Positions 1 to 53,114 of a stretch of 53,114 bases of DNA are shown here, in pieces. The DNA lies in assembly GCA_903934035.1 (NCBI GenBank), contig CAIZMK010000094.1, positions 1-53,114 of the forward strand. The letters run 5' to 3'. A program made the position numbers and the translations under genes. The notes beneath the pieces were generated by a model, which had not been told where the DNA came from, ran no database searches, and saw nothing but the letters and a program-made list of their open reading frames with translations. How positions within the stretch are numbered: the stretch's first letter is position 1; the number at the start of each line of letters is the position of its first letter. Source of the DNA: an uncultured Methylococcaceae bacterium. GTDB lineage: Bacteria; Pseudomonadota; Gammaproteobacteria; Methylococcales; Methylomonadaceae.

Positions 1-146
1 GCTTCCCCCTTTGTAAAAGGGGGATCGAGGGGGATTTTATTAAGTCATAGATTATTGATATTTAATAATAATTTTTTAATAGATCAAATCTCCCCTAACC
101 CCTCTTTGCTAAAGAGGGGAATAAAAAGAATACTTTCACAGCCTCG
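1..146. repeat. Repeat family F3, copy 1 (left end outside window)
   Basis: Non-coding sequence made of two polypurine/polypyrimidine hairpins (CCCCCTTTGTAAAAGGGGG and CCCCTCTTTGCTAAAGAGGGG) separated by an AT-rich spacer, ending in AATACTTTCACAGCCTC. The same arrangement recurs at 38206-38376, 41876-42016 and 53021-53114. In the complete copy (38206-38376) the ends form a 17-bp inverted repeat, GAGACTGTGAAAGTATT, so this is probably a small palindromic mobile repeat. Bases 147-185 show nothing recognisable. Confidence 0.75.
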
Positions 147-185
147 TCAGTGCATCCACCTAATTGTTGCCGTATTTGATTGGTT

Positions 186-302
186 GTAGGCTGGAATAAG
201 ACCCTGCTAGCGTAGCGCTTGGTGGCGTTTTTATTACTGGAGCGGTATATTTGCCGGAAACGCTATACTCGCTTTCGCTCAAAAAGCCTTATTCCGGCCT
301 AC
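186..302. repeat. Repeat family F2, copy 1
   Basis: A 117-bp imperfect palindrome running from GTAGGCTGGAATAAG to CTTATTCCGGCCTAC. Inside are GGTGGCG and CGGAAACGCTATACTCGC blocks that recur, in either orientation, at 6269-6350, 14755-14871, 30162-30276 and 43917-44069. It has no coding potential and lies in the 500 bp before zwf. The rest of the interval to 497 holds nothing recognisable except the zwf leader. Confidence 0.75.
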
Positions 303-497
303 AGGTAGGCTACAAACTCGACGGCTGCCCCTCATAATGTTGACAGTTCAAAAATGTTTAGGTGGGTGCGCATAGCTTATCCACCCTGCAATGCCAGTTA
401 AAAATATAGACAAAACAGCATTTTTAATAAATTTCTGAGATAATGAAATTGTACTATTTCTTATATCCGCCCATCACTATTACCCTAAAGAGTCATT

Positions 498-1967
498 ATG
501 GATCATAAAAAAGCATTTAAACCCTGTGATTTAGTTATTTATGGTGCGCTAGGTGATCTTTCTAGGCGCAAATTACTTATCTCTTTGTACCGCCTTGAAA
601 ATGCCAATTTTATTGAGGCCGATACCCGTATTATTGGTGTTGATCTTCAAGGTTTAAAAGACGATGAGTTTATTGAACTTGCACACACCAGCTTGAAAGA
701 GTTTTTAAGTGACGCTATTGATAGCGTAGTGTGGAAGCGTTTCTCAGCACGATTATCCTACTTGAAAATCGATTTGACTCAGATGGATCAATATCAGCAG
801 TTAAATGCAGTGATCGATCAGCAAAAGCGCATTATGGTTAATTACTTTGCGGTTTCACCGTTTCTTTTTAAGAGTATCTGCCAAGGTTTGGATCATTGCG
901 GTGTTTTGACGGAAACCTCACGCATGGTTATGGAGAAGCCTATCGGTCACAATCTTAAATCATCAAAAGAAATTAATGATGTTGTAGCGAGTGTTTTCAC
1001 TGAAAAACAGGTTTATCGTATCGATCATTATCTAGGTAAAGAAACAGTATTGAACCTATTAGCCTTGCGTTTTGCTAACTCAATTTTTACCACTAACTGG
1101 AGCCACAATACCATTGATCATATTCAGATTACCGTCGCTGAAGAAGTCGGTATTGAAGGTCGCTGGGATTATTTTGATAAAACGGGTCAATTAAGGGATA
1201 TGCTGCAAAATCATTTATTGCAGATTCTGACCTTTATTGCCATGGAGCCTCCGGTTAATCTGGAAGCTGAAAGCATTCATAACGAAAAAATAAAAGTATT
1301 AAAAGCACTGCGCCCCATCACACTTAATAATGTTGAAGAAAAAACCGTGCGTGGCCAATATATTGGCGGTTATATTAAAGGTGATACAGTTCCGGGCTAT
1401 TTAGATGAAGAGGGTGCTAATAAAGAAAGTACTACTGAGAGCTTTGTGGCTTTACGGGTTGATATCGATAACTGGCGTTGGGCGGGTGTGCCTTTTTATC
1501 TGCGTACTGGAAAACGTTTAACAGGCAAACGTACGGAAATTGTTGTTTATTTCAAGCAACTACCGCATAACATCTTTAAAGATAGTTTTCGTGAATTACC
1601 ACCGAATAAGTTAATTATTCATCTACAGCCTAATGAAGGCGTAGAAATTGAAATGCTTAATAAAATTCCTGGCATTGATGAGCATATCAAATTACAAAAG
1701 ACCCGATTGGACTTAAGTTTTTCTGAGACCTTCAAAGAAAGCCGAATTTTTGGGGGTTATGAGAAGTTAGTCTTAGAGGCTATGCGTGGTAATCCTACCT
1801 TATTCTTGAGTCGAGAAGAAATTGAGCAAGCGTGGACTTGGGTCGATTCTATCCAAAACGCTTGGCACCATTATAAAGATGCACCTAAGCCCTACACAGC
1901 AGGTACTTGGGGGCCAGTAGCCTCAGTTGCATTGATTGCCAGAGATGGTAGGGCTTGGGAAGAATAA
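498..1967 (+). CDS. zwf: Glucose-6-phosphate 1-dehydrogenase
   Basis: The enzyme oxidises glucose 6-phosphate to 6-phosphogluconolactone with NAD(P)+, opening the oxidative pentose phosphate and Entner-Doudoroff routes in the cytoplasm. The 489-residue length is normal for the family. The N-terminal Rossmann fingerprint GALGDLSRRKL is at about residues 16-26, EKPIGHNLKSS at about 145-155, and the catalytic RIDHYLGKE signature at about 175-183. The chosen ATG is preceded by an AAAGAG ribosome-binding site and has no longer in-frame alternative. It heads a same-strand set with edd, eda and gltA, which supports an Entner-Doudoroff role. The gap to edd is 350 bp and full of repeats, so separate transcription is possible. 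Confidence 0.96.
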   Translation: MDHKKAFKPCDLVIYGALGDLSRRKLLISLYRLENANFIEADTRIIGVDLQGLKDDEFIELAHTSLKEFLSDAIDSVVWKRFSARLSYLKIDLTQMDQYQQLNAVIDQQKRIMVNYFAVSPFLFKSICQGLDHCGVLTETSRMVMEKPIGHNLKSSKEINDVVASVFTEKQVYRIDHYLGKETVLNLLALRFANSIFTTNWSHNTIDHIQITVAEEVGIEGRWDYFDKTGQLRDMLQNHLLQILTFIAMEPPVNLEAESIHNEKIKVLKALRPITLNNVEEKTVRGQYIGGYIKGDTVPGYLDEEGANKESTTESFVALRVDIDNWRWAGVPFYLRTGKRLTGKRTEIVVYFKQLPHNIFKDSFRELPPNKLIIHLQPNEGVEIEMLNKIPGIDEHIKLQKTRLDLSFSETFKESRIFGGYEKLVLEAMRGNPTLFLSREEIEQAWTWVDSIQNAWHHYKDAPKPYTAGTWGPVASVALIARDGRAWEE

Positions 1968-2110
1968 CACCAATGGCTAGTAACTTAAGGTTGGACAGAC
2001 TAGCTTAACCGTTCACTTTTAGATAGAGTTCTCTTGAGAGAAGACAAAAGGCTCAGGGCGAAAGGCGAAGGGAAAACCTAGCATCTGTGCTGCTTTAAGC
2101 TGCTAGCCCT

Positions 2111-2160
2111 ATTAAATAAATACAACAGGAATCACCATGCATCTGATTATTGAAACCGTT
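2111..2160 (+). repeat. Duplicate of the edd leader and first codons
   Basis: This 50-bp segment repeats 2292-2340 almost exactly: the AT-rich leader, the ACAGGAATCACC ribosome-binding region, the ATG (2137) and the first codons of edd (M-H-L-I-I-E against M-H-P-I-I-E). Its reading frame runs only 14 codons, into a palindromic repeat at 2168, and stops. It reads as a duplicated start site separated from the real gene by repeat sequence. It could still bind ribosomes. Confidence 0.8.
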
Positions 2161-2167
2161 ATCAGGT

Positions 2168-2243
2168 GTAGGTCGGGTTAGCGGTAACGTAACCCGACAC
2201 AATCGTGGTGTATTGGGTTACGGCTAGCGCCTAACCTAACCTA
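2168..2243. repeat. REP-like palindrome pair (GTCGGGTTA...TAACCCGAC)
   Basis: GTCGGGTTA-GCGGTAACG-TAACCCGAC at 2172-2198 is a near-perfect hairpin. A second, more degenerate unit (GGGTTACGGCTAGCG...) follows to 2243. The same REP-like palindrome occurs at 4178-4204 and 50078-50108, with half copies near 8791, 38390, 41700, 42016 and 53005. It separates the duplicated edd start from the real one. The 1968-2110 stretch upstream holds only a degenerate AAAGGCTCAGGGCGAAAGGC hairpin-like segment. Confidence 0.7.
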
Positions 2244-2317
2244 CGCAAGTGTTTTGTCCCTTGTTAAGCTTATAGCCTCATTAATTAATTAATTAAATAA
2301 ATACAACAGGAATCACC

Positions 2318-4138
2318 ATGCATCCCATTATTGAAAAAGTGACTCAAGATATTATTGAGCGCAGCCATGTTACCCGCTCTGCTTATTTAAATTATATTGA
2401 TGGCATTGCTAAAAAAGGTCCGATACGTTCAGGCATGGGTTGTGGTAATTTGGCACACGGCTTTGCTGCTTGTAGTGCCAGTGAAAAAGCTGACTTAACC
2501 GGTGATCAAAAAGCCAATATAGCTATCATCACTTCTTACAATGATATGTTGTCGGCTCACCAGCCTTATAAAGATGCGCCAGATGTTATCAAAGCGGCTA
2601 TTAGAGCGGCAGGTGGTGTAGCTCAGGTAGCAGGTGGTGTTCCTGCTATGTGTGATGGTATTACTCAAGGTCAGCCTGGCATGGAATTATCCTTATTCAG
2701 TCGTGACCTAATTGCTATGACCACTGCGGTAGGTATGAGCCATAATATGTTCGATGGTGCTATTTACTTAGGTGTCTGCGATAAAATCGTACCGGGCTTA
2801 TTAATCGGTGCACTTAGTTTTGGTCACTTACCGGCTATATTTATTCCTGCAGGCCCTATGCCTAGTGGCCTAACCAATAAGGAAAAGTCGCGTGCTCGTC
2901 AAGATTATGCGACGGGTAAAATTGGTCGTAAAGAACTACTAGAAGCGGAATCGGCTTCTTATCATAGTCCTGGCACTTGCACCTTTTATGGAACGGCTAA
3001 TAGTAATCAGATGATGATGGAAATCATGGGCATGCATTTGCCGGGTAGTTCGTTCATCAATCCTTACACACCCTTACGTGAAGAACTCACTAAAGCCGCA
3101 GCAACACAGGTTTTGAAATTTACGGCAATGGGCGATGATTATCGCCCTATAGCGCACATGATTTCAGAAAAAGCTATTGTCAATGCAGTGATCGGTTTGT
3201 TGGCTACTGGCGGCTCAACGAATCACACCATGCATTTAATCGCCATTGCCCGTGCTTCTGGTATTGTGCTTAATTGGGATGATTTTGATCAGCTTTCTAA
3301 AGCCATTCCTTTGATTGCTAAAATTTATCCTAATGGTCCGGCCGATGTTAATCACTTCCAAGCCGCTGGTGGCATGGGTGTACTGATCGCTGAACTGTTA
3401 CGTAACGGTCTATTGCATGAAGACATCTTGACCGTTGCCGATCAACGTGGCATGAACAGTTACCGTGAAGAACCTAAATTAATTGCTGATAGCTTAGTTT
3501 GGGAACCTGTTCCAGAAACGTCTTTGGATACTGAGGTGCTAGGCACGGTTGAAAAGCCTTTCGCTACTGGCGGTGGCTTACATGTGATGCACGGTAATTT
3601 AGGTCGAGGTATTTCAAAAATGTCAGCGGTATCAGCGGATCATCAAATTGTTGAAGCACCTGCAGTTGTTTTTGACGATCAAGAAGATATGCTGGCCGCT
3701 TTTAAGCGTGGTGAATTAGAAAAAGATTTTGTGGCGGTCATTCGTTTTCAAGGCCCTCGTTCTAATGGCATGCCAGAATTACATAAGCTGACACCACCAC
3801 TGGGTGTGTTGCAAGATAAAGGTTATAAAGTGGGTTTAGTGACTGACGGTCGCATGTCGGGTGCTTCGGGTAAAGTGCCTTCGGTCATTCATTTGTGTCC
3901 AGAGTGTGAGTCCGGTGGACCTTTAGCAAAAGTGCTAAATGGCGATATTATTTCTATGAACTTACAAACGGGCGATATCAATGTATTAGTCGACGAAGCT
4001 GAGTTTAATGCCAGAGTTCCAGTGCCTAATTCTGCAAAGAACCATCATTATGGTATGGGTCGTGAAATGTTCGGTGGCTTCCGTTTAGGTGCATCTTCTG
4101 CTGAAACGGGCGCGAGTAATTTGTTTCTTGTTGATTAA
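2318..4138 (+). CDS. edd: Phosphogluconate dehydratase
   Basis: This IlvD/Edd-family enzyme carries a 4Fe-4S cluster and dehydrates 6-phosphogluconate to KDPG, the committed Entner-Doudoroff step. The length of 606 residues matches Edd (about 600-608) rather than the shorter IlvD. Characteristic segments are [17 protein letters not shown] near residue 70, [20 protein letters not shown] near 110, [20 protein letters not shown] near 220, [13 protein letters not shown] near 295 and [16 protein letters not shown] near 510. The start is the ATG after ACAGGAATCACC. The aldolase eda follows 91 bp downstream, separated by a REP palindrome. A copy of the start region lies 181 bp upstream. Confidence 0.96.
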
Positions 4139-4177
4139 ATAATAATCATAATTTAAACCATTATTTCTAACCTATTC

Positions 4178-4204
4178 GTCGGGTTACGCTATCGCTAACC
4201 CGAC
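4178..4204. repeat. REP-like palindrome between edd and eda
   Basis: GTCGGGTTA-CGCTATCGC-TAACCCGAC forms a 9-bp perfect stem in the 91-bp edd-eda gap. It lacks a T-run, so it is unlikely to be a simple terminator, but it could stabilise or attenuate the transcript between the two genes. It belongs to the same family as 2172-2198 and 50078-50108. Confidence 0.75.
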
Positions 4205-4229
4205 CTACAAAAAACTATCGAGTAAAATC

Positions 4230-4880
4230 ATGAATCCAAAACATTTGAAAATCCAAGCTACAGAAGTTTTAAACGCTGGTCCTGTTATGCCTGTTATGGT
4301 TATTAAAAACTTAGATGATGCTGTGCCTTTAGCGAAAGCTTTAGTGGCTGGTGGCATTAAGGTTTTAGAAATAACCTTGCGCACACCTATTGCCTTGGAA
4401 GCTATTCGACTGATCAGCCAAGAAGTCAAAGAGGCGATAGTCGGAGCGGGTACGATTACTACGCCTGAACAATTAAAGGCTGCAGAAGAAGCCGGCGCCG
4501 TATTTGCTATTAGTCCTGGGCTAACACCTGCTTTACTAAGCGCTGCTAAAGAAGGCAATATTGCTTTAATTCCGGGTATCTCTACCTTATCGGAACTTAT
4601 GCTGGGTATGGAAGCGGGTTTAGATCATTTTAAGTTTTTTCCAGCAGAAGCCGCGGGTGGTATCCCTATGCTAAAAGCAATTGCAGGCCCTATTCCTCAA
4701 GTGACTTTTTGTCCAACAGGTGGAATTTCACCGGAAAATTACAATGCTTATCTGAGCTTAAACAATGTGGCCTGTGTCGGTGGCTCATGGTTAGTTCCTG
4801 AAGATGCCGTTAAAGAGAAAAATTGGGACAAAGTCACCGAATTAGCTAAGCTAGCTATTGCTAATGTTGCTAACAGCTGA
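4230..4880 (+). CDS. eda: KDPG aldolase (2-dehydro-3-deoxy-phosphogluconate aldolase)
   Basis: Eda is a class I (Schiff-base) aldolase that splits KDPG into pyruvate and glyceraldehyde 3-phosphate, completing the Entner-Doudoroff pathway. At 216 residues it is a typical KDPG/KHG aldolase. Visible landmarks are [19 protein letters not shown] near residue 20, LEITLRTP with the conserved Glu near 45-52, GAGTI near 72, and [11 protein letters not shown] near 132-142, whose Lys is the predicted Schiff-base residue. CPTGGI near 160 is the phosphate-binding segment. It follows edd and precedes gltA by 48 bp, consistent with co-transcription. Confidence 0.95.
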
Positions 4881-4928
4881 GTCATCATGATTCCACGGTG
4901 CTTATAGATTTTTAGAGGAGAGAAAGTC

Positions 4929-6263
4929 ATGAATGATTTACGTAGCATAACCTTAAATGAGGGTGCACAGTCTGTCTGTGAGCTACCGCTTTTATCAGGA
5001 ACCATAGGGCCCGATGTTATAGATGTCCAAACACTCTATAAACAAACGGGGCTATTTACATATGACCCAGGCTTTACCTCTACTGCGAGTTGTAGCTCAA
5101 CCATTACTTATATCGATGGTGATGCTGGTATTTTACTTTATCGTGGTTACCCCATTGAACAACTGGCAGAACACTGTACTTTTTTGGAAGTCAGTTATTT
5201 ATTGTTGAATGGTGAGTTACCTGATAAAGCTCAAATGCAGGAGTTTGAGGGCACCATTACTATACATACTATGGTGCATGATCAGCTCACTAATTTTTTC
5301 AAAGGGTTTCGTCGTGACGCTCATCCAATGGCTATCATGGTGGCAGTTGTTGGTGCTTTATCCGCGTTTTATCATGATGCTTTGGATATAAAATCTAAAA
5401 AGCATAGAGAAATGTGCGCTATACGTTTGATTGCGAAAGTACCGACCATAGTTGCTATGTGTCATCGATACAGTACTGGCTTACCTTTTATGTATCCACA
5501 AAACAAGCTAAGTTATGTGGAAAACTTTATGCGTATGATGCTGGCAACGCCCTGTGATGATTACGTGCCCAACCCTATTTTAGTCCGTGCTTTAGAACGT
5601 ATTTTAATTCTTCATGCTGATCATGAACAAAACGCGTCGACCTCTACGGTGCGTTTAGCCGGTTCTAGTGGTGCTAATCCTTATGCATGTATTACAGCTG
5701 GAATCACTTGTCTTTGGGGGGCGGCTCATGGCGGTGCCAATGAAGCGGTACTCAATATGCTTAATCAAATAGGTGACGCCTCACGTATCCCTGAATTTAT
5801 TCAGAAAGCCAAAGATAAAAATGATCCTTTCAGGCTGATGGGTTTTGGTCACCGTGTTTATAAAAACCATGATCCACGCGCTAAATTAATGCGAGCGACT
5901 TGTCATGAAGTCCTGACTGAGCTAGGGCTACATGATGATAAGATTTTTAAATTAGCCTTGGAGTTGGAACGCATTGCTCTGGAAGACAATTACTTTATTG
6001 AGAAGAAGCTTTACCCTAATGTCGACTTTTATTCAGGTATCGTTTTACATGCCTTAGGCATCCCTACCAATATGTTTACCGCTATGTTTGCCATGGGCAG
6101 AACAGTCGGTTGGATTGCCCATTGGGATGAAATGATCTCTGATCCTGAGCAAAGAATCGGCAGGCCTAGGCAACTTTATACAGGAGCCACTAGGCGAGAT
6201 GTTCCAGCCCAGCATGAAGGACGTTCTGAGAGCTGTTTAGGTTCCAAAGCCATCTTGGTTTAG
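4929..6263 (+). CDS. gltA: Citrate synthase (type II)
   Basis: The enzyme condenses acetyl-CoA with oxaloacetate to give citrate. Family signatures are present in order: [19 protein letters not shown] near residue 235, [13 protein letters not shown] near 267, [16 protein letters not shown] near 305, and [15 protein letters not shown] with the catalytic Asp near 364. [11 protein letters not shown] lies close to the C-terminus. The start is set by a GGAGAGAAAGTC ribosome-binding site. The protein is 444 residues, about 15 longer than usual. After LYTG the usual RDYVP reads RDVP, and the frame runs on for a non-homologous tail ending a few bases before an F2 repeat. Confidence 0.95.
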
Positions 6264-6268
6264 TCCCA

Positions 6269-6350
6269 GTAGGCCGGAATAAGGCTTTTCGAGCGTAAGC
6301 GAGCAAAGCGTTTCCGGCATAGGCAGTGCTCTTGTGCCACCACGCAGTAC
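6269..6350. repeat. Repeat family F2, copy 2 (right half degenerate)
   Basis: It begins GTAGGCCGGAATAAGGC and continues with CTTTTCGAGCGTAAGCGAG and GTTTCCGGCATAGGC, matching the other F2 copies. The GCCACCACGC block is still visible, but the final GGCCTAC end is lost. It starts 5 bp after the gltA stop codon, so the F2 insertion or its erosion may have shaped the altered gltA C-terminus. Confidence 0.7.
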
Positions 6351-6406
6351 AAGGTTTATAACCCCGTTCTTAACGTTTCGAAGCTATTAAGGCATCCAAA
6401 CGTTTT

Positions 6407-6429
6407 GGTCGGAGTTGCAAACCCCGACC
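6407..6429. repeat. Palindrome GGTCGG...CCGACC
   Basis: A 10-bp stem with one mismatch (GGTCGGAGTT-GCA-AACCCCGACC) lies in the gltA-response regulator gap. It has no T-run, so it is a REP-like palindrome rather than a canonical terminator. Confidence 0.5.
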
Positions 6430-6482
6430 AGCGTCCTGCTTTCTGTGTTCACTTATAACTGATAAATAATTTTGGAGAATAA

Positions 6483-7151
6483 ATGCGACTCTTATTAGTT
6501 GAAGATGATGAAATACTTGGCGATGGCTTGGTTGCTGGCTTGAAAATGGAAGGTTATGCGGTTGATTGGTTAACCAATGGCAAATTGGCTGATGAAGCTT
6601 TAAAGCTAAATGCTTATGAATTAATAGTCCTCGATTTAAATCTGCCAGATATGGATGGCATGTCTATATTAAAGGCATTAAGAGCGCGTAAAGATGAAAC
6701 CCCTGTTATGGTGCTGACAGCTAAAGATACTATTTCTGATCGAGTTTTAGGCTTAGATAGCGGTGCAGATGATTTTGTTATTAAGCCTTTTGAATTAGAT
6801 GAAGTTTGTGCAAGGTTAAGAGCCTTGGCGCGACGAAGTGAAGGTAGAAGTGCGCCCACTATTGAATATAAAGGTATTATTCTCGATCCAGCTTCTCGTT
6901 TAGTCTCTTATAATGATGAAAAAATAGAGCTTTCGCAAAAGGAATTTGAAATCTTAAGTTTTCTAATGGGCAACATAGGTAAAGTCGTTTCTCGCTCTAG
7001 GTTAGAAGAAAGTCTATATTCTTGGGATTCTGACGTAGAAAGTAATACGGTTGAAGTACATATCCACTATCTTAGAAAGAAACTTGATTCTACCCTGATT
7101 CGCACAGTCAGAGGAGTCGGTTATATTATTGATAATGATGACGACTTATGA
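6483..7151 (+). CDS. OmpR-family response regulator (QseB/PmrA-like)
   Basis: A 222-residue DNA-binding response regulator. The N-terminal receiver carries the acidic pair EDD at 7-9, the phospho-acceptor Asp51 in LIVLDLNLPDMDG, Thr in MVLTAKD near 80 and Lys in VIKPFELDE near 101. The C-terminal winged helix (about 125-218) ends in the typical VEVHIHYLRKKL and IRTVRGVGYII segments. It overlaps the start of the downstream sensor kinase gene by 4 bp, so the two are translationally coupled partners. The closest recognisable subgroup is QseB/PmrA/TctD, but the stimulus and targets cannot be read from sequence. The start follows a TTTGGAGAATAA ribosome-binding region. Confidence 0.93.
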   Translation: MRLLLVEDDEILGDGLVAGLKMEGYAVDWLTNGKLADEALKLNAYELIVLDLNLPDMDGMSILKALRARKDETPVMVLTAKDTISDRVLGLDSGADDFVIKPFELDEVCARLRALARRSEGRSAPTIEYKGIILDPASRLVSYNDEKIELSQKEFEILSFLMGNIGKVVSRSRLEESLYSWDSDVESNTVEVHIHYLRKKLDSTLIRTVRGVGYIIDNDDDL

Positions 7152-8758
7152 ATTATTCCTTACGTCAATTATTATTAGTCACGTTGCTTTCAGCCTCCAT
7201 GTTGATTTGGGGGGTTACCGCTTATTTGAGTTATGAAGTGACTCGTGGTGAAGTAGCTAACTTATTTGATGCAGAATTAGCCCAGTCGGCAAAAGTCCTC
7301 AATGTTTTTGTAGAAAGCTTAGTTAGTGAAGGCTCATTATCAGGACATATTAGCCAAGAACAAGGAAAGCCCGATGAGTTTTTCAATAATTATGCTTTAA
7401 AGCATCAATTTAATAGTAGAAGAGTCTTTCAACTTTGGCCGCAAGATGATGGGTTGTTATTGTACTCAGAAAACACCTCAGCTATTCCTGCTCATCGGCT
7501 CAATCAAACTGATTTTGATGATCAGTTATGGCCTATATTTGATGATATATTACAAGCGAGTGCCTTGGGTCATAAATATGAGAAAAAAATTGCCTTTCAA
7601 TTATGGTCCAAAAAGAATGGCTTATTATTACGTTCAGATAGCGCACCAACTTTTGCCTTTTCTACTGCGGATCATGGTTTTAGTGAAACAAATATTGATA
7701 ATCATATTTGGCATGTATTCAATATTACCAACTCGACCGGAGAATATATTATCCGTGTCGCTCAAAAAGAAGAAATTCGCGCTGAGTTAACCGATGAGAT
7801 ATCTTCGCAATTAGTGACACAATTTTTAATTGGTTTACCCATTTTAGGTTTAGTCATTTGGTTTATTGTTGGTTTATCTTTAAACCCAATCAATAGGTTA
7901 GAAAAGGCATTAGCTATGCGAGAAGCCAGCTACCTTAAGCCGTTGTCAACTAAACGATTGCCAAATGAAATGGTACCTGTCGTTAATGAGATCAATAATC
8001 TCTTTGTTCAATTAGAGCAAGCCTTTGAGCACGAACGTCGATTTACTGCGGACGCTTCTCATGAATTAAGAACACCGCTTGCAGGCTTGCTAACTCAAGC
8101 CCATGTTGCTTTAAGAACAACCGACGAAGAAGTTCGCAAACAAGCACTATCGCGTATTAAACAAGGGGTTAATAGGATGACTTATATGGTTCAGCAGCTA
8201 TTGACTTTTTCACGGATAGAATCAAATACCGAGTTTTTGACTAAACAAAACACTATGGTGAGTCGTGAAATTGTTCACGTTATTGCTGATTTAGAGCCAG
8301 AGGCTCATAAAAAACGTATTCTGATGGAGTTTGCAGAAGAAAATGCGGTACCGGTTATTGTCAACGGCCCTTTAGTGGCCATATTGATACGTAATATTAT
8401 TGATAACGCGATTAAATATACACCCCCCAAAGGCACTGTTTTGATAACCGTCACGGGTCAGGAACGTTATTTACAGCTTTGTGTTGAAGATTCAGGCCCA
8501 GGTATTCCACCTGAGCAATATGAGAAATCTTTGGAGCGCTTTCATCGTTGTGTTGAAACAGCCAATACCGCTAAAGGTACTGGGCTTGGTTTTTCAATAG
8601 TGCAACGAATTGCAGGTATACATAATGCCGATCTTATTTTAGGTGTCTCGCAATTTGGCGGCCTAAAAGTAACGGTATTATTTCCTCTGCCTATAAGGCA
8701 GGCTGATAATTCATGGCAAAAGAAATTAAGCTTTTTTAATCTTAGAAAAAGTGGTTAA
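7148..8758 (+). CDS. Membrane sensor histidine kinase (QseC/PmrB-like)
   Basis: A 536-residue inner-membrane kinase partnering the upstream regulator. A first membrane helix is at about residues 7-28, a periplasmic sensor at about 30-220, a second helix at about 225-245, then a HAMP-like linker. HisKA carries His305 in ADASHELRTPLAG. The ATPase domain has NIIDNAIKYTP (N box), EDSGPGIPP (G1) and GTGLGFSIV (G2). The sensor resembles the 2CSK_N domain of QseC-like kinases, but the FQLW...GLLLxS...IF/VF element occurs twice (about 91-131 and 147-191), where relatives normally have one. This suggests internal duplication of part of the sensor. QseC-like kinases are usually 450-480 residues, consistent with an insertion. 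Confidence 0.93.
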   Translation: MNYSLRQLLLVTLLSASMLIWGVTAYLSYEVTRGEVANLFDAELAQSAKVLNVFVESLVSEGSLSGHISQEQGKPDEFFNNYALKHQFNSRRVFQLWPQDDGLLLYSENTSAIPAHRLNQTDFDDQLWPIFDDILQASALGHKYEKKIAFQLWSKKNGLLLRSDSAPTFAFSTADHGFSETNIDNHIWHVFNITNSTGEYIIRVAQKEEIRAELTDEISSQLVTQFLIGLPILGLVIWFIVGLSLNPINRLEKALAMREASYLKPLSTKRLPNEMVPVVNEINNLFVQLEQAFEHERRFTADASHELRTPLAGLLTQAHVALRTTDEEVRKQALSRIKQGVNRMTYMVQQLLTFSRIESNTEFLTKQNTMVSREIVHVIADLEPEAHKKRILMEFAEENAVPVIVNGPLVAILIRNIIDNAIKYTPPKGTVLITVTGQERYLQLCVEDSGPGIPPEQYEKSLERFHRCVETANTAKGTGLGFSIVQRIAGIHNADLILGVSQFGGLKVTVLFPLPIRQADNSWQKKLSFFNLRKSG

Positions 8759-8844
8759 AACCCTGAAAAAGTTTAATTGTTTGCTTTTATGTCGGGTTAC
8801 GCTATCGCCTTGAGCCTTTTGTCTTCTTTCAGGAAAACACTTGT

Positions 8845-9714
8845 CTAATAGTTAAACTCATCTGGTTCTTCTATAACCTCATTCGATAGTATGCCTATCC
8901 CTTCAATTTCAATTTTGACGGTTTGGCCAGGTTTCATATAACCCCGCGGAGTCATTTTTACGCCGACTCCACTAGGCGTTCCGGTAGTAATAACGTCGCC
9001 TGGTTCTAGGGTCATGGCTTGAGATAAATAAGCGACCATTTCGTAACAATTAAAAATCATCTGCTGAGTATTACCATCTTGCCGCAGTTCATCGTCTATC
9101 CAAGTTTTAATGGATAGTTGGTGTGGATTAACGAGCTCATCTGCAGTCACTATCCAAGGTCCCAATGGGCCACAGGTATCAAAAGATTTGCCGATCATCA
9201 TGGTAGCTGATCGTGCTTGCCAGTCACGTACTGAGACATCATTAGCAATAGTAAAGCCAGCGATCACTTGATGCGCTTTCTCGACAGGGACATGTCGGCA
9301 GCGCTTGCCTATTACAAAAGCGAGTTCGCCTTCATAATCTAATTTATCGGATACTTTAGGTTGGTGTATAGAATCACCATGCCCAATCACACAAGTGCTT
9401 TGTTTAGTAAAAAAACTGGGGTATTTGGGTTGTTCTGCGCCAGTTTCAGTAATATGATCGGCATAATTTAAACTAATACCTAGATACTTTCCTGGCCTTG
9501 GAATAGGTGCATTAAGCTTAACATCAGCTAGATTAAAACGCCCTAGGCCGCTGTCAATAAGTTCTTGCATAGCTAGTAATGCATTAGCTCCAGCACTCAG
9601 AAAATCGATCATGGTATTTGGAATATTTGCATCACTTAGGCTATCGATAACGATATCATCAATGACCGCGCCCACGCGGGATAGATTGTTATGAGTAAAG
9701 GTCGCTAGTTTCAT
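8845..9714 (-). CDS. Fumarylacetoacetate hydrolase (FAH) family protein
   Basis: A 289-residue FAH-fold enzyme with a short N-terminal region and the conserved metal-binding catalytic domain. Landmarks are KYLGISLNYADH near residue 78, LDYEGELAFVIGK near 125 with the acidic metal ligands, FTIANDVSVRDWQ near 153, SFDTCGPLGPWIV near 178 and ITTGTPSGVG near 240. Relatives include ureidoglycolate lyase, 2-hydroxyhepta-dienedioate isomerase and acylpyruvate or oxaloacetate hydrolases, and the substrate cannot be set from sequence. A CAGGAAA ribosome-binding site precedes the ATG. It is divergent from rpe across a 100-bp shared control region. Confidence 0.88.
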   Translation of the reverse strand: MKLATFTHNNLSRVGAVIDDIVIDSLSDANIPNTMIDFLSAGANALLAMQELIDSGLGRFNLADVKLNAPIPRPGKYLGISLNYADHITETGAEQPKYPSFFTKQSTCVIGHGDSIHQPKVSDKLDYEGELAFVIGKRCRHVPVEKAHQVIAGFTIANDVSVRDWQARSATMMIGKSFDTCGPLGPWIVTADELVNPHQLSIKTWIDDELRQDGNTQQMIFNCYEMVAYLSQAMTLEPGDVITTGTPSGVGVKMTPRGYMKPGQTVKIEIEGIGILSNEVIEEPDEFNY

Positions 9715-9743
9715 TGCTTGTGTTTCCTGTATGATGGTATAAG

Positions 9744-9758
9744 CGTTATTTTATAACG
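9744..9758. promoter_or_regulatory. Palindrome in the FAH/rpe divergent control region
   Basis: CGTTAT-TTT-ATAACG is a perfect 6+6 bp inverted repeat, 30 bp from the FAH start and 57 bp from rpe. A TATAAT -10-like hexamer lies at 9782-9787, correctly placed for rpe transcription. The palindrome could be an operator, but no regulator is identified. Confidence 0.3.
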
Positions 9759-9814
9759 AAGATAAGCTGATAAAAAAAAGATATAATAATTCGTTTTACA
9801 CTGAGGAACAGAAC

Positions 9815-10486
9815 ATGAATGAAAATTGGATTGCACCCTCCATTTTATCTGCTAATTTCGCCAAATTGGGTGAGGAAGTTGATAACGTATTAAAAGCCGG
9901 CGCTGATGTTGTGCATTTTGATGTTATGGATAATCATTTTGTACCTAACTTAACGATCGGACCTTTGGTTTGTGAAGCTTTAAGAAAACATGGCGTAACG
10001 GCACCTATTGATGTGCATTTGATGGTAGAGCCTGTAGACCGTCTTATTCCTGATTTTGCTAAAGCGGGTGCGAGTATTATTACCTTTCATCCAGAAGCTT
10101 CTGTGCATATAGATCGCACTCTGCAATTGATTAAAGATTGCGGCTGCCAAGCAGGTTTAGTATTTAACCCAGGAACACCTTTACATTATTTAGATTATGT
10201 CATGGATAAATTAGACATCATTTTATTGATGTCAGTTAACCCAGGTTTTGGTGGACAATCATTTATTCCATCAGCATTGGATAAATTGAAATTGGTTAGA
10301 AAAAGAATTGACGACAGTGGTCTGAATATTCGTTTGGAAATTGACGGTGGTGTAAAGACTGATAATATCCGTGCTATTAAAGCAGCGGGAGCAGATACTT
10401 TTGTAGCGGGTTCAGCCATTTTCAATCAACCTGATTATAAAAAAGTCATTGATGAAATGCGTGCTGAATTGGCATTAGCCGTTTAA
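9815..10486 (+). CDS. rpe: Ribulose-phosphate 3-epimerase
   Basis: The enzyme interconverts ribulose 5-phosphate and xylulose 5-phosphate in the pentose phosphate and (in methylotrophs) ribulose monophosphate cycles. At 223 residues it is a standard single-domain TIM barrel. [13 protein letters not shown] lies at the N-terminus, [19 protein letters not shown] near 31-49 holds His and Asp metal ligands, and PIDVHLMV near 65 and [12 protein letters not shown] near 138 follow. The [11 protein letters not shown] segment near 173 supplies another acidic ligand. A GAGGAACAG ribosome-binding site sits before the ATG. It appears monocistronic, ending in a strong terminator. Confidence 0.96.
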
Positions 10487-10500
10487 AGATTAGTCGTGAG

Positions 10501-10532
10501 AAAGGCGGTTTTGCGTAAGCAAACCGCCTTTT
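10501..10532 (+). terminator. Rho-independent terminator of rpe
   Basis: AAAGGCGGTTTTGC-GTAA-GCAAACCGCCTTTT, a stem of about 13 bp with a single bulged T and ending in TTTT, begins 15 bp after the rpe stop codon. Confidence 0.85.
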
Positions 10533-10596
10533 AATTGTCTGTTCGGTATCTATCTTAGATAGCGTTAGTTAATAATCACAATATGAAGTTAAAGAC

Positions 10597-10753
10597 ATGA
10601 AAACAACGCTCAATTTACCTGATGAATTAATGAAAGAAAGAAGCTATGTTATTAACTGATGTTAAAACTAAGACTGAAGTAATAATTGTCGCGCTAAAAG
10701 AGCTGATAAGAAAAAATAAAATTGCAAATTCTTCTATTAAATCAAGTTGTTGA
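10597..10753 (+). pseudogene. Fossil VapB-type antitoxin gene
   Basis: The first 14 codons read MKTTLNLPDELMKE, the N-terminus of a short antitoxin of the VapB ribbon-helix-helix-like type. The next bases shift frame; after skipping four bases, the sequence continues AMLLTDVKTKTEVI and ALKELIRKNKIA, the usual next part of such proteins, to a TGA at 10751. The shift is explained by a 4-bp tandem duplication (AAAG-AAAG at about 10633-10641). The C-terminus is also shorter than usual. No PIN-domain toxin follows; trpE begins 30 bp later. The recognition is from the sequence pattern, not from a search. Confidence 0.75.
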
Positions 10754-10782
10754 TATTTCATTATTTGAATAAAAAAATCACC

Positions 10783-12270
10783 ATGACCCTAGAACAATTC
10801 AATAACTACGCCCAGCAAGGCTATAATCGCATCCCCGTTAGTCGTGAAGTCTTGGCTGATTTGGATACGCCCCTAAGCGCTTATCTAAAATTAGCCGACG
10901 GCGCTTATTCTTATTTATTTGAATCTGTACAGGGTGGCGAGCAGTGGGGGCGCTATTCTATTATAGGTTTGCCTTGTCAAACGGTCGTTAAAATTAGTGG
11001 TAATCTAATTCGTGTGGAAAAGAACGGTGAATTATTAGAAACCGTGACTCACGATAATCCGTTGATTTGGATTGAGCAATTTAAATTACGCTATAAAGTA
11101 CCTGACATCGCTGAACACCCTCGCTTTAACGGTGGCTTGGTCGGGTATTTTGGATATGAAACCATACATTATATAGAGCCTCGATTACGTGGAGCAGAAA
11201 AGCCAGATGCGCTAGGCTGTCCTGATATTTTATTGATGGTGTCAGAAGAAATGCTGGTGTTCGATAATTTATCGGGCAAGGTGTTGTTGCTGACTCACGC
11301 TAATCCCGAAGAGGCAGATGCTTATAATCGTGCACTGATGCGAGTCACAGAATTAGCTAAGCGACTACGCGATATGCCTGCAAAGCCTAATAGCCACAGT
11401 AATCCTCGTGCCGTTGAGGAATCGGACTTTGTTTCTGGATTTACTCAACAAGGCTATGAAGACGCGGTACGTAAAGCTAAAGATTACATTACCGATGGCG
11501 ATATTATGCAGGTAGTGTTATCGCAAAGGTTATCAATTCCTTATAAGGCCTCACCATTAAATTTATACCGTGCCCTGCGCTGTTTAAATCCATCGCCCTA
11601 CATGTTTTATCTAAACTTAGATGATTTTCATATCGTAGGCTCTTCACCTGAAATATTAGTTAGGTTAGAAGATAATACTGTCACGGTACGGCCGATTGCC
11701 GGAACGCGTAGACGAGGTATTACGCCCGAACAAGATATTGATCTTGAACTTGAGTTATTAGCTGATCCTAAAGAATTGGCCGAACATTTGATGTTAATAG
11801 ACCTAGGTCGCAATGATGCTGGACGAGTTGCTGAGATAGGCACAGTACAACTAACCGATAAAATGATTGTAGAACGTTATTCTCATGTGATGCATATTGT
11901 TTCCAATGTCACAGGAACCCTAGAAAAAGGTAAAAATGCTTTTGATGTCTTAGCCGCTACTTTTCCAGCTGGAACAGTGAGTGGTGCGCCCAAAATACGT
12001 GCTATGGAAATTATTGATGAATTAGAGCCAGTTAAGCGTGGCATTTATTCAGGTGCTGTAGGATATGTTGCTTGGTCAGGTAATCTTGATACGGCTATTG
12101 CCATTAGAACTGCGGTCATCAAAGATAAAGTCTTACATATACAAGCGGGTGCAGGGATCGTTTACGATTCCATACCAACCAACGAATGGGATGAAACCAT
12201 GAATAAGGCTCGCGCTATATTTCGTGCCGTTAGTATGGCCGAAGCTGGTTTAGAAGGAGAGCAACTATGA
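10783..12270 (+). CDS. trpE: Anthranilate synthase component I
   Basis: TrpE turns chorismate plus ammonia (from TrpG) into anthranilate, the first committed step of tryptophan synthesis. The preferred ATG at 10783 ([19 protein letters not shown]) gives 495 residues, usual for TrpE. A TTG-started frame from 10747 adds 12 unconserved residues overlapping the antitoxin fossil. The [16 protein letters not shown] segment near residue 36 contains the LxES element associated with tryptophan feedback. The chorismate-binding domain shows PIAGTRRRG near 300, [21 protein letters not shown] near 320, [13 protein letters not shown] near 390 and [11 protein letters not shown] near 455. The gene overlaps trpG by 4 bp. 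No leader peptide with Trp codons or attenuator hairpin was found upstream. Confidence 0.96.
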
Positions 12271-12857
12271 GCTCAGTTAAAGTCGTTATGGTCGATAATT
12301 ACGATTCCTTTACGTATAACTTAGTACAGTATTTTGGCGAATTGGGCGCTGATGTAACAGTTGTTCGAAATGATCAGATTTCTGTTGATGAGATAGAAAA
12401 GTTAGCGCCCGATAAAATCGTTATTTCTCCTGGTCCCTGCACTCCAAAAGAAGCAGGTGTATCTGTAGCCAGTATTTTAAAATTTGCGGGACAAATTCCT
12501 ATATTAGGGGTCTGTCTAGGTCATCAAAGTATCGGCTATGCGTTTGGCGGTAATATTATTCACGCCAAAGCTATTATGCATGGTAAAACCTCACAGATTT
12601 ATCATCATAATGTCGGTGTCTTTAAGGGTTTAAATAATCCATTTACAGCAACCCGTTATCATTCTCTTGTTATCGAACAACAAAGCTTACCTGATTGCTT
12701 AGAAGTGACGGCTTGGACTCAAAATGAACAAGGTGAGCTGGATGAAATTATGGGCGTTAGGCATAAAACCCTAGATATCGAAGGCGTGCAATTTCATCCT
12801 GAGTCAATTCTGACAGAATTTGGTCATGAGTTATTGAAGAACTTTTTAGATCGATAA
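12267..12857 (+). CDS. trpG: Anthranilate synthase component II (glutamine amidotransferase)
   Basis: TrpG hydrolyses glutamine and channels ammonia to TrpE. The 196-residue class I amidotransferase has [18 protein letters not shown] at the N-terminus, [13 protein letters not shown] near 50, the nucleophile Cys in [17 protein letters not shown] near 80, and the catalytic His/Glu pair in [12 protein letters not shown] near 170. The ATGA overlap with trpE points to translational coupling. Such a subunit may also serve as PabA in p-aminobenzoate synthesis, which cannot be excluded. Confidence 0.95.
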
Positions 12858-12891
12858 GCTTTACTTTTGCCATCAAAGACACACAAAATAA

Positions 12892-13908
12892 ATGACCATA
12901 CAACAGGCCATACAAAAACTACTAGCTAGGCAAAATCTTGATGCTGAAGAAATGCGCATCGTGATGCGTTGTATCATGACAGGTAATGCAACCGATGCTC
13001 AAATGGCTGGTTTTTTAATCGCCTTGCGTTGCAAAGGCGAAACCATAGATGAGATCGCAGCCGCTGCAGACGTTATGCGGGAATTGGCGACTAGAGTAAA
13101 TATTGTAGGCGATTATATTATTGATACTTGTGGTACCGGTGGTGATGGCGCGAACACTTTTAATATCTCGACCACTTGCGCTTTTGTCGTCGCGGCTGCC
13201 GGTGGGCAAGTGGCTAAACATGGCAATCGTTCGGTATCCAGCAATTGTGGTAGTGCAGATGTATTGGAGGTCGCGGGCGTCAATCTTGATTTAAATGCCG
13301 AGCAAGTCGCGCAATGTGTCAATGAAATTGGTGTCGGCTTTTTATTTGCGCCTAAGCATCATGGTGCTATGAAGCATACTATTAAGGTTCGTAAAGACAT
13401 GGGAGTTAGAACCCTGTTTAATTTATTAGGCCCCTTATCTAATCCCGCTCATGCACCCAATCAGCTAATGGGAGTCTTTGCAAAAGAGTGGGTAGAACCT
13501 CTGGCGCAAGTCTTAAAAAAGCTTGGTAGCCAACATGTTTTAGTCGTCAATGCCGATGATGGCTTAGATGAAATCAGTATTGCTACTACGACTACTATCG
13601 CTGAACTAAAAGATGGGCTAGTTTCAACTTATACCATTAGCCCTGAACAGTTCGGATTTAAACGCACACCTTTAAAAGAGCTGGCGGTTGCAACTGCCGC
13701 CGACAGTTTGGCTATGGTAAAGTCTGTGCTAGATAATCATGCCGGCGCTGCGCTTGATATTGTTCTGCTTAATGCAGGCGCTGCTATTTATGCGGCTAAT
13801 ATTGCAGATACTATGGCCGCTGGCATCGCAAAAGCCCAGCAAGTTATCGCTAGTGGTGCGGCTAAAGCCAAATTCGAGGCATTAATTGCCTATTCCAAAA
13901 CCTCATAA
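12892..13908 (+). CDS. trpD: Anthranilate phosphoribosyltransferase
   Basis: TrpD transfers the phosphoribosyl group of PRPP to anthranilate. At 338 residues it has the usual helical N-terminal part ([16 protein letters not shown]) and the PRPP-binding glycine-rich motif [17 protein letters not shown] near 78-94. [18 protein letters not shown] near 106 and [12 protein letters not shown] near 150 are family segments, and [14 protein letters not shown] near 170 and [10 protein letters not shown] near 220 complete the pattern. The gene begins 34 bp after trpG, within the trpEGDC operon. The Shine-Dalgarno sequence is weak, only an ACAAAATAA stretch, which is compatible with coupling from trpG. 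Confidence 0.95.
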
Positions 13909-13922
13909 TCTTCTTATTACTC

Positions 13923-14723
13923 ATGACACAAACTCCTGATATTCTAAAAACCATACTGGCAAAAAAAGTCGAAGAAGTTGCTAGACGTAAATCCGGCATG
14001 TCCATTGCTAATCTTGAAGAAATTGCCAGCGGTGTAGAGCGTCCTAGAGGATTTTACAATGCGCTAAATTATAAGGTGCTGGCCAAAAAGCCAGCTATTA
14101 TTGCGGAAATAAAAAAAGCCTCCCCTAGTCAAGGTGTCATTAGAGAAAACTTTCAGCCGGTATTGATAGGTCAAGATTACGCTATGAATGGTGCAGCTTG
14201 TTTGTCGGTATTAACTGATAAAGAGTTTTTTCAGGGTTCAGAGGCTTATTTGCAGATGGTCAGAGAGCGCTGTCCTCTGCCAGTATTAAGAAAAGACTTT
14301 ATGATTGATGTCTATCAAATCTATGAGGCTCGGGCTTTAGGTGCAGATTGTATTTTATTAATCGCAGCTGCTCTAGACGATGTTGCGCTTAATGAATTAG
14401 CAGATGCTGCGACTAAGCTGGGCATGGATGTCTTGGTCGAAGTTCATGATGCCGATGAGTTACAGCGTGCTCTAAAGCTTGAAACTAAGTTAATAGGCAT
14501 TAACAATCGTGATCTACGTACTTTTCAAACCTCATTAAAAACCACCCTAGATTTAAAGCAACAAATACCCGATGATCGTATCATTATCACTGAAAGTGGA
14601 ATTCATACGCATGATGACGTGCAACTGATGCTAGATAATGAAATTTATGCCTTCTTAGTGGGTGAAGTTTTTATGAGAGCCGAAAGTCCTGGGCAAAAAA
14701 TGCGTGAGTTGTTTGCTTTGTAA
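13923..14723 (+). CDS. trpC: Indole-3-glycerol phosphate synthase
   Basis: TrpC converts carboxyphenylamino-deoxyribulose phosphate to indole-3-glycerol phosphate. The 266-residue monofunctional TIM barrel has [13 protein letters not shown] near the N-terminus, [18 protein letters not shown] near 53-70 with the catalytic Lys, [13 protein letters not shown] near 95, [15 protein letters not shown] near 122, [12 protein letters not shown] near 190 and [13 protein letters not shown] near 220. It starts 15 bp after trpD and is the last recognisable gene of the operon; trpF, trpB and trpA are not in the window. No clear terminator follows; an F2 repeat begins 31 bp downstream. Confidence 0.96.
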
Positions 14724-14754
14724 CTATTGGCTACCAACTTAAAGCGCGACAGCT

Positions 14755-14871
14755 GTAAGCCGGGATAGGGCTTTTCGAGCGTAAGCGAGTTGAGTGTTTC
14801 CGGCATAAGCACCGCTCCATTGCTCGAAACGTCACCACGCGCTAGGCTTGGGTGGTCTTATTCCGGTCAAC
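14755..14871. repeat. Repeat family F2, copy 3
   Basis: It runs from GTAAGCCGGGATAGGGC through CTTTTCGAGCGTAAGCGAG and GTCACCACGCGCTAGGC to GGTGGTCTTATTCCGG. It shares the block order of 43917-44069, and of 186-302 in inverse orientation. A perfect 16-bp palindrome, ACAGGTCGCGACCTGT, follows at 14915-14930 and has relatives at 38514-38530, 43853-43870 and 52628-52643. Nothing else is recognisable between trpC and 15095. Confidence 0.75.
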
Positions 14872-14914
14872 AGTTGCTGTTGTCCAACGTCTATTGCTTT
14901 GAAGCACCGTAGTT

Positions 14915-14930
14915 ACAGGTCGCGACCTGT
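14915..14930. repeat. ACAGGTCGCGACCTGT palindrome
   Basis: Perfect 16-bp inverted repeat without a loop. Degenerate versions of the same core appear at 38514-38530, 43853-43870 (GACAGGTAGCGACCTGTC) and 52628-52643, each near another repeat family. That context favours a repeat component over an operator. Confidence 0.6.
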
Positions 14931-15095
14931 ACGGTGTGCGCCTAATAATAGTTATGGTTTCCACGCTTGATGCTGTCCCGTCTTAAGTTAGTGCCTAACA
15001 ATTCAAGTATAAGCGTTATTATTGAGCGATTAGCTAGGCAAAAAGGGTGGACAAGTTCTGCCCACCCATAATGACCTGCTTTCCTGCGAAGGAGT

Positions 15096-15431
15096 TTACA
15101 GTGTCTTGTAAAGCACTAATGCTTTATTTAATTCTTCAGCTGATTTTTGTACGTCGCCAGATTTGGATAGTATTTGAGCTTGTATAACATTGGCGTTAGC
15201 TTGTTTTACAGTAGCTTCATTGCTAGTAATAAGCTCAGAAGATAAGCGAGCTGATTTTAAATGCAGTATGGCAGCAGAAAAATCACTTTTATTGACATCT
15301 GCCAAGGCTTGTTCAACATACGCAATCGTTTCACTAATATTAGTAGACTCTTCGGCGAAAGCTGAACTGCTAATAACGCCTAAAGAGCTAGCTATTAAGA
15401 AAGTTAGCGCTGTTTTTTTAATAATATTCAT
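15096..15431 (-). CDS. Small secreted helical protein of unknown function
   Basis: The predicted protein has 111 residues. MNIIKKTALTFLIASSLG... ending SSAFA is a clear Sec signal peptide with cleavage near residue 26. The mature part of about 85 residues should be almost entirely helical, with alternating hydrophobic and Ala/Ser/Lys/Glu residues (IAYVEQALADVNKSDFSAA, NVIQAQILSKSGDVQKSA). This resembles short TPR-like or small periplasmic metal-binding helical bundle proteins, but I cannot assign a family. It stands alone, with 650 bp of non-coding sequence upstream. A hairpin (TGAGAAG-ATCATT-CTTCTCA, 15481-15500) lies 50 bp before its start. Confidence 0.75.
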   Translation of the reverse strand: MNIIKKTALTFLIASSLGVISSSAFAEESTNISETIAYVEQALADVNKSDFSAAILHLKSARLSSELITSNEATVKQANANVIQAQILSKSGDVQKSAEELNKALVLYKTL

Positions 15432-15480
15432 AATATTTAAAAGCCTTTTAATGAGAGTTCCGGAGAGGATTCGGAAATTG

Positions 15481-15500
15481 TGAGAAGATCATTCTTCTCA
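15481..15500. promoter_or_regulatory. Hairpin upstream of the small secreted protein
   Basis: TGAGAAG-ATCATT-CTTCTCA is a perfect 7-bp inverted repeat 50-69 bp upstream of the gene at 15096-15431. It may be an operator or a leader hairpin; no partner is known. The stretch 15501-15746 beyond it shows no gene. Confidence 0.3.
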
Positions 15501-15746
15501 AGCCGTATCATATAGCATTAATTAATCTCAGATACGAATGCTTTTAAATAGGACACAGAAATAGGCTTAACATGGCGTTTAATATCTCTGCTTTGTTCGA
15601 AAATCCTTAATAATTGCCCTCATCTATAGTCATAGGTATCAGCACAATTAATGATCCCTGTAGGGTAAGCATAGCTAGCTAGGTTTAAGTTTTAAAAACT
15701 AGTACCTTGTAGTGGCGACAGATGAAACCTTTTTTAGTCTTTACTG

Positions 15747-15947
15747 CATAGGTATCTACACAAGTTTCTTATCGGCGTGGAAACGATAAAAATCACCGTA
15801 AGGGCGTATTGCATACGCCCAACATCGAAAGTCCAATGTTATAAAGCTTATTTTACAAGGGCGTATGCAATACGCCCCTACGATCTTCACCACAATGTTA
15901 TCGTTCTCGCGTGGGAATGCTAACCATTATTTGTGTAGATACCTATG
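15747..15947. mobile_element. MITE-like element M, copy 1 (intact, perfect 9-bp target duplication)
   Basis: This 201-bp non-coding element is bounded by perfect 17-bp inverted repeats, CATAGGTATCTACACAA and TTGTGTAGATACCTATG. It is flanked on both sides by TCTTTACTG (15738-15746 and 15948-15956), a perfect 9-bp target-site duplication. Inside lie two copies of the 19-bp palindrome GGGCGTATTGCATACGCCC or its near-inverse (15802-15820, 15859-15877) and mirrored AACGATAA arms, so the whole element can fold as a long cruciform. It has no open reading frame, so it is a non-autonomous element. Related copies are at 40857, 41711, 45675, 50033 and 52794. Confidence 0.88.
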
Positions 15948-16036
15948 TCTTTACTGTTGGCAGTGATGCAGCAGAAGGGTAATAATATGCCGTATGCATG
16001 TGAGTCATCTTAATAGGTGTAGAGAAAAGTCCATGC

Positions 16037-16067
16037 AAAAAAAATGCGCCAAACGGCGCATTTTTTT
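16037..16067 (-). terminator. Rho-independent terminator of the porin gene
   Basis: AAAAAAAATGCGCC-AAAC-GGCGCATTTTTTT lies 24 bp beyond the porin stop codon. Read on the minus strand, the hairpin is followed by a run of eight T. The A/T runs on both sides also allow function on the plus strand. Confidence 0.88.
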
Positions 16068-16090
16068 GAAACAAAAAAAGAGTAAGCGTA

Positions 16091-17452
16091 TTAAAAATTG
16101 ACGTAAAAGTCAGTTGAGAATAATACTTGATCTTGTCTGCCACCAAAAGGGCTGTAAGAACCAATGCCATTAGCGTTTGATCCAGAAACATGATCATAGC
16201 GAATGTTTGGTCGTAAATTTAACCAAGTAACTGGTTTCCAGTTTGCCCCAATAGTTAGTTGGTAATAGTTAGCAGCTGCTGATGTTGGAGAATAGGTGCT
16301 GCCAGCATAATTAGCTGTATTGCTAGCATTGCCATTGATAGCATAGGTGGCTGCAGATACACGACCTGGTGACCAAACTCTAAAGCCGTTGGCATCATCA
16401 AACCATTCTGCACGCATACCTACAGTTAAGTTGTCTTTCAAATCATAGGTTAAGTGTGAGTTAATGCCATACCATTCAGCATTTTGAGTTCTGCCATTCG
16501 CACCTATGACGCCATTTGCGTAACCATGGTCATGTTGCAAAACCAAATGAGTTTTATCGGTGATATTATGCTTAACTACAATGCTATATAAAGCCCATGG
16601 ATTGTTGCTTTGTTCTGAGGTAGCACCATAAGTAGCGGCAATATTTGCAGATGTGCCTTTGTCATCGCTAGTCCAAGTTGTTCCAGCGATACCGCTCCAG
16701 TTACCTAATTGTTGATTAAAGCTGCCATCCCAGCCACCGGTAGCACTACCAGTTGTGATGCCGCCCATAGCCGACCAATTAGAATTTACCGCGTAGTTAC
16801 CTAATGCACCGGTATGTGTAAACGGTTCGCCATATTGCATGGTGTAAGCATGGGTGTAAAAGAAGTTTTCATTGGCAGGTACAGTTTCGTAACCAATTGG
16901 CGTATAAAAGTGTCCGATCTTAACGTCTAATCCATTACCTATTGGAGCATAAGTTTCCAAATAAGCTTGAGGTAGAGCAATGCCGTAAGTATTCATGTTA
17001 AGTAAGCTAAGATCCCAGTTGCCGCGATTCTTTGCTAGTCCAGTGTTAACGTCGGCATAAGGAACCCCATAAGCCTGAGTAAAAATAGAGTCGGTACCAA
17101 ACATGGCGTCAAAACGGCCACCGAAAGACCATTCAGTTCCTTCTGTAGCAACGGCGCGTTGAATAAACATATTTAACTGGTTTAACTGAGGTGTACCAGA
17201 AAGGTCACCAAAGGTCACTGGTCCATTGATGCCATTTGAAGGGTTGTTAGGATTATAAGTAATACCAGCATTCGCCCAACCACCAACTGTAATATTATTA
17301 TCTTTCAATAAGGCGGTTTCATTAACATCAAAACCTGATAATGCAGCAACAGCTCCTGGTGCAGCGATTACCGGTGTAGTGCCTATAGTCATTGATAAAA
17401 GGCTGCCGGCTGCGATTATCAGCGGTAGCTTACGTTTTGGTATACTTTTCAT
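16091..17452 (-). CDS. Outer-membrane beta-barrel porin (BBP2/OmpL-like)
   Basis: From the ATG at 17452 (MKSIPKRKLPLIIAAGSLL), preceded by a GAGGG ribosome-binding site, the protein has 453 residues. An in-frame extension to 17515 lacks a signal-like start and is rejected. A signal peptide ends near VIAAPG. The rest shows alternating aromatic/hydrophobic beta strands and ends in Phe (STDFYVNF), the usual outer-membrane insertion signature. Segments such as YAPIGNGLDVKIGHFYTPIGYE, FFYTHAYTMQYGEPFTHTG and WSAMGG match the putative beta-barrel porin-2 family. The substrate is unknown. It is a stand-alone gene convergent with nothing and divergent from glnA, separated by a 453-bp control region. 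Confidence 0.85.
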   Translation of the reverse strand: MKSIPKRKLPLIIAAGSLLSMTIGTTPVIAAPGAVAALSGFDVNETALLKDNNITVGGWANAGITYNPNNPSNGINGPVTFGDLSGTPQLNQLNMFIQRAVATEGTEWSFGGRFDAMFGTDSIFTQAYGVPYADVNTGLAKNRGNWDLSLLNMNTYGIALPQAYLETYAPIGNGLDVKIGHFYTPIGYETVPANENFFYTHAYTMQYGEPFTHTGALGNYAVNSNWSAMGGITTGSATGGWDGSFNQQLGNWSGIAGTTWTSDDKGTSANIAATYGATSEQSNNPWALYSIVVKHNITDKTHLVLQHDHGYANGVIGANGRTQNAEWYGINSHLTYDLKDNLTVGMRAEWFDDANGFRVWSPGRVSAATYAINGNASNTANYAGSTYSPTSAAANYYQLTIGANWKPVTWLNLRPNIRYDHVSGSNANGIGSYSPFGGRQDQVLFSTDFYVNF

Positions 17453-17617
17453 TTTAATTTCCCTCAATATATTTGAATTGTCTTTCTTGTTGTCATTAGA
17501 CAACGTAGTTATCATTCAGCATAAAACACTTAAATAGTTTAGCATGTATTATGCCAAAAAATAAATCTTATGCTTAACAGTAAGTTAAATAAATAATCGT
17601 TGTTAAGTAGATGTTTT

Positions 17618-17634
17618 TTGCACCATGAAGGTGC
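17618..17634. promoter_or_regulatory. NtrC-like binding site upstream of glnA
   Basis: TTGCACC-ATGAA-GGTGC matches the NtrC dyad (TGCACC-N5-GGTGCA) in both half sites. It lies about 290 bp before the glnA start codon and 130 bp before a candidate sigma-54 promoter, the usual enhancer geometry. ntrBC are present at 35.7-38.2 kb. Confidence 0.6.
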
Positions 17635-17682
17635 GGCTATGCTTTGTGCCTGCGTTAAAATTGTGCGTTTTAACCAACTTTG

Positions 17683-17716
17683 TTGCAAAATTGCAAATTT
17701 TTGCAAGCATTTGCAA
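17683..17716. promoter_or_regulatory. Phased array of four TTGCAA palindromes
   Basis: TTGCAA occurs at 17683, 17691, 17701 and 17711, spaced 8, 10 and 10 bp, about one helical turn. The array lies between the NtrC-like site and the candidate sigma-54 promoter of glnA. It could be a cooperative protein-binding region or a bent-DNA segment. No known regulator is assigned. Confidence 0.35.
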
Positions 17717-17751
17717 ATCATAATCTATGATTGCAGTCCTATCAAGTTAAT

Positions 17752-17772
17752 TGGCGGTGATAAGTTTGCTTT
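17752..17772 (+). promoter_or_regulatory. Candidate sigma-54 promoter of glnA
   Basis: GCGGTGATAAGTTTGCT places GG (17756-17757) and GC (17768-17769) exactly 10 bp apart, as sigma-54 holoenzyme requires, with a perfect TTTGCT -12 element. The -24 part is weaker than the TGGCAC consensus. Transcription would start near 17780. Confidence 0.4.
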
Positions 17773-17780
17773 ATTAAGCC

Positions 17781-17797
17781 CGCACCAAAACAATGCA
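17781..17797. promoter_or_regulatory. Second NtrC-like dyad near glnA
   Basis: CGCACC-AAAAC-AATGCA fits the same spacing as the 17618 site, with a weaker right half. It would overlap or lie just downstream of the predicted transcription start. Confidence 0.35.
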
Positions 17798-17905
17798 AAT
17801 AGTGTTCTTCTTTTTTTTGTGGCGAATCTAGCAAAAAAAATGTTATCGTAGACTCGTTTGGCATAAACACTGATTCATAAATAACCCATTCAGGAGACAA
17901 CCTAC

Positions 17906-19315
17906 ATGTCTGTAAAAAAAGTACTTAAAATGATCGAAGAGAACGATATCAAATTTGTTGATTTTCGTTTTTGTGATACGCGTGGCAAAGAACAACATGT
18001 CACATTCCCCGCTCACTCCATTGATGCGGATACTTTCGAAGAAGGTAACATGTTTGATGGCTCTTCAGTAGCCGGCTGGAAACACATCAATGAATCAGAC
18101 ATGATATTAATGCCTGATGCATCAACTGCTGTTATTGATCCTTTTTTTGATGACAATACTTTAATCATTCGTTGTGACATCATTGAGCCAAAAGACATGA
18201 AAGGTTACGAGCGTGATCCACGTTCATTAGCTAAACGTGCAGAAGCCTATTTGCAGTCAACTGGTATTGCTGACACAGCCTACTTTGGTCCAGAAAATGA
18301 GTTCTTTATCTTTGATGATGTCCGTTGGGGCACTGATATGAGTGGAACTTTCTACAAGGTTGATTCTGAAGAAGCGGGTTGGAACTCAGAAAAAGTTTAT
18401 CCTGACGGCAATACTGGTCATCGTCCAGGTGTTAAAGGCGGTTATTTTCCAGTACCTCCGGTTGATTCACTACAAGACATGCGTTCTGCAATGTGCTTAA
18501 CTCTAGAAGAAATGGGTCAAGTAACAGAAGTTCATCATCATGAAGTTGCAACTGCAGGCCAATGCGAAATCGGCGTAAAATTTAACACACTAGTTAAAAA
18601 AGCTGATGAAGTTTTGGGTCTAAAATACGTAGTTGCAAACATTGCCCATGCTTATGGCAAAACAGCGACTTTTATGCCAAAACCAATAGTGGGTGATAAC
18701 GGTAGCGGTATGCACGTTCATCAATCATTAGCTAAAGACGGTAAAAACTTGTTTACTGGTGATTTATACGGTGGCTTGTCAGAAACTGCCTTGTTTTACA
18801 TTGGCGGTATCATCAAACACGCAAGAGCTTTAAATGCCTTTACTAACGCGTCAACTAACAGTTACAAACGTTTAGTTCCTGGTTTTGAAGCGCCTGTTAT
18901 GTTGGCTTACTCAGCACGTAACCGTTCTGCTTCAATTCGTATTCCTTTTGTAAACAACCCAAAAGGCCGTCGTATCGAAGTTCGTTTCCCTGATTCAACA
19001 GCTAACCCATACTTAGCATTCGCTGCAATGTTGATGGCTGGCTTAGATGGTATTGAAAACAAAATTCATCCTGGCGATGCTATGGATAAAGATTTGTATG
19101 ATTTACCGGCTGAAGAAGCAAAATTAATCCCACAAGTTTGTCATTCATTTGACCAAGCTTTAGATGCTTTAGATGCTGATCGTGATTTCTTGAAAAAAGG
19201 TGGTGTTTTCACTGATGATGTAATCGATGGTTACATTGCCTTGAAAATGGAAGAAGTCACTCGTTTACGTATGAGTACTCACCCAGCTGAATACGATATG
19301 TATTATAGCTTGTAA
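17906..19315 (+). CDS. glnA: Glutamine synthetase, type I
   Basis: The enzyme makes glutamine from glutamate, ammonia and ATP, and is the central ammonium-assimilation step. The 469-residue length and the adenylylation region ([12 protein letters not shown], target Tyr398) mark a GSI-beta enzyme controlled by GlnE. Active-site segments are [10 protein letters not shown] near 50, [12 protein letters not shown] near 125, [13 protein letters not shown] near 210, [10 protein letters not shown] near 264 and [23 protein letters not shown] near 330. A CAGGAGACA ribosome-binding site precedes the ATG. The promoter region has NtrC-like and sigma-54-like elements, and ntrBC lie 16 kb away in the same window. 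A terminator follows, so it is monocistronic. Confidence 0.97.
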
Positions 19316-19353
19316 TATTTAGGGCTGTTTCATACAGTCTTAGAATTACACTT

Positions 19354-19388
19354 AACCCCGCAAGCTGAAAGGCTTAGCGGGGTTTTTT
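19354..19388 (+). terminator. Rho-independent terminator of glnA
   Basis: AACCCCGC-aagctgaaaggctta-GCGGGGTT followed by TTTT. The loop contains a second small stem (AAGC/GCTT). It starts 38 bp after the glnA stop codon. Confidence 0.9.
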
Positions 19389-19710
19389 ATGTCCAGAGAT
19401 TTTCATCAATACCTATTAAAGTGCGTTATTGGTTCGATGTGATTTATAGTGGCAAGCTTCATCAATGAATTTATGTATCTGTCGATATTAACATACTAGG
19501 CACGCCGTCATTGCGGCATAGACTGCCCTAAACTAGTTGGCATAAGTCGCAGCATTAAAATTTCGTGAAGCACTTTGTCATTCGATAGCTACATTCATAT
19601 AATCTAGATTGCTGGAGTCTATGCTGGGATGAGCAACGTGAATCCTAGCATTATCAAGCTCTTGAATTGCCATAGCTGATTAAACAAAACAATATGTGCA
19701 TAACAAGCCC
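19389..19710. other. Intergenic stretch without a recognised gene
   Basis: No convincing gene is present. The longest frame that looks at all protein-like is a 31-codon minus-strand reading frame at 19578-19673 (beginning MAIQELDNARIHVAHPS), with no ribosome-binding site or homologue I recognise. This may be eroded coding sequence. Confidence 0.4.
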
Positions 19711-20126
19711 CGCGCAAATTAAAAGTAACTCCTGTAACAGTCTCCCAAGCCTTTCAGCAAGGCTCAGTTGGATAGCAGGGTTGTTATGAAGTAAGCTTGC
19801 TGGGCTCGCTAGCTTCGCGCGACTTAAAAGTAGCCTATCCTTATATCAATAAACAAGGGCGTGGAGAGTTTAATTGTAGGGGTGACAGGATTCGCCTAGT
19901 AATCCGATGCTAACTAGCCTCGCGCAACTTAAAAGTAATTCCTGTGACAGCCTCCCGGGCCTTCCAGCAAGGCTCAGTTGGATGGCAGGGTTGTTATAAA
20001 ATAAGCTTGTTGGGCTCGCTAGTCCCTCGCAACTTAAAAGTAGCCTGTCCTTGCATCAATAAACAAAGTCGTGGGGAGTTTAATTGTACGGGTGACAGGA
20101 TTCGCCTAGTAATCAGATGCTAATTG
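19711..20126. repeat. 210-bp tandem duplication with a 105-bp sub-period
   Basis: Segment 19711-19916 is repeated at 19921-20126 with scattered substitutions (offset 210 bp). Within each copy the CGCGCAACTTAAAAGTA-like block occurs twice, near 19711 and 19816, then 19921 and 20026, giving four blocks about 105 bp apart. Each 210-bp unit also has the hairpin AGCCTT-TCAGC-AAGGCT and a GTAGGGGTGACAGGATTCG segment related to repeat family F5. Stop codons are in the frames I checked; the sequence is probably an array of non-coding repeats, and an RNA role cannot be excluded. Confidence 0.7.
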
Positions 20127-20159
20127 ATACTGTGCGAATTAGATGCCCCTAGAAATGCT

Positions 20160-21393
20160 GACTCTATGTGAAATATAGTGGGTAATCAAACTTTAGCTTC
20201 CCACAAAGAAAATAAATCATGTTGATAAAATTAGTGATATTGCGATAGCCACTGGCTCACGGCTTAGCCAGCTGAATCTTACTATTGGTGCCTTCGAGAA
20301 TACCATTAGTCATGTTCGACTCAACGAAATGAACAATCCCAAGCCAATGTGAGCCAGCTGTATTGGCAAACTTCATAAATGCGGGGATTTTGGCAGCGTC
20401 TACCTCGACACATCATTGCATCATAAAAGCGTCCGTCGCCGGTTTGTTGGGCATTGCTCAGAGATCATTGAATAGAACTTTTAAGCGGTAAGCTTCGCCC
20501 AGTGTGGGGTACAGTTTAATCATTTCATCCAGCGCTTGCTCTTTGGTCTTCGTTAGGTTTTCGCGGTTCTTTACGCTCGATAATGCGCACCTGATTCATA
20601 GCCTCATTCAATAATTTCACGACATGAAACTTATCAAAGGTAATCTGTGCATCAGGAAAAGATTCGGCAGCACCTGCTATAAATGACGGCGACAAATCTA
20701 TGCTGATTTGTTTTACTTGTCCCGGCTCAGCGCCTTTAGTTTCAAGGTGTTGCTGAATACTTTTCAAGGTTGCCTTGCCTTTGCCTTCGGTGACATGAAT
20801 GACACGGGACTCATCTAAATCGACCCCTAGTGTGACGTAATGATGGCCTTTTTTAGTCGAGGTTTCATCAACCCCGAGCTTGGTTATTGCGCTTGGATCA
20901 TCGGCAGCTCTCGCCTTACTAATCCAGTGATTAAATATCGTCCAGATTCGTTGCGGATTGACCTTCAGTATCTCGGCGACCCGATTAACCGGCATTTCCC
21001 GCTCGATCAAGGCTAACGCCAAGGCTTCGAATAATAAGGTAAAGCCACTACCTGGGCGTGCCCAGGGAACGTCTACCGTTCGAACTTTTCCGTCAGTAGT
21101 GGTTATGCGAGGCACCGCGCAATGGAGGTAACAGGTATGCTCAAAAAAGCTCAAATGTTGCCACTGCCGTTCTACGGTATCATGCACCGGACAAGCTACA
21201 TTCGCCTCATCAGGGAAGCGTGAGCCTGATATAAAGTCAATATGCAGATGAAGCTCGCTACGGGCTGATTCATCTGTAGAAAAGGTCACGTCTTTGACCT
21301 GCCAAGGAGATTGTAGGCCTAAAGCCATACTAAATAATGTTTCACTGTTCATGGCTATATTATTGCATTACCCACTACGATTCACATAGAGCC
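20160..21393 (-). mobile_element. Degraded ISL3-family insertion sequence
   Basis: Terminal inverted repeats of about 27 bp enclose the element: GACTCTATGTGAAATATAG at 20160 and, on the opposite strand from 21393, GGCTCTATGTGAATCGTAG, with AGTGGGTAAT following at both ends. Only a few positions differ. The element is 1234 bp with one transposase gene on the minus strand, as in ISL3 elements. The 8 bp flanking the ends (GAAATGCT and TTATTAAT) do not match, so no target duplication survives. The right end abuts a decayed repeat-protein gene. Confidence 0.85.
20164..21352 (-). pseudogene. ISL3-family transposase, inactivated
   Basis: The reading frame from 21352 codes an ISL3-type transposase: N-terminal Cys/His segment (CPVHDTVERQWQHLSFFEHTC), a helix-turn-helix region (EREMPVNRVAEILKVNPQRIW) and catalytic segments LGVDETSTKKGHHYVTLGVD and ISIDLSPSFIAGA. 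Near 20560-20575 the frame shifts, apparently with loss of some internal codons. The C-terminal part then continues in another frame (KNRENLTKTKEQALDEM, later SNMTNGILEGTNSKIQLAK) to a stop at 20164. That part has three in-frame stops, at 20458-20460, 20413-20415 and 20257-20259. The first two stand where Trp is expected. The gene cannot make active transposase. Confidence 0.88.
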
Positions 21394-21743
21394 TTATTAA
21401 TTAGCGTTATTAAGGCCTTAATCCTTCGTTCTAAGTCCTTGGTTAATCTCATTAAAGACATTTACCTCTTAATCTCGCTTATCAGAGGCTTAATGCGATC
21501 TATTTAACCTTTGGTAGGTCTTGTTAAAGGCTTAATCTGATCTATTTAGCCTTTAGTAGCTCTTATTAAAGGTTTGGTCTTCGCTATTTGTTTTTGGTTG
21601 CTCTTAATTAAGGGCTTAATCTGTTCGATTATGTTTGTGGTAATGGCAGTTAAGTCTTTGCTAGTCCTTGCTGAAGCTTGGTTATTATTTTTAAGCTGTT
21701 TCATTATGCTTATTGAGCTAACAATATAATAAGAAGAAGACAA
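21394..21743 (-). pseudogene. Decayed gene of 14-residue repeats, cut by the ISL3 element
   Basis: On the plus strand, 42-bp units follow each other at 21487, 21529, 21571 and 21613, and the pattern continues less clearly to about 21400. Read on the minus strand from MSSSYYIV (21743), they give 14-residue units such as LIKSNQKQIAKTKP, LIRATKG*IDQIKP and LTRPTKG*IDRIKP, with an IKPLI-type core expected to form amphipathic helix. From the third unit, a CAA-to-TAA change creates a stop in each unit. The remaining open frame is 65 codons. The sequence runs directly into the right end of the insertion sequence. The family is not recognised. Confidence 0.5.
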
Positions 21744-22022
21744 AGACCATAAGTGACAGGACGCAGTTTATGGAGATGCAGTTATATGTGACTTTAAGGG
21801 AGACAAGCTAATGTAATTAAGTTAAGGGGGTTAGGTATTTATTAGAGGAAGCATGGCTTTTTCATAAAATAAGATACAAGCATTAAGTGCAATCTGAGCC
21901 CCTAAAATTTGACTTAAGCTTCGTACATGAATAGCGGATCACTAATTACTAAAGAACAAATCAACTCTTTTGTATCTCAAAAAGATTGGATGCCCATGAG
22001 TTCAATTAAACCTTGTAGGCAT
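21744..22022. other. Intergenic stretch between repeat-gene remnant and tRNA-Cys
   Basis: No firm gene. A 36-codon plus-strand frame at 21927-22037 begins MNSGSLITKEQINSFVSQK and runs into the tRNA-Cys terminator. It reads like real protein, but it lacks a clear ribosome-binding site and may be the tail of a lost gene. Confidence 0.35.
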
Positions 22023-22057
22023 AAAAAAAACCGCTAGACTAGATGGTCTGCGGGTTT
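22023..22057 (-). terminator. Terminator after tRNA-Cys
   Basis: On the minus strand, AAACCCGCAGAC pairs with GTCTAGCGGTTT around a short loop and is followed by a run of eight T. It is 37 bp beyond the tRNA-Cys 3' end. Confidence 0.75.
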
Positions 22058-22093
22058 GTGTGCTTCTTTGAATCGTATTAAATCTTTATTTGG

Positions 22094-22164
22094 AGGCTGC
22101 GGGCGGAATCGAACCGCCGTAGATGGCTTTGCAGGCCACTGCATAACCATTTTGCTACGCAGCC
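22094..22164 (-). tRNA. tRNA-Cys (GCA)
   Basis: The minus strand folds as a 71-nt cloverleaf with acceptor stem GGCTGCG/CGCAGCC, anticodon loop CCTGCAAAG giving GCA, T loop GTTCGATTC and discriminator T followed by an encoded CCA (22091-22093). It lies 53 bp downstream of tRNA-Gly on the same strand. Confidence 0.95.
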
Positions 22165-22178
22165 GTAATAAGAGAAAT

Positions 22179-22208
22179 AAAAAAGCCGCGAATTATCGCG
22201 GCTTTTTT
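22179..22208 (-). terminator. Terminator between tRNA-Gly and tRNA-Cys
   Basis: AAAAAAGCCGCG-AATTAT-CGCGGCTTTTTT, a perfect 12-bp stem of which 6 bp are G/C-rich, with T-runs on both strands. It suggests that the two tRNA genes are transcribed, at least partly, as separate units. Confidence 0.85.
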
Positions 22209-22220
22209 ATTAAATATTGG

Positions 22221-22292
22221 AGCGGGAAACGAGATTCGAACTCGCGACCCCAACCTTGGCAAGGTTGTGCTCTACCACTGAGCTATTCCCGC
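22221..22292 (-). tRNA. tRNA-Gly (GCC)
   Basis: Acceptor stem GCGGGAA/TTCCCGC, D-loop segment AGCTCAGTGGTAGAGC, anticodon stem-loop AACCTTGCCAAGGTT with GCC, T arm GCGAGTTCGAATCTCGT, discriminator T and an encoded CCA (22218-22220). All standard tRNA-Gly features are present. Confidence 0.97.
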
Positions 22293-22349
22293 ACTGAATT
22301 TATCTAAGCTATTATATATAAATTTTTAATCCTGTCAAACTTTTTTTAT

Positions 22350-22880
22350 TTATTGAATGTCGATTGCTAAAGCCCAAGCTTCATTGCCTTTACAGCTTCC
22401 ATCTTCAACTCTGACTTTGGCGTAAGCGTTTTGTTTGCCAAAAGCATCAGCAAATTCTAGTACAGATACTTGAGTTCCTTGAGGTATATGTTGACAAGCA
22501 CCATTTCTGTCAGCTTCTTCGGTGTCATCGTATGCTGCTATTGCGCCAGGAGTTGATACTAGGCGAACAGTAGCTGCTGGATCGTAGGCATTGGCACTTT
22601 TTAATGAATAGCGTTGACCTATCGCGAGATTTATAAGCTTAGGGCCAGTAAGGGCTGGTTTTGAGCCACTGCCACCTGATGACATCAGTAAAACAAGTAG
22701 AACGGCTATGCCACCGATAGTACCAAAAAAAACTTTTGGATTTGTTTCTTTTAAACTTAGAAACGATGAAAGTGCATTGCCGGCAGTTTCTTTTGCATTG
22801 TCGGCAGCAGATTCGTTGTTGGTATTAGTTTGTTGTGGTTGAACAGTTTCTTCTGGTTGTACGTTTTCTTCATTACTCAT
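22350..22880 (-). CDS. Single-pass membrane protein with SH3-like C-terminal region
   Basis: The predicted 176-residue protein starts with a Gln/Glu/Asn-rich cytoplasmic stretch. One membrane helix follows at about residues 50-67 (VFFGTIGGIAVLLVLLMSS), then a Gly/Ser linker. An outer domain of about 95 residues has LINLAIGQRYSLKSANA, a GTQVSVLEFADAFG segment and YAKVRVEDGSCKGNEAWA. The arrangement of short beta strands resembles SH3-like bacterial domains, with two Cys that may form a disulfide. I do not recognise a named family. It begins with ATG after a GAGGATGAGAA region. It is on the same strand as the tRNAs but probably independent. Confidence 0.72.
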   Translation of the reverse strand: MSNEENVQPEETVQPQQTNTNNESAADNAKETAGNALSSFLSLKETNPKVFFGTIGGIAVLLVLLMSSGGSGSKPALTGPKLINLAIGQRYSLKSANAYDPAATVRLVSTPGAIAAYDDTEEADRNGACQHIPQGTQVSVLEFADAFGKQNAYAKVRVEDGSCKGNEAWALAIDIQ

Positions 22881-23355
22881 TTCTCATCCTCACGATAATG
22901 TAATTTTATTTATTATTCTAAATGAATGATTGCTTAACGAACAGGCAAATTTTATTAGGTATCAAGTAGATGCCTTAGGTTTGCTAATCAGTTACTTCTG
23001 GATATATAGGAAGTGTTTTATAACAAGCATATACTCGGGAACTAAACATACCACGATCAAAAAACTTTTCAAGTTCTTTATAAGTAGATAGGGCTAGAGA
23101 CTGTAAATAATTAATTTAAGTGCTACCTATAATTGTTCATTAATTATTTATTTGCTGGAGGTAATTAATAAATTTTGCTTTCAAGTATAAAGCTGATTTA
23201 TTGGAGTCAGCCTTAATTTATAGTTTTATTGATTATGGTGAAGTGATGGGTAATAAGGGTTTTGCTTGAATTAGAGAGGCCCAACTATTTCTAGTTATTC
23301 AAATTAATATGGGTGTTATTAATTTAAGCATTGAAGTGGTTGGGCTTAACTGGGT
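22881..23355. other. AT-rich intergenic stretch
   Basis: No gene, tRNA or member of the repeat families was seen in this 475-bp gap between two minus-strand small genes. It is unusually AT-rich and probably contains the promoter of the 22350-22880 gene. Confidence 0.5.
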
Positions 23356-23643
23356 CTAATGTGGTTTTGTGGTTTGTACTGGAGTAGGTGCTGGCACGGG
23401 TACGGGAACAGGTGCTATTTCAGTTGCTTGGGTTATGGTCGGTTGTTTAGTCAGTTCCTGTTTGGCGCGACGATTGCCTTCGCCATATAGAGTGAAAGTA
23501 ATCATGACTAAAATAGTGCTTATGATAAGAATTAAAAATCTATCTGGCTTCTTCATAAAAAATAATGGCCATTGTGGCTTGTACATGCCTGTAATGAAGA
23601 AAAGGACAGTCCATATTGCTAGGTCGAAGGCGTAATTTACCAT
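23356..23643 (-). CDS. Small two-helix membrane protein with Pro/Thr-rich tail
   Basis: A 95-residue predicted protein with hydrophobic helices at about 5-20 (AFDLAIWTVLFFITGMY) and 34-52 (FLILIISTILVMITFTLYG). A basic segment GNRRAKQELTKQ follows, then a low-complexity tail built of APVPVPVPAPTP. The tail could span or stick to periplasmic material, as in TonB-like linkers. No family is recognised. The opposite strand has an open frame over the same bases (23369-23635), rejected because its product is a Gly/Thr-rich complement of the Pro-rich tail. Confidence 0.6.
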   Translation of the reverse strand: MVNYAFDLAIWTVLFFITGMYKPQWPLFFMKKPDRFLILIISTILVMITFTLYGEGNRRAKQELTKQPTITQATEIAPVPVPVPAPTPVQTTKPH

Positions 23644-23804
23644 TATATATACCTGTTAATGATCGCGTTAAGTTGCTTTACATTATTATTCAGATGAGTG
23701 GTTGTTTGCAACACCCTACTTAATTTATGATATCAAAAATAATACTTTAGAGTTTGTGGGTATTAACATTTGTTAAGAATATATTTTTATTTTTAGCAAA
23801 AATA

Positions 23805-23834
23805 TTTTCAAATAACTTAAAAAGTCTTTATAAT
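23805..23834 (+). promoter_or_regulatory. Sigma-70-type promoter of the rpsF operon
   Basis: A perfect TATAAT (23829-23834) is followed by a GCGCGG discriminator typical of stringently controlled ribosomal promoters. A weak TTTTCA -35 lies 18 bp upstream. The start would fall near 23841, about 80 bp before rpsF. Confidence 0.6.
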
Positions 23835-23848
23835 GCGCGGTTCAATGG

Positions 23849-23917
23849 GGCATACCGCTCCTCCTTGCTTTACCTTCTTTTTAAGACAGAGAAGGGAGGC
23901 TTAACCGAAAGGAAAAA
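23849..23917 (+). promoter_or_regulatory. Possible S6:S18 autoregulatory leader
   Basis: The rpsF leader can form a hairpin CCTTCT (23873-23878)/AGAAGG (23890-23895), extended by CTCC/GGAG pairing, followed by TTAACCGAAAGGA just before the start codon. In many bacteria an S6:S18-binding motif with an exposed CCG controls this operon. The position and the CCG fit, but the exact consensus was not verified. Confidence 0.35.
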
Positions 23918-23919
23918 TA

Positions 23920-24381
23920 ATGCGACATTATGAAATTGTCTTTTTAGTCCACCCCGATCAAAGCGCTCAGGTTCCCGCAATGATTGAACGTTATAAATCA
24001 ACCATCGAAGCGGCATCTGGCACATTACATCGCTTAGAAGATTGGGGGCGTAGACATTTAGCATACCCTATTAAAAAAGTTCATAAAGCACATTATGTGT
24101 TAATGAATGTTGAATGTGATCAAGCTACATTAGAAGAGCTAGAAAGTGGCTTTCGTTTTAATGATGCCATTTTACGTAGCATGACTTTATTGCAAAAAAC
24201 AGCTGCAACTGGACCATCCATTATTGCTACCTCAACTGCAGAAGAAAACAAAGCCGCTGAATCAAGAGCTAAAGATGCCGCAGCAAGAGAAGCTGTTATA
24301 GTGCCAGCAACAGGCGATATTGACGATGACGTTGATTTAGATGATGTTGATTTTGATGCTGACGATATTATCGTTGATTAA
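23920..24381 (+). CDS. rpsF: 30S ribosomal protein bS6
   Basis: bS6 binds bS18 and the 16S rRNA central domain. Conserved segments are [15 protein letters not shown] at the start, [25 protein letters not shown] near 40-64 and [13 protein letters not shown] near 78-92. The globular domain ends near residue 95. The 153-residue product then has a tail longer than usual for the family, first Ala/Glu/Lys-rich, then strongly acidic ([17 protein letters not shown]). E. coli bS6 also ends acidic, through RimK-added glutamates, but here it is an encoded Asp-rich tail. It leads the rpsF-rpsR-DUF2232-rplI operon. Confidence 0.96.
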
Positions 24382-24413
24382 CACTATAACTTATTGTATT
24401 TAAGGAAATTATT

Positions 24414-24641
24414 ATGGCACGTAACATCAGACGCAAAAAATTCTGCAGATTTAGTGCAGAAGGCGGAACAGAAATCGATTACAAAGATTTAGATTTATTA
24501 AGTGATTACATCACTGAAACTGGAAAAATTGTTCCTAGTCGTATTACAGGAACTAGCGCTAAGTATCAAAGACAATTATGTGTAGCTATTAAACGCGCAC
24601 GATTTATTGCTTTGTTGCCATTCTGCGACGCACATAAATAA
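24414..24641 (+). CDS. rpsR: 30S ribosomal protein bS18
   Basis: bS18 pairs with bS6 on the ribosomal platform. The 75-residue protein shows [12 protein letters not shown] near the start, [19 protein letters not shown] in the middle and [30 protein letters not shown] at the end, all canonical. Its start follows a TAAGGAAATT ribosome-binding site 32 bp after rpsF. Confidence 0.97.
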
Positions 24642-24656
24642 ACACTAGGAGTAGGC

Positions 24657-25538
24657 GTGAATTTATTAGCGAATTATATTATGCGAGGAAGAATACAAGC
24701 CATGATCGTGGCTTCGACCCTTGCTTTATTATCGTTAATGATGCCTCCAGTCAGTGTTGTAAGTTCAGCAGCAATTGCTTTAGTCACATTAAGGCGCGGT
24801 GCATATGAGGGCTTAACTATTTTAGGTTGCTCTAGTATTGCAGTTGGTTTATTAGGCTTTTTAATACTAGGTAATTTTCAGTTTGCATTACTCTATGTAA
24901 TGGTGTTGTGGTTACCTGCTTGGTTAATTTCAATTGTTTTAAGAGAAGGTCGGCATTTATCTCTTGCAGTTGAAATTGCGGTATTCATGGGTGTAATAGG
25001 GGTTATTGGCTTTTACCTTTTTATGGCTGATCCTGTTGAGATGTGGAAAGCGGTGCTTACACAAATGATTCCGGCTGATGCTCCCGTTGTAGATATTCAA
25101 CGAACTATAGAGACTCTAGCTCATTATATGGCTGGAATTATTGCGGCGGGCTCTGTATTTGGCTTGCTGTTTGGTTTGTTTTTAGGTCGATGGTGGCAGG
25201 CAAATCTCTATAATCCAGGTGGTTTTAGGTTAGAGTTCTTGTCTTTAGATGCAAAACCGAGAATATGTATAGCTAGTTTAGCTATCGTTGCTACAGCTTA
25301 TATAAGTTCCGGAACTATTTCTGAGCTTGCTTGGAATATTAGTATTTTACTTTTTGTGCTATACACAGTAATCGGAACGGCTATATTACATTCCGTTTTC
25401 TTAACTAAAAAACTAGCTCGCTATACGGTAGCAATGCTATATATCACTTTATTTTTAGTACCGCATGCAATGTTGCTGGTTGTACTTGTTGGCTTAAGTG
25501 ATCCGTGGCTGAATTTACGAAAAAACAAATCGAATTAA
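24657..25538 (+). CDS. DUF2232 family multi-pass membrane protein
   Basis: The 293-residue protein begins with GTG after a TAGGAG ribosome-binding site, 15 bp behind rpsR. Hydrophobic segments suggest seven or eight membrane helices (for example IVASTLALLSLMMPPVSVVSSAA, ILGCSSIAVGLLGFLILG, FALLYVMVLWLPAWLISIVL, AGSVFGLLFGLFLGRWW). It fits the DUF2232/YybS-like integral membrane family, often encoded between rpsR and rplI in gammaproteobacteria. Its biochemical role is unknown; some relatives resemble the S component of small-molecule uptake systems, which is only a structural suggestion. Confidence 0.85.
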   Translation: MNLLANYIMRGRIQAMIVASTLALLSLMMPPVSVVSSAAIALVTLRRGAYEGLTILGCSSIAVGLLGFLILGNFQFALLYVMVLWLPAWLISIVLREGRHLSLAVEIAVFMGVIGVIGFYLFMADPVEMWKAVLTQMIPADAPVVDIQRTIETLAHYMAGIIAAGSVFGLLFGLFLGRWWQANLYNPGGFRLEFLSLDAKPRICIASLAIVATAYISSGTISELAWNISILLFVLYTVIGTAILHSVFLTKKLARYTVAMLYITLFLVPHAMLLVVLVGLSDPWLNLRKNKSN

Positions 25539-25594
25539 CACACGCCTGATGGCGTATAAATAATCGGCTAAAACCGAAAGATGAGGATTAAAAG

Positions 25595-26044
25595 ATGGAA
25601 GTTATTCTTCTTGAAAAGATAGCAAACTTGGGTAACCTAGGTGATCGAGTAACGATTAAATCTGGTTACGGTAGAAACTATCTTGTACCACAAGGTAAAG
25701 CTGTTGCTGCAACAGCTAATAAAATTGTTGAGTTTGAAGCTCGTCGTGCAGAGCTTGAAAAAGCAGCTGCTGAAAAGCTGAGTGCAGCTCAAAAGCTTGG
25801 CACTGAACTAAGCAAACTTGAAGTTGTTATTTCCCATAAAGCGGGCGATGAAGGCAGATTATTTGGTTCAGTCGGTACAATAAATATTGCTGAAGCGATC
25901 ACTGCGGCAGGTATTGCCGTAGAAAAACATCAAATTCGTTTGCCGCATGGAACTATTCGTCACATAGGCGATTATTCTATCGACATTAATCTACATTCTG
26001 ATGTTATCGTTACTTTATCAATAAAAGTTGCTGCTGAAGCATAA
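25595..26044 (+). CDS. rplI: 50S ribosomal protein bL9
   Basis: bL9 is a two-domain protein at the base of the L1 stalk. The 149-residue product shows [30 protein letters not shown] (N domain with RNA-binding GYGRNYL), a long connecting helix ([21 protein letters not shown]) and the C domain with [16 protein letters not shown] and [31 protein letters not shown] ribosome-binding region precedes the ATG. It is the last gene of the rpsF cluster. Confidence 0.96.
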
Positions 26045-26063
26045 TTTATTGAGATCAAGGGCT

Positions 26064-26107
26064 CAAGGTGAAAGGTAAAAACATTCGTTTTTTAACCTTT
26101 TACCTTG
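26064..26107 (+). terminator. Hairpin between rplI and waaA
   Basis: CAAGGTGAAAGGT pairs with ACCTTTTACCTTG (13 bp, one mismatch) around an A/T-rich loop. The T-run falls in the loop rather than after the stem, so it may be a repeat-derived palindrome and not a true terminator. A similar AAGGCGAAAGGC-type segment occurs near 2050. Confidence 0.4.
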
Positions 26108-26118
26108 TACTTTGAACT

Positions 26119-27384
26119 ATGCGTTATTTCTATACCAGTCTATTTTATTTAGCTATACCCTTCATACTACTTCGCCTGTTCTGGCGTAGCATAAAAGCCC
26201 CTGCTTATCGCCTTAGATGGCGAGAGCGTTTTGCTTTATACAATAAAAGCTATGCCCAAGATGTTATCTGGTTTCATGCTGTTTCAGTAGGTGAGTCAGA
26301 AGCCTTATTCCCATTAGTTAAACAAATACAAAAACTGCATCCAACTGCAAATGTATTGATTACAACAACTACGCCAACTGGTTCTTCGCGTGTTAAAGCT
26401 GTCATGAAAGAATCGGTTATTCATGTGTATTTACCTTATGATCTTCCAGATGCTATTGGTCGATTTATGCGCTGTTTTAAACCAAAATTGGCTATTATTA
26501 TGGAGACTGAGATTTGGCCTAATCTTTACCTGGCTTGTGGAAAAAGAGCTGTTCCACTCTATATTATCAATGCTCGATTATCTGAAAAATCATCACGAGG
26601 TTATCAAAAAATACCCTCACTAATTCGACCCGTTTTAGCGCAAGTAAGTCTTATTGCGACTCAAACTGAAGATGATGCTAAACGATTTATAAGTATGGGT
26701 GCAGATAACGCCCAAATCAAAACAATGGGTAATATAAAATTTGATATTAAAGTTTCTCAAGAAACCTTAGAGCAGGGTATGCAAATAAAAAACGATTTAT
26801 TTCGTGGACGGTTTGTATGGCTTATAGCAAGTACTCATAAAGATGAAGAATCGATATTTCTAGCTGCTTATCAAGAGATAAAAAAGAAAATTCCTGAGTT
26901 ATTGTTAGTCATCGTTCCACGACATCCCGAGCGATTTTCAGGGGTTAGAAAACTCTGTGAACAACAGCAATTAGCAGTAGTTTCGCGCACAACTAAAGAA
27001 AAAGTAAGGGTAGAGACGGATATTTATTTAGCTGATACTTTAGGTGAATTAAAAATGCTTTATGCCTCTGCGGATATTGCCTTTGTTGGAGGTAGCATGC
27101 TGCCAATTGGGGGACATAATATACTCGAGGCTGCGGCTGCGGGTGTTCCTGTTATGTTTGGCCCATATATGTCGAATTTTAAAGACATTGCTCGCGGTGT
27201 TCTTGCTACTAATGCTGCTGTGCAGTGTAAAGATAAAGAGACTTTAATAGATTCTTTTTTGATTCTTTATAGCCAGCCCTTGTTCAGAGCTACATTAGTC
27301 GAAAATGCCAAGGCTTTTGTTATTAATAACCAAGGTGCCACTGATAAAATATGTAAGATTTTAAGTCTTGCAGTGATAAAATAA
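26119..27384 (+). CDS. waaA: 3-deoxy-D-manno-octulosonic acid (Kdo) transferase
   Basis: WaaA (KdtA) is a GT-B glycosyltransferase of the inner membrane that adds Kdo to lipid IVA during LPS core assembly. The 421-residue protein has an N-terminal hydrophobic anchor (SLFYLAIPFILLRLFW), the catalytic region WFHAVSVGESEALFPL near 53-68, TTTTPTGSSRV near 78, IMETEIWPNLY near 127, INARLSEKSSRGYQ near 151, STHKDEE near 240, VPRHPERF near 268 and the nucleotide-sugar site GGSMLPIGGHNILEAAAAGVP near 325. The start at 26119 lacks a clear Shine-Dalgarno sequence. It follows rplI by 74 bp. Confidence 0.94.
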   Translation: MRYFYTSLFYLAIPFILLRLFWRSIKAPAYRLRWRERFALYNKSYAQDVIWFHAVSVGESEALFPLVKQIQKLHPTANVLITTTTPTGSSRVKAVMKESVIHVYLPYDLPDAIGRFMRCFKPKLAIIMETEIWPNLYLACGKRAVPLYIINARLSEKSSRGYQKIPSLIRPVLAQVSLIATQTEDDAKRFISMGADNAQIKTMGNIKFDIKVSQETLEQGMQIKNDLFRGRFVWLIASTHKDEESIFLAAYQEIKKKIPELLLVIVPRHPERFSGVRKLCEQQQLAVVSRTTKEKVRVETDIYLADTLGELKMLYASADIAFVGGSMLPIGGHNILEAAAAGVPVMFGPYMSNFKDIARGVLATNAAVQCKDKETLIDSFLILYSQPLFRATLVENAKAFVINNQGATDKICKILSLAVIK

Positions 27385-27868
27385 AGGCGTAGAAATTCTG
27401 TTAGTGCTTGTGGCTATAAATAGCCCTTAGACTAATCAGTAATATCAAGTATTAAAGCAATTGCTAATGAGCTTAAGTGCCAGGATACTAGCTCTCGCTG
27501 GCATCCGAAATGAAATCTAAAATTCAAAATTTATAAATATAAAAATACTCTAGTGACTTTAATTGGCAATTGCCTTGCGTATAGGTTGTGTTAGTTCACT
27601 CAGCTGTTATTGATAATTCCATTGGATCAATCCTTGCAGTCATAACTGAGATCATTTTGCATCTGAATTTATAAAAGAAAACATCTTCATTTATCTAAGC
27701 TCGTCTTAGTCAAGCTAAAAACTAGAAAGCCGAGCACTCAATATTTAATAGTTAATATTAGATAGGTATTCATAAGGCGTATGGTTATAGCAAGCTCATA
27801 ACGTTGTAGCTCATTTTTTTTAAAAATGAGCCTTTAACCTTAATTTATAATTATAAAGAGAGTAACGC
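27385..27868. other. Intergenic stretch with small palindromes upstream of the glycosyltransferase
   Basis: No gene seen in 484 bp. Two short palindromes occur: GGCTATAAATAGCC (27412-27425) and GGCAATTGCC (27565-27574). A stronger hairpin, GCTCATTTTT-TTT-AAAAATGAGC (27809-27831), lies 37 bp before the next start codon. The last could be a leader structure or the terminator of an unseen transcript. Confidence 0.5.
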
Positions 27869-28912
27869 ATGCAACATCAACATAGTTCTTCAAATGCAAT
27901 AAAGCTATCCGTAATCGTAACAGTTAAAAATGAAGTAAGTACCATTGCCACTTTTATTGAATCATTATTGAATCAATCATTAAAGCCAGATGAAATTATT
28001 ATTGTCGATGGTAATAGCAATGACGGTACTCAAGAAATCCTTAATAAATTTGAAGCAGAGAAAAAAATTCGAATGCTGGTTCGTGATTGCAATATTGCTG
28101 AAGGTAGAAATTTTGCTATAGCGAATACCGCTAATGACTATATAGCCGTAACTGATGCAGGTTGTGTTGTTGATAACAATTGGCTAATAGAAATTGCTAA
28201 GGCATTTGAGACGCCTGATAACCCAGATATTGTTGCGGGAAATTTTCAATTTGATTGCCATAATGTTTTTGAGGAGACTGTGGTTTTATCAACCTTTAAT
28301 CCAGAAAGAGTAGAAACAGAAGCTGCCATTTATTACCCATCTAGTCGTTCTGTTGCGTTCAAAAAGTGCGCTTGGGAACAAGCTAAGGGTTACCCTGAAT
28401 GGCTGTATGCTGCCGAAGATACTCTCTTTAATATTCGCTTAAGGCAACTTAATTTTAAGTTTGTTTTTGCTAAAAAAGCACTGGTTACCTGGCGTCCAAG
28501 AGAAACATGGAAAGCATTAGCTAAGCAACGCTTTAATTTTTCAAGAGGAAATGCACGTGTAGGAATTGGCACTGAAGGTTATATGGTTAATATAAAATAT
28601 CATGGACTTATTTTAGTGTTCTTATTACTTTCTATGGCTTGGTCATGGATGATGGTTTTTAGTATTTATCCATTGTTTATGCATATTAAAAATAACTTGT
28701 GGTCTCAAGCAAAAAAGGCCAGTCAAAAATCTAATCGCCCAAATATTTTTTGGAGAGTCTTGCTTGTCATGGAGTTTGTACGCTTAATGGGTATTGTTGG
28801 TTTTATTAGAGGTCGACTGGATCGTTACTTAAATAAGCACTATATTGAAAATCAAATGCAATGGATGGGAATAAAAACCTTAGATGATTTAAAAGAGAAG
28901 TATCGTGCGTGA
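27869..28912 (+). CDS. Family 2 glycosyltransferase, membrane-associated
   Basis: A 347-residue GT-A enzyme. The N-terminal nucleotide-binding strand LSVIVTVKNEVSTIATFIESL and DEIIIVDGNSNDGTQEIL are diagnostic of GT2. The metal site expected as DxD reads VTDAGCVVDNNW near residue 90. An acidic catalytic segment follows (YAAEDTLFNIRL near 186) and then KQRFNFSRGNARVG. Two hydrophobic stretches near 245-275 suggest attachment to the membrane. It overlaps the downstream O-ligase gene by 8 bp, and together they look like a cell-surface polysaccharide or glycosylation pair. Donor and acceptor cannot be inferred. Confidence 0.88.
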   Translation: MQHQHSSSNAIKLSVIVTVKNEVSTIATFIESLLNQSLKPDEIIIVDGNSNDGTQEILNKFEAEKKIRMLVRDCNIAEGRNFAIANTANDYIAVTDAGCVVDNNWLIEIAKAFETPDNPDIVAGNFQFDCHNVFEETVVLSTFNPERVETEAAIYYPSSRSVAFKKCAWEQAKGYPEWLYAAEDTLFNIRLRQLNFKFVFAKKALVTWRPRETWKALAKQRFNFSRGNARVGIGTEGYMVNIKYHGLILVFLLLSMAWSWMMVFSIYPLFMHIKNNLWSQAKKASQKSNRPNIFWRVLLVMEFVRLMGIVGFIRGRLDRYLNKHYIENQMQWMGIKTLDDLKEKYRA

Positions 28913-30155
28913 TTACGTTGTACTTATATTTTTAATTGCTTGCATACTAGCTGCTTTGAGAAAGCCCTGGTGGGGAGTGCTGTCATTAGCAATATTTAGT
29001 TATTTGAATCCCCACGCTTTTGCTTGGGGCTTTGTTAGAACGCTGCCGGTTTATTATGTGTTATTTTTAGTGGTCGCCTTTCGGACATTTACATGTAACG
29101 ATAAGCAGCCCTTACCAAATGATTGGCGTATACCTGTGTTTGTGATGCTGTGGATAGGCTTTGCTATTACTTCAACACAAGCTTATTTTCCTGATCTTGC
29201 TTGGCGGAAGTTTTGGTTAGTTACAAAAATATATTTGCCCTTTTATTTCACCTTGGTATTAATTAATACTCGGGAAAAGCTTTTTTGTTTGATCATTACA
29301 ATAGGAGCTTCAATAGGTGTTGTAGCTGTTAAAGGAGGACTTTTTGCTATTTTAAAAGGTTTTTCTGCGCGTGTTTATGGCCCTCCAAATACTCAATTTG
29401 AAGAAAACAATGCCTTTGCAGTCGCAATGTTGATATCAATACCACTATTATTACTTTGGCAAAAAGAAACGCTCAATCCTTGGGCTAAAAAAGGGTTGCC
29501 GTTTGCGATTCCCATTATTTATGCAGCATCTTTAAGTTCATGGTCACGGGGTGCATTACTAACTATGGGGGTGTTGACACTTATTCTTATACTTAATAGT
29601 AAGCGTAAATATCTCATTATTCCTTTAATACTTATTGGCGCATTTTTTGTGAAAGATTATTTGCCCCAAGAATGGTTTGGAAGAATGAATACTATCGAAA
29701 CCTTTCAGCAAGACAGTTCAGCAATGGGGCGTATCACGGCTTGGACAGATGGCTGGAATCATACCTTAGAACATCCTTTTACTGGGGCAGGATTTGAAGG
29801 CTGGTTATTTGTGACTCAACGCGATTGGCATAGCTCTTATGTGGAAATGTTTTCAGAGCACGGATTTGTAGCTTTTGGATTATGGCTTTCATTAATTTTA
29901 GGTACATTAATCAGCCTTACTAATATACCTAAAAAAACAAAAGATGTAGAAGGTATGGAGTGGGTTAGTCACTATTGTTTTATGCTAAGAGCTTCATTGA
30001 TTTGTTATATGGTAGGGACTGCTTTTTTGGGACTTTCTTATTGGGATTTACTTTACCATTTGATATTTATTTCTGTTTTACTTAAGAAAATTGTTATGGA
30101 TGAATTAGCTGTTAAACAAGTTGAGTCTATTAAACCTCGTTGGGCAATGCCATAG
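28905..30155 (+). CDS. O-antigen ligase-like protein, exosortase A-associated type
   Basis: A 416-residue multi-pass membrane protein with about ten predicted helices. The N-terminus (MRDYVVLIFLIACILAALRKPWWG, then SYLNPHAFAWGF) and the central GLFAILKGFSARVYGPPNTQFEENNAFA resemble the putative O-glycosylation ligases linked to exosortase A/PEP-CTERM systems. The large periplasmic loop between the last helices carries GRITAWTDGWNHTLEHPFTGAGFE, as in Wzy/WaaL-like ligases. No exosortase or PEP-CTERM protein is in the window. The GTG start overlaps the GT2 gene by 8 bp. Confidence 0.82.
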   Translation: MRDYVVLIFLIACILAALRKPWWGVLSLAIFSYLNPHAFAWGFVRTLPVYYVLFLVVAFRTFTCNDKQPLPNDWRIPVFVMLWIGFAITSTQAYFPDLAWRKFWLVTKIYLPFYFTLVLINTREKLFCLIITIGASIGVVAVKGGLFAILKGFSARVYGPPNTQFEENNAFAVAMLISIPLLLLWQKETLNPWAKKGLPFAIPIIYAASLSSWSRGALLTMGVLTLILILNSKRKYLIIPLILIGAFFVKDYLPQEWFGRMNTIETFQQDSSAMGRITAWTDGWNHTLEHPFTGAGFEGWLFVTQRDWHSSYVEMFSEHGFVAFGLWLSLILGTLISLTNIPKKTKDVEGMEWVSHYCFMLRASLICYMVGTAFLGLSYWDLLYHLIFISVLLKKIVMDELAVKQVESIKPRWAMP

Positions 30156-30161
30156 ACAGAT

Positions 30162-30276
30162 GTAGGCAGTAATAAGGCCGCCCAAGCTTAGCGCGTGGTG
30201 GCGTTTCCAGCACAGGATTGATGTATGTGCCGGAAACGCTTTACTCGCTTACGCTCGAAAAGCCTTATTCCGACCT
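30162..30276. repeat. Repeat family F2, copy 4
   Basis: It starts GTAGGCAGTAATAAGGCC and ends CGAAAAGCCTTATTCCGACCT, with the GCGCGTGGTGGCG and GCCGGAAACGCTTTACTCGC blocks between, in the same orientation as 186-302. It begins 6 bp after the O-ligase stop codon, between converging genes. Confidence 0.75.
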
Positions 30277-30366
30277 AAAACTTTTTTGATTTTGTGAGTC
30301 ATTGTTTTGTGTGATGTGGAAGAGGCTTTCACAGCCTCGATAGTTAGCCCGCTATAAGCTGAGTGC

Positions 30367-31284
30367 TTAATAGCCTAATTGAAGGCTAATATCTGCAAGC
30401 GTAGGTAATATAGCGCTTATTTTTTCCTGATTACTGCCATCTTTCCATTTATCAACACGAATCTCAGAGAAAGTATTGTAAGGTGTTTCTAAAACAGCGG
30501 CGCAATGCTTCTTCATTGCCTCATCAAATGGCAGATTACAAGCCTGAAATAGTTTTTCAAACTCTAAAACGGGTTGATTTATTAACGTTTCATAAGCAAC
30601 TTCATGCCATTGATGCTGAGGAATTAAAGTTTTAGCGACTAAGATAGCTTCATTCATGGTTCGGTATTGAAATGCACAAACTTGCTCAATCGAAGCCTTT
30701 GTTAAGTGCCTCCAACCCTCCGCTAAAAAGAAACACCATTGCTGATATTTGCCCTGTTCTATCGCTATGGTTTCTGTTAAATTCTTAGACCATGTCGCAA
30801 ATTCATTCGATTTTCCCCAACCATGAATTAATGAGTCAATATTATCGCCGGCATTTCTTTTAATAAATATGAAATGCGCATCAGGAAATAATTGGTATAA
30901 ATAAGGGATAGAAAGGCCGTTTTGATTGTTTTTATCAACGACGCGGGTTTGACCAGTCTGAGTATAGAAATACTTTGAGACCTTAGATTTATCTATAGCG
31001 CTGGCAAATGTTTGCTCGATAGCGTGACTATTCCAAAAGCGCTCAGTCAGTGGATGTAATTCCGCCCAAAAGTCATGAGTTTCTTTGTTTAGGCTGCCTA
31101 TATGTTTCGATTGCGAGAATGTTTTATAAATCAGAGTAGTGCCAGCTCTACTACAGCCGACCACAAATATAGGTTTTATTAACGTAACCGGTTTAAGCAG
31201 ATAATGAAAGTTTCTATATTGTATCAAGGCTTTTTTGGAGTAAAAACTCAGGTTCTTAATGATCTTTTCTGTTAATTCATTCAT
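30367..31284 (-). CDS. Sulfotransferase family protein
   Basis: From the ATG at 31284 (MNELTEKIIKN) the protein has 305 residues. A longer in-frame extension to 31383 overlaps metG and is not preferred. The 5'-phosphosulfate (PAPS) binding loop is PIFVVGCSRAGTTLIYKTF near 40-58. The 3'-phosphate segment appears as DAHFIFIKRNAGDNIDSLIHGW near 135-156. Tail segments MKKHCAAVLETPYNT and KWKDGSNQEK resemble those of PAPS-dependent sulfotransferases of the Sulfotransfer_3 type. The acceptor is unknown; the neighbouring GT2/O-ligase pair suggests a surface glycan. It follows metG on the same strand by 48 bp. Confidence 0.85.
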   Translation of the reverse strand: MNELTEKIIKNLSFYSKKALIQYRNFHYLLKPVTLIKPIFVVGCSRAGTTLIYKTFSQSKHIGSLNKETHDFWAELHPLTERFWNSHAIEQTFASAIDKSKVSKYFYTQTGQTRVVDKNNQNGLSIPYLYQLFPDAHFIFIKRNAGDNIDSLIHGWGKSNEFATWSKNLTETIAIEQGKYQQWCFFLAEGWRHLTKASIEQVCAFQYRTMNEAILVAKTLIPQHQWHEVAYETLINQPVLEFEKLFQACNLPFDEAMKKHCAAVLETPYNTFSEIRVDKWKDGSNQEKISAILPTLADISLQLGY

Positions 31285-31331
31285 AAAGCCAGTAGCCCTG
31301 AGTTTTAATGCGTTGATAAAGTTAAGTAAGC

Positions 31332-33350
31332 TTATTTGACGCGTAATCCCGCGACAGCTCCGGCTTCTGGACTTAATATCCAAATATCTTTACCACCAGG
31401 GCCTGCCGCCAGCACCATGCCCTCAGAGCAGCCAAAGCGCATTTTTCTAGGAGCAAGGTTAGCAATAACTAAGGTTAATTTGCCCTCTAAGTCTTCAGGC
31501 GCGTAAGCCGATTTAATACCTGCTAATATGTTGCGGGTTTCATCGCCTATATCGACAGTCAGTTGTAAGAGTTTGTCAGAGCCTTCGATGTGTTCAGCTT
31601 TAATAATTTTGGCTATACGTAAATCCAGTTTAGCAAAGTCTTCAAATTCGATAGTGTCAGCGATAGGTTCAAATACTTTGGCTTTTAAAGGCGACGCTGT
31701 TTTCTCAAGGTTTTCTTTAGATGCTTCAACGATAGCTAAAATTTTGTCTGCTTCAACTCGTGTCATTAAAGGTTTAAAGTCATTAATGTTATGGTTTAGC
31801 AGCGGTTTTACATCGATGGGCCAAGTTTGAGTAGGGATGTTCAAAAAATGTTCGGCTTGCTCAGCTAAGACAGGAATAACGGGTTTTAAATAAGTCGCTA
31901 ATAAGCTAAACAAATTAAGTCCCATAGAGCACACGTCGTGTAATTCCGCTTCATTGCCTTCTTGTTTAGCAATTAACCAAGGCTTTTTTTCATCAATATA
32001 TTGATTCGCTTTATCCGCTAGCGCCATGATTTCGCGCATGGCTTTACCAAACTCGCGTGATTCATAAAAGTTGGCAATTAATTCGTTAGCGTTAATAAAC
32101 TCTTGATATAAAGCAGGCTCTGAGCAATTTTTAGATAAGTGATTATCAAAGCGTTTAGCAATGAATCCACTGCAACGACTGGCGATATTTACGACTTTTC
32201 CGACTAGATCAGAATTAACACGCTGACTAAAGTCTTCAAAATTAAGATCGATATCGTCAACGCTTGCACTCAATTTAGCGGCAAAATAATAGCGTAAATA
32301 TTCGGGATTTAGATGATCCAGGTAAGTTCTTGCGGTAATAAATGTGCCACGAGACTTGGACATCTTTTCGCCATTAACAGTTAGAAAACCGTGAGCGTAA
32401 ATTGCGCTTGGTGTTCTAAAATTAGCGCCATTTAACATCGCTGGCCAGAATAAGGCATGGAAATAGATAATATCTTTACCAATAAAATGATAGAGTTCAG
32501 TGGTGCTATCTTTAGCCCAATACTCATCAAAATCAAAACCTTGCTTATCACATAAATTTTTAAAGCTGGCCATATAGCCAATAGGCGCATCTAGCCAAAC
32601 ATAAAAATATTTTCCAGGAGCATCAGGAATCTCAAAACCAAAATAAGGGGCGTCACGAGAAATATCCCATTGCTGTAAGCCGCCTTCTAACCATTCCGCT
32701 AATTTATTGCGTACTTCACTTTGCAAATGACCTTCTTTAGTCCAAGCATTAAGCATGTCGGTGAAGTTGGCTAAATCGAAAAAATAGTGAACTGAATCTT
32801 TTGATATCGGCTTGGCGCCAGAGATGGCAGAAACTGCATTTTTCAGTTCACTGGGCGCGTAAGTGGTTCCGCAGGCTTCGCAGCCATCGCCATACTGATC
32901 GATTGCACCACATTTTGGACAATCACCTTTTATAAAGCGATCAGATAAGAACATATTCTTAACTGGGTCAAACGCTTGTGTAATGCTACGTGAACTGATG
33001 TGTCCAGCATCTCGTAAGCGTTTATAAATAAGTGATGAATAGTTGCGGTTTTCTTCGGAATGAGTGCTGTGATAATTATCAAAAGCTACGCCAAATTCAG
33101 TAAAGTCAGCTAAATGTTCTTGGCCGACTTGAGCGATAAGTTGCTCTGGAGTAATGCCCTCTCGATCAGCTCTAAGCATAATTGGGGTGCCGTGGGTGTC
33201 ATCTGCGCAAACGAAATAACAGGTATTGCCGCGTTGTTTCTGGAAGCGAACCCAGATATCGGTTTGAATATATTCAACCAGATGCCCTAAATGTATGGGG
33301 CCGTTTGCATAAGGTAAAGCGCTGGTAACAAGAATTTTTCTATCAGACAT
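31332..33350 (-). CDS. metG: Methionyl-tRNA synthetase
   Basis: MetG charges tRNA-Met. The 672-residue class I synthetase has the HIGH-equivalent HLGH at 20-23, a zinc knuckle with Cys144, Cys147, Cys157 and Cys160, and KMSKS at 329-333. An anticodon-binding helical domain follows (about 400-560). The C-terminal dimerising tRNA-binding domain has [20 protein letters not shown] near 565 and [14 protein letters not shown] near 615. The length and appended domain match gammaproteobacterial MetG. It is divergent from mrp/apbC across about 180 bp, with no strong motif visible there. Confidence 0.96.
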
Positions 33351-33527
33351 GGCGTGAAGGTTAAGGAATACAAAATAAACAATGTGCAGATTATCTCATA
33401 AAATAGGCTGTGCTAACCTATAGTGCATCCTTAACCGATGAATTTTATTAAAAAGCCTGTAGAATGCCATGCAAATTATGTTTGGTTTAAAAGCCGAATT
33501 CACTGAATGACTTAACTTAAAATAATT

Positions 33528-34619
33528 ATGGCGCACATAGAAAAGACCGATGTAGAGCATTTATTAGCAACCTTTATTGATCCTAACCATGGTGTTGATC
33601 TGGTTACGGCAAAGTCAGTAAAAGAAATTAGCCTAGATGGCAATAATGTTACTGTTAAATTAGAGCTAGGTTATCCTGCCAAAAGCATCATTGATGCTTT
33701 AAAAGCCGATGTTGAGCAACTCATAAAAACTTTAGCTGGCGTTGATTCGGTGGTGGTTGAAGTTACGGTAAAAATTATCTCTCATGCTGTACAGCAAGGC
33801 TTAAAACCACAGGCGAATATCAAAAATATTATTGCTATAGCTTCAGGTAAAGGTGGCGTTGGTAAATCAACAACGGCAGTTAATATTGCCTTGGCTTTAT
33901 CTGCAGAGGGCGCCAAAGTAGGTATTATGGATGCTGATATTTATGGTCCGAGTATTCCGACTATGCTGGGCTTGTCTGGTCGTCCTGATAGTTTAGACAA
34001 TAAAACGCTGATGCCTAAAGTCGCCTTTGACATACAAACCATGTCTATCGGTTATTTAGTTGAGCCCGATCAAGCGATGATTTGGCGTGGTCCTATAGCC
34101 ACTAATACCTTGCAACAATTACTACGCGATACCAATTGGCATGACATTGATTATTTAATTGTTGATTTGCCGCCTGGTACGGGCGATATACAGTTAACCT
34201 TGGCACAACAGATTCCAGTGAGTGGTGCGATTATTGTTACCACACCACAAGATATTGCATTGTTAGATGCCCAGCGTGGATTGGGCATGTTTACTAAAGT
34301 CAATGTGCCGGTATTAGGAGTGGTTGAGAATATGAGTTTACATATTTGTAGTGCCTGTGGTCATGAGGAAGCTATTTTTGGTGCAGGGGGTGGTATTGCA
34401 ATGTCTGAGAAAAATCAGGTCGATTTTTTAGGTTCATTACCTTTGGATATCACTATTCGTTTAAATGCAGATTCTGGAATGCCTACCGTCGTTGCAGATC
34501 CTGAGTGCCGACCTGCACAAATGTATAAAGATATTGCTCGTAAGGCAGCTGCTAAATTAGCTTTAAAAACTAAAGACTTTAGTGCTCGATTTCCAAGCAT
34601 CGTAGTGCAAAATACTTAA
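33528..34619 (+). CDS. apbC: Iron-sulfur cluster carrier protein (Mrp/ApbC)
   Basis: This P-loop ATPase delivers 4Fe-4S clusters to apoproteins. Of 363 residues, the first 90 or so form the MIP18-like domain, then the deviant Walker A ASGKGGVGKSTT at about 105-116. PPGTGDIQLTLAQQ near 215 is the switch/Walker B area, and the cluster-binding pair Cys274-Cys277 is in LHICSACGHEE. The divergent arrangement with metG is common in gammaproteobacteria. No obvious Shine-Dalgarno sequence lies before the chosen ATG, but the N-terminus has no better start. Confidence 0.94.
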   Translation: MAHIEKTDVEHLLATFIDPNHGVDLVTAKSVKEISLDGNNVTVKLELGYPAKSIIDALKADVEQLIKTLAGVDSVVVEVTVKIISHAVQQGLKPQANIKNIIAIASGKGGVGKSTTAVNIALALSAEGAKVGIMDADIYGPSIPTMLGLSGRPDSLDNKTLMPKVAFDIQTMSIGYLVEPDQAMIWRGPIATNTLQQLLRDTNWHDIDYLIVDLPPGTGDIQLTLAQQIPVSGAIIVTTPQDIALLDAQRGLGMFTKVNVPVLGVVENMSLHICSACGHEEAIFGAGGGIAMSEKNQVDFLGSLPLDITIRLNADSGMPTVVADPECRPAQMYKDIARKAAAKLALKTKDFSARFPSIVVQNT

Positions 34620-34945
34620 ACGGAGTTACTTAGTCACTAGGTTTAAAAAATAATGAGGTCGCTATCGCGACGATAGATTTAATCGGGTAATCGCACCCGA
34701 GGGCGAGATACTTTATTTTGCGCAGCCAAAAAAAGTATCCAAAGAAAAGGCGGCTCGATTACCGCTTCTTCCTGCGCTCCTCGGCGCGGCAAACGAGCCT
34801 AAAGCGCTGATACTGCGTAATGTCAGGCACTTAATAGAATAGCAACAAACGGTTATGACTCATTTAATATTAGTGTTTCAGCTTGTACCTGATTGATGTC
34901 TATGTAAAAATTGCATCTTTTAACACATTGGAAAGATAGTATTTC
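34620..34945. other. GC-rich repeat-like segment between apbC and dcd
   Basis: This 326-bp stretch includes GTCGCTATCGCGAC (34657-34670) and, from about 34690 to 34815, a segment clearly richer in G+C than its surroundings. On the minus strand it contains an open stretch reading LRSISALGSFAAPRSAG and SLDTFFGCAK before a stop. It looks like a fragment of a dispersed repeat or a gene remnant rather than a functional gene. Confidence 0.45.
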
Positions 34946-35512
34946 ATGAGCATAAAGTCAGATAAATGGATACGCCGCATGGCGGAAGAGCACGGCATGA
35001 TAGCGCCGTTTGAAAGTGGTCAAGTCAGAGATTCTGAGCAAGGTCGAGTTATTTCTTATGGCACTTCCAGTTATGGCTACGATGTACGTTGTTCTGATGA
35101 ATTCAAAATCTTCACCAATATTAATTCAGCCATCGTTGATCCTAAGAATTTTGATTCTAATAGCTTCGTTGATGTTAAATCGGATGTTTGTATTATTCCG
35201 CCGAATTCTTTTGCATTAGCACGTACTGTTGAGTTTTTTAAAATTCCAAGAGACGTGTTAACTATCTGCTTAGGAAAGTCCACCTATGCCAGGTGCGGCA
35301 TTATCGTCAATGTGACGCCTTTAGAGCCTGAATGGGAAGGTCATGTCACTTTAGAGTTTTCTAATACGACGACCTTGCCCGCAAAGATTTATGCCAATGA
35401 GGGTGTTGCTCAAATGCTTTTCTTTGGCGGTGATGAGGTTTGTGAAACGTCTTATAAAGATCGTGGTGGCAAATATCAAGGTCAAACCGGCGTTACTCTT
35501 CCTAAAGCTTAA
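34946..35512 (+). CDS. dcd: dCTP deaminase
   Basis: Dcd deaminates dCTP to dUTP, the main source of dUMP for thymidylate. The 188-residue trimeric enzyme has [11 protein letters not shown] at the start, [21 protein letters not shown] near 32-52, [32 protein letters not shown] near 110-141 with the catalytic Glu, and [12 protein letters not shown] near 148. [14 protein letters not shown] closes the C-terminus. A GGAAAGATAG ribosome-binding region precedes the ATG. A terminator follows directly. Confidence 0.96.
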
Positions 35513-35547
35513 GTCAATCATTGGGTCTATAAAATCCAATCTTTAAG

Positions 35548-35572
35548 AACGCTCCGTTTTGGGGCGTTTTTT
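35548..35572 (+). terminator. Rho-independent terminator of dcd
   Basis: AACGCTCC-GTTTT-GGGGCGTTTTTTT: an 8-bp stem including one G-U pair, then a T-run, 36 bp after the dcd stop codon. Confidence 0.85.
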
Positions 35573-35596
35573 ATGATCAGTACGGTTATAATCAGA

Positions 35597-35611
35597 TGCA
35601 CTATCAGTGCG
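35597..35611. promoter_or_regulatory. TGCACTATCAGTGCG palindrome upstream of ntrB
   Basis: The half sites resemble NtrC (TGCAC/GTGCG) but are 2 bp closer than the standard dyad. A TATAAT hexamer (35587-35592) lies next to it, so the site could be an NtrC-type operator over the ntrBC promoter. It is 80-95 bp before ntrB. Confidence 0.3.
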
Positions 35612-35692
35612 CAGTCGATTCTTTTAAGAGTGGTCTGTAATTTGCTTGTATAAACTTAAAGCTCACCTTAAAACGACTGATGACATCAAACT

Positions 35693-36736
35693 ATGTATAA
35701 ACGCATACTAGACAATCTTAATTGCGCCATTTTATTATTTGATCGCGACTTAATATTGACCTATATAAATACCTCAGGAGAAATTCTGTTGGCTGATAGC
35801 GCTAATCACTTGGTAGGTCATAGTGCAGATGAGCTATTTAAGTTTTCTGATACGGCTTTACTCATTAATTTAAAGCAATCTTTAGCTATGGCAGAGCCCT
35901 TAGTTGATCGAGCACTTTCTGTGACACGTGCAACTCATAATGCGACCATAAATTTTAGTGCCACGCCTATATTGATTGGCGATCAAGTCAATGAAATACT
36001 GCTAGAACTCCAGCAAATAGATAATCATCTACGAATTTCTAAAGAAGAACAGTTATTAGCGCAGCACAATACCGCTCGTTTATTTGTTAGGGGCTTGGCT
36101 CATGAAATAAAAAATCCTTTAGGTGGCTTGCGTGGAGCTGCACAGTTATTAGATCTGGAACTAGAAGATCCAGAGCTTAAAGAATATACCCAAATTATCA
36201 TTGCTGAATCAGATCGATTACAGGCACTCATGGATAAAATGTTAGGGCCTAATAAATTACCTAATAAAAAAACCATCAATATTCATGAAGTCTTAGAACG
36301 TGTTAGGCATTTAGTGCATGCTGAATCGAGTACTGCTTTGAAAATAATCAATGATTATGATCCCAGTATTCCCAATATTTATGCTGATAAAGATCAGCTC
36401 ATTCAAGCTATTTTAAATATTGCCAGAAATGCCATGCAGGCCATGGATGGTAAGGGTGAACTCATATTTAAAACACGTATCCATCGGCACATGAATGTGG
36501 GCCGTAAGCGTTATAAATTAGCAGTAAAGTGCGACATCATTGATAACGGACCGGGCATAGCTGCTAGCATGTTGAATCAAATCTTTTACCCTATGATTAC
36601 CGGTCGAGCTGAAGGTACTGGCTTAGGATTGTCGATTGCACAATCATTGATAAATCAACATAACGGCTTAATTGAATGTAAAAGTGAGCCAGGTCATACC
36701 GTATTTTCAATTTACTTACCGATGGAGGGTCAGTAA
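35693..36736 (+). CDS. ntrB: Nitrogen regulation sensor kinase/phosphatase NtrB
   Basis: A 347-residue cytoplasmic kinase without membrane helices. An N-terminal PAS domain (about 1-110, CAILLFDRDLILTYINTSGE) precedes HisKA with His137 in GLAHEIKNPLGGLRGAAQLL. The ATPase region contains AILNIARNAMQAM (N box), DIIDNGPGI (G1), FYPMITGRAEGTGLGLSIAQ (G2). The context, 1-bp TAATG overlap with ntrC and PII gene nearby, fixes the identity as NtrB (GlnL). In the known system unmodified PII makes it dephosphorylate NtrC under nitrogen excess. Confidence 0.95.
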   Translation: MYKRILDNLNCAILLFDRDLILTYINTSGEILLADSANHLVGHSADELFKFSDTALLINLKQSLAMAEPLVDRALSVTRATHNATINFSATPILIGDQVNEILLELQQIDNHLRISKEEQLLAQHNTARLFVRGLAHEIKNPLGGLRGAAQLLDLELEDPELKEYTQIIIAESDRLQALMDKMLGPNKLPNKKTINIHEVLERVRHLVHAESSTALKIINDYDPSIPNIYADKDQLIQAILNIARNAMQAMDGKGELIFKTRIHRHMNVGRKRYKLAVKCDIIDNGPGIAASMLNQIFYPMITGRAEGTGLGLSIAQSLINQHNGLIECKSEPGHTVFSIYLPMEGQ

Positions 36737-38169
36737 TGATTACAACCGAAACTGTTTGGATTGTTGATGATGATAAGTCTATCCGTTGGGTAGTTGAAAA
36801 AGCCTTACAAAAAGCAGGCATTATTACTCGCAGTTTTTCTAGTGGCAAAGACCTGATCATCGCTTTAAACGATGATCTACCAGATGCATTGATTACTGAT
36901 ATTCGTATGCCAGGCATGGATGGCTTGGAATTGTTAGGTAAAATACAGATTAGTCATCCAGCGTTGCCTGTCATAGTAATGACCGCGCATTCCGATTTAG
37001 AAAGTGCAGTTTCTGCTTTTCATGGCGGTGCGTTTGAATATTTACCTAAGCCTTTTGATATTAAGGAAGTGGTGAATTTAGCGCAACGAGCTTGCTTGCA
37101 TGGTCGACAACAACAAGATGACAATCAAAGTACGTTGGCGGTTAATGTCGAAGCTACACCTGAAATTATTGGTGAGGCGCCTGCTATGCAGGAAGTGTTT
37201 CGAGCCATAGGGCGATTAGCGCGTTCCCATATTACTGTACTTATTAATGGCGAATCTGGTGCGGGTAAGGAATTAGTCGCTAAAGCCTTGCATCGCCATA
37301 GTCCTAGAACGAAAAAGCCTTTTATTGCTTTAAATATGGCGGCTATTCCTAAAGACTTGATGGAGTCAGAGTTATTCGGCCATGAGAAAGGTGCTTTTAC
37401 GGGGGCGCAGTTAAGACGAGCGGGGCGATTTGAGCAAGCTAATGGAGGGACTTTATTTCTTGATGAAATAGGTGATATGCCGACAGAATTACAAACCCGT
37501 TTATTAAGAGTGTTAGCTGATGGTGAGTTTTATCCAGTTGGTGCACATCAAGCGGTGAAGGTTGATGTGCGTATTATTGCCGCAACTCATCAAGATTTAG
37601 AAACCTTAGTAGAGCAAGGCCGTTTTCGAGAGGATTTATTTCATCGCTTAAATGTTATTCGTATACATCTTCCCGCTTTGCGTGAGCGTAAACAAGATAT
37701 TCCCTTGTTATTACGTCACTTTTTACATCAAGCTGCTGCTGAACTGGGTGTAGAAATAAAGATTTTAAGGCCAGAAGCCGAGGCTTTTCTAAGTACTTTA
37801 GAATGGCCGGGTAACGTTAGGCAATTAGAAAATAGTTGTCGTTGGATAACCGTAATGGCCTCTGGACGTGAAGTTTATTTACATGATTTGCCACCTGAAT
37901 TACTTAACGCATCAATAGAGAAGGTCGATGCTGCAGCGGATTGGGAATCTTTATTTAGAAAAAGTATAGATCGGCAGTTATTAAATACCTTGGATAATAA
38001 TGCAGTCAAGATAGAAATTGCCAAGCAGGCTATTAATACGGTTGAAGCAATTTTAATCAAATCTGCTTTAGATTTCACGAGGGGCAAGCGTCATGAAGCC
38101 GCTCTTTTATTAGGTTATGGCCGAAACACCCTCACTCGTAAAATCAATGAGTTAGAAATAGAAGATTAA
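36736..38169 (+). CDS. ntrC: Sigma-54-dependent nitrogen regulator NtrC
   Basis: NtrC (GlnG) activates nitrogen-scavenging genes from enhancer sites with sigma-54 RNA polymerase. The 477-residue protein has a receiver with Asp55 in ALITDIRMPGMDG, an AAA+ domain with Walker A GESGAGKE (172-179), the sigma-54 contact loop GAFTGA (219-224), Walker B GGTLFLDEIGDMP and arginine-finger region VRQLENSCRW. A Fis-type helix-turn-helix ends the protein (EAALLLGYGRNTLTRKINEL). It overlaps ntrB by one base. Likely targets within the window are glnA and glnK-amtB, upstream of which NtrC-like dyads are present. Confidence 0.96.
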   Translation: MITTETVWIVDDDKSIRWVVEKALQKAGIITRSFSSGKDLIIALNDDLPDALITDIRMPGMDGLELLGKIQISHPALPVIVMTAHSDLESAVSAFHGGAFEYLPKPFDIKEVVNLAQRACLHGRQQQDDNQSTLAVNVEATPEIIGEAPAMQEVFRAIGRLARSHITVLINGESGAGKELVAKALHRHSPRTKKPFIALNMAAIPKDLMESELFGHEKGAFTGAQLRRAGRFEQANGGTLFLDEIGDMPTELQTRLLRVLADGEFYPVGAHQAVKVDVRIIAATHQDLETLVEQGRFREDLFHRLNVIRIHLPALRERKQDIPLLLRHFLHQAAAELGVEIKILRPEAEAFLSTLEWPGNVRQLENSCRWITVMASGREVYLHDLPPELLNASIEKVDAAADWESLFRKSIDRQLLNTLDNNAVKIEIAKQAINTVEAILIKSALDFTRGKRHEAALLLGYGRNTLTRKINELEIED

Positions 38170-38205
38170 TCCTCTATTGATAGTTTCTAATGTAGGTTAG
38201 CGATA

Positions 38206-38376
38206 GAGACTGTGAAAGTATTCTTTTTATTTCCCCCTCTTTAGCAAAGAGGGGCTAGGGGAGATTGGGTCTATAAAAAATAATCATTAAATATTAGTAG
38301 CCTATAACACAAAAAATCCCCCTCAGTCCCCCTTTTACAAAGGGGGAAGCTAAAATCACAATACTTTCACAGTCTC
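38206..38376. repeat. Repeat family F3, copy 2 (complete, 17-bp terminal inverted repeats)
   Basis: A 171-bp element bounded by GAGACTGTGAAAGTATT and its perfect inverse AATACTTTCACAGTCTC. GATA flanks both ends (38202-38205, 38377-38380), a possible 4-bp target duplication. Internally it has the two polypurine hairpins CCCCCTCTTTAGCAAAGAGGGG and CCCCCTTTTACAAAGGGGG. It has no coding potential. REP half-copies and a GACAGGTCGCGACG palindrome (38514) occupy 38377-38560. Confidence 0.8.
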
Positions 38377-38718
38377 GATAGCGTAACCCAACTAGCTATT
38401 AAAGTATCGGTGCTCGCAAATGTCCGGTTACGCTGCGCTAATCCGACCTACCCACTTCCACCTTCCCAAGTCTCCCCTACAAAACTATAAGTAGATGTCG
38501 ATCGTAATGTAGTGACAGGTCGCGACGTATCCCTATGGTGTGAAATGTACCTAAAATACGAACTTACTTGTGTAGAGACCTCACTTTATATTTGGAGTCA
38601 AAACTCATGAGTTTTGACTGATTGAATTGCCTCTGTATCCTAAAGATATAGGCTTACGAGTTATCACTAATCCAACCCAAAATCCTGTTGCACCATAAAT
38701 AAGCGTTTTAAAAGAATT

Positions 38719-38735
38719 TGCACTATTATTGTGCA
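38719..38735. promoter_or_regulatory. NtrC-like binding site upstream of glnK
   Basis: TGCAC-TATTATT-GTGCA is a 17-bp dyad with perfect outer half sites and the spacing of an NtrC site. It lies about 180 bp before the sigma-54 promoter of glnK. Confidence 0.7.
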
Positions 38736-38910
38736 TCACAATAGATTGCCACGATAATCCCATTCAACTGGCAATGTCAGTAGCGTTACGCGATTAATGA
38801 TAGATACTTTTAGAGATTACCTTGTAATCACCAGTGATAAAGGACGCTGTCGCATGACAGTGAGTATTTTTGTGGCCAATATCATTTGTAAAAGCCTTGG
38901 TATTTTAAAC

Positions 38911-38927
38911 TTGGCACAGTCTCTGCT
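38911..38927 (+). promoter_or_regulatory. Sigma-54 promoter of glnK-amtB
   Basis: TTGGCACAGTCTCTGCT matches the -24 consensus TTGGCAC with GG at 38913-38914 and the -12 GC at 38925-38926, exactly 10 bp apart. Transcription should begin near 38937, 40 bp before glnK. Together with the upstream dyad this predicts NtrC activation under nitrogen limitation. Confidence 0.82.
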
Positions 38928-38961
38928 TTACCTATTTTGAATCTGAATCGTTACTTTTTAA

Positions 38962-39315
<354 letters not shown>

Positions 39316-39331
39316 TAGAGCAGGAGGATTT

Positions 39332-40732
39332 ATGAACTATTTCTTAAAAATATTAACTTTAATCGCTATTTCGAGTTTTGCAGGAATTACTTTTGCCGAT
39401 GAAGCAGCGGCAGTTGTTGCGCCTGTTGCACAAAAAGGCGATACCGCTTGGATGATTGTAGCCACAATCTTAGTTATTCTCATGTCAATTCCTGGCTTGG
39501 CTTTATTTTATGGCGGTATGGTACGCGCTAAAAATATGCTTTCTGTATTAATGCAAGTTTTTGTGATTTTTTCACTGATGGCAGTTTTATGGGCACTTTA
39601 TGGCTACAGTATTGCCTTTACCGAAGGTAATGCTTTTGTCGGCGGTTTTGGTAAGTTATTTTTATTGGGTATAACACCTGATTCAATGGCCGCTACTTTC
39701 AGTAAAGGTGTTTATGTACCTGAATATATTTATGTTGCTTTCCAATTGACCTTCGCTTGTATTACTCCAGCTTTGATCATCGGCGCATTTGCTGAGCGTG
39801 TAAAGTTTTCAGCTATCTTAGTATTTATGGTGATTTGGTTTACTTTCGCCTACTTACCAATGGCTCATATGGTTTGGTATTGGGCGGGCCCAGATGCTTA
39901 TACCGATGCAAGCGCAGGTGAAACTGCCTTGGCTACAGCAGGCTTTTTGTTTCAAAAAGGAGCATTGGATTTTGCTGGTGGTACCGTTGTACATATTAAT
40001 GCCGGTATTGCAGGTTTAGTGGGTTGTTTAGTGATTGGCAAACGCATAGGTTATAAAAAAGAATCTTTAGCTCCACATAGCGTCACCATGACCATGATAG
40101 GTGCTTCATTATTATGGGTAGGCTGGTTTGGTTTTAATGTGGGCTCTAATCTTGAAGCCAATGGTCTTTCAGCCTTAGTTTTTGTTAATACTTTACTGGC
40201 AAGTGCTGCAGCAACTTTGGCTTGGACAGGTGCCGAATGGGTGGTTCGAGGTAAACCTAGTATGTTAGGGGGTGCATCAGGTTCTATAGCAGGTTTAGTT
40301 GCGATTACTCCAGCCTGTGGTTGGGCAGGCCCTATGGGTTCCATTGCCTTAGGTATCGTTGTTGGTATAGTTTGCTTCTGGGCGGTTACTAGCCTAAAAG
40401 GCATGATAGGCTATGATGATTCTTTGGATGCTTTCGGTGTTCACGGTATAGGCGGTATTATCGGTGCCTTAGGAACTGCGGTTGTTGCTAGTCCAGCTTT
40501 AGGTGGCACAGGTGTTTGGGACTATGTTACTAATAGTGTTGCTGAATATAGCATGACAACTCAATTGATTAGTCAGCTATGGGCAGTCGGTGTTTGTATC
40601 ATTTGGTCGGGCACTGTTTCATTTATTGCCTTCAAACTAGTTGATATCCTGATTGGATTGAGAGTAAGTGAAGAAGTTGAACGTGAAGGTTTAGATATCT
40701 CTGAACATGGCGAAACAGCTTATCATCACTAA
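39332..40732 (+). CDS. amtB: Ammonium transporter
   Basis: AmtB is a trimeric inner-membrane ammonium channel, inhibited by GlnK. The ATG at 39332 follows CAGGAGGATTT and begins a signal peptide (MNYFLKILTLIAISSFAGITFADE), usual for proteobacterial AmtB. A longer frame from 39272 overlaps glnK and is rejected. The 466-residue product has about 11 mature helices. Conserved segments include IPGLALFYGGMVRAKN, FQLTFACITPALIIGAFAER, DFAGGTVVHINAGIAGLVG with the first pore His, and DDSLDAFGVHGIGGIIGALG with the second. It is in an operon with glnK and ends in a strong terminator. Confidence 0.96.
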   Translation: MNYFLKILTLIAISSFAGITFADEAAAVVAPVAQKGDTAWMIVATILVILMSIPGLALFYGGMVRAKNMLSVLMQVFVIFSLMAVLWALYGYSIAFTEGNAFVGGFGKLFLLGITPDSMAATFSKGVYVPEYIYVAFQLTFACITPALIIGAFAERVKFSAILVFMVIWFTFAYLPMAHMVWYWAGPDAYTDASAGETALATAGFLFQKGALDFAGGTVVHINAGIAGLVGCLVIGKRIGYKKESLAPHSVTMTMIGASLLWVGWFGFNVGSNLEANGLSALVFVNTLLASAAATLAWTGAEWVVRGKPSMLGGASGSIAGLVAITPACGWAGPMGSIALGIVVGIVCFWAVTSLKGMIGYDDSLDAFGVHGIGGIIGALGTAVVASPALGGTGVWDYVTNSVAEYSMTTQLISQLWAVGVCIIWSGTVSFIAFKLVDILIGLRVSEEVEREGLDISEHGETAYHH

Positions 40733-40751
40733 ACACTAGGGTAATAAAGAT

Positions 40752-40784
40752 AAAAAAACGGGAGCTATAGCTCCCGTTTTTTTT
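40752..40784 (+). terminator. Rho-independent terminator of glnK-amtB
   Basis: AAAAAAACGGGAGC-TATA-GCTCCCGTTTTTTTT: a perfect G/C-rich stem flanked by A- and T-runs, 19 bp after the amtB stop codon. Confidence 0.92.
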
Positions 40785-40856
40785 GCTGATTACTGACGTT
40801 TAAACTAAAGTTGCTGCAATAGTAAAGGACTGGTAGCAATTCCTCGCCCCTACAAG

Positions 40857-41058
40857 CATAGGTATCTACACAAGTTTCTTATCGGCGTGGAAACGATAAA
40901 AATCACCGTAGGGGCGTATTGCATACGCCCAACATTGAAAGTCCAATGTTATAAAGCTTATTTTATAAGGGCGTATGCAATACGCCCCCTACGATCTTCA
41001 CCACAATGTTATCGTTCGCGCGTGGGAATGCTAACAATTATTTGTGTAGATACCTATG
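40857..41058. mobile_element. MITE-like element M, copy 2, nested in an F5 repeat
   Basis: The 202-bp copy has intact 17-bp ends CATAGGTATCTACACAA/TTGTGTAGATACCTATG and both internal GGGCGTAT...ATACGCCC palindromes. It is nearly identical to copy 1. It is flanked by CCCCTACAAG (40847-40856) and CCCCTACAG (41059-41067), a target duplication with one extra base. The target is the TCGCCCCTACAGTATG segment of an F5 repeat, whose right part continues after the insertion. Confidence 0.88.
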
Positions 41059-41145
41059 CCCCTACAGTATGGGTTCGCAGTTTATGTATACTCATGCCAA
41101 ATGAAATAAAGGAATGATATTACTTTTTACTTGTGAAGATGCCTA
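41059..41145. repeat. Repeat family F5, copy 3, right part
   Basis: CCCCTACAGTATGGG...TTATGTATACTCATGCC...TACTTTTTACTTGTGAAGATGCCTAT follows the order of the two longer F5 copies (45556-45665, 52666-52775) with more substitutions. It ends in a degenerate version of the M terminal repeat (TTGTGTAGATACCTAT). The left part is split off by M copy 2. Nothing else is seen to 41241. Confidence 0.6.
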
Positions 41146-41241
41146 TTCTGTAGGGGGGTATCATAGTTATGGGATGAAAGGTCGATTAACTCATCAAAAA
41201 CTTATGGGATGATTGGTACAGTCAATTGCAATTCAAAGAAT

Positions 41242-41667
41242 TTAAGGTCTTTCCCATAATAGCTTTCTTTCCGACGCTGTTATCGCCTGATCATTAATGC
41301 TGGCATAGCGACGTTGCATTAGACCAGAGTCGGCAAATTCCCAGTTCTCATTACCATAAGCTCGAAACCATTGCCCGGCATTATCATGCCATTCATATTC
41401 GAAACGTACAGCGATTTTATTATCCATAAAACACCAGAGCTCTTTTTTAAGTCGATAATCTTGTTCTTTTTCCCATTTACGTTTTAGAAAAGCTTTAATG
41501 GCTTCACGGCCAGAAAAGAATTCGCTACGATTTCGCCATTCTGAATCTACAGTGTAAGCCAGTGCGACGCGCTCAGGGTCACGGCTATTCCAAGCGTCTT
41601 CTGCTGCTTGTATTTTCTGTTGAGCAGTCTCTAGGGTAAACGGAGGCAGAGGAGGTTTAGTTTCCAT
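41242..41667 (-). CDS. DUF1348 (NTF2-like, SnoaL fold) protein
   Basis: A 141-residue protein matching the DUF1348 family of NTF2-like cone folds. Characteristic segments are [31 protein letters not shown] near 22-52, [26 protein letters not shown] near 53-78, [11 protein letters not shown] near 88, [12 protein letters not shown] near 102 and [13 protein letters not shown] near 117. Relatives are conserved but their function is not established; some NTF2-like proteins are small enzymes or binding proteins. It stands alone among repeats. Its upstream region begins with TTAATTAATTAATTAATTG, a simple repeat also seen before edd. Confidence 0.88.
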
Positions 41668-41710
41668 GATAGTTTGCTTTAATTAATTAATTAATTGTTG
41701 GTTGGGTTAG

Positions 41711-41875
41711 CGATAAAAAACACCGTAGGGGCGTATTGCATACGCCCAACATCGAAAGTCTATATGTTATAGAGCTTATTTTATAAGGGCGTATGCAATA
41801 CGCCCCTACGATCTTCACCACAATGTTATCGTTCTCGCATGTGAATGCTAACAATTATTTGTGTAGATACCTATG
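41711..41875. mobile_element. MITE-like element M, copy 3 (left end lost)
   Basis: The copy keeps CGATAAAAAACACCGTAGG, both 19-bp palindrome regions, the ATGTTATCGTTCTCGC arm and the right end TTGTGTAGATACCTATG. Its left terminal 35 bp are replaced by a REP half (GTTGGGTTAGCGATA). It directly abuts the interior of an F3 repeat, so it was inserted into F3 before or during the loss of the left side. Confidence 0.82.
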
Positions 41876-42016
41876 CTCTTTAGCAAAGAGGGTCTAGGGG
41901 AGATTGGGTTTATTAAAAATAATCATTAAATGTTAGTAGCCTATAACACAAAAAATCCCCCTCAGTCCCCCTTTTACAAAGGGGGAAGCTAAAATCATAA
42001 TACTTTCACGGTTTCG
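41876..42016. repeat. Repeat family F3, copy 3 (left end cut by M copy 3)
   Basis: It starts within the first hairpin (CTCTTTAGCAAAGAGGGTCTA) and continues through the second hairpin (CCCCCTTTTACAAAGGGGG) to ATACTTTCACGGTTTCG. From 41881 to the end it is almost identical to the copy at 38206-38376. A REP half follows (GATAGCGTAACCCA). Confidence 0.8.
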
Positions 42017-42096
42017 ATAGCGTAACCCAACATCGAAAATTGTCAAAGATGTTGATTAAGTTTGTACTAACATGGTTTACTTTATATTTTTAGTTA

Positions 42097-43191
42097 TTAA
42101 CAATCATCAACTTGATCAGCTAAGGCGCAAAGTTGTGCAACCAAGCTGTTTAATTCTTCAGTAGTCTCAGTACGAATCGTAGCATGAGCTACTTTACGGC
42201 CTTTGCGGGGCTCTTTATCATAAAGGTGTAAATGAGTATGAGGAATAGCCAATAACTCTTGAGTAGTCGGTAAGCCACCAATAAAATTAATCATTGCTGT
42301 TTTGCCAACGGCCGTTGTTGCTCCTAAAGGTAGGTCTAAAATGGCGCGTAAATGGTTTTCAAACTGACTGGTTTCAGCCCCTTCAATAGTCCAATGTCCT
42401 GAGTTATGCACACGGGGTGCAAATTCATTAGCGATTAATTGACCGTTCACTTCAAATAATTCCAAGGCCAAGACACCTACATAATCTAAGGCTGTCATTA
42501 AACTTGAGATATAAGCTTCGGCTTGTGCTTGCATGGGGTCATTAGCACAACGATGAGACACGCGTAAAATGCCAGCACGATGGACATTTTCAGACAGCGG
42601 ATAAAACACCATCTCACCAGAAACATTACGCGCTGCAATAATAGAGACTTCGCGGTTAAAAGGTACAAAGGCTTCAACGATAGCTGGTACACCTTGGAGA
42701 AGTGTCCATGCACTGGCTAAATCATCGGGTGTTTTTAATAAAGATTGGCCTTTACCGTCGTAGCCCATAGTACGACTTTTGATAATAGCTGGCCAGCCGA
42801 TAGTGTTCATGGCTAATTCTAAACTTTCTAAGCTATCGACAGCTGCATAGGCAGGGGTTGGAATATCAATATCATTAAAAAAAGTTTTTTCTATGAGTCG
42901 ATCTTGAGCAACGGCTAAGGCTTTGGGAGCGGGGTGCACTTGGGTGTGTGAGGCTAAAAATTCAGCGACATGCGCAGGCACGTTTTCAAATTCATAAGTG
43001 ACGATGTCGGAACGCTCAGCTAATTCAGCTAGTAAGCGCGGGTCATCATAAGCTCCGAGTAAATGTTCGCCTAAGCTATTGGCACAGGCATCAGCAGACG
43101 GATCGAGAAAAACAAATTTAACACCTAAGGGGTAGCCCGCTAAAGCGATCATGCGTGCTAATTGGCCAGCACCGAGTACTCCGACTATCAT
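42097..43191 (-). CDS. purK: 5-(carboxyamino)imidazole ribonucleotide synthase
   Basis: PurK, an ATP-grasp enzyme, makes N5-CAIR from AIR, bicarbonate and ATP in de novo purine synthesis. The 364-residue protein begins [24 protein letters not shown]. The ATP-grasp core shows [17 protein letters not shown] near 133-149, [18 protein letters not shown] near 172-189 and [39 protein letters not shown] near 240-278. It overlaps purE by 4 bp in the usual purE-purK order. Confidence 0.96.
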
Positions 43192-43685
43192 AAAGACTCC
43201 TCACGAGGGTCAGAATGGGCAAGCACATTTTCGGTTTGCTCGTTTCTAAAGGCGTGTAAAGCCTCTCGAAAATGAGTGTGTTTATTGCTGATAATAGCAG
43301 TGGCTAATAAGGCAGCATTGATAGCACCGGCTCTACCGATAGCCAAGGTGCCAACGGGAATACCTGCAGGCATTTGTACAATAGAGAGTAAAGAATCCAT
43401 GCCATTTAAGGCTTTAGACTGGACAGGTACGCCGAGCACAGGCACCACTGTTTTAGCAGCAGCCATGCCGGGTAAATGGGCAGCTCCGCCAGCGCCAGCG
43501 ATGATAACCTCTAAGCCTTTAGCTTCGGCGGTTTCTGCATAAGCAAACAGTTTATCCGGTGTTCTGTGAGCTGAAACGACTTCGCATTCATACGGAATTC
43601 CTAAACGATCTAGGGTATCTGCTGCATGGTGCATGGTTTCCCAATCGGAAGTTGAACCCATAATAATGCCAACCAGTGCTGCCAT
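43188..43685 (-). CDS. purE: N5-CAIR mutase (class I PurE)
   Basis: PurE converts N5-CAIR, the PurK product, to CAIR. The 165-residue octameric class I enzyme has [13 protein letters not shown] near 6-18, [15 protein letters not shown] near 37-51 with the catalytic His, [20 protein letters not shown] near 60-79, [21 protein letters not shown] near 87-107 and [17 protein letters not shown] near 112-128. An AAGGAGTAAAC ribosome-binding site precedes the ATG. With purK it forms a two-gene operon. Confidence 0.96.
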
Positions 43686-43852
43686 GTTTACTCCTTATAA
43701 TAACTGTACAACTGAATCAATAAAAGTTGCGTAGTATCGCATAATTGCCTTGATGATGCGCTCAAAGATTCGGGGCGGTTCAGAAGATTAGAAGAGGGGC
43801 TGGCGTGAATAGCTAAATTCGAATGTAATCTATAGACCGATCGTAATCTAGG

Positions 43853-43870
43853 GACAGGTAGCGACCTGTC
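43853..43870. repeat. GACAGGTAGCGACCTGTC palindrome
   Basis: Near-perfect 18-bp palindrome related to the perfect one at 14915-14930, located between purE and F2 copy 5. The other bases of 43686-43916 show nothing recognisable. Confidence 0.55.
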
Positions 43871-43916
43871 TCTACGGTGCTTTTTAAAACCGCTGAATGG
43901 CAATATAACACCAGTT

Positions 43917-44069
43917 GTAGGCCTGAATAAGGCTTTTCGAGCGTAGCGAGTAAAGCGTTTCCGGCATAGGCGCTGTAGATTTTGAAATGGACGGTCATTG
44001 TCTACAGGCACTATTCCTCGCCGAAAACGCCACCACGCGCTGCGCTTGGGTGGTCTTATTTCAGCCTAC
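43917..44069. repeat. Repeat family F2, copy 5 (longest)
   Basis: It runs from GTAGGCCTGAATAAGGC to GTGGTCTTATTTCAGCCTAC with the family blocks CTTTTCGAGCG, GTTTCCGGCATAGGCGC and CGCCACCACGCGCTGCGC. About 35 bp of extra central sequence (near 43977-44010) make it 153 bp instead of about 117. Confidence 0.75.
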
Positions 44070-44135
44070 AAAAGCTAAGCTATTGGCTGTTAGGCTTTTT
44101 GATGACCTATCAAGGCATTATTAAGCAACCAACAC

Positions 44136-45284
44136 TTACTGTAACAATCTATTTATTTTATCGACCAAAGTACCCTGACTGATAGGCTTCACTATGTAAT
44201 CTGAAGCACCGGCTTTCAAGCAATTGATCACATCGGCCTTAGTGTTATTGCCAGTTACCATGATGATAGGAATAGTGCTAAATTGCTCCATCGCTTTAAT
44301 ACGACGGGTGGCCTCTAAACCGTCAATTTCCGGCATATTCATATCCATCAAAATAAGATCGGGGCGTTGTTTACTTAATATCTTAAGTGTTTGATAGCCG
44401 CTAGTCGCTAATGTCACGTTAAAGTTTTCTTTGATAAGTGCCGCTTTGCTTAAGTCCAGTGCAAACTTATCATCATCCACCACTAAAATGGTAGGGGGTA
44501 TTTTTTGGGCTGAGTCTTTTAAAAGACGGACAGACTCAAAGTGCGGGCCAAATTGTGAACGAAATTCTTGTAACCAGGTTTTTAATTGCTTAAGTGGTTG
44601 ATTAATTTGGCTGATATGTTGAGCGATGAGGTCATGTTGGAATTTTTCTAAGAGTTGTTTGAAGCCGTTGGCATCCTTGATGTCAATAAAGGCATTAAAG
44701 TCACCGTTGTTAAGGCGCTCAAGCAATTGAGTTAGAGTGGTAGCTGCCGTTTGATTGAGTTTTAGAGTCGTTCCATCAATAGTTTCTAGGTGTTCGTGGG
44801 CTGCGCTTAGTCCCGCTTCAAATTTTGAATCTAAATTGTTTAAGTGACGAGACTGTTTGCTAAGTTCACGGTTAGCAATATAGGCTTTAGCCCTTTCTAG
44901 GGTTAACTGAGCACGATGTATGGCCATCGATAGTTGATTGTCATCAGTCACTGTGGGCCAGAATAAAACATAATCGTCAAAATGTTCTTGTTTACAAGCC
45001 TGATAGGCGAGTTCTAGTTCGTCTTTATTGCATAATAATATGCTTCTATGTGGATAACTAGTGACTTGAGTGCTCTTGTGATACAGCTCGCTATAATAGT
45101 CTTCAGCCATGGCCAGCGACTTAAAGGCAAGCACTAATATGTCGGGTTTGTTGCTATCAAAATCTCTTATCGGTGATTGAGAGCCTATTACAACAAAGAT
45201 ATCTTTATAATCTTTGTTTAGTTGCGTTTCTATAGATTGAGCATCTTTGATGTTATCAGTTGCTATCAGGATCGAGGTTGTCAT
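44136..45284 (-). CDS. Response regulator with N-terminal domain, helical middle and C-terminal receiver
   Basis: The 382-residue cytoplasmic protein ends in a well-formed receiver (about 263-382): ILVVDDDKFA, phospho-acceptor Asp314 in LILMDMNMPEIDG, Thr/Gly in MVTGN and Lys in YIVKPIS. The first 130 residues also look like a receiver-type fold (TSILIATDNIKDAQSIE, PDILVLAFKSL, SILLCNKDELE) but lack the standard Asp triad. The middle (about 140-260) is helical. There is no output domain for DNA binding, so it probably works through protein contacts. The hybrid kinase 650 bp upstream on the same strand is a plausible partner. Confidence 0.85.
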   Translation of the reverse strand: MTTSILIATDNIKDAQSIETQLNKDYKDIFVVIGSQSPIRDFDSNKPDILVLAFKSLAMAEDYYSELYHKSTQVTSYPHRSILLCNKDELELAYQACKQEHFDDYVLFWPTVTDDNQLSMAIHRAQLTLERAKAYIANRELSKQSRHLNNLDSKFEAGLSAAHEHLETIDGTTLKLNQTAATTLTQLLERLNNGDFNAFIDIKDANGFKQLLEKFQHDLIAQHISQINQPLKQLKTWLQEFRSQFGPHFESVRLLKDSAQKIPPTILVVDDDKFALDLSKAALIKENFNVTLATSGYQTLKILSKQRPDLILMDMNMPEIDGLEATRRIKAMEQFSTIPIIMVTGNNTKADVINCLKAGASDYIVKPISQGTLVDKINRLLQ

Positions 45285-45555
45285 TAAAATGTACGTTTGT
45301 TAATTAATTTTTATAAATATTTGCGATAGCCCTCGTTAATATTAAAAGCGGACATGTTATCGCTAGATATAGGTTTAGCCTAAAGTATAAATCGTTGCAA
45401 AAGTTTTGTAGTTATCTTTTAGAGTGGGTACTGAGTTTGGCTATGCAGTATACGCCTTGACGATTAAAACTAAAGCAGCTATTCACTTAGCTGCCTTTTT
45501 TAAACCCTAGTCCTTCCCATGTCATTAAGTTAAAGACTGGGGGAAAGCAAATAAT
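45285..45555. other. Intergenic stretch, no gene seen
   Basis: Likely promoter region of the 44136-45284 gene. No member of the main repeat families is recognisable before the F5 copy at 45556. Confidence 0.4.
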
Positions 45556-45665
45556 CTGTAGGGGTGACAGATTCGCCCCTACAATATGATTTCCGAGGTA
45601 TATGACTATTTATGTCACATGAACTGCCATAATGATGTTGGTTTTTATTTGTGTAGATACCTATG
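45556..45665. repeat. Repeat family F5, copy 1
   Basis: This 110-bp repeat begins with a hairpin (GTAGGGGTGACAGATTCGCC followed by CCTAC) and ends TTTTTATTTGTGTAGATACCTATG. The last 17 bp are exactly the M-element terminal repeat. It is paired with 52666-52775, with the same length and order. The M element copy 4 starts 9 bp further on. Confidence 0.7.
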
Positions 45666-45674
45666 CTTGAATAG

Positions 45675-45874
45675 CATAGGTATCTACACAAATAATTGTT
45701 AGCATACCCACGCGAGAACGATAACCTTGTGGTGAAGATCGTAGGGGTGTATTGCATACGCCCTTATAAAAACGTCTATCACATTGGTTTTTTGATGTTG
45801 GGCGAATGCAATAAGCCCCTACGGTGTTTTTTTATCGTTTCCACGCCGATAAGAAATTTGTGTAGACAACTATG
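45675..45874. mobile_element. MITE-like element M, copy 4 (inverted orientation)
   Basis: The 200-bp copy starts CATAGGTATCTACACAAATAATTG and ends GAAATTTGTGTAGACAACTATG, so its right terminal repeat has diverged. Order of arms is reversed relative to copies 1 and 2. Flanks are CTTGAATAG (45666-45674) and CTTGTGTAG (45875-45883), matching at 7 of 9 positions, consistent with an old 9-bp target duplication. Confidence 0.82.
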
Positions 45875-45935
45875 CTTGTGTAGAGAGGGCGTTATGATAT
45901 GCAAGGCTTTAATTCATTAAAGTTTAATACAGGTT

Positions 45936-48900
45936 TTATGAGTATTTGAGTAAGTTTTCTAAAGCGCTATTTACAGTAGCCACTTCTAAATTAAAAGCCT
46001 GTAAATATTCATTGAAGTCAGTGATAGTGTTACTGGATTTACTTGTAGATTCTATGTCATTGCATATATCGCCTAATCTTAGCGCTCCCATAGAACGCGC
46101 AGAAGATTTTAAAGTATGTGCCTTAAGTCCCAATTTCTTTATATCCCCAGCATCAAACTCAGCTTTTATAGCGTCAGTTAGTATTGTTAAGCTGCTATGA
46201 AAATCTTGTAGAAAGTCTTTGATAATCTCAGGGTCATCACCTACTAAGGCTGTTAAGGTGTTGATATTAATGGCCGGTAAGCTTTTAGTTTCAACTGAGC
46301 TATTATTAATGGAGTCTTGGATCAGAGGTTTATAGTTCATAGGTAGCCATTTTTCCAACATTGTTTTTAAGTCAAGTTGAGAGGAGGGTTTACGAATAAT
46401 GTCATTCATGCCAGCAGAGAGGCAGTTTTGACCTTCACTTCTTACTACGCTTGCTGTCCAAGCGATGATGATTAAGGGATCATTGGGATCTTCTTCAGCG
46501 CGTATAGTGGTTGCTAATTCATAACCATCCATAGTAGGCATGTGTAAATCTGTTAATAGTAATGGATAGCGTTCTGTGCGCCAACGATTTAAGGCTTCTA
46601 GGCCATCGGTTGCTATATCAGCAGCAAAACCCAGTATAGCCAATTGTCGCTGGATAACTTTTTGATTAGTCTTATTGTCTTCAGCCACTAAAATTAATCG
46701 GCCTTGTTCAAGAGCCTGTTCGCGTGTGGGAGGTTCAATAGTACCGCGTGTTTGATTTAGGGAGAGTGCTGATGGTTCCGCCTTCATAAGGCCTGCAGCC
46801 ATAGCAACAGCTAAAATAATACGCTGCTGGGTTATTATATTATTGTCTATATGGACTAGGCGACTATCTTCATTTTGACGTACCCGTTTGCGCCGTCCAT
46901 CTCTAATTACGACTAAGCGTATATCGACGTTTGAAGGGTGTTGGATTACTTGCTGGAATTCCTCTGGTTGTATGTCATCGTCATTAGCTATTAGCCATAT
47001 CCAAGGGCTAGCCTCAACCGGCACTGATTGCTGATAGGCAGTCGATAAATCCGGTACTAGGCTAACAATTGCCCCTGCAGATTTAAGATAGCTAGAGAAG
47101 TAGTGAGTTTGGCTTTTTAAATCACCAATGATTAAACAGTTAAGGCCTACTATTGAGGAAGGTCTATGTTCAGTATTTAGAGGGCTGTCCAATACGGTAA
47201 AAGGTAAGCGTGCGCTAAAGGTACTACCTTGGCCTAGGGTACTTTTTACATCAATACTGCCCGACATAAGTTGTACTAAATTATAAGTAATATTGAGACC
47301 TAAGCCAGTACCACCAAAACGTCGAGTGGTAGACGCATCAGCTTGAGTAAAAGGGGTAAATAGCTTGTCTAGTGTGGCTGGTTCCATGCCGATGCCATTG
47401 TCGATAACTCGGATTTCAATAATGGCCTGTTGTCCATGACGCTCAATTAATAAGGCCTCGACTGAAACCAAGCCTAAATCTGCCTTTTGGCTGGAGAATT
47501 TAATGGCGTTGTTAGTAAAGTTAACAACTATCTGACGTAAACGAGCTGCATCGCCTTGTACCAGTTCTGGTAATTCAGGATCAGTATAGATGGTTAGCGC
47601 CACGCCTTTATTAATAGCTATACGATTAAGCATGGCGGCACTTTTTTCGATAACTTCGCGCACAACAACTGGTGCTTGCTCAAGTTCTAGTTTTCCAGCT
47701 TCTATTTTTGAGAAATCCAGTACATCTTCAATAATGTCCAGTAATGAATTAGCAGAGTCTTGGATAACCTCGAGTATTTCTACTTGATAACCTTGCAGAC
47801 TGGTTTGGTGTAATACATCTAGCATACCGAGCACGCCATTCATAGGTGTACGAATTTCATGACTCATATTAGCCAAAAACTCAGATTTCGCTTTACTAGC
47901 CTGTTCGGCAGTGTCTCGAGCTGCCTCGGCTGATTGCTGGGCAGCGTCTTTTAAAAGTTCTAAAGCAAATAAGTCAGCAATTTGATTGAGTAAAGTCAAT
48001 AGTTCTGAGTTATGTAAGGGCTTGCTTGGGGTAACTAATGCGAGTACACCTAGGCAATTACCATTAGCAATAATGGGGGTAAGATAATGACCATGTGCTT
48101 CAGGATGTGAGTCACAATGACAGTGACCGATTACATTGGGTTCTTGATTCAGGGTAACCGCCACACATTGTTCATATAAGTTGCTGTTATTAAGGTTGTT
48201 AAGCTCACCTATTATAGACAGAGGGAATAAGTTGTTTAAGCTTTGGTTTTTAGAATAAATTATGCCTTTAGACAATAAATTAAAGTCTTTTAGGCTAAAT
48301 AATCTAGTGAGTACCTGCTTACCACGCTCTGATAATGGAAGAATTTGTTGCAATATCTCAGAAAAAAATAAGCGATTAGCCCGATTCTTTTGAGCTTGTT
48401 GTTGCATCAACTCATTATTGAAACGATGAGTAATGTCGCTTTGAATTTGCACATAACCTAATAGTTTACCGTCATCAGCTCGTATAGGTGTGATGCTAAT
48501 ATTAAGCCAACAATCAGTTGGGCTTGATGTGGTGCTAAACTGGTTACGCTGACTGAGTAAACGATTAGTCCAGCTATGGCCTTTAGAGAGACTCTGTCTC
48601 ATGTTAGTCAGTAGGTTGGAGTCGGCTTTCGGATGATCTAGTTTTGAGGGTTTTATGCCGATTAATGTATCGGGTTCTGCACCGGTAAACGTATAAAAAG
48701 CGGGATTAGCGTAACAGATAAGCCCTTGTAAATCTGTAATGAAGACCATATCGGTACTGGCTTCTAATGCTGTGCCAATTATGGTCAGCTGCGTTCCTTT
48801 CTTTTTAAGGCGGGTGATGTCGTGTCGGATGGATATATAGTGCTCAGGTTCGCCATTTTCATCAAACATCGGTGTAATGGTGGTAGCAACCCAATACAAA

Positions 48901-49427
48901 TGACCTAGTTTAGAGCGGTTACAAATGTCGCCTTGCCAGGCTTGACCCTTGCTAAGATTAAGCCACATATCACGCATAAACTCATCAGGATGATGACCAG
49001 ATTTAACAATTCGGTGGTTTTGTCCTAATAATTCAGTAGCACTGTAACCAGAAACCTTACAAAACAAATCATTAACATAGGTAATAGTGCCTGATAAGTC
49101 GGTAATGCTCACTAGAGCATGGTTATTGACAGCTTGTAGCAGTTGCTGATTTTCGTTTAATCGTGCAATGTTAGTGTCGTGTTGTAGTTTGAACTTGACG
49201 GCCCAGGGTCGCAAAATAAGCCACCAAGTTGGCAGTATACTGATTAAGGTAAGTCCTGCTACATCGATCAAGGTAGATTGTATGGGAATCAGCACTATGC
49301 CAAGGTTTGAAAGCATCTCTAAAAGCATCATCATCATCGCTTCTGCAAAGCCGAAAATAAACACTATGCTTAAAAGTGAATATAAGAAGGAGGTTTTAAG
49401 TGATTTTGGCGTTATAGATCGGGTCAT
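45936..49427 (-). CDS. Hybrid sensor histidine kinase (PAS-PAS-GAF-HisKA-HATPase-REC-Hpt)
   Basis: A 1163-residue inner-membrane kinase. Two membrane helices (about 13-39, 56-75) are followed by PAS domains at about 92-205 and 215-335, and a GAF-like region at about 350-490 (LNQEPNVIGHCHCDSHPEAHGHYLTP). HisKA carries His523 in SEFLANMSHEIRTPMNGVLG. The ATPase domain (about 620-750) has NFTNNAIKFS, VIDNGIGM and FGGTGLGLNI. A degenerate receiver-like segment (about 770-890) lacks the phospho-Asp. A true receiver follows at about 920-1035 (LILVAEDNKTNQ, LLLTDLHMPTMDG), then an Hpt domain with His in LKAHTLKSSARSMGAL. This is a BarA/ArcB-like phosphorelay layout; the signal is unknown. Confidence 0.92.
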   Translation of the reverse strand: MTRSITPKSLKTSFLYSLLSIVFIFGFAEAMMMMLLEMLSNLGIVLIPIQSTLIDVAGLTLISILPTWWLILRPWAVKFKLQHDTNIARLNENQQLLQAVNNHALVSITDLSGTITYVNDLFCKVSGYSATELLGQNHRIVKSGHHPDEFMRDMWLNLSKGQAWQGDICNRSKLGHLYWVATTITPMFDENGEPEHYISIRHDITRLKKKGTQLTIIGTALEASTDMVFITDLQGLICYANPAFYTFTGAEPDTLIGIKPSKLDHPKADSNLLTNMRQSLSKGHSWTNRLLSQRNQFSTTSSPTDCWLNISITPIRADDGKLLGYVQIQSDITHRFNNELMQQQAQKNRANRLFFSEILQQILPLSERGKQVLTRLFSLKDFNLLSKGIIYSKNQSLNNLFPLSIIGELNNLNNSNLYEQCVAVTLNQEPNVIGHCHCDSHPEAHGHYLTPIIANGNCLGVLALVTPSKPLHNSELLTLLNQIADLFALELLKDAAQQSAEAARDTAEQASKAKSEFLANMSHEIRTPMNGVLGMLDVLHQTSLQGYQVEILEVIQDSANSLLDIIEDVLDFSKIEAGKLELEQAPVVVREVIEKSAAMLNRIAINKGVALTIYTDPELPELVQGDAARLRQIVVNFTNNAIKFSSQKADLGLVSVEALLIERHGQQAIIEIRVIDNGIGMEPATLDKLFTPFTQADASTTRRFGGTGLGLNITYNLVQLMSGSIDVKSTLGQGSTFSARLPFTVLDSPLNTEHRPSSIVGLNCLIIGDLKSQTHYFSSYLKSAGAIVSLVPDLSTAYQQSVPVEASPWIWLIANDDDIQPEEFQQVIQHPSNVDIRLVVIRDGRRKRVRQNEDSRLVHIDNNIITQQRIILAVAMAAGLMKAEPSALSLNQTRGTIEPPTREQALEQGRLILVAEDNKTNQKVIQRQLAILGFAADIATDGLEALNRWRTERYPLLLTDLHMPTMDGYELATTIRAEEDPNDPLIIIAWTASVVRSEGQNCLSAGMNDIIRKPSSQLDLKTMLEKWLPMNYKPLIQDSINNSSVETKSLPAININTLTALVGDDPEIIKDFLQDFHSSLTILTDAIKAEFDAGDIKKLGLKAHTLKSSARSMGALRLGDICNDIESTSKSSNTITDFNEYLQAFNLEVATVNSALENLLKYS

Positions 49428-49692
49428 AGTTGACTTTATATTAATTAAAACCTCAATGCTTCATAGAGTTAGGGGGTATTTCTACTAAGCTTACTTTTAG
49501 TATATCACTTACTTGATGTGGTGTTTAATCGTAATGGTATTTAAGTTCTATAAAACTAAAGCGCACTGTATACAAAAAATCAGATTTTAAGGTATGTCGG
49601 TGTATTTAGTGGGCTTTAAAAGTAGTGAAATGAACAGAGAGGTATTATCAGCTAGAAAGACTAATAACTAATTCTAATAAATCGATACAATG

Positions 49693-49878
49693 TTAAAAAT
49701 TAAATATTTCACTGATCTTTCGTATTCTTGATTTAAGCAATTGTTCTTCATATTGAAGGCGATTAATAAGAATGGCAGATTCTAAGAATGTTTGATTTGC
49801 CTCATCACTAATAGATAAGTATTTGAAATCAAGATTGTTAGTTGTTTTGAATGTTGTATTTGAATTAGAGTTTGACAT
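49693..49878 (-). CDS. Small hypothetical protein
   Basis: A 61-residue frame with ATG, preceded by CCTAGGGATAAATC, which contains a usable ribosome-binding site (AGGGATAA). The product is Asn/Ser/Thr-rich at the start and then helical with an amphipathic pattern (ANQTFLESAILINRLQYEEQLLKSRIRKISEIF), possibly a short coiled coil. Family unknown. It lies 265 bp upstream of the hybrid kinase on the same strand and may be expressed with it. Confidence 0.5.
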   Translation of the reverse strand: MSNSNSNTTFKTTNNLDFKYLSISDEANQTFLESAILINRLQYEEQLLKSRIRKISEIFNF

Positions 49879-50032
49879 GATTTATCCCTAGGATTAATGG
49901 CTTATGTGCGAAACTCAGTTTATAGAAAAACAACGGCTTAACAATTCGTAGTAATACCTATAAGGCTTTAGCAAGACATCTTTAATCGCTAGTCATTTTA
50001 GGTGTGATAATCCGTTCAAAGTGAGTGTAGAG

Positions 50033-50280
50033 CTTAGGTATCTTCACAAGTAAATTAGCGAAATACTGGCACAATTGTAGGTCGGGTTACGCTATCGCTA
50101 ACCCGACCAACTCTTATCGGTGTAGGAACGATAAAAACATCGTAGGGGCGTATTGCATGCGCCCAACATCAAAAAACCAATGTGATAGACGTTTTTATAT
50201 AGGCGTATGCAATACGCCCCTACAAGCTATCATCACAATATTTTTGTTCATGCGTTGGAACGAAAATAATTCTGATGAAG
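50033..50280. mobile_element. MITE-like element M, copy 5 (degenerate, interrupted by a REP)
   Basis: The left end CTTAGGTATCTTCACAAG is a two-mismatch version of the M terminus. The inner GGAACGATAAAAACATCGTAGG and both GGGCGTATTGCATGCGCCC-like palindromes are clear. The right end is eroded. A complete REP palindrome, GTAGGTCGGGTTACGCTATC and onward (50078-50108), sits in the left arm and explains the greater length. The element ends about 45 bp before tex, so it may affect its promoter. Confidence 0.72.
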
Positions 50281-50322
50281 CTGTTACAATGACGCCTTTT
50301 TTGAGCCTTAAGAAGTTAAAGA

Positions 50323-52608
50323 ATGGACGTAATTAAACGCATCGCTGAAGAATTATCTGTTAATAGCAAACAAGTAAGTGCCGCCGTGGCCTTATTGGAT
50401 GAAGGGGCAACCGTGCCTTTTATTGCTCGTTATCGTAAAGAAGTCACCGGTGGCTTAGATGACACTCAGCTAAGGCAACTTGAAGAGCGCTTAATTTATT
50501 TGCGTGAACTCAATGATAGGCGCAAAACCATATTGGACAGTATTCAGTCTCAAGGCCAATTAACGGCCGCTTTAGAGTTAGCCATTAATGAAGCTGATAC
50601 CAAAACCTTGCTTGAAGATTTATATTTACCTTACAAACCTAAGCGTCGTACTAAAGCGCAGATCGCTCGTGAATCTGGTTTAGAACCGTTAGCTGATGCG
50701 ATATTAGATGATAGAAATTTAATTCCCGAGCAAATTGCAGCAGCTTATATCGATAGTGATAAAGCAGTGCCTGATATCAGCGCAGCTTTAGAAGGTGCGC
50801 GGCAGATTATTATGGAGCGTATTTCCGAAGCCGCAGAATTATTGGCTGAATTACGCGAACGAGTCTGGCAAAAAGGCGCTATTCATGCGACCGTTATTGC
50901 CGGAAAAGAACAAGCTGCTGAGAAATTTAAAGATTATTTTGATTACCAAGAAGCTATCAATAAAATCCCCTCACATCGTGCCTTAGCTTTATTTCGAGGT
51001 CGCAATGAAGATTTTTTAAGCTTAACGCTTAAGCCTGGCGTTGAGGATAAAGAAGAGCACGCCTTATGTGCTCAATTTGTCGCGCAGTACTTAAATGTTA
51101 AAGACTTGTCAAAACCCGCTGAAGCTTGGCTTGCAGAAACGGCTAGATTTGCTTGGAAAATTAAACTATTTACTCGAATCGATTTAGATCTAAAACTAAG
51201 ATTACGTGAAGCCGCTGAATTAGAAGCGATTAGGGTTTTTGCGAGTAATTTAAAAGATTTACTATTAGCCGCGCCCGCAGGCCCTAAAGCCACTATGGGT
51301 TTAGATCCCGGCATCCGCACGGGCGTTAAAGTGGCTATCGTTGATGCTACCGGTAAATTGTTGGCGACTGATACTATTTATCCTCATCCACCGCGTAAAC
51401 AATGGGATGAATCTATCGCCACTTTGGCAAAGCACATAGACCAACATCAGGTTGATTTAGTCAGTATCGGTAATGGCACAGGTTCTAGGGAAACCGATCA
51501 ATTAGTTGCTGAGGTTATGAAATATCATAACCAGCTTAAGTTTACTAAAATTACCGTCTCAGAAGCCGGTGCTTCGGTTTATTCGGCCTCTGAATTAGCA
51601 GCTAAAGAATTTCCTAACTTAGATGTGTCATTGCGCGGTGCTGTTTCAATTGCTAGACGCTTACAAGATCCGCTCGCTGAATTAGTTAAAATTGATCCTA
51701 AGGCCATAGGCGTTGGGCAGTATCAGCATGACGTGAATCAGTTTCAATTGGCCAGAGGCTTAAATGTAGTCGTTGAGGATTGCGTGAATGCCGTGGGTGT
51801 AGATGTGAACACTGCTTCGGTAGCCTTGTTAAAGCAAGTATCGGGTTTATCGGCAAGTGTGAGTGAAAATATAGTGGCTTTTCGTGATGAAAATGGCCCC
51901 TTTGCTAATCGTAAACAATTAAAGAAAGTGCCACGTTTAGGCGATAAAGCTTACGAACAAGCGGCGGGTTTTTTAAGAGTGATGAATGGTGATAATCCGC
52001 TAGATGCTTCTGCCGTGCATCCTGAAGCTTACCCAGTCGTTGAAGCAATTATCAGCAGTACCGGTAAATCTATCCGAGACTTAATCGGTCAAAGTGGTTT
52101 TATACGCACACTCAATCCCGCCCATTACACCAATGAACATTTTGGTTTACCGACAGTCACTGATATTTTGCAAGAACTAGAAAAGCCCGGTCGCGATCCT
52201 AGGCCAGAGTTTAAAAGCGTCGCTTTTAAAGCCGGTATCGAGAAAATTACCGATTTAGAGCCTGGTATGCGTTTGGATGGTGTGGTCACAAATGTGGCTA
52301 ACTTTGGTGCTTTTGTCGATATTGGCGTACATCAAGATGGTTTGGTACATATCTCACATTTATCAGATACTTTCATTAAAGATCCACGGGAAGCAGTAAA
52401 AACCGGTGATCTCGTTAAAGTTAAAGTATTAGAGGTCGATGCTTTGCGTAAGCGTATTTCTCTTTCGATGAAATCAGATGTCGATCCCTCTGAAATTAAA
52501 TCAGAACGCACTAGCACTAAACCTGTACATAAGCCTAAACAGGTAGCAGCGCCAGCACCAAACAACAGTTTAATGGCTAATGCTTTTGCAAAAGCTTTGA
52601 AAAAGTAA
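50323..52608 (+). CDS. tex: Tex family RNA-binding transcription accessory protein
   Basis: Tex binds nucleic acids and is linked to transcription and toxin-gene expression in some bacteria. The 761-residue length agrees with Tex/YhgF. The N-terminal helical part has ATVPFIARYRKEVTGGLDDTQLRQLEERL near 28-57 and LYLPYKPKRRTKAQIARESGLEPLA near 95-119. A YqgF-like nuclease-fold domain lies at about 325-460 (TMGLDPGIRTGVKVAIVD, SIGNGTGSRETDQ). Helix-hairpin-helix segments follow at about 490-560 (VEDCVNAVGVDVNTASVALL). A C-terminal S1 domain is at about 643-712 (GMRLDGVVTNVANFGAFVDIGVHQDGLVHIS), then a basic tail. Start ATG follows TTAAGAAGTTAAAGA. Confidence 0.96.
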   Translation: MDVIKRIAEELSVNSKQVSAAVALLDEGATVPFIARYRKEVTGGLDDTQLRQLEERLIYLRELNDRRKTILDSIQSQGQLTAALELAINEADTKTLLEDLYLPYKPKRRTKAQIARESGLEPLADAILDDRNLIPEQIAAAYIDSDKAVPDISAALEGARQIIMERISEAAELLAELRERVWQKGAIHATVIAGKEQAAEKFKDYFDYQEAINKIPSHRALALFRGRNEDFLSLTLKPGVEDKEEHALCAQFVAQYLNVKDLSKPAEAWLAETARFAWKIKLFTRIDLDLKLRLREAAELEAIRVFASNLKDLLLAAPAGPKATMGLDPGIRTGVKVAIVDATGKLLATDTIYPHPPRKQWDESIATLAKHIDQHQVDLVSIGNGTGSRETDQLVAEVMKYHNQLKFTKITVSEAGASVYSASELAAKEFPNLDVSLRGAVSIARRLQDPLAELVKIDPKAIGVGQYQHDVNQFQLARGLNVVVEDCVNAVGVDVNTASVALLKQVSGLSASVSENIVAFRDENGPFANRKQLKKVPRLGDKAYEQAAGFLRVMNGDNPLDASAVHPEAYPVVEAIISSTGKSIRDLIGQSGFIRTLNPAHYTNEHFGLPTVTDILQELEKPGRDPRPEFKSVAFKAGIEKITDLEPGMRLDGVVTNVANFGAFVDIGVHQDGLVHISHLSDTFIKDPREAVKTGDLVKVKVLEVDALRKRISLSMKSDVDPSEIKSERTSTKPVHKPKQVAAPAPNNSLMANAFAKALKK

Positions 52609-52627
52609 TTCTGTGAATTCTAGGGGC

Positions 52628-52643
52628 GGGTCGCGGCCTGTCC
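52628..52643. repeat. Degenerate GGTCGCGGCCTGTCC palindrome
   Basis: Diverged relative of the GTCGCGAC palindromes at 14915 and 43853, lying between tex and an F5 copy. Confidence 0.4.
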
Positions 52644-52665
52644 CTATGCATATGGTTTTTAGATG

Positions 52666-52775
52666 CTGTAGGGGCGACAGATTCGCCCCTACAGTATGAT
52701 TTCCCAAATTTATGTGTACTCATGCAAGATTGAACTGCCCGAATGATGCTGCTTTTTATTTGCGTAGATACCTAT
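52666..52775. repeat. Repeat family F5, copy 2
   Basis: 110 bp, beginning with the hairpin GTAGGGGCG-ACAGATT-CGCCCCTAC and ending TTTTTATTTGCGTAGATACCTAT, one base different from the M-type terminus. It aligns with 45556-45665 over its whole length, without length change. Confidence 0.7.
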
Positions 52776-52793
52776 ATTCTTTAGCCTTTAGGG

Positions 52794-52938
52794 CATAGGT
52801 ATCTACACAAGTTTCTTATCGGCGTGGAAACGATAAAAAAACACCGTAGGGGCGTATTGCATAAGCCCCTACGATCTTTGTCAAAAGGTTATCGTTCTTG
52901 CGTGGGAATGCTAACAATTATTTGTGTAGATACCTATG
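52794..52938. mobile_element. MITE-like element M, copy 6 (internal deletion)
   Basis: This copy is 145 bp with intact 17-bp termini. Between CGTAGGGGCGTATTGCATA and AGCCCCTACGATC the middle of the element is missing, leaving only one fused palindrome. Flanks CCTTTAGGG (52785-52793) and GCTTTAGGG (52939-52947) agree at 8 of 9 positions, a good target duplication. Confidence 0.87.
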
Positions 52939-53020
52939 GCTTTAGGGTGCAATAGGCGATAGCCGTATTGCACCTTGCTAGAGATTATTAATGGTGGCCT
53001 TTTGTCGAGTTACGCTATCT

Positions 53021-53114
53021 AGGTTGTGAAAGTATTTTCATTTTTGGCTTCCCCCTTTGTAAAATGGGGATCGAGGGGGATTTTTATAAATCATAGATCA
53101 CTAATATTTAATGA
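53021..53114. repeat. Repeat family F3, copy 4 (runs off window)
   Basis: It starts AGGTTGTGAAAGTATT, then GGCTTCCCCCTTTGTAAAATGG, and proceeds to the AT-rich centre. Its last 68 bp are nearly identical to bases 1-70 of the window, in the same orientation. Confidence 0.75.

Follow-up and report, generated by a model that had tools for sequence, protein, structure and literature searches.

The 17-bp inverted ends and 9-bp flanking repeats described here mark a MITE family which, as judged from sequence comparison, is very probably moved in trans, now or formerly, by the cut-and-paste activity of an IS50 (Tn5)-type transposase of the IS4 family. The ends, the duplications, an empty site in a relative and parental insertion sequences (IS) in other genomes, which carry the same ends and use similar targets, are all observed, and a Tn5-like fold is predicted for the parental transposase. 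The window is the whole stretch of DNA that was analysed, 53,114 nucleotides long, and corresponds to contig C94 of the host genome (G000), a draft of 3.19 Mb in 295 contigs with a completeness of 98.1%. The host is taken to be a methane-oxidising gammaproteobacterium of the Methylococcales, the order within which its relatives were searched.

Copies of the element in the window

The 17-mer occurs in the window in 14 matches with at most 3 mismatches, whereas 100 dinucleotide shuffles averaged 0.16 matches and never exceeded 2. The following features are distinguished:

15631..15647, plus strand: lone degenerate end with 2 mismatches, own partner not recognised
15738..15746: left 9-bp target duplication of copy 1, TCTTTACTG
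15747..15947, plus strand: copy 1, full-length, core type A, 201 bp, both 17-bp terminal inverted repeats perfect
15948..15956: right 9-bp target duplication of copy 1, TCTTTACTG, a perfect match to the left one
40857..41058, plus strand: copy 2, 202 bp, type A at full length, perfect at either end, a one-base indel in its duplication
41711..41875, plus strand: copy 3, type A, truncated, left end lost, perfect right end at 41859-41875
45649..45665, minus strand: right end of a type B neighbour of copy 4, left end not recognised
45666..45674: 9-bp spacer CTTGAATAG, which separates two adjoining elements and doubles as the left duplication of copy 4
45675..45874, minus strand: copy 4, type A, inverted relative to copy 1, 200 bp
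50033..50280, plus strand: copy 5, decayed type A, additional sequence close to the left end
52760..52776, minus strand: right end, with 2 mismatches, of another type B element
52794..52938, plus strand: copy 6, short type A, 145 bp, one REP hairpin

The ends of copy 1, CATAGGTATCTACACAA on the left and TTGTGTAGATACCTATG on the right, are without mismatch and enclose an inverted pair of GTAG-type REP hairpins. When the sequence was reread, the perfect 17-bp ends and perfect 9-bp flanks that the initial annotation had reported for this copy were found with the coordinates it gave. Its six copies in 53 kb all exist, but two of them are incomplete, the one at 41711 having only a right end and the one at 50033 only a left end. 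The inventory also has to include the two type B right ends and the lone degenerate ends at 15631 and 41131. In copy 5 the left end has 2 mismatches and the right end is absent at up to 3 mismatches, and the end coordinate is approximate because the right end is unrecognisable. The decayed duplications likewise agree with the earlier description: one extra base at 40857, 8/9 equal positions at 52794 (CCTTTAGGG/GCTTTAGGG) and 7/9 at 45675 (CTTGAATAG/CTTGTGTAG). Copy 3 is followed by a CTCTTTAGCAAAGAGG hairpin, and such hairpins serve as a target elsewhere. The hairpin of the type B element at 45649-45665 has the form GTAGGGG...CGCCCCTAC. A search of the window with Rfam at the gathering threshold gave two tRNAs and nothing else.

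Copy number and anatomy in the host genome

The genome-wide search for the 17-bp ends, proposed with the original description, gave 124 + 127 = 251 ends with at most 2 mismatches (62 + 69 exact), and none with the reversed control. The family thus comprises of the order of a hundred copies rather than six. The structure of the family was studied in 81 host stretches (1,124,898 bases), picked mostly for holding ends. Mechanical pairing of convergent ends, with at most 4 mismatches and 60-450 bp apart, sorted 215 ends into 56 convergent pairs and 103 unpaired ends; at least one pair is an error, in which 15631 was joined with the right end of copy 1 (15631-15947). Two size classes are commonest: elements of 199-204 bp contain two inverted REP-like hairpins, and those of 144-145 bp a single one.

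The cores were typed by motif matching at 157 ends with at most 2 mismatches, 13 of which lay too near a stretch edge and were dropped. The remaining 144 fall into type A (120), type B (11), type C (3) and others (10). Types A, B and C are mutually unlike in sequence, and the 17-bp ends are common to them. The type A core is composed of GTAGGGGCGTATTGCATACGCCC, a spacer and the inverted GTAGGGGCGTATTGCATACGCCC. Of the 166 REP cores in the host sample, 138 have an end no more than 200 bp away; the 28 others include several decayed elements and a few doublets with different spacers, such as L216:105-193 and L238:9358-9429, which are remote from any end. The genome also contains six matches to Y1-type (IS200/RAYT-like) transposases (C267, C111, C204, C289, C183 and C53), which are possible movers of the REP hairpins.

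Two other repeats share the same stretches. The first has inverted ends GAGGCTGTGAAAGTATT(C), with 97 matches at up to 1 mismatch in 1.12 Mb, and is located at L268:3451-3734 and in many host stretches. At some insertion sites, nearby copies of this repeat include the hairpin CCCCTCTTTGCTAAAGAGGGG, a target of the 17-bp element, and one copy lies inside a 17-bp element. The other is a small palindromic element with ends of about CAATGTCATTAAGTTAAGGA / TCCTTAACTTAATGACATTG (L220:2961-3246 and L226:1176-1463), which sits within copies of the 17-bp element.

Target duplications and an empty site

Exact repeats flanking the 56 host pairs are 9 bp long in 14 cases and 5 bp long in one, and repeats of 4, 6-8 or 10-14 bp were found at none of these pairs. 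The perfect duplication of copy 1 is outside the 14 because the pairing assigned its right end to 15631. The flanks match in at least 7 of 9 positions at 30 of the 56 pairs, compared with about 3% after left and right flanks were shuffled. Among the 26 pairs below this level, some (40857, L266) match once shifted by a few bases, and others have no recognised duplication. The excess of 9-bp flank matches, on which the initial annotation had staked its reading, is strong and specific to length 9.

An orthologous empty site, which had been suggested as a further check, was sought in the same-genus genome G018, from which 0.8 Mb was fetched. Both flanks were found there for nine host sites: six are occupied in both genomes, one is cleanly empty and two are ambiguous. 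At the clean site, G018 (L310:15781-15789) holds one copy of the 9 bp, and the corresponding host locus is L244:2802-3003; the flanks, 600 bp each, are 94.7% and 96.3% identical. The junction reads ...GTGTCACAAAGAG in G018 and GTGTCACAAAGAG, 202 bp, CACAAAGAG in the host. Since the duplication is present at the filled site, the difference is most naturally explained by gain in the host; movement has thus taken place after the split of G000 and G018, and most of the compared copies are older. Terminal inverted repeats, a target duplication of constant length and an empty site in a relative, three features that define MITEs, are all present. A second apparent empty site (L301 vs L228) was rejected, as its flanks match only over short stretches, which are part of a repeat.

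Target preference and neighbouring insertions

The target set comprised 36 sites with at least a 7/9 match, 30 from the host and 6 from G018. Their consensus is the palindromic CYYTWARRG, and 13 of them lie within hairpin repeats of the type CCCCTCTTTGCTAAAGAGGGG. All but one of the 56 host pairs are outside reading frames of at least 100 codons or at a frame edge, compared with 80% of random positions that fall inside such frames. A strong hairpin as the sole target determinant is weakly supported: the median folding energy is -8.5 for the 36 empty sites vs -6.0 for random noncoding sequence (p = 0.0016), but just two of the 36 are in the lowest 5%. The targets are better explained by sequence preference than by hairpin strength.

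Some elements adjoin each other. Among the six cases with a gap of at most 60 bp, the gap is 9 bp in five, as is expected if a fresh duplication is a good target. At L258:2299-2653, two elements are separated by the 9-bp CCTTTTAAG and have CTCTAAAAG on both outer sides. This shared outer duplication suggests that the pair moved as one composite unit. Tn5 is a known case of such behaviour, in which two IS50 copies move together as one unit.

The probable parent insertion sequence in other genomes

The exact 17-mer is present in 71 of 311 genomes of the order, covering 15 of 50 genera and two families. In three of the sampled loci (L069, L071 and L090), pieces of a reading frame lie directly inside the end. 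A query with the N-terminal portion of the L069 frame found relatives in 31 of the 311 genomes, and each of the 30 loci fetched with this transposase query (L103-L132) has one or both ends within 2 mismatches. A full-length element with the same ends and a transposase, which the first description had recommended looking for, is thus found, in other genomes. The fifteen tabulated IS copies have both ends with at most 4 mismatches, 1275-1386 bp apart; fourteen are 1356-1386 bp long, and one degraded copy is 1275 bp. The clearest is L105:1440-2807, with 1368 bp, a 428-codon frame and the 9-bp duplication CGCTCATGC on both sides. Both ends are exact only in L105, and most others are one base off (CATAAG or CATAGC). 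Of the 14 copies with both flanks present, examined in a fixed frame, six have perfect 9-bp duplications, two more have 7/9 and the remaining six are lower.

The IS also resembles the MITE in its choice of target. A matrix built from the 36 MITE targets of G000 and G018 ranked 12 IS sites elsewhere at a median in the top 0.2% of the 15-mers of the same locus (range 0 to 5.9%); the other three of the fifteen IS, in which a flank or an end is lost or decayed, were not ranked. In a scan of named genomes, 56 transposase loci were found, some duplicating records of the order search. Of the 29 loci in which end repeats were tested, 24 have inverted repeats of at least 15/17 around the gene, most containing TCTACACA, and the other five have none. 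Loci with inverted repeats come from Methylococcales, Gallionella, Thiomicrorhabdus, Deefgea, Thiothrix, Legionella and planctomycetes, and the exact end CATARGTATCTACACAA is present in 10 of 24 genomes chosen from the 56 loci. Within the order, the exact end occurs in 19 of 31 transposase-bearing genomes vs 52 of 280 others, an association that is weak because the IS's own ends are counted and shared ancestry is uncorrected.

One relative of the transposase, 40% identical to the parent's, is encoded on a Serratia marcescens IncC plasmid (L375; NZ_AP014611.1, 150958-153390), where its gene is flanked by an IS30 gene and sul1. Viral contigs gave five stretches with the exact 17-mer, none with a second end within 450 bp. 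Four of these are probably chance matches, because they form two near-identical pairs in other contexts; the fifth (L100), with element-like flanks, may be a real single end. No match was found in phage records searched with copy 1.

Family assignment of the transposase

The residues Y313, R316, E320, K327, D87 and D183 are invariant in seven parental transposase sequences, and again in sets of 10 and 11. They represent the YREK motif, Y-(2)-R-(3)-E-(6)-K, and the DDE triad, the two aspartates of which are assigned by position. The Pfam model DDE_Tnp_1 scores above its cut-off (30.9 vs 23) and Tnp_DNA_bind below (18 vs 24), and the best transposase model in NCBIfam, IS4_3, reaches 92 bits, below its cut-off of 160. 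Sequence searches of the PDB with the transposase, profile included, gave nothing. The predicted structure has a pLDDT of 77.8, with low confidence in the N-terminal 45 residues, and of its six best structural matches in the PDB (E 1.6e-14 to 8.9e-10, query TM 0.52-0.57), five are entries for Tn5 transposase and the sixth is one for a 'transposase inhibitor'. TACACAAGT, at end positions 11-19, equals the same nine bases of what we take to be the Tn5 outside end, and the first 19 bases match that end at 12 of 19 positions, a level of 11 being reached by 0.4% of shuffled ends.

The subgroup IS50 is defined by ends of the form CW------Y---CA-A--W-, a length of 1350-1550 bp, direct repeats of 8-9 bp and the YREK motif (PMC2266710, as given in its Table 1). 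CATAGGTATCTACACAAGTT and the consensus of 12 IS fit all seven specified positions of this end consensus, and the length, the direct repeats, YREK and a predicted Tn5 fold were each found. The likeness to IS50/Tn5 therefore covers the 9-bp duplications, the motif, the element size, the end consensus and the predicted fold. Unlike in Tn5, the 17-bp end starts with CATARG rather than CTGACT, no cargo gene was seen in the elements examined, and the transposase is 13-16% identical to that of Tn5 in the structural alignments. From sequence and structural model together, the parent, left unassigned by the initial annotation, resolves as a putative IS50 (Tn5)-type transposase of family IS4, located in related genomes. 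A separate observation concerns the NCBIfam flagellar FlhF model NF011312 (PRK14723.1), which spans most of the transposase with E 6.8e-33, far below its cut-off; this model may include transposase-contaminated sequence.

Distribution of the transposase and of the ends

The parental transposase gave 0 matches in the host with both the N-terminal query and a full-length profile, and the same two queries gave 0 matches in G018, the closest MITE-rich relative. These two genomes are the richest in exact ends among those of the order search. The N-terminal query had no match in 52 of the 71 end-bearing genomes, and the more sensitive profile detected transposase fragments in some of them, e.g., G019 and G020. 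The host DDE_Tnp_1 loci (L065-L067) were considered as parents and rejected: none has a 17-bp end at up to 3 mismatches in the fetched stretch, and L066 has one 4-mismatch match. The earlier proposal, that the element is non-autonomous and that its transposase is encoded at another place in the same genome, is thus borne out in part: movement in trans is supported by the 9-bp excess and the empty site, but the enzyme was not detected in that genome. As neither query detected the transposase in the draft, the family looks orphaned in the host, and the host copies are probably leftovers of past activity or dependent on a copy missing from the draft assembly. A Tn5-like parent with the same ends in relatives explains how the family could spread despite this.

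An intact parent IS may nevertheless have collapsed out of the draft, so that the family would not be orphaned at all. Short-read assemblies often lose multicopy elements, and many of the 295 contigs end in or near an element. We regard this as rather unlikely in view of the high completeness of the draft, the 0 matches with both queries and the successful assembly of the transposase in other fragmented genomes of the order.

Cores across genera

The ends and the cores differ in their distribution. The exact end CATARGTATCTACACAA is present in 6 of 369 genomes across the class, the host included. The body of copy 1 was matched in 10 of 151 related genomes (five candidates scored per genome), full-length matches being limited to the host and three congeneric genomes. 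For a survey of the cores, 26 loci were picked for apparent end pairs; 24 gave a pair, one element being represented twice, in 20 genomes, and two had none. Every one of these 24 cores is more stably folded than its 60 dinucleotide shuffles are on average (z -2.1 to -10.3). Within the host genus, five genomes (G000, G002, G016, G018 and G030) have GTAG-tagged hairpins; CGTC-tagged hairpins are found in G089, G187 and G188, and other core hairpins (CCCTCTCC..., GGTTGGGTTAGC...) elsewhere, including G007, which also belongs to the host genus. The most unusual feature of the family is that its ends stay constant and its hairpin cores vary.

Both forms of the element are found together in the Gallionella bin STB_49 (G313), the stretches of which were picked at places with exact ends. 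Two IS copies of 1362 bp each have CCTTGAAGG on both flanks, and twenty short pairs were listed (two overlapping), mostly of 274-290 bp with mostly exact ends. Ten of those listed have perfect 9-bp repeats, which are CCTTGAAGG or CCTTCAAGG in six of the ten. A blastn comparison of one IS with one short element found the 17-bp ends in common and otherwise chance matches of 8-10 bases; therefore, the short elements are not simple internal-deletion derivatives. At two loci of this bin with different outer flanks (L355:6973-8705 and L357:756-2489), a short element stands in an identical arrangement about 82 bp from a full IS, which would reflect duplication or composite movement.

Proposed mechanism and alternative explanations

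In the proposed mechanism, the transposase would recognise the 17-bp ends and excise the element, which would then be joined across a 9-bp stagger at the palindromic CYYTWARRG; roughly one target in three lies within another hairpin repeat. Repair of the stagger would generate the 9-bp duplication. The core would not need to code, and in many genomes it contains REP-like hairpins. Here we infer both the chemistry of the reaction and the movement of the host copies by the parental transposase.

Two other origins were considered. If the repeats were spread by REP-associated tyrosine transposases (RAYTs), the pair of core hairpins would be the mobile unit and the ends its passengers. The GTAG-tagged inverted REP doublet of type A is indeed REPIN-like, Y1-type transposases are matched in the genome, and some doublets with other spacers lie away from the ends. 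It is, however, the 17-bp ends that the duplications of exactly 9 bp adjoin, the empty site lacks the entire element with its ends, unrelated cores occur between the same ends, and the great majority of REP cores are close to an end, which makes this explanation extremely improbable. Internal deletion of the IS, the textbook origin of MITEs, would account for the identity of the ends in the IS and the short elements. It is nonetheless very unlikely to have produced them, as the one pair compared in STB_49 has nothing significant beyond these ends in common and the core types A, B and C of the host are mutually unrelated.

Movement by the Tn5-type transposase is compatible with a more specific, tentative reading of the cores, to which we give well under even chances: a modular transposon, in which a fixed Tn5-type 17-bp end cassette has acquired, independently across genera, the REP/REPIN hairpins common in each genome. 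If so, two mobility systems would be combined, with DDE ends outside and RAYT-recognised hairpins inside, and a feedback would arise, as insertion into hairpin repeats recreates a target beside each new copy. The combination of constant ends and changing REP cores makes the entry and exit of REPs from mobile elements testable by comparison of genomes.

Relation to known elements

The family links an abundant repeat of methane oxidisers, undescribed in the literature searched, to a named transposase subgroup. Tn5, the best-known member of the IS50 subgroup, is a laboratory workhorse, and the elements described here are natural, highly amplified minimal Tn5-like substrates with defined ends and a target preference. 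The 17-bp element is a new family of a known kind of element. Literature searches with the 17-bp end sequence and two pieces of it gave no match, and publications on MITEs, IS50/IS4, methanotrophs and REP, judged mostly by titles and the first lines of abstracts, did not describe it. The 2024 review of prokaryotic MITEs mentions IS50 and Tn5, and not IS4, in the sections available (PMC10969869).

The type A core resembles REPINs in being an inverted REP doublet (PMC3116915, in part) with the tag GTAG (PMC3733652, in part). In the portions of these two papers that treat them, REPs are described without DDE-type ends or 9-bp duplications, whereas the 17-bp element moves with both. QMITE2 of Coxiella burnetii sets a precedent, being a MITE of about 190 bp with terminal inverted repeats, a REP core and duplications of 7-9 bp, as outlined in excerpts of PMC5896051 and PMC10969869. 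Its core was likewise described earlier as a GTAG REP, and short forms resemble bare REPs; unlike in the 17-bp element, its inverted repeats measure 23-29 bp, the comparison being one of descriptions and not of end sequences. These excerpts do not name a parent.

A second similar element is the hupL MITE of Candidatus Thiomargarita nelsonii, of about 205 bp, with matches on 260 of 439 contigs and, according to its authors, no parent in ISfinder (PMC4853749, in part). A 10-bp direct repeat overlaps its 19-bp inverted repeat by one base. As described in that part of the paper, this layout matches the 17-bp element, and by analogy the hupL MITE may belong to the same family.
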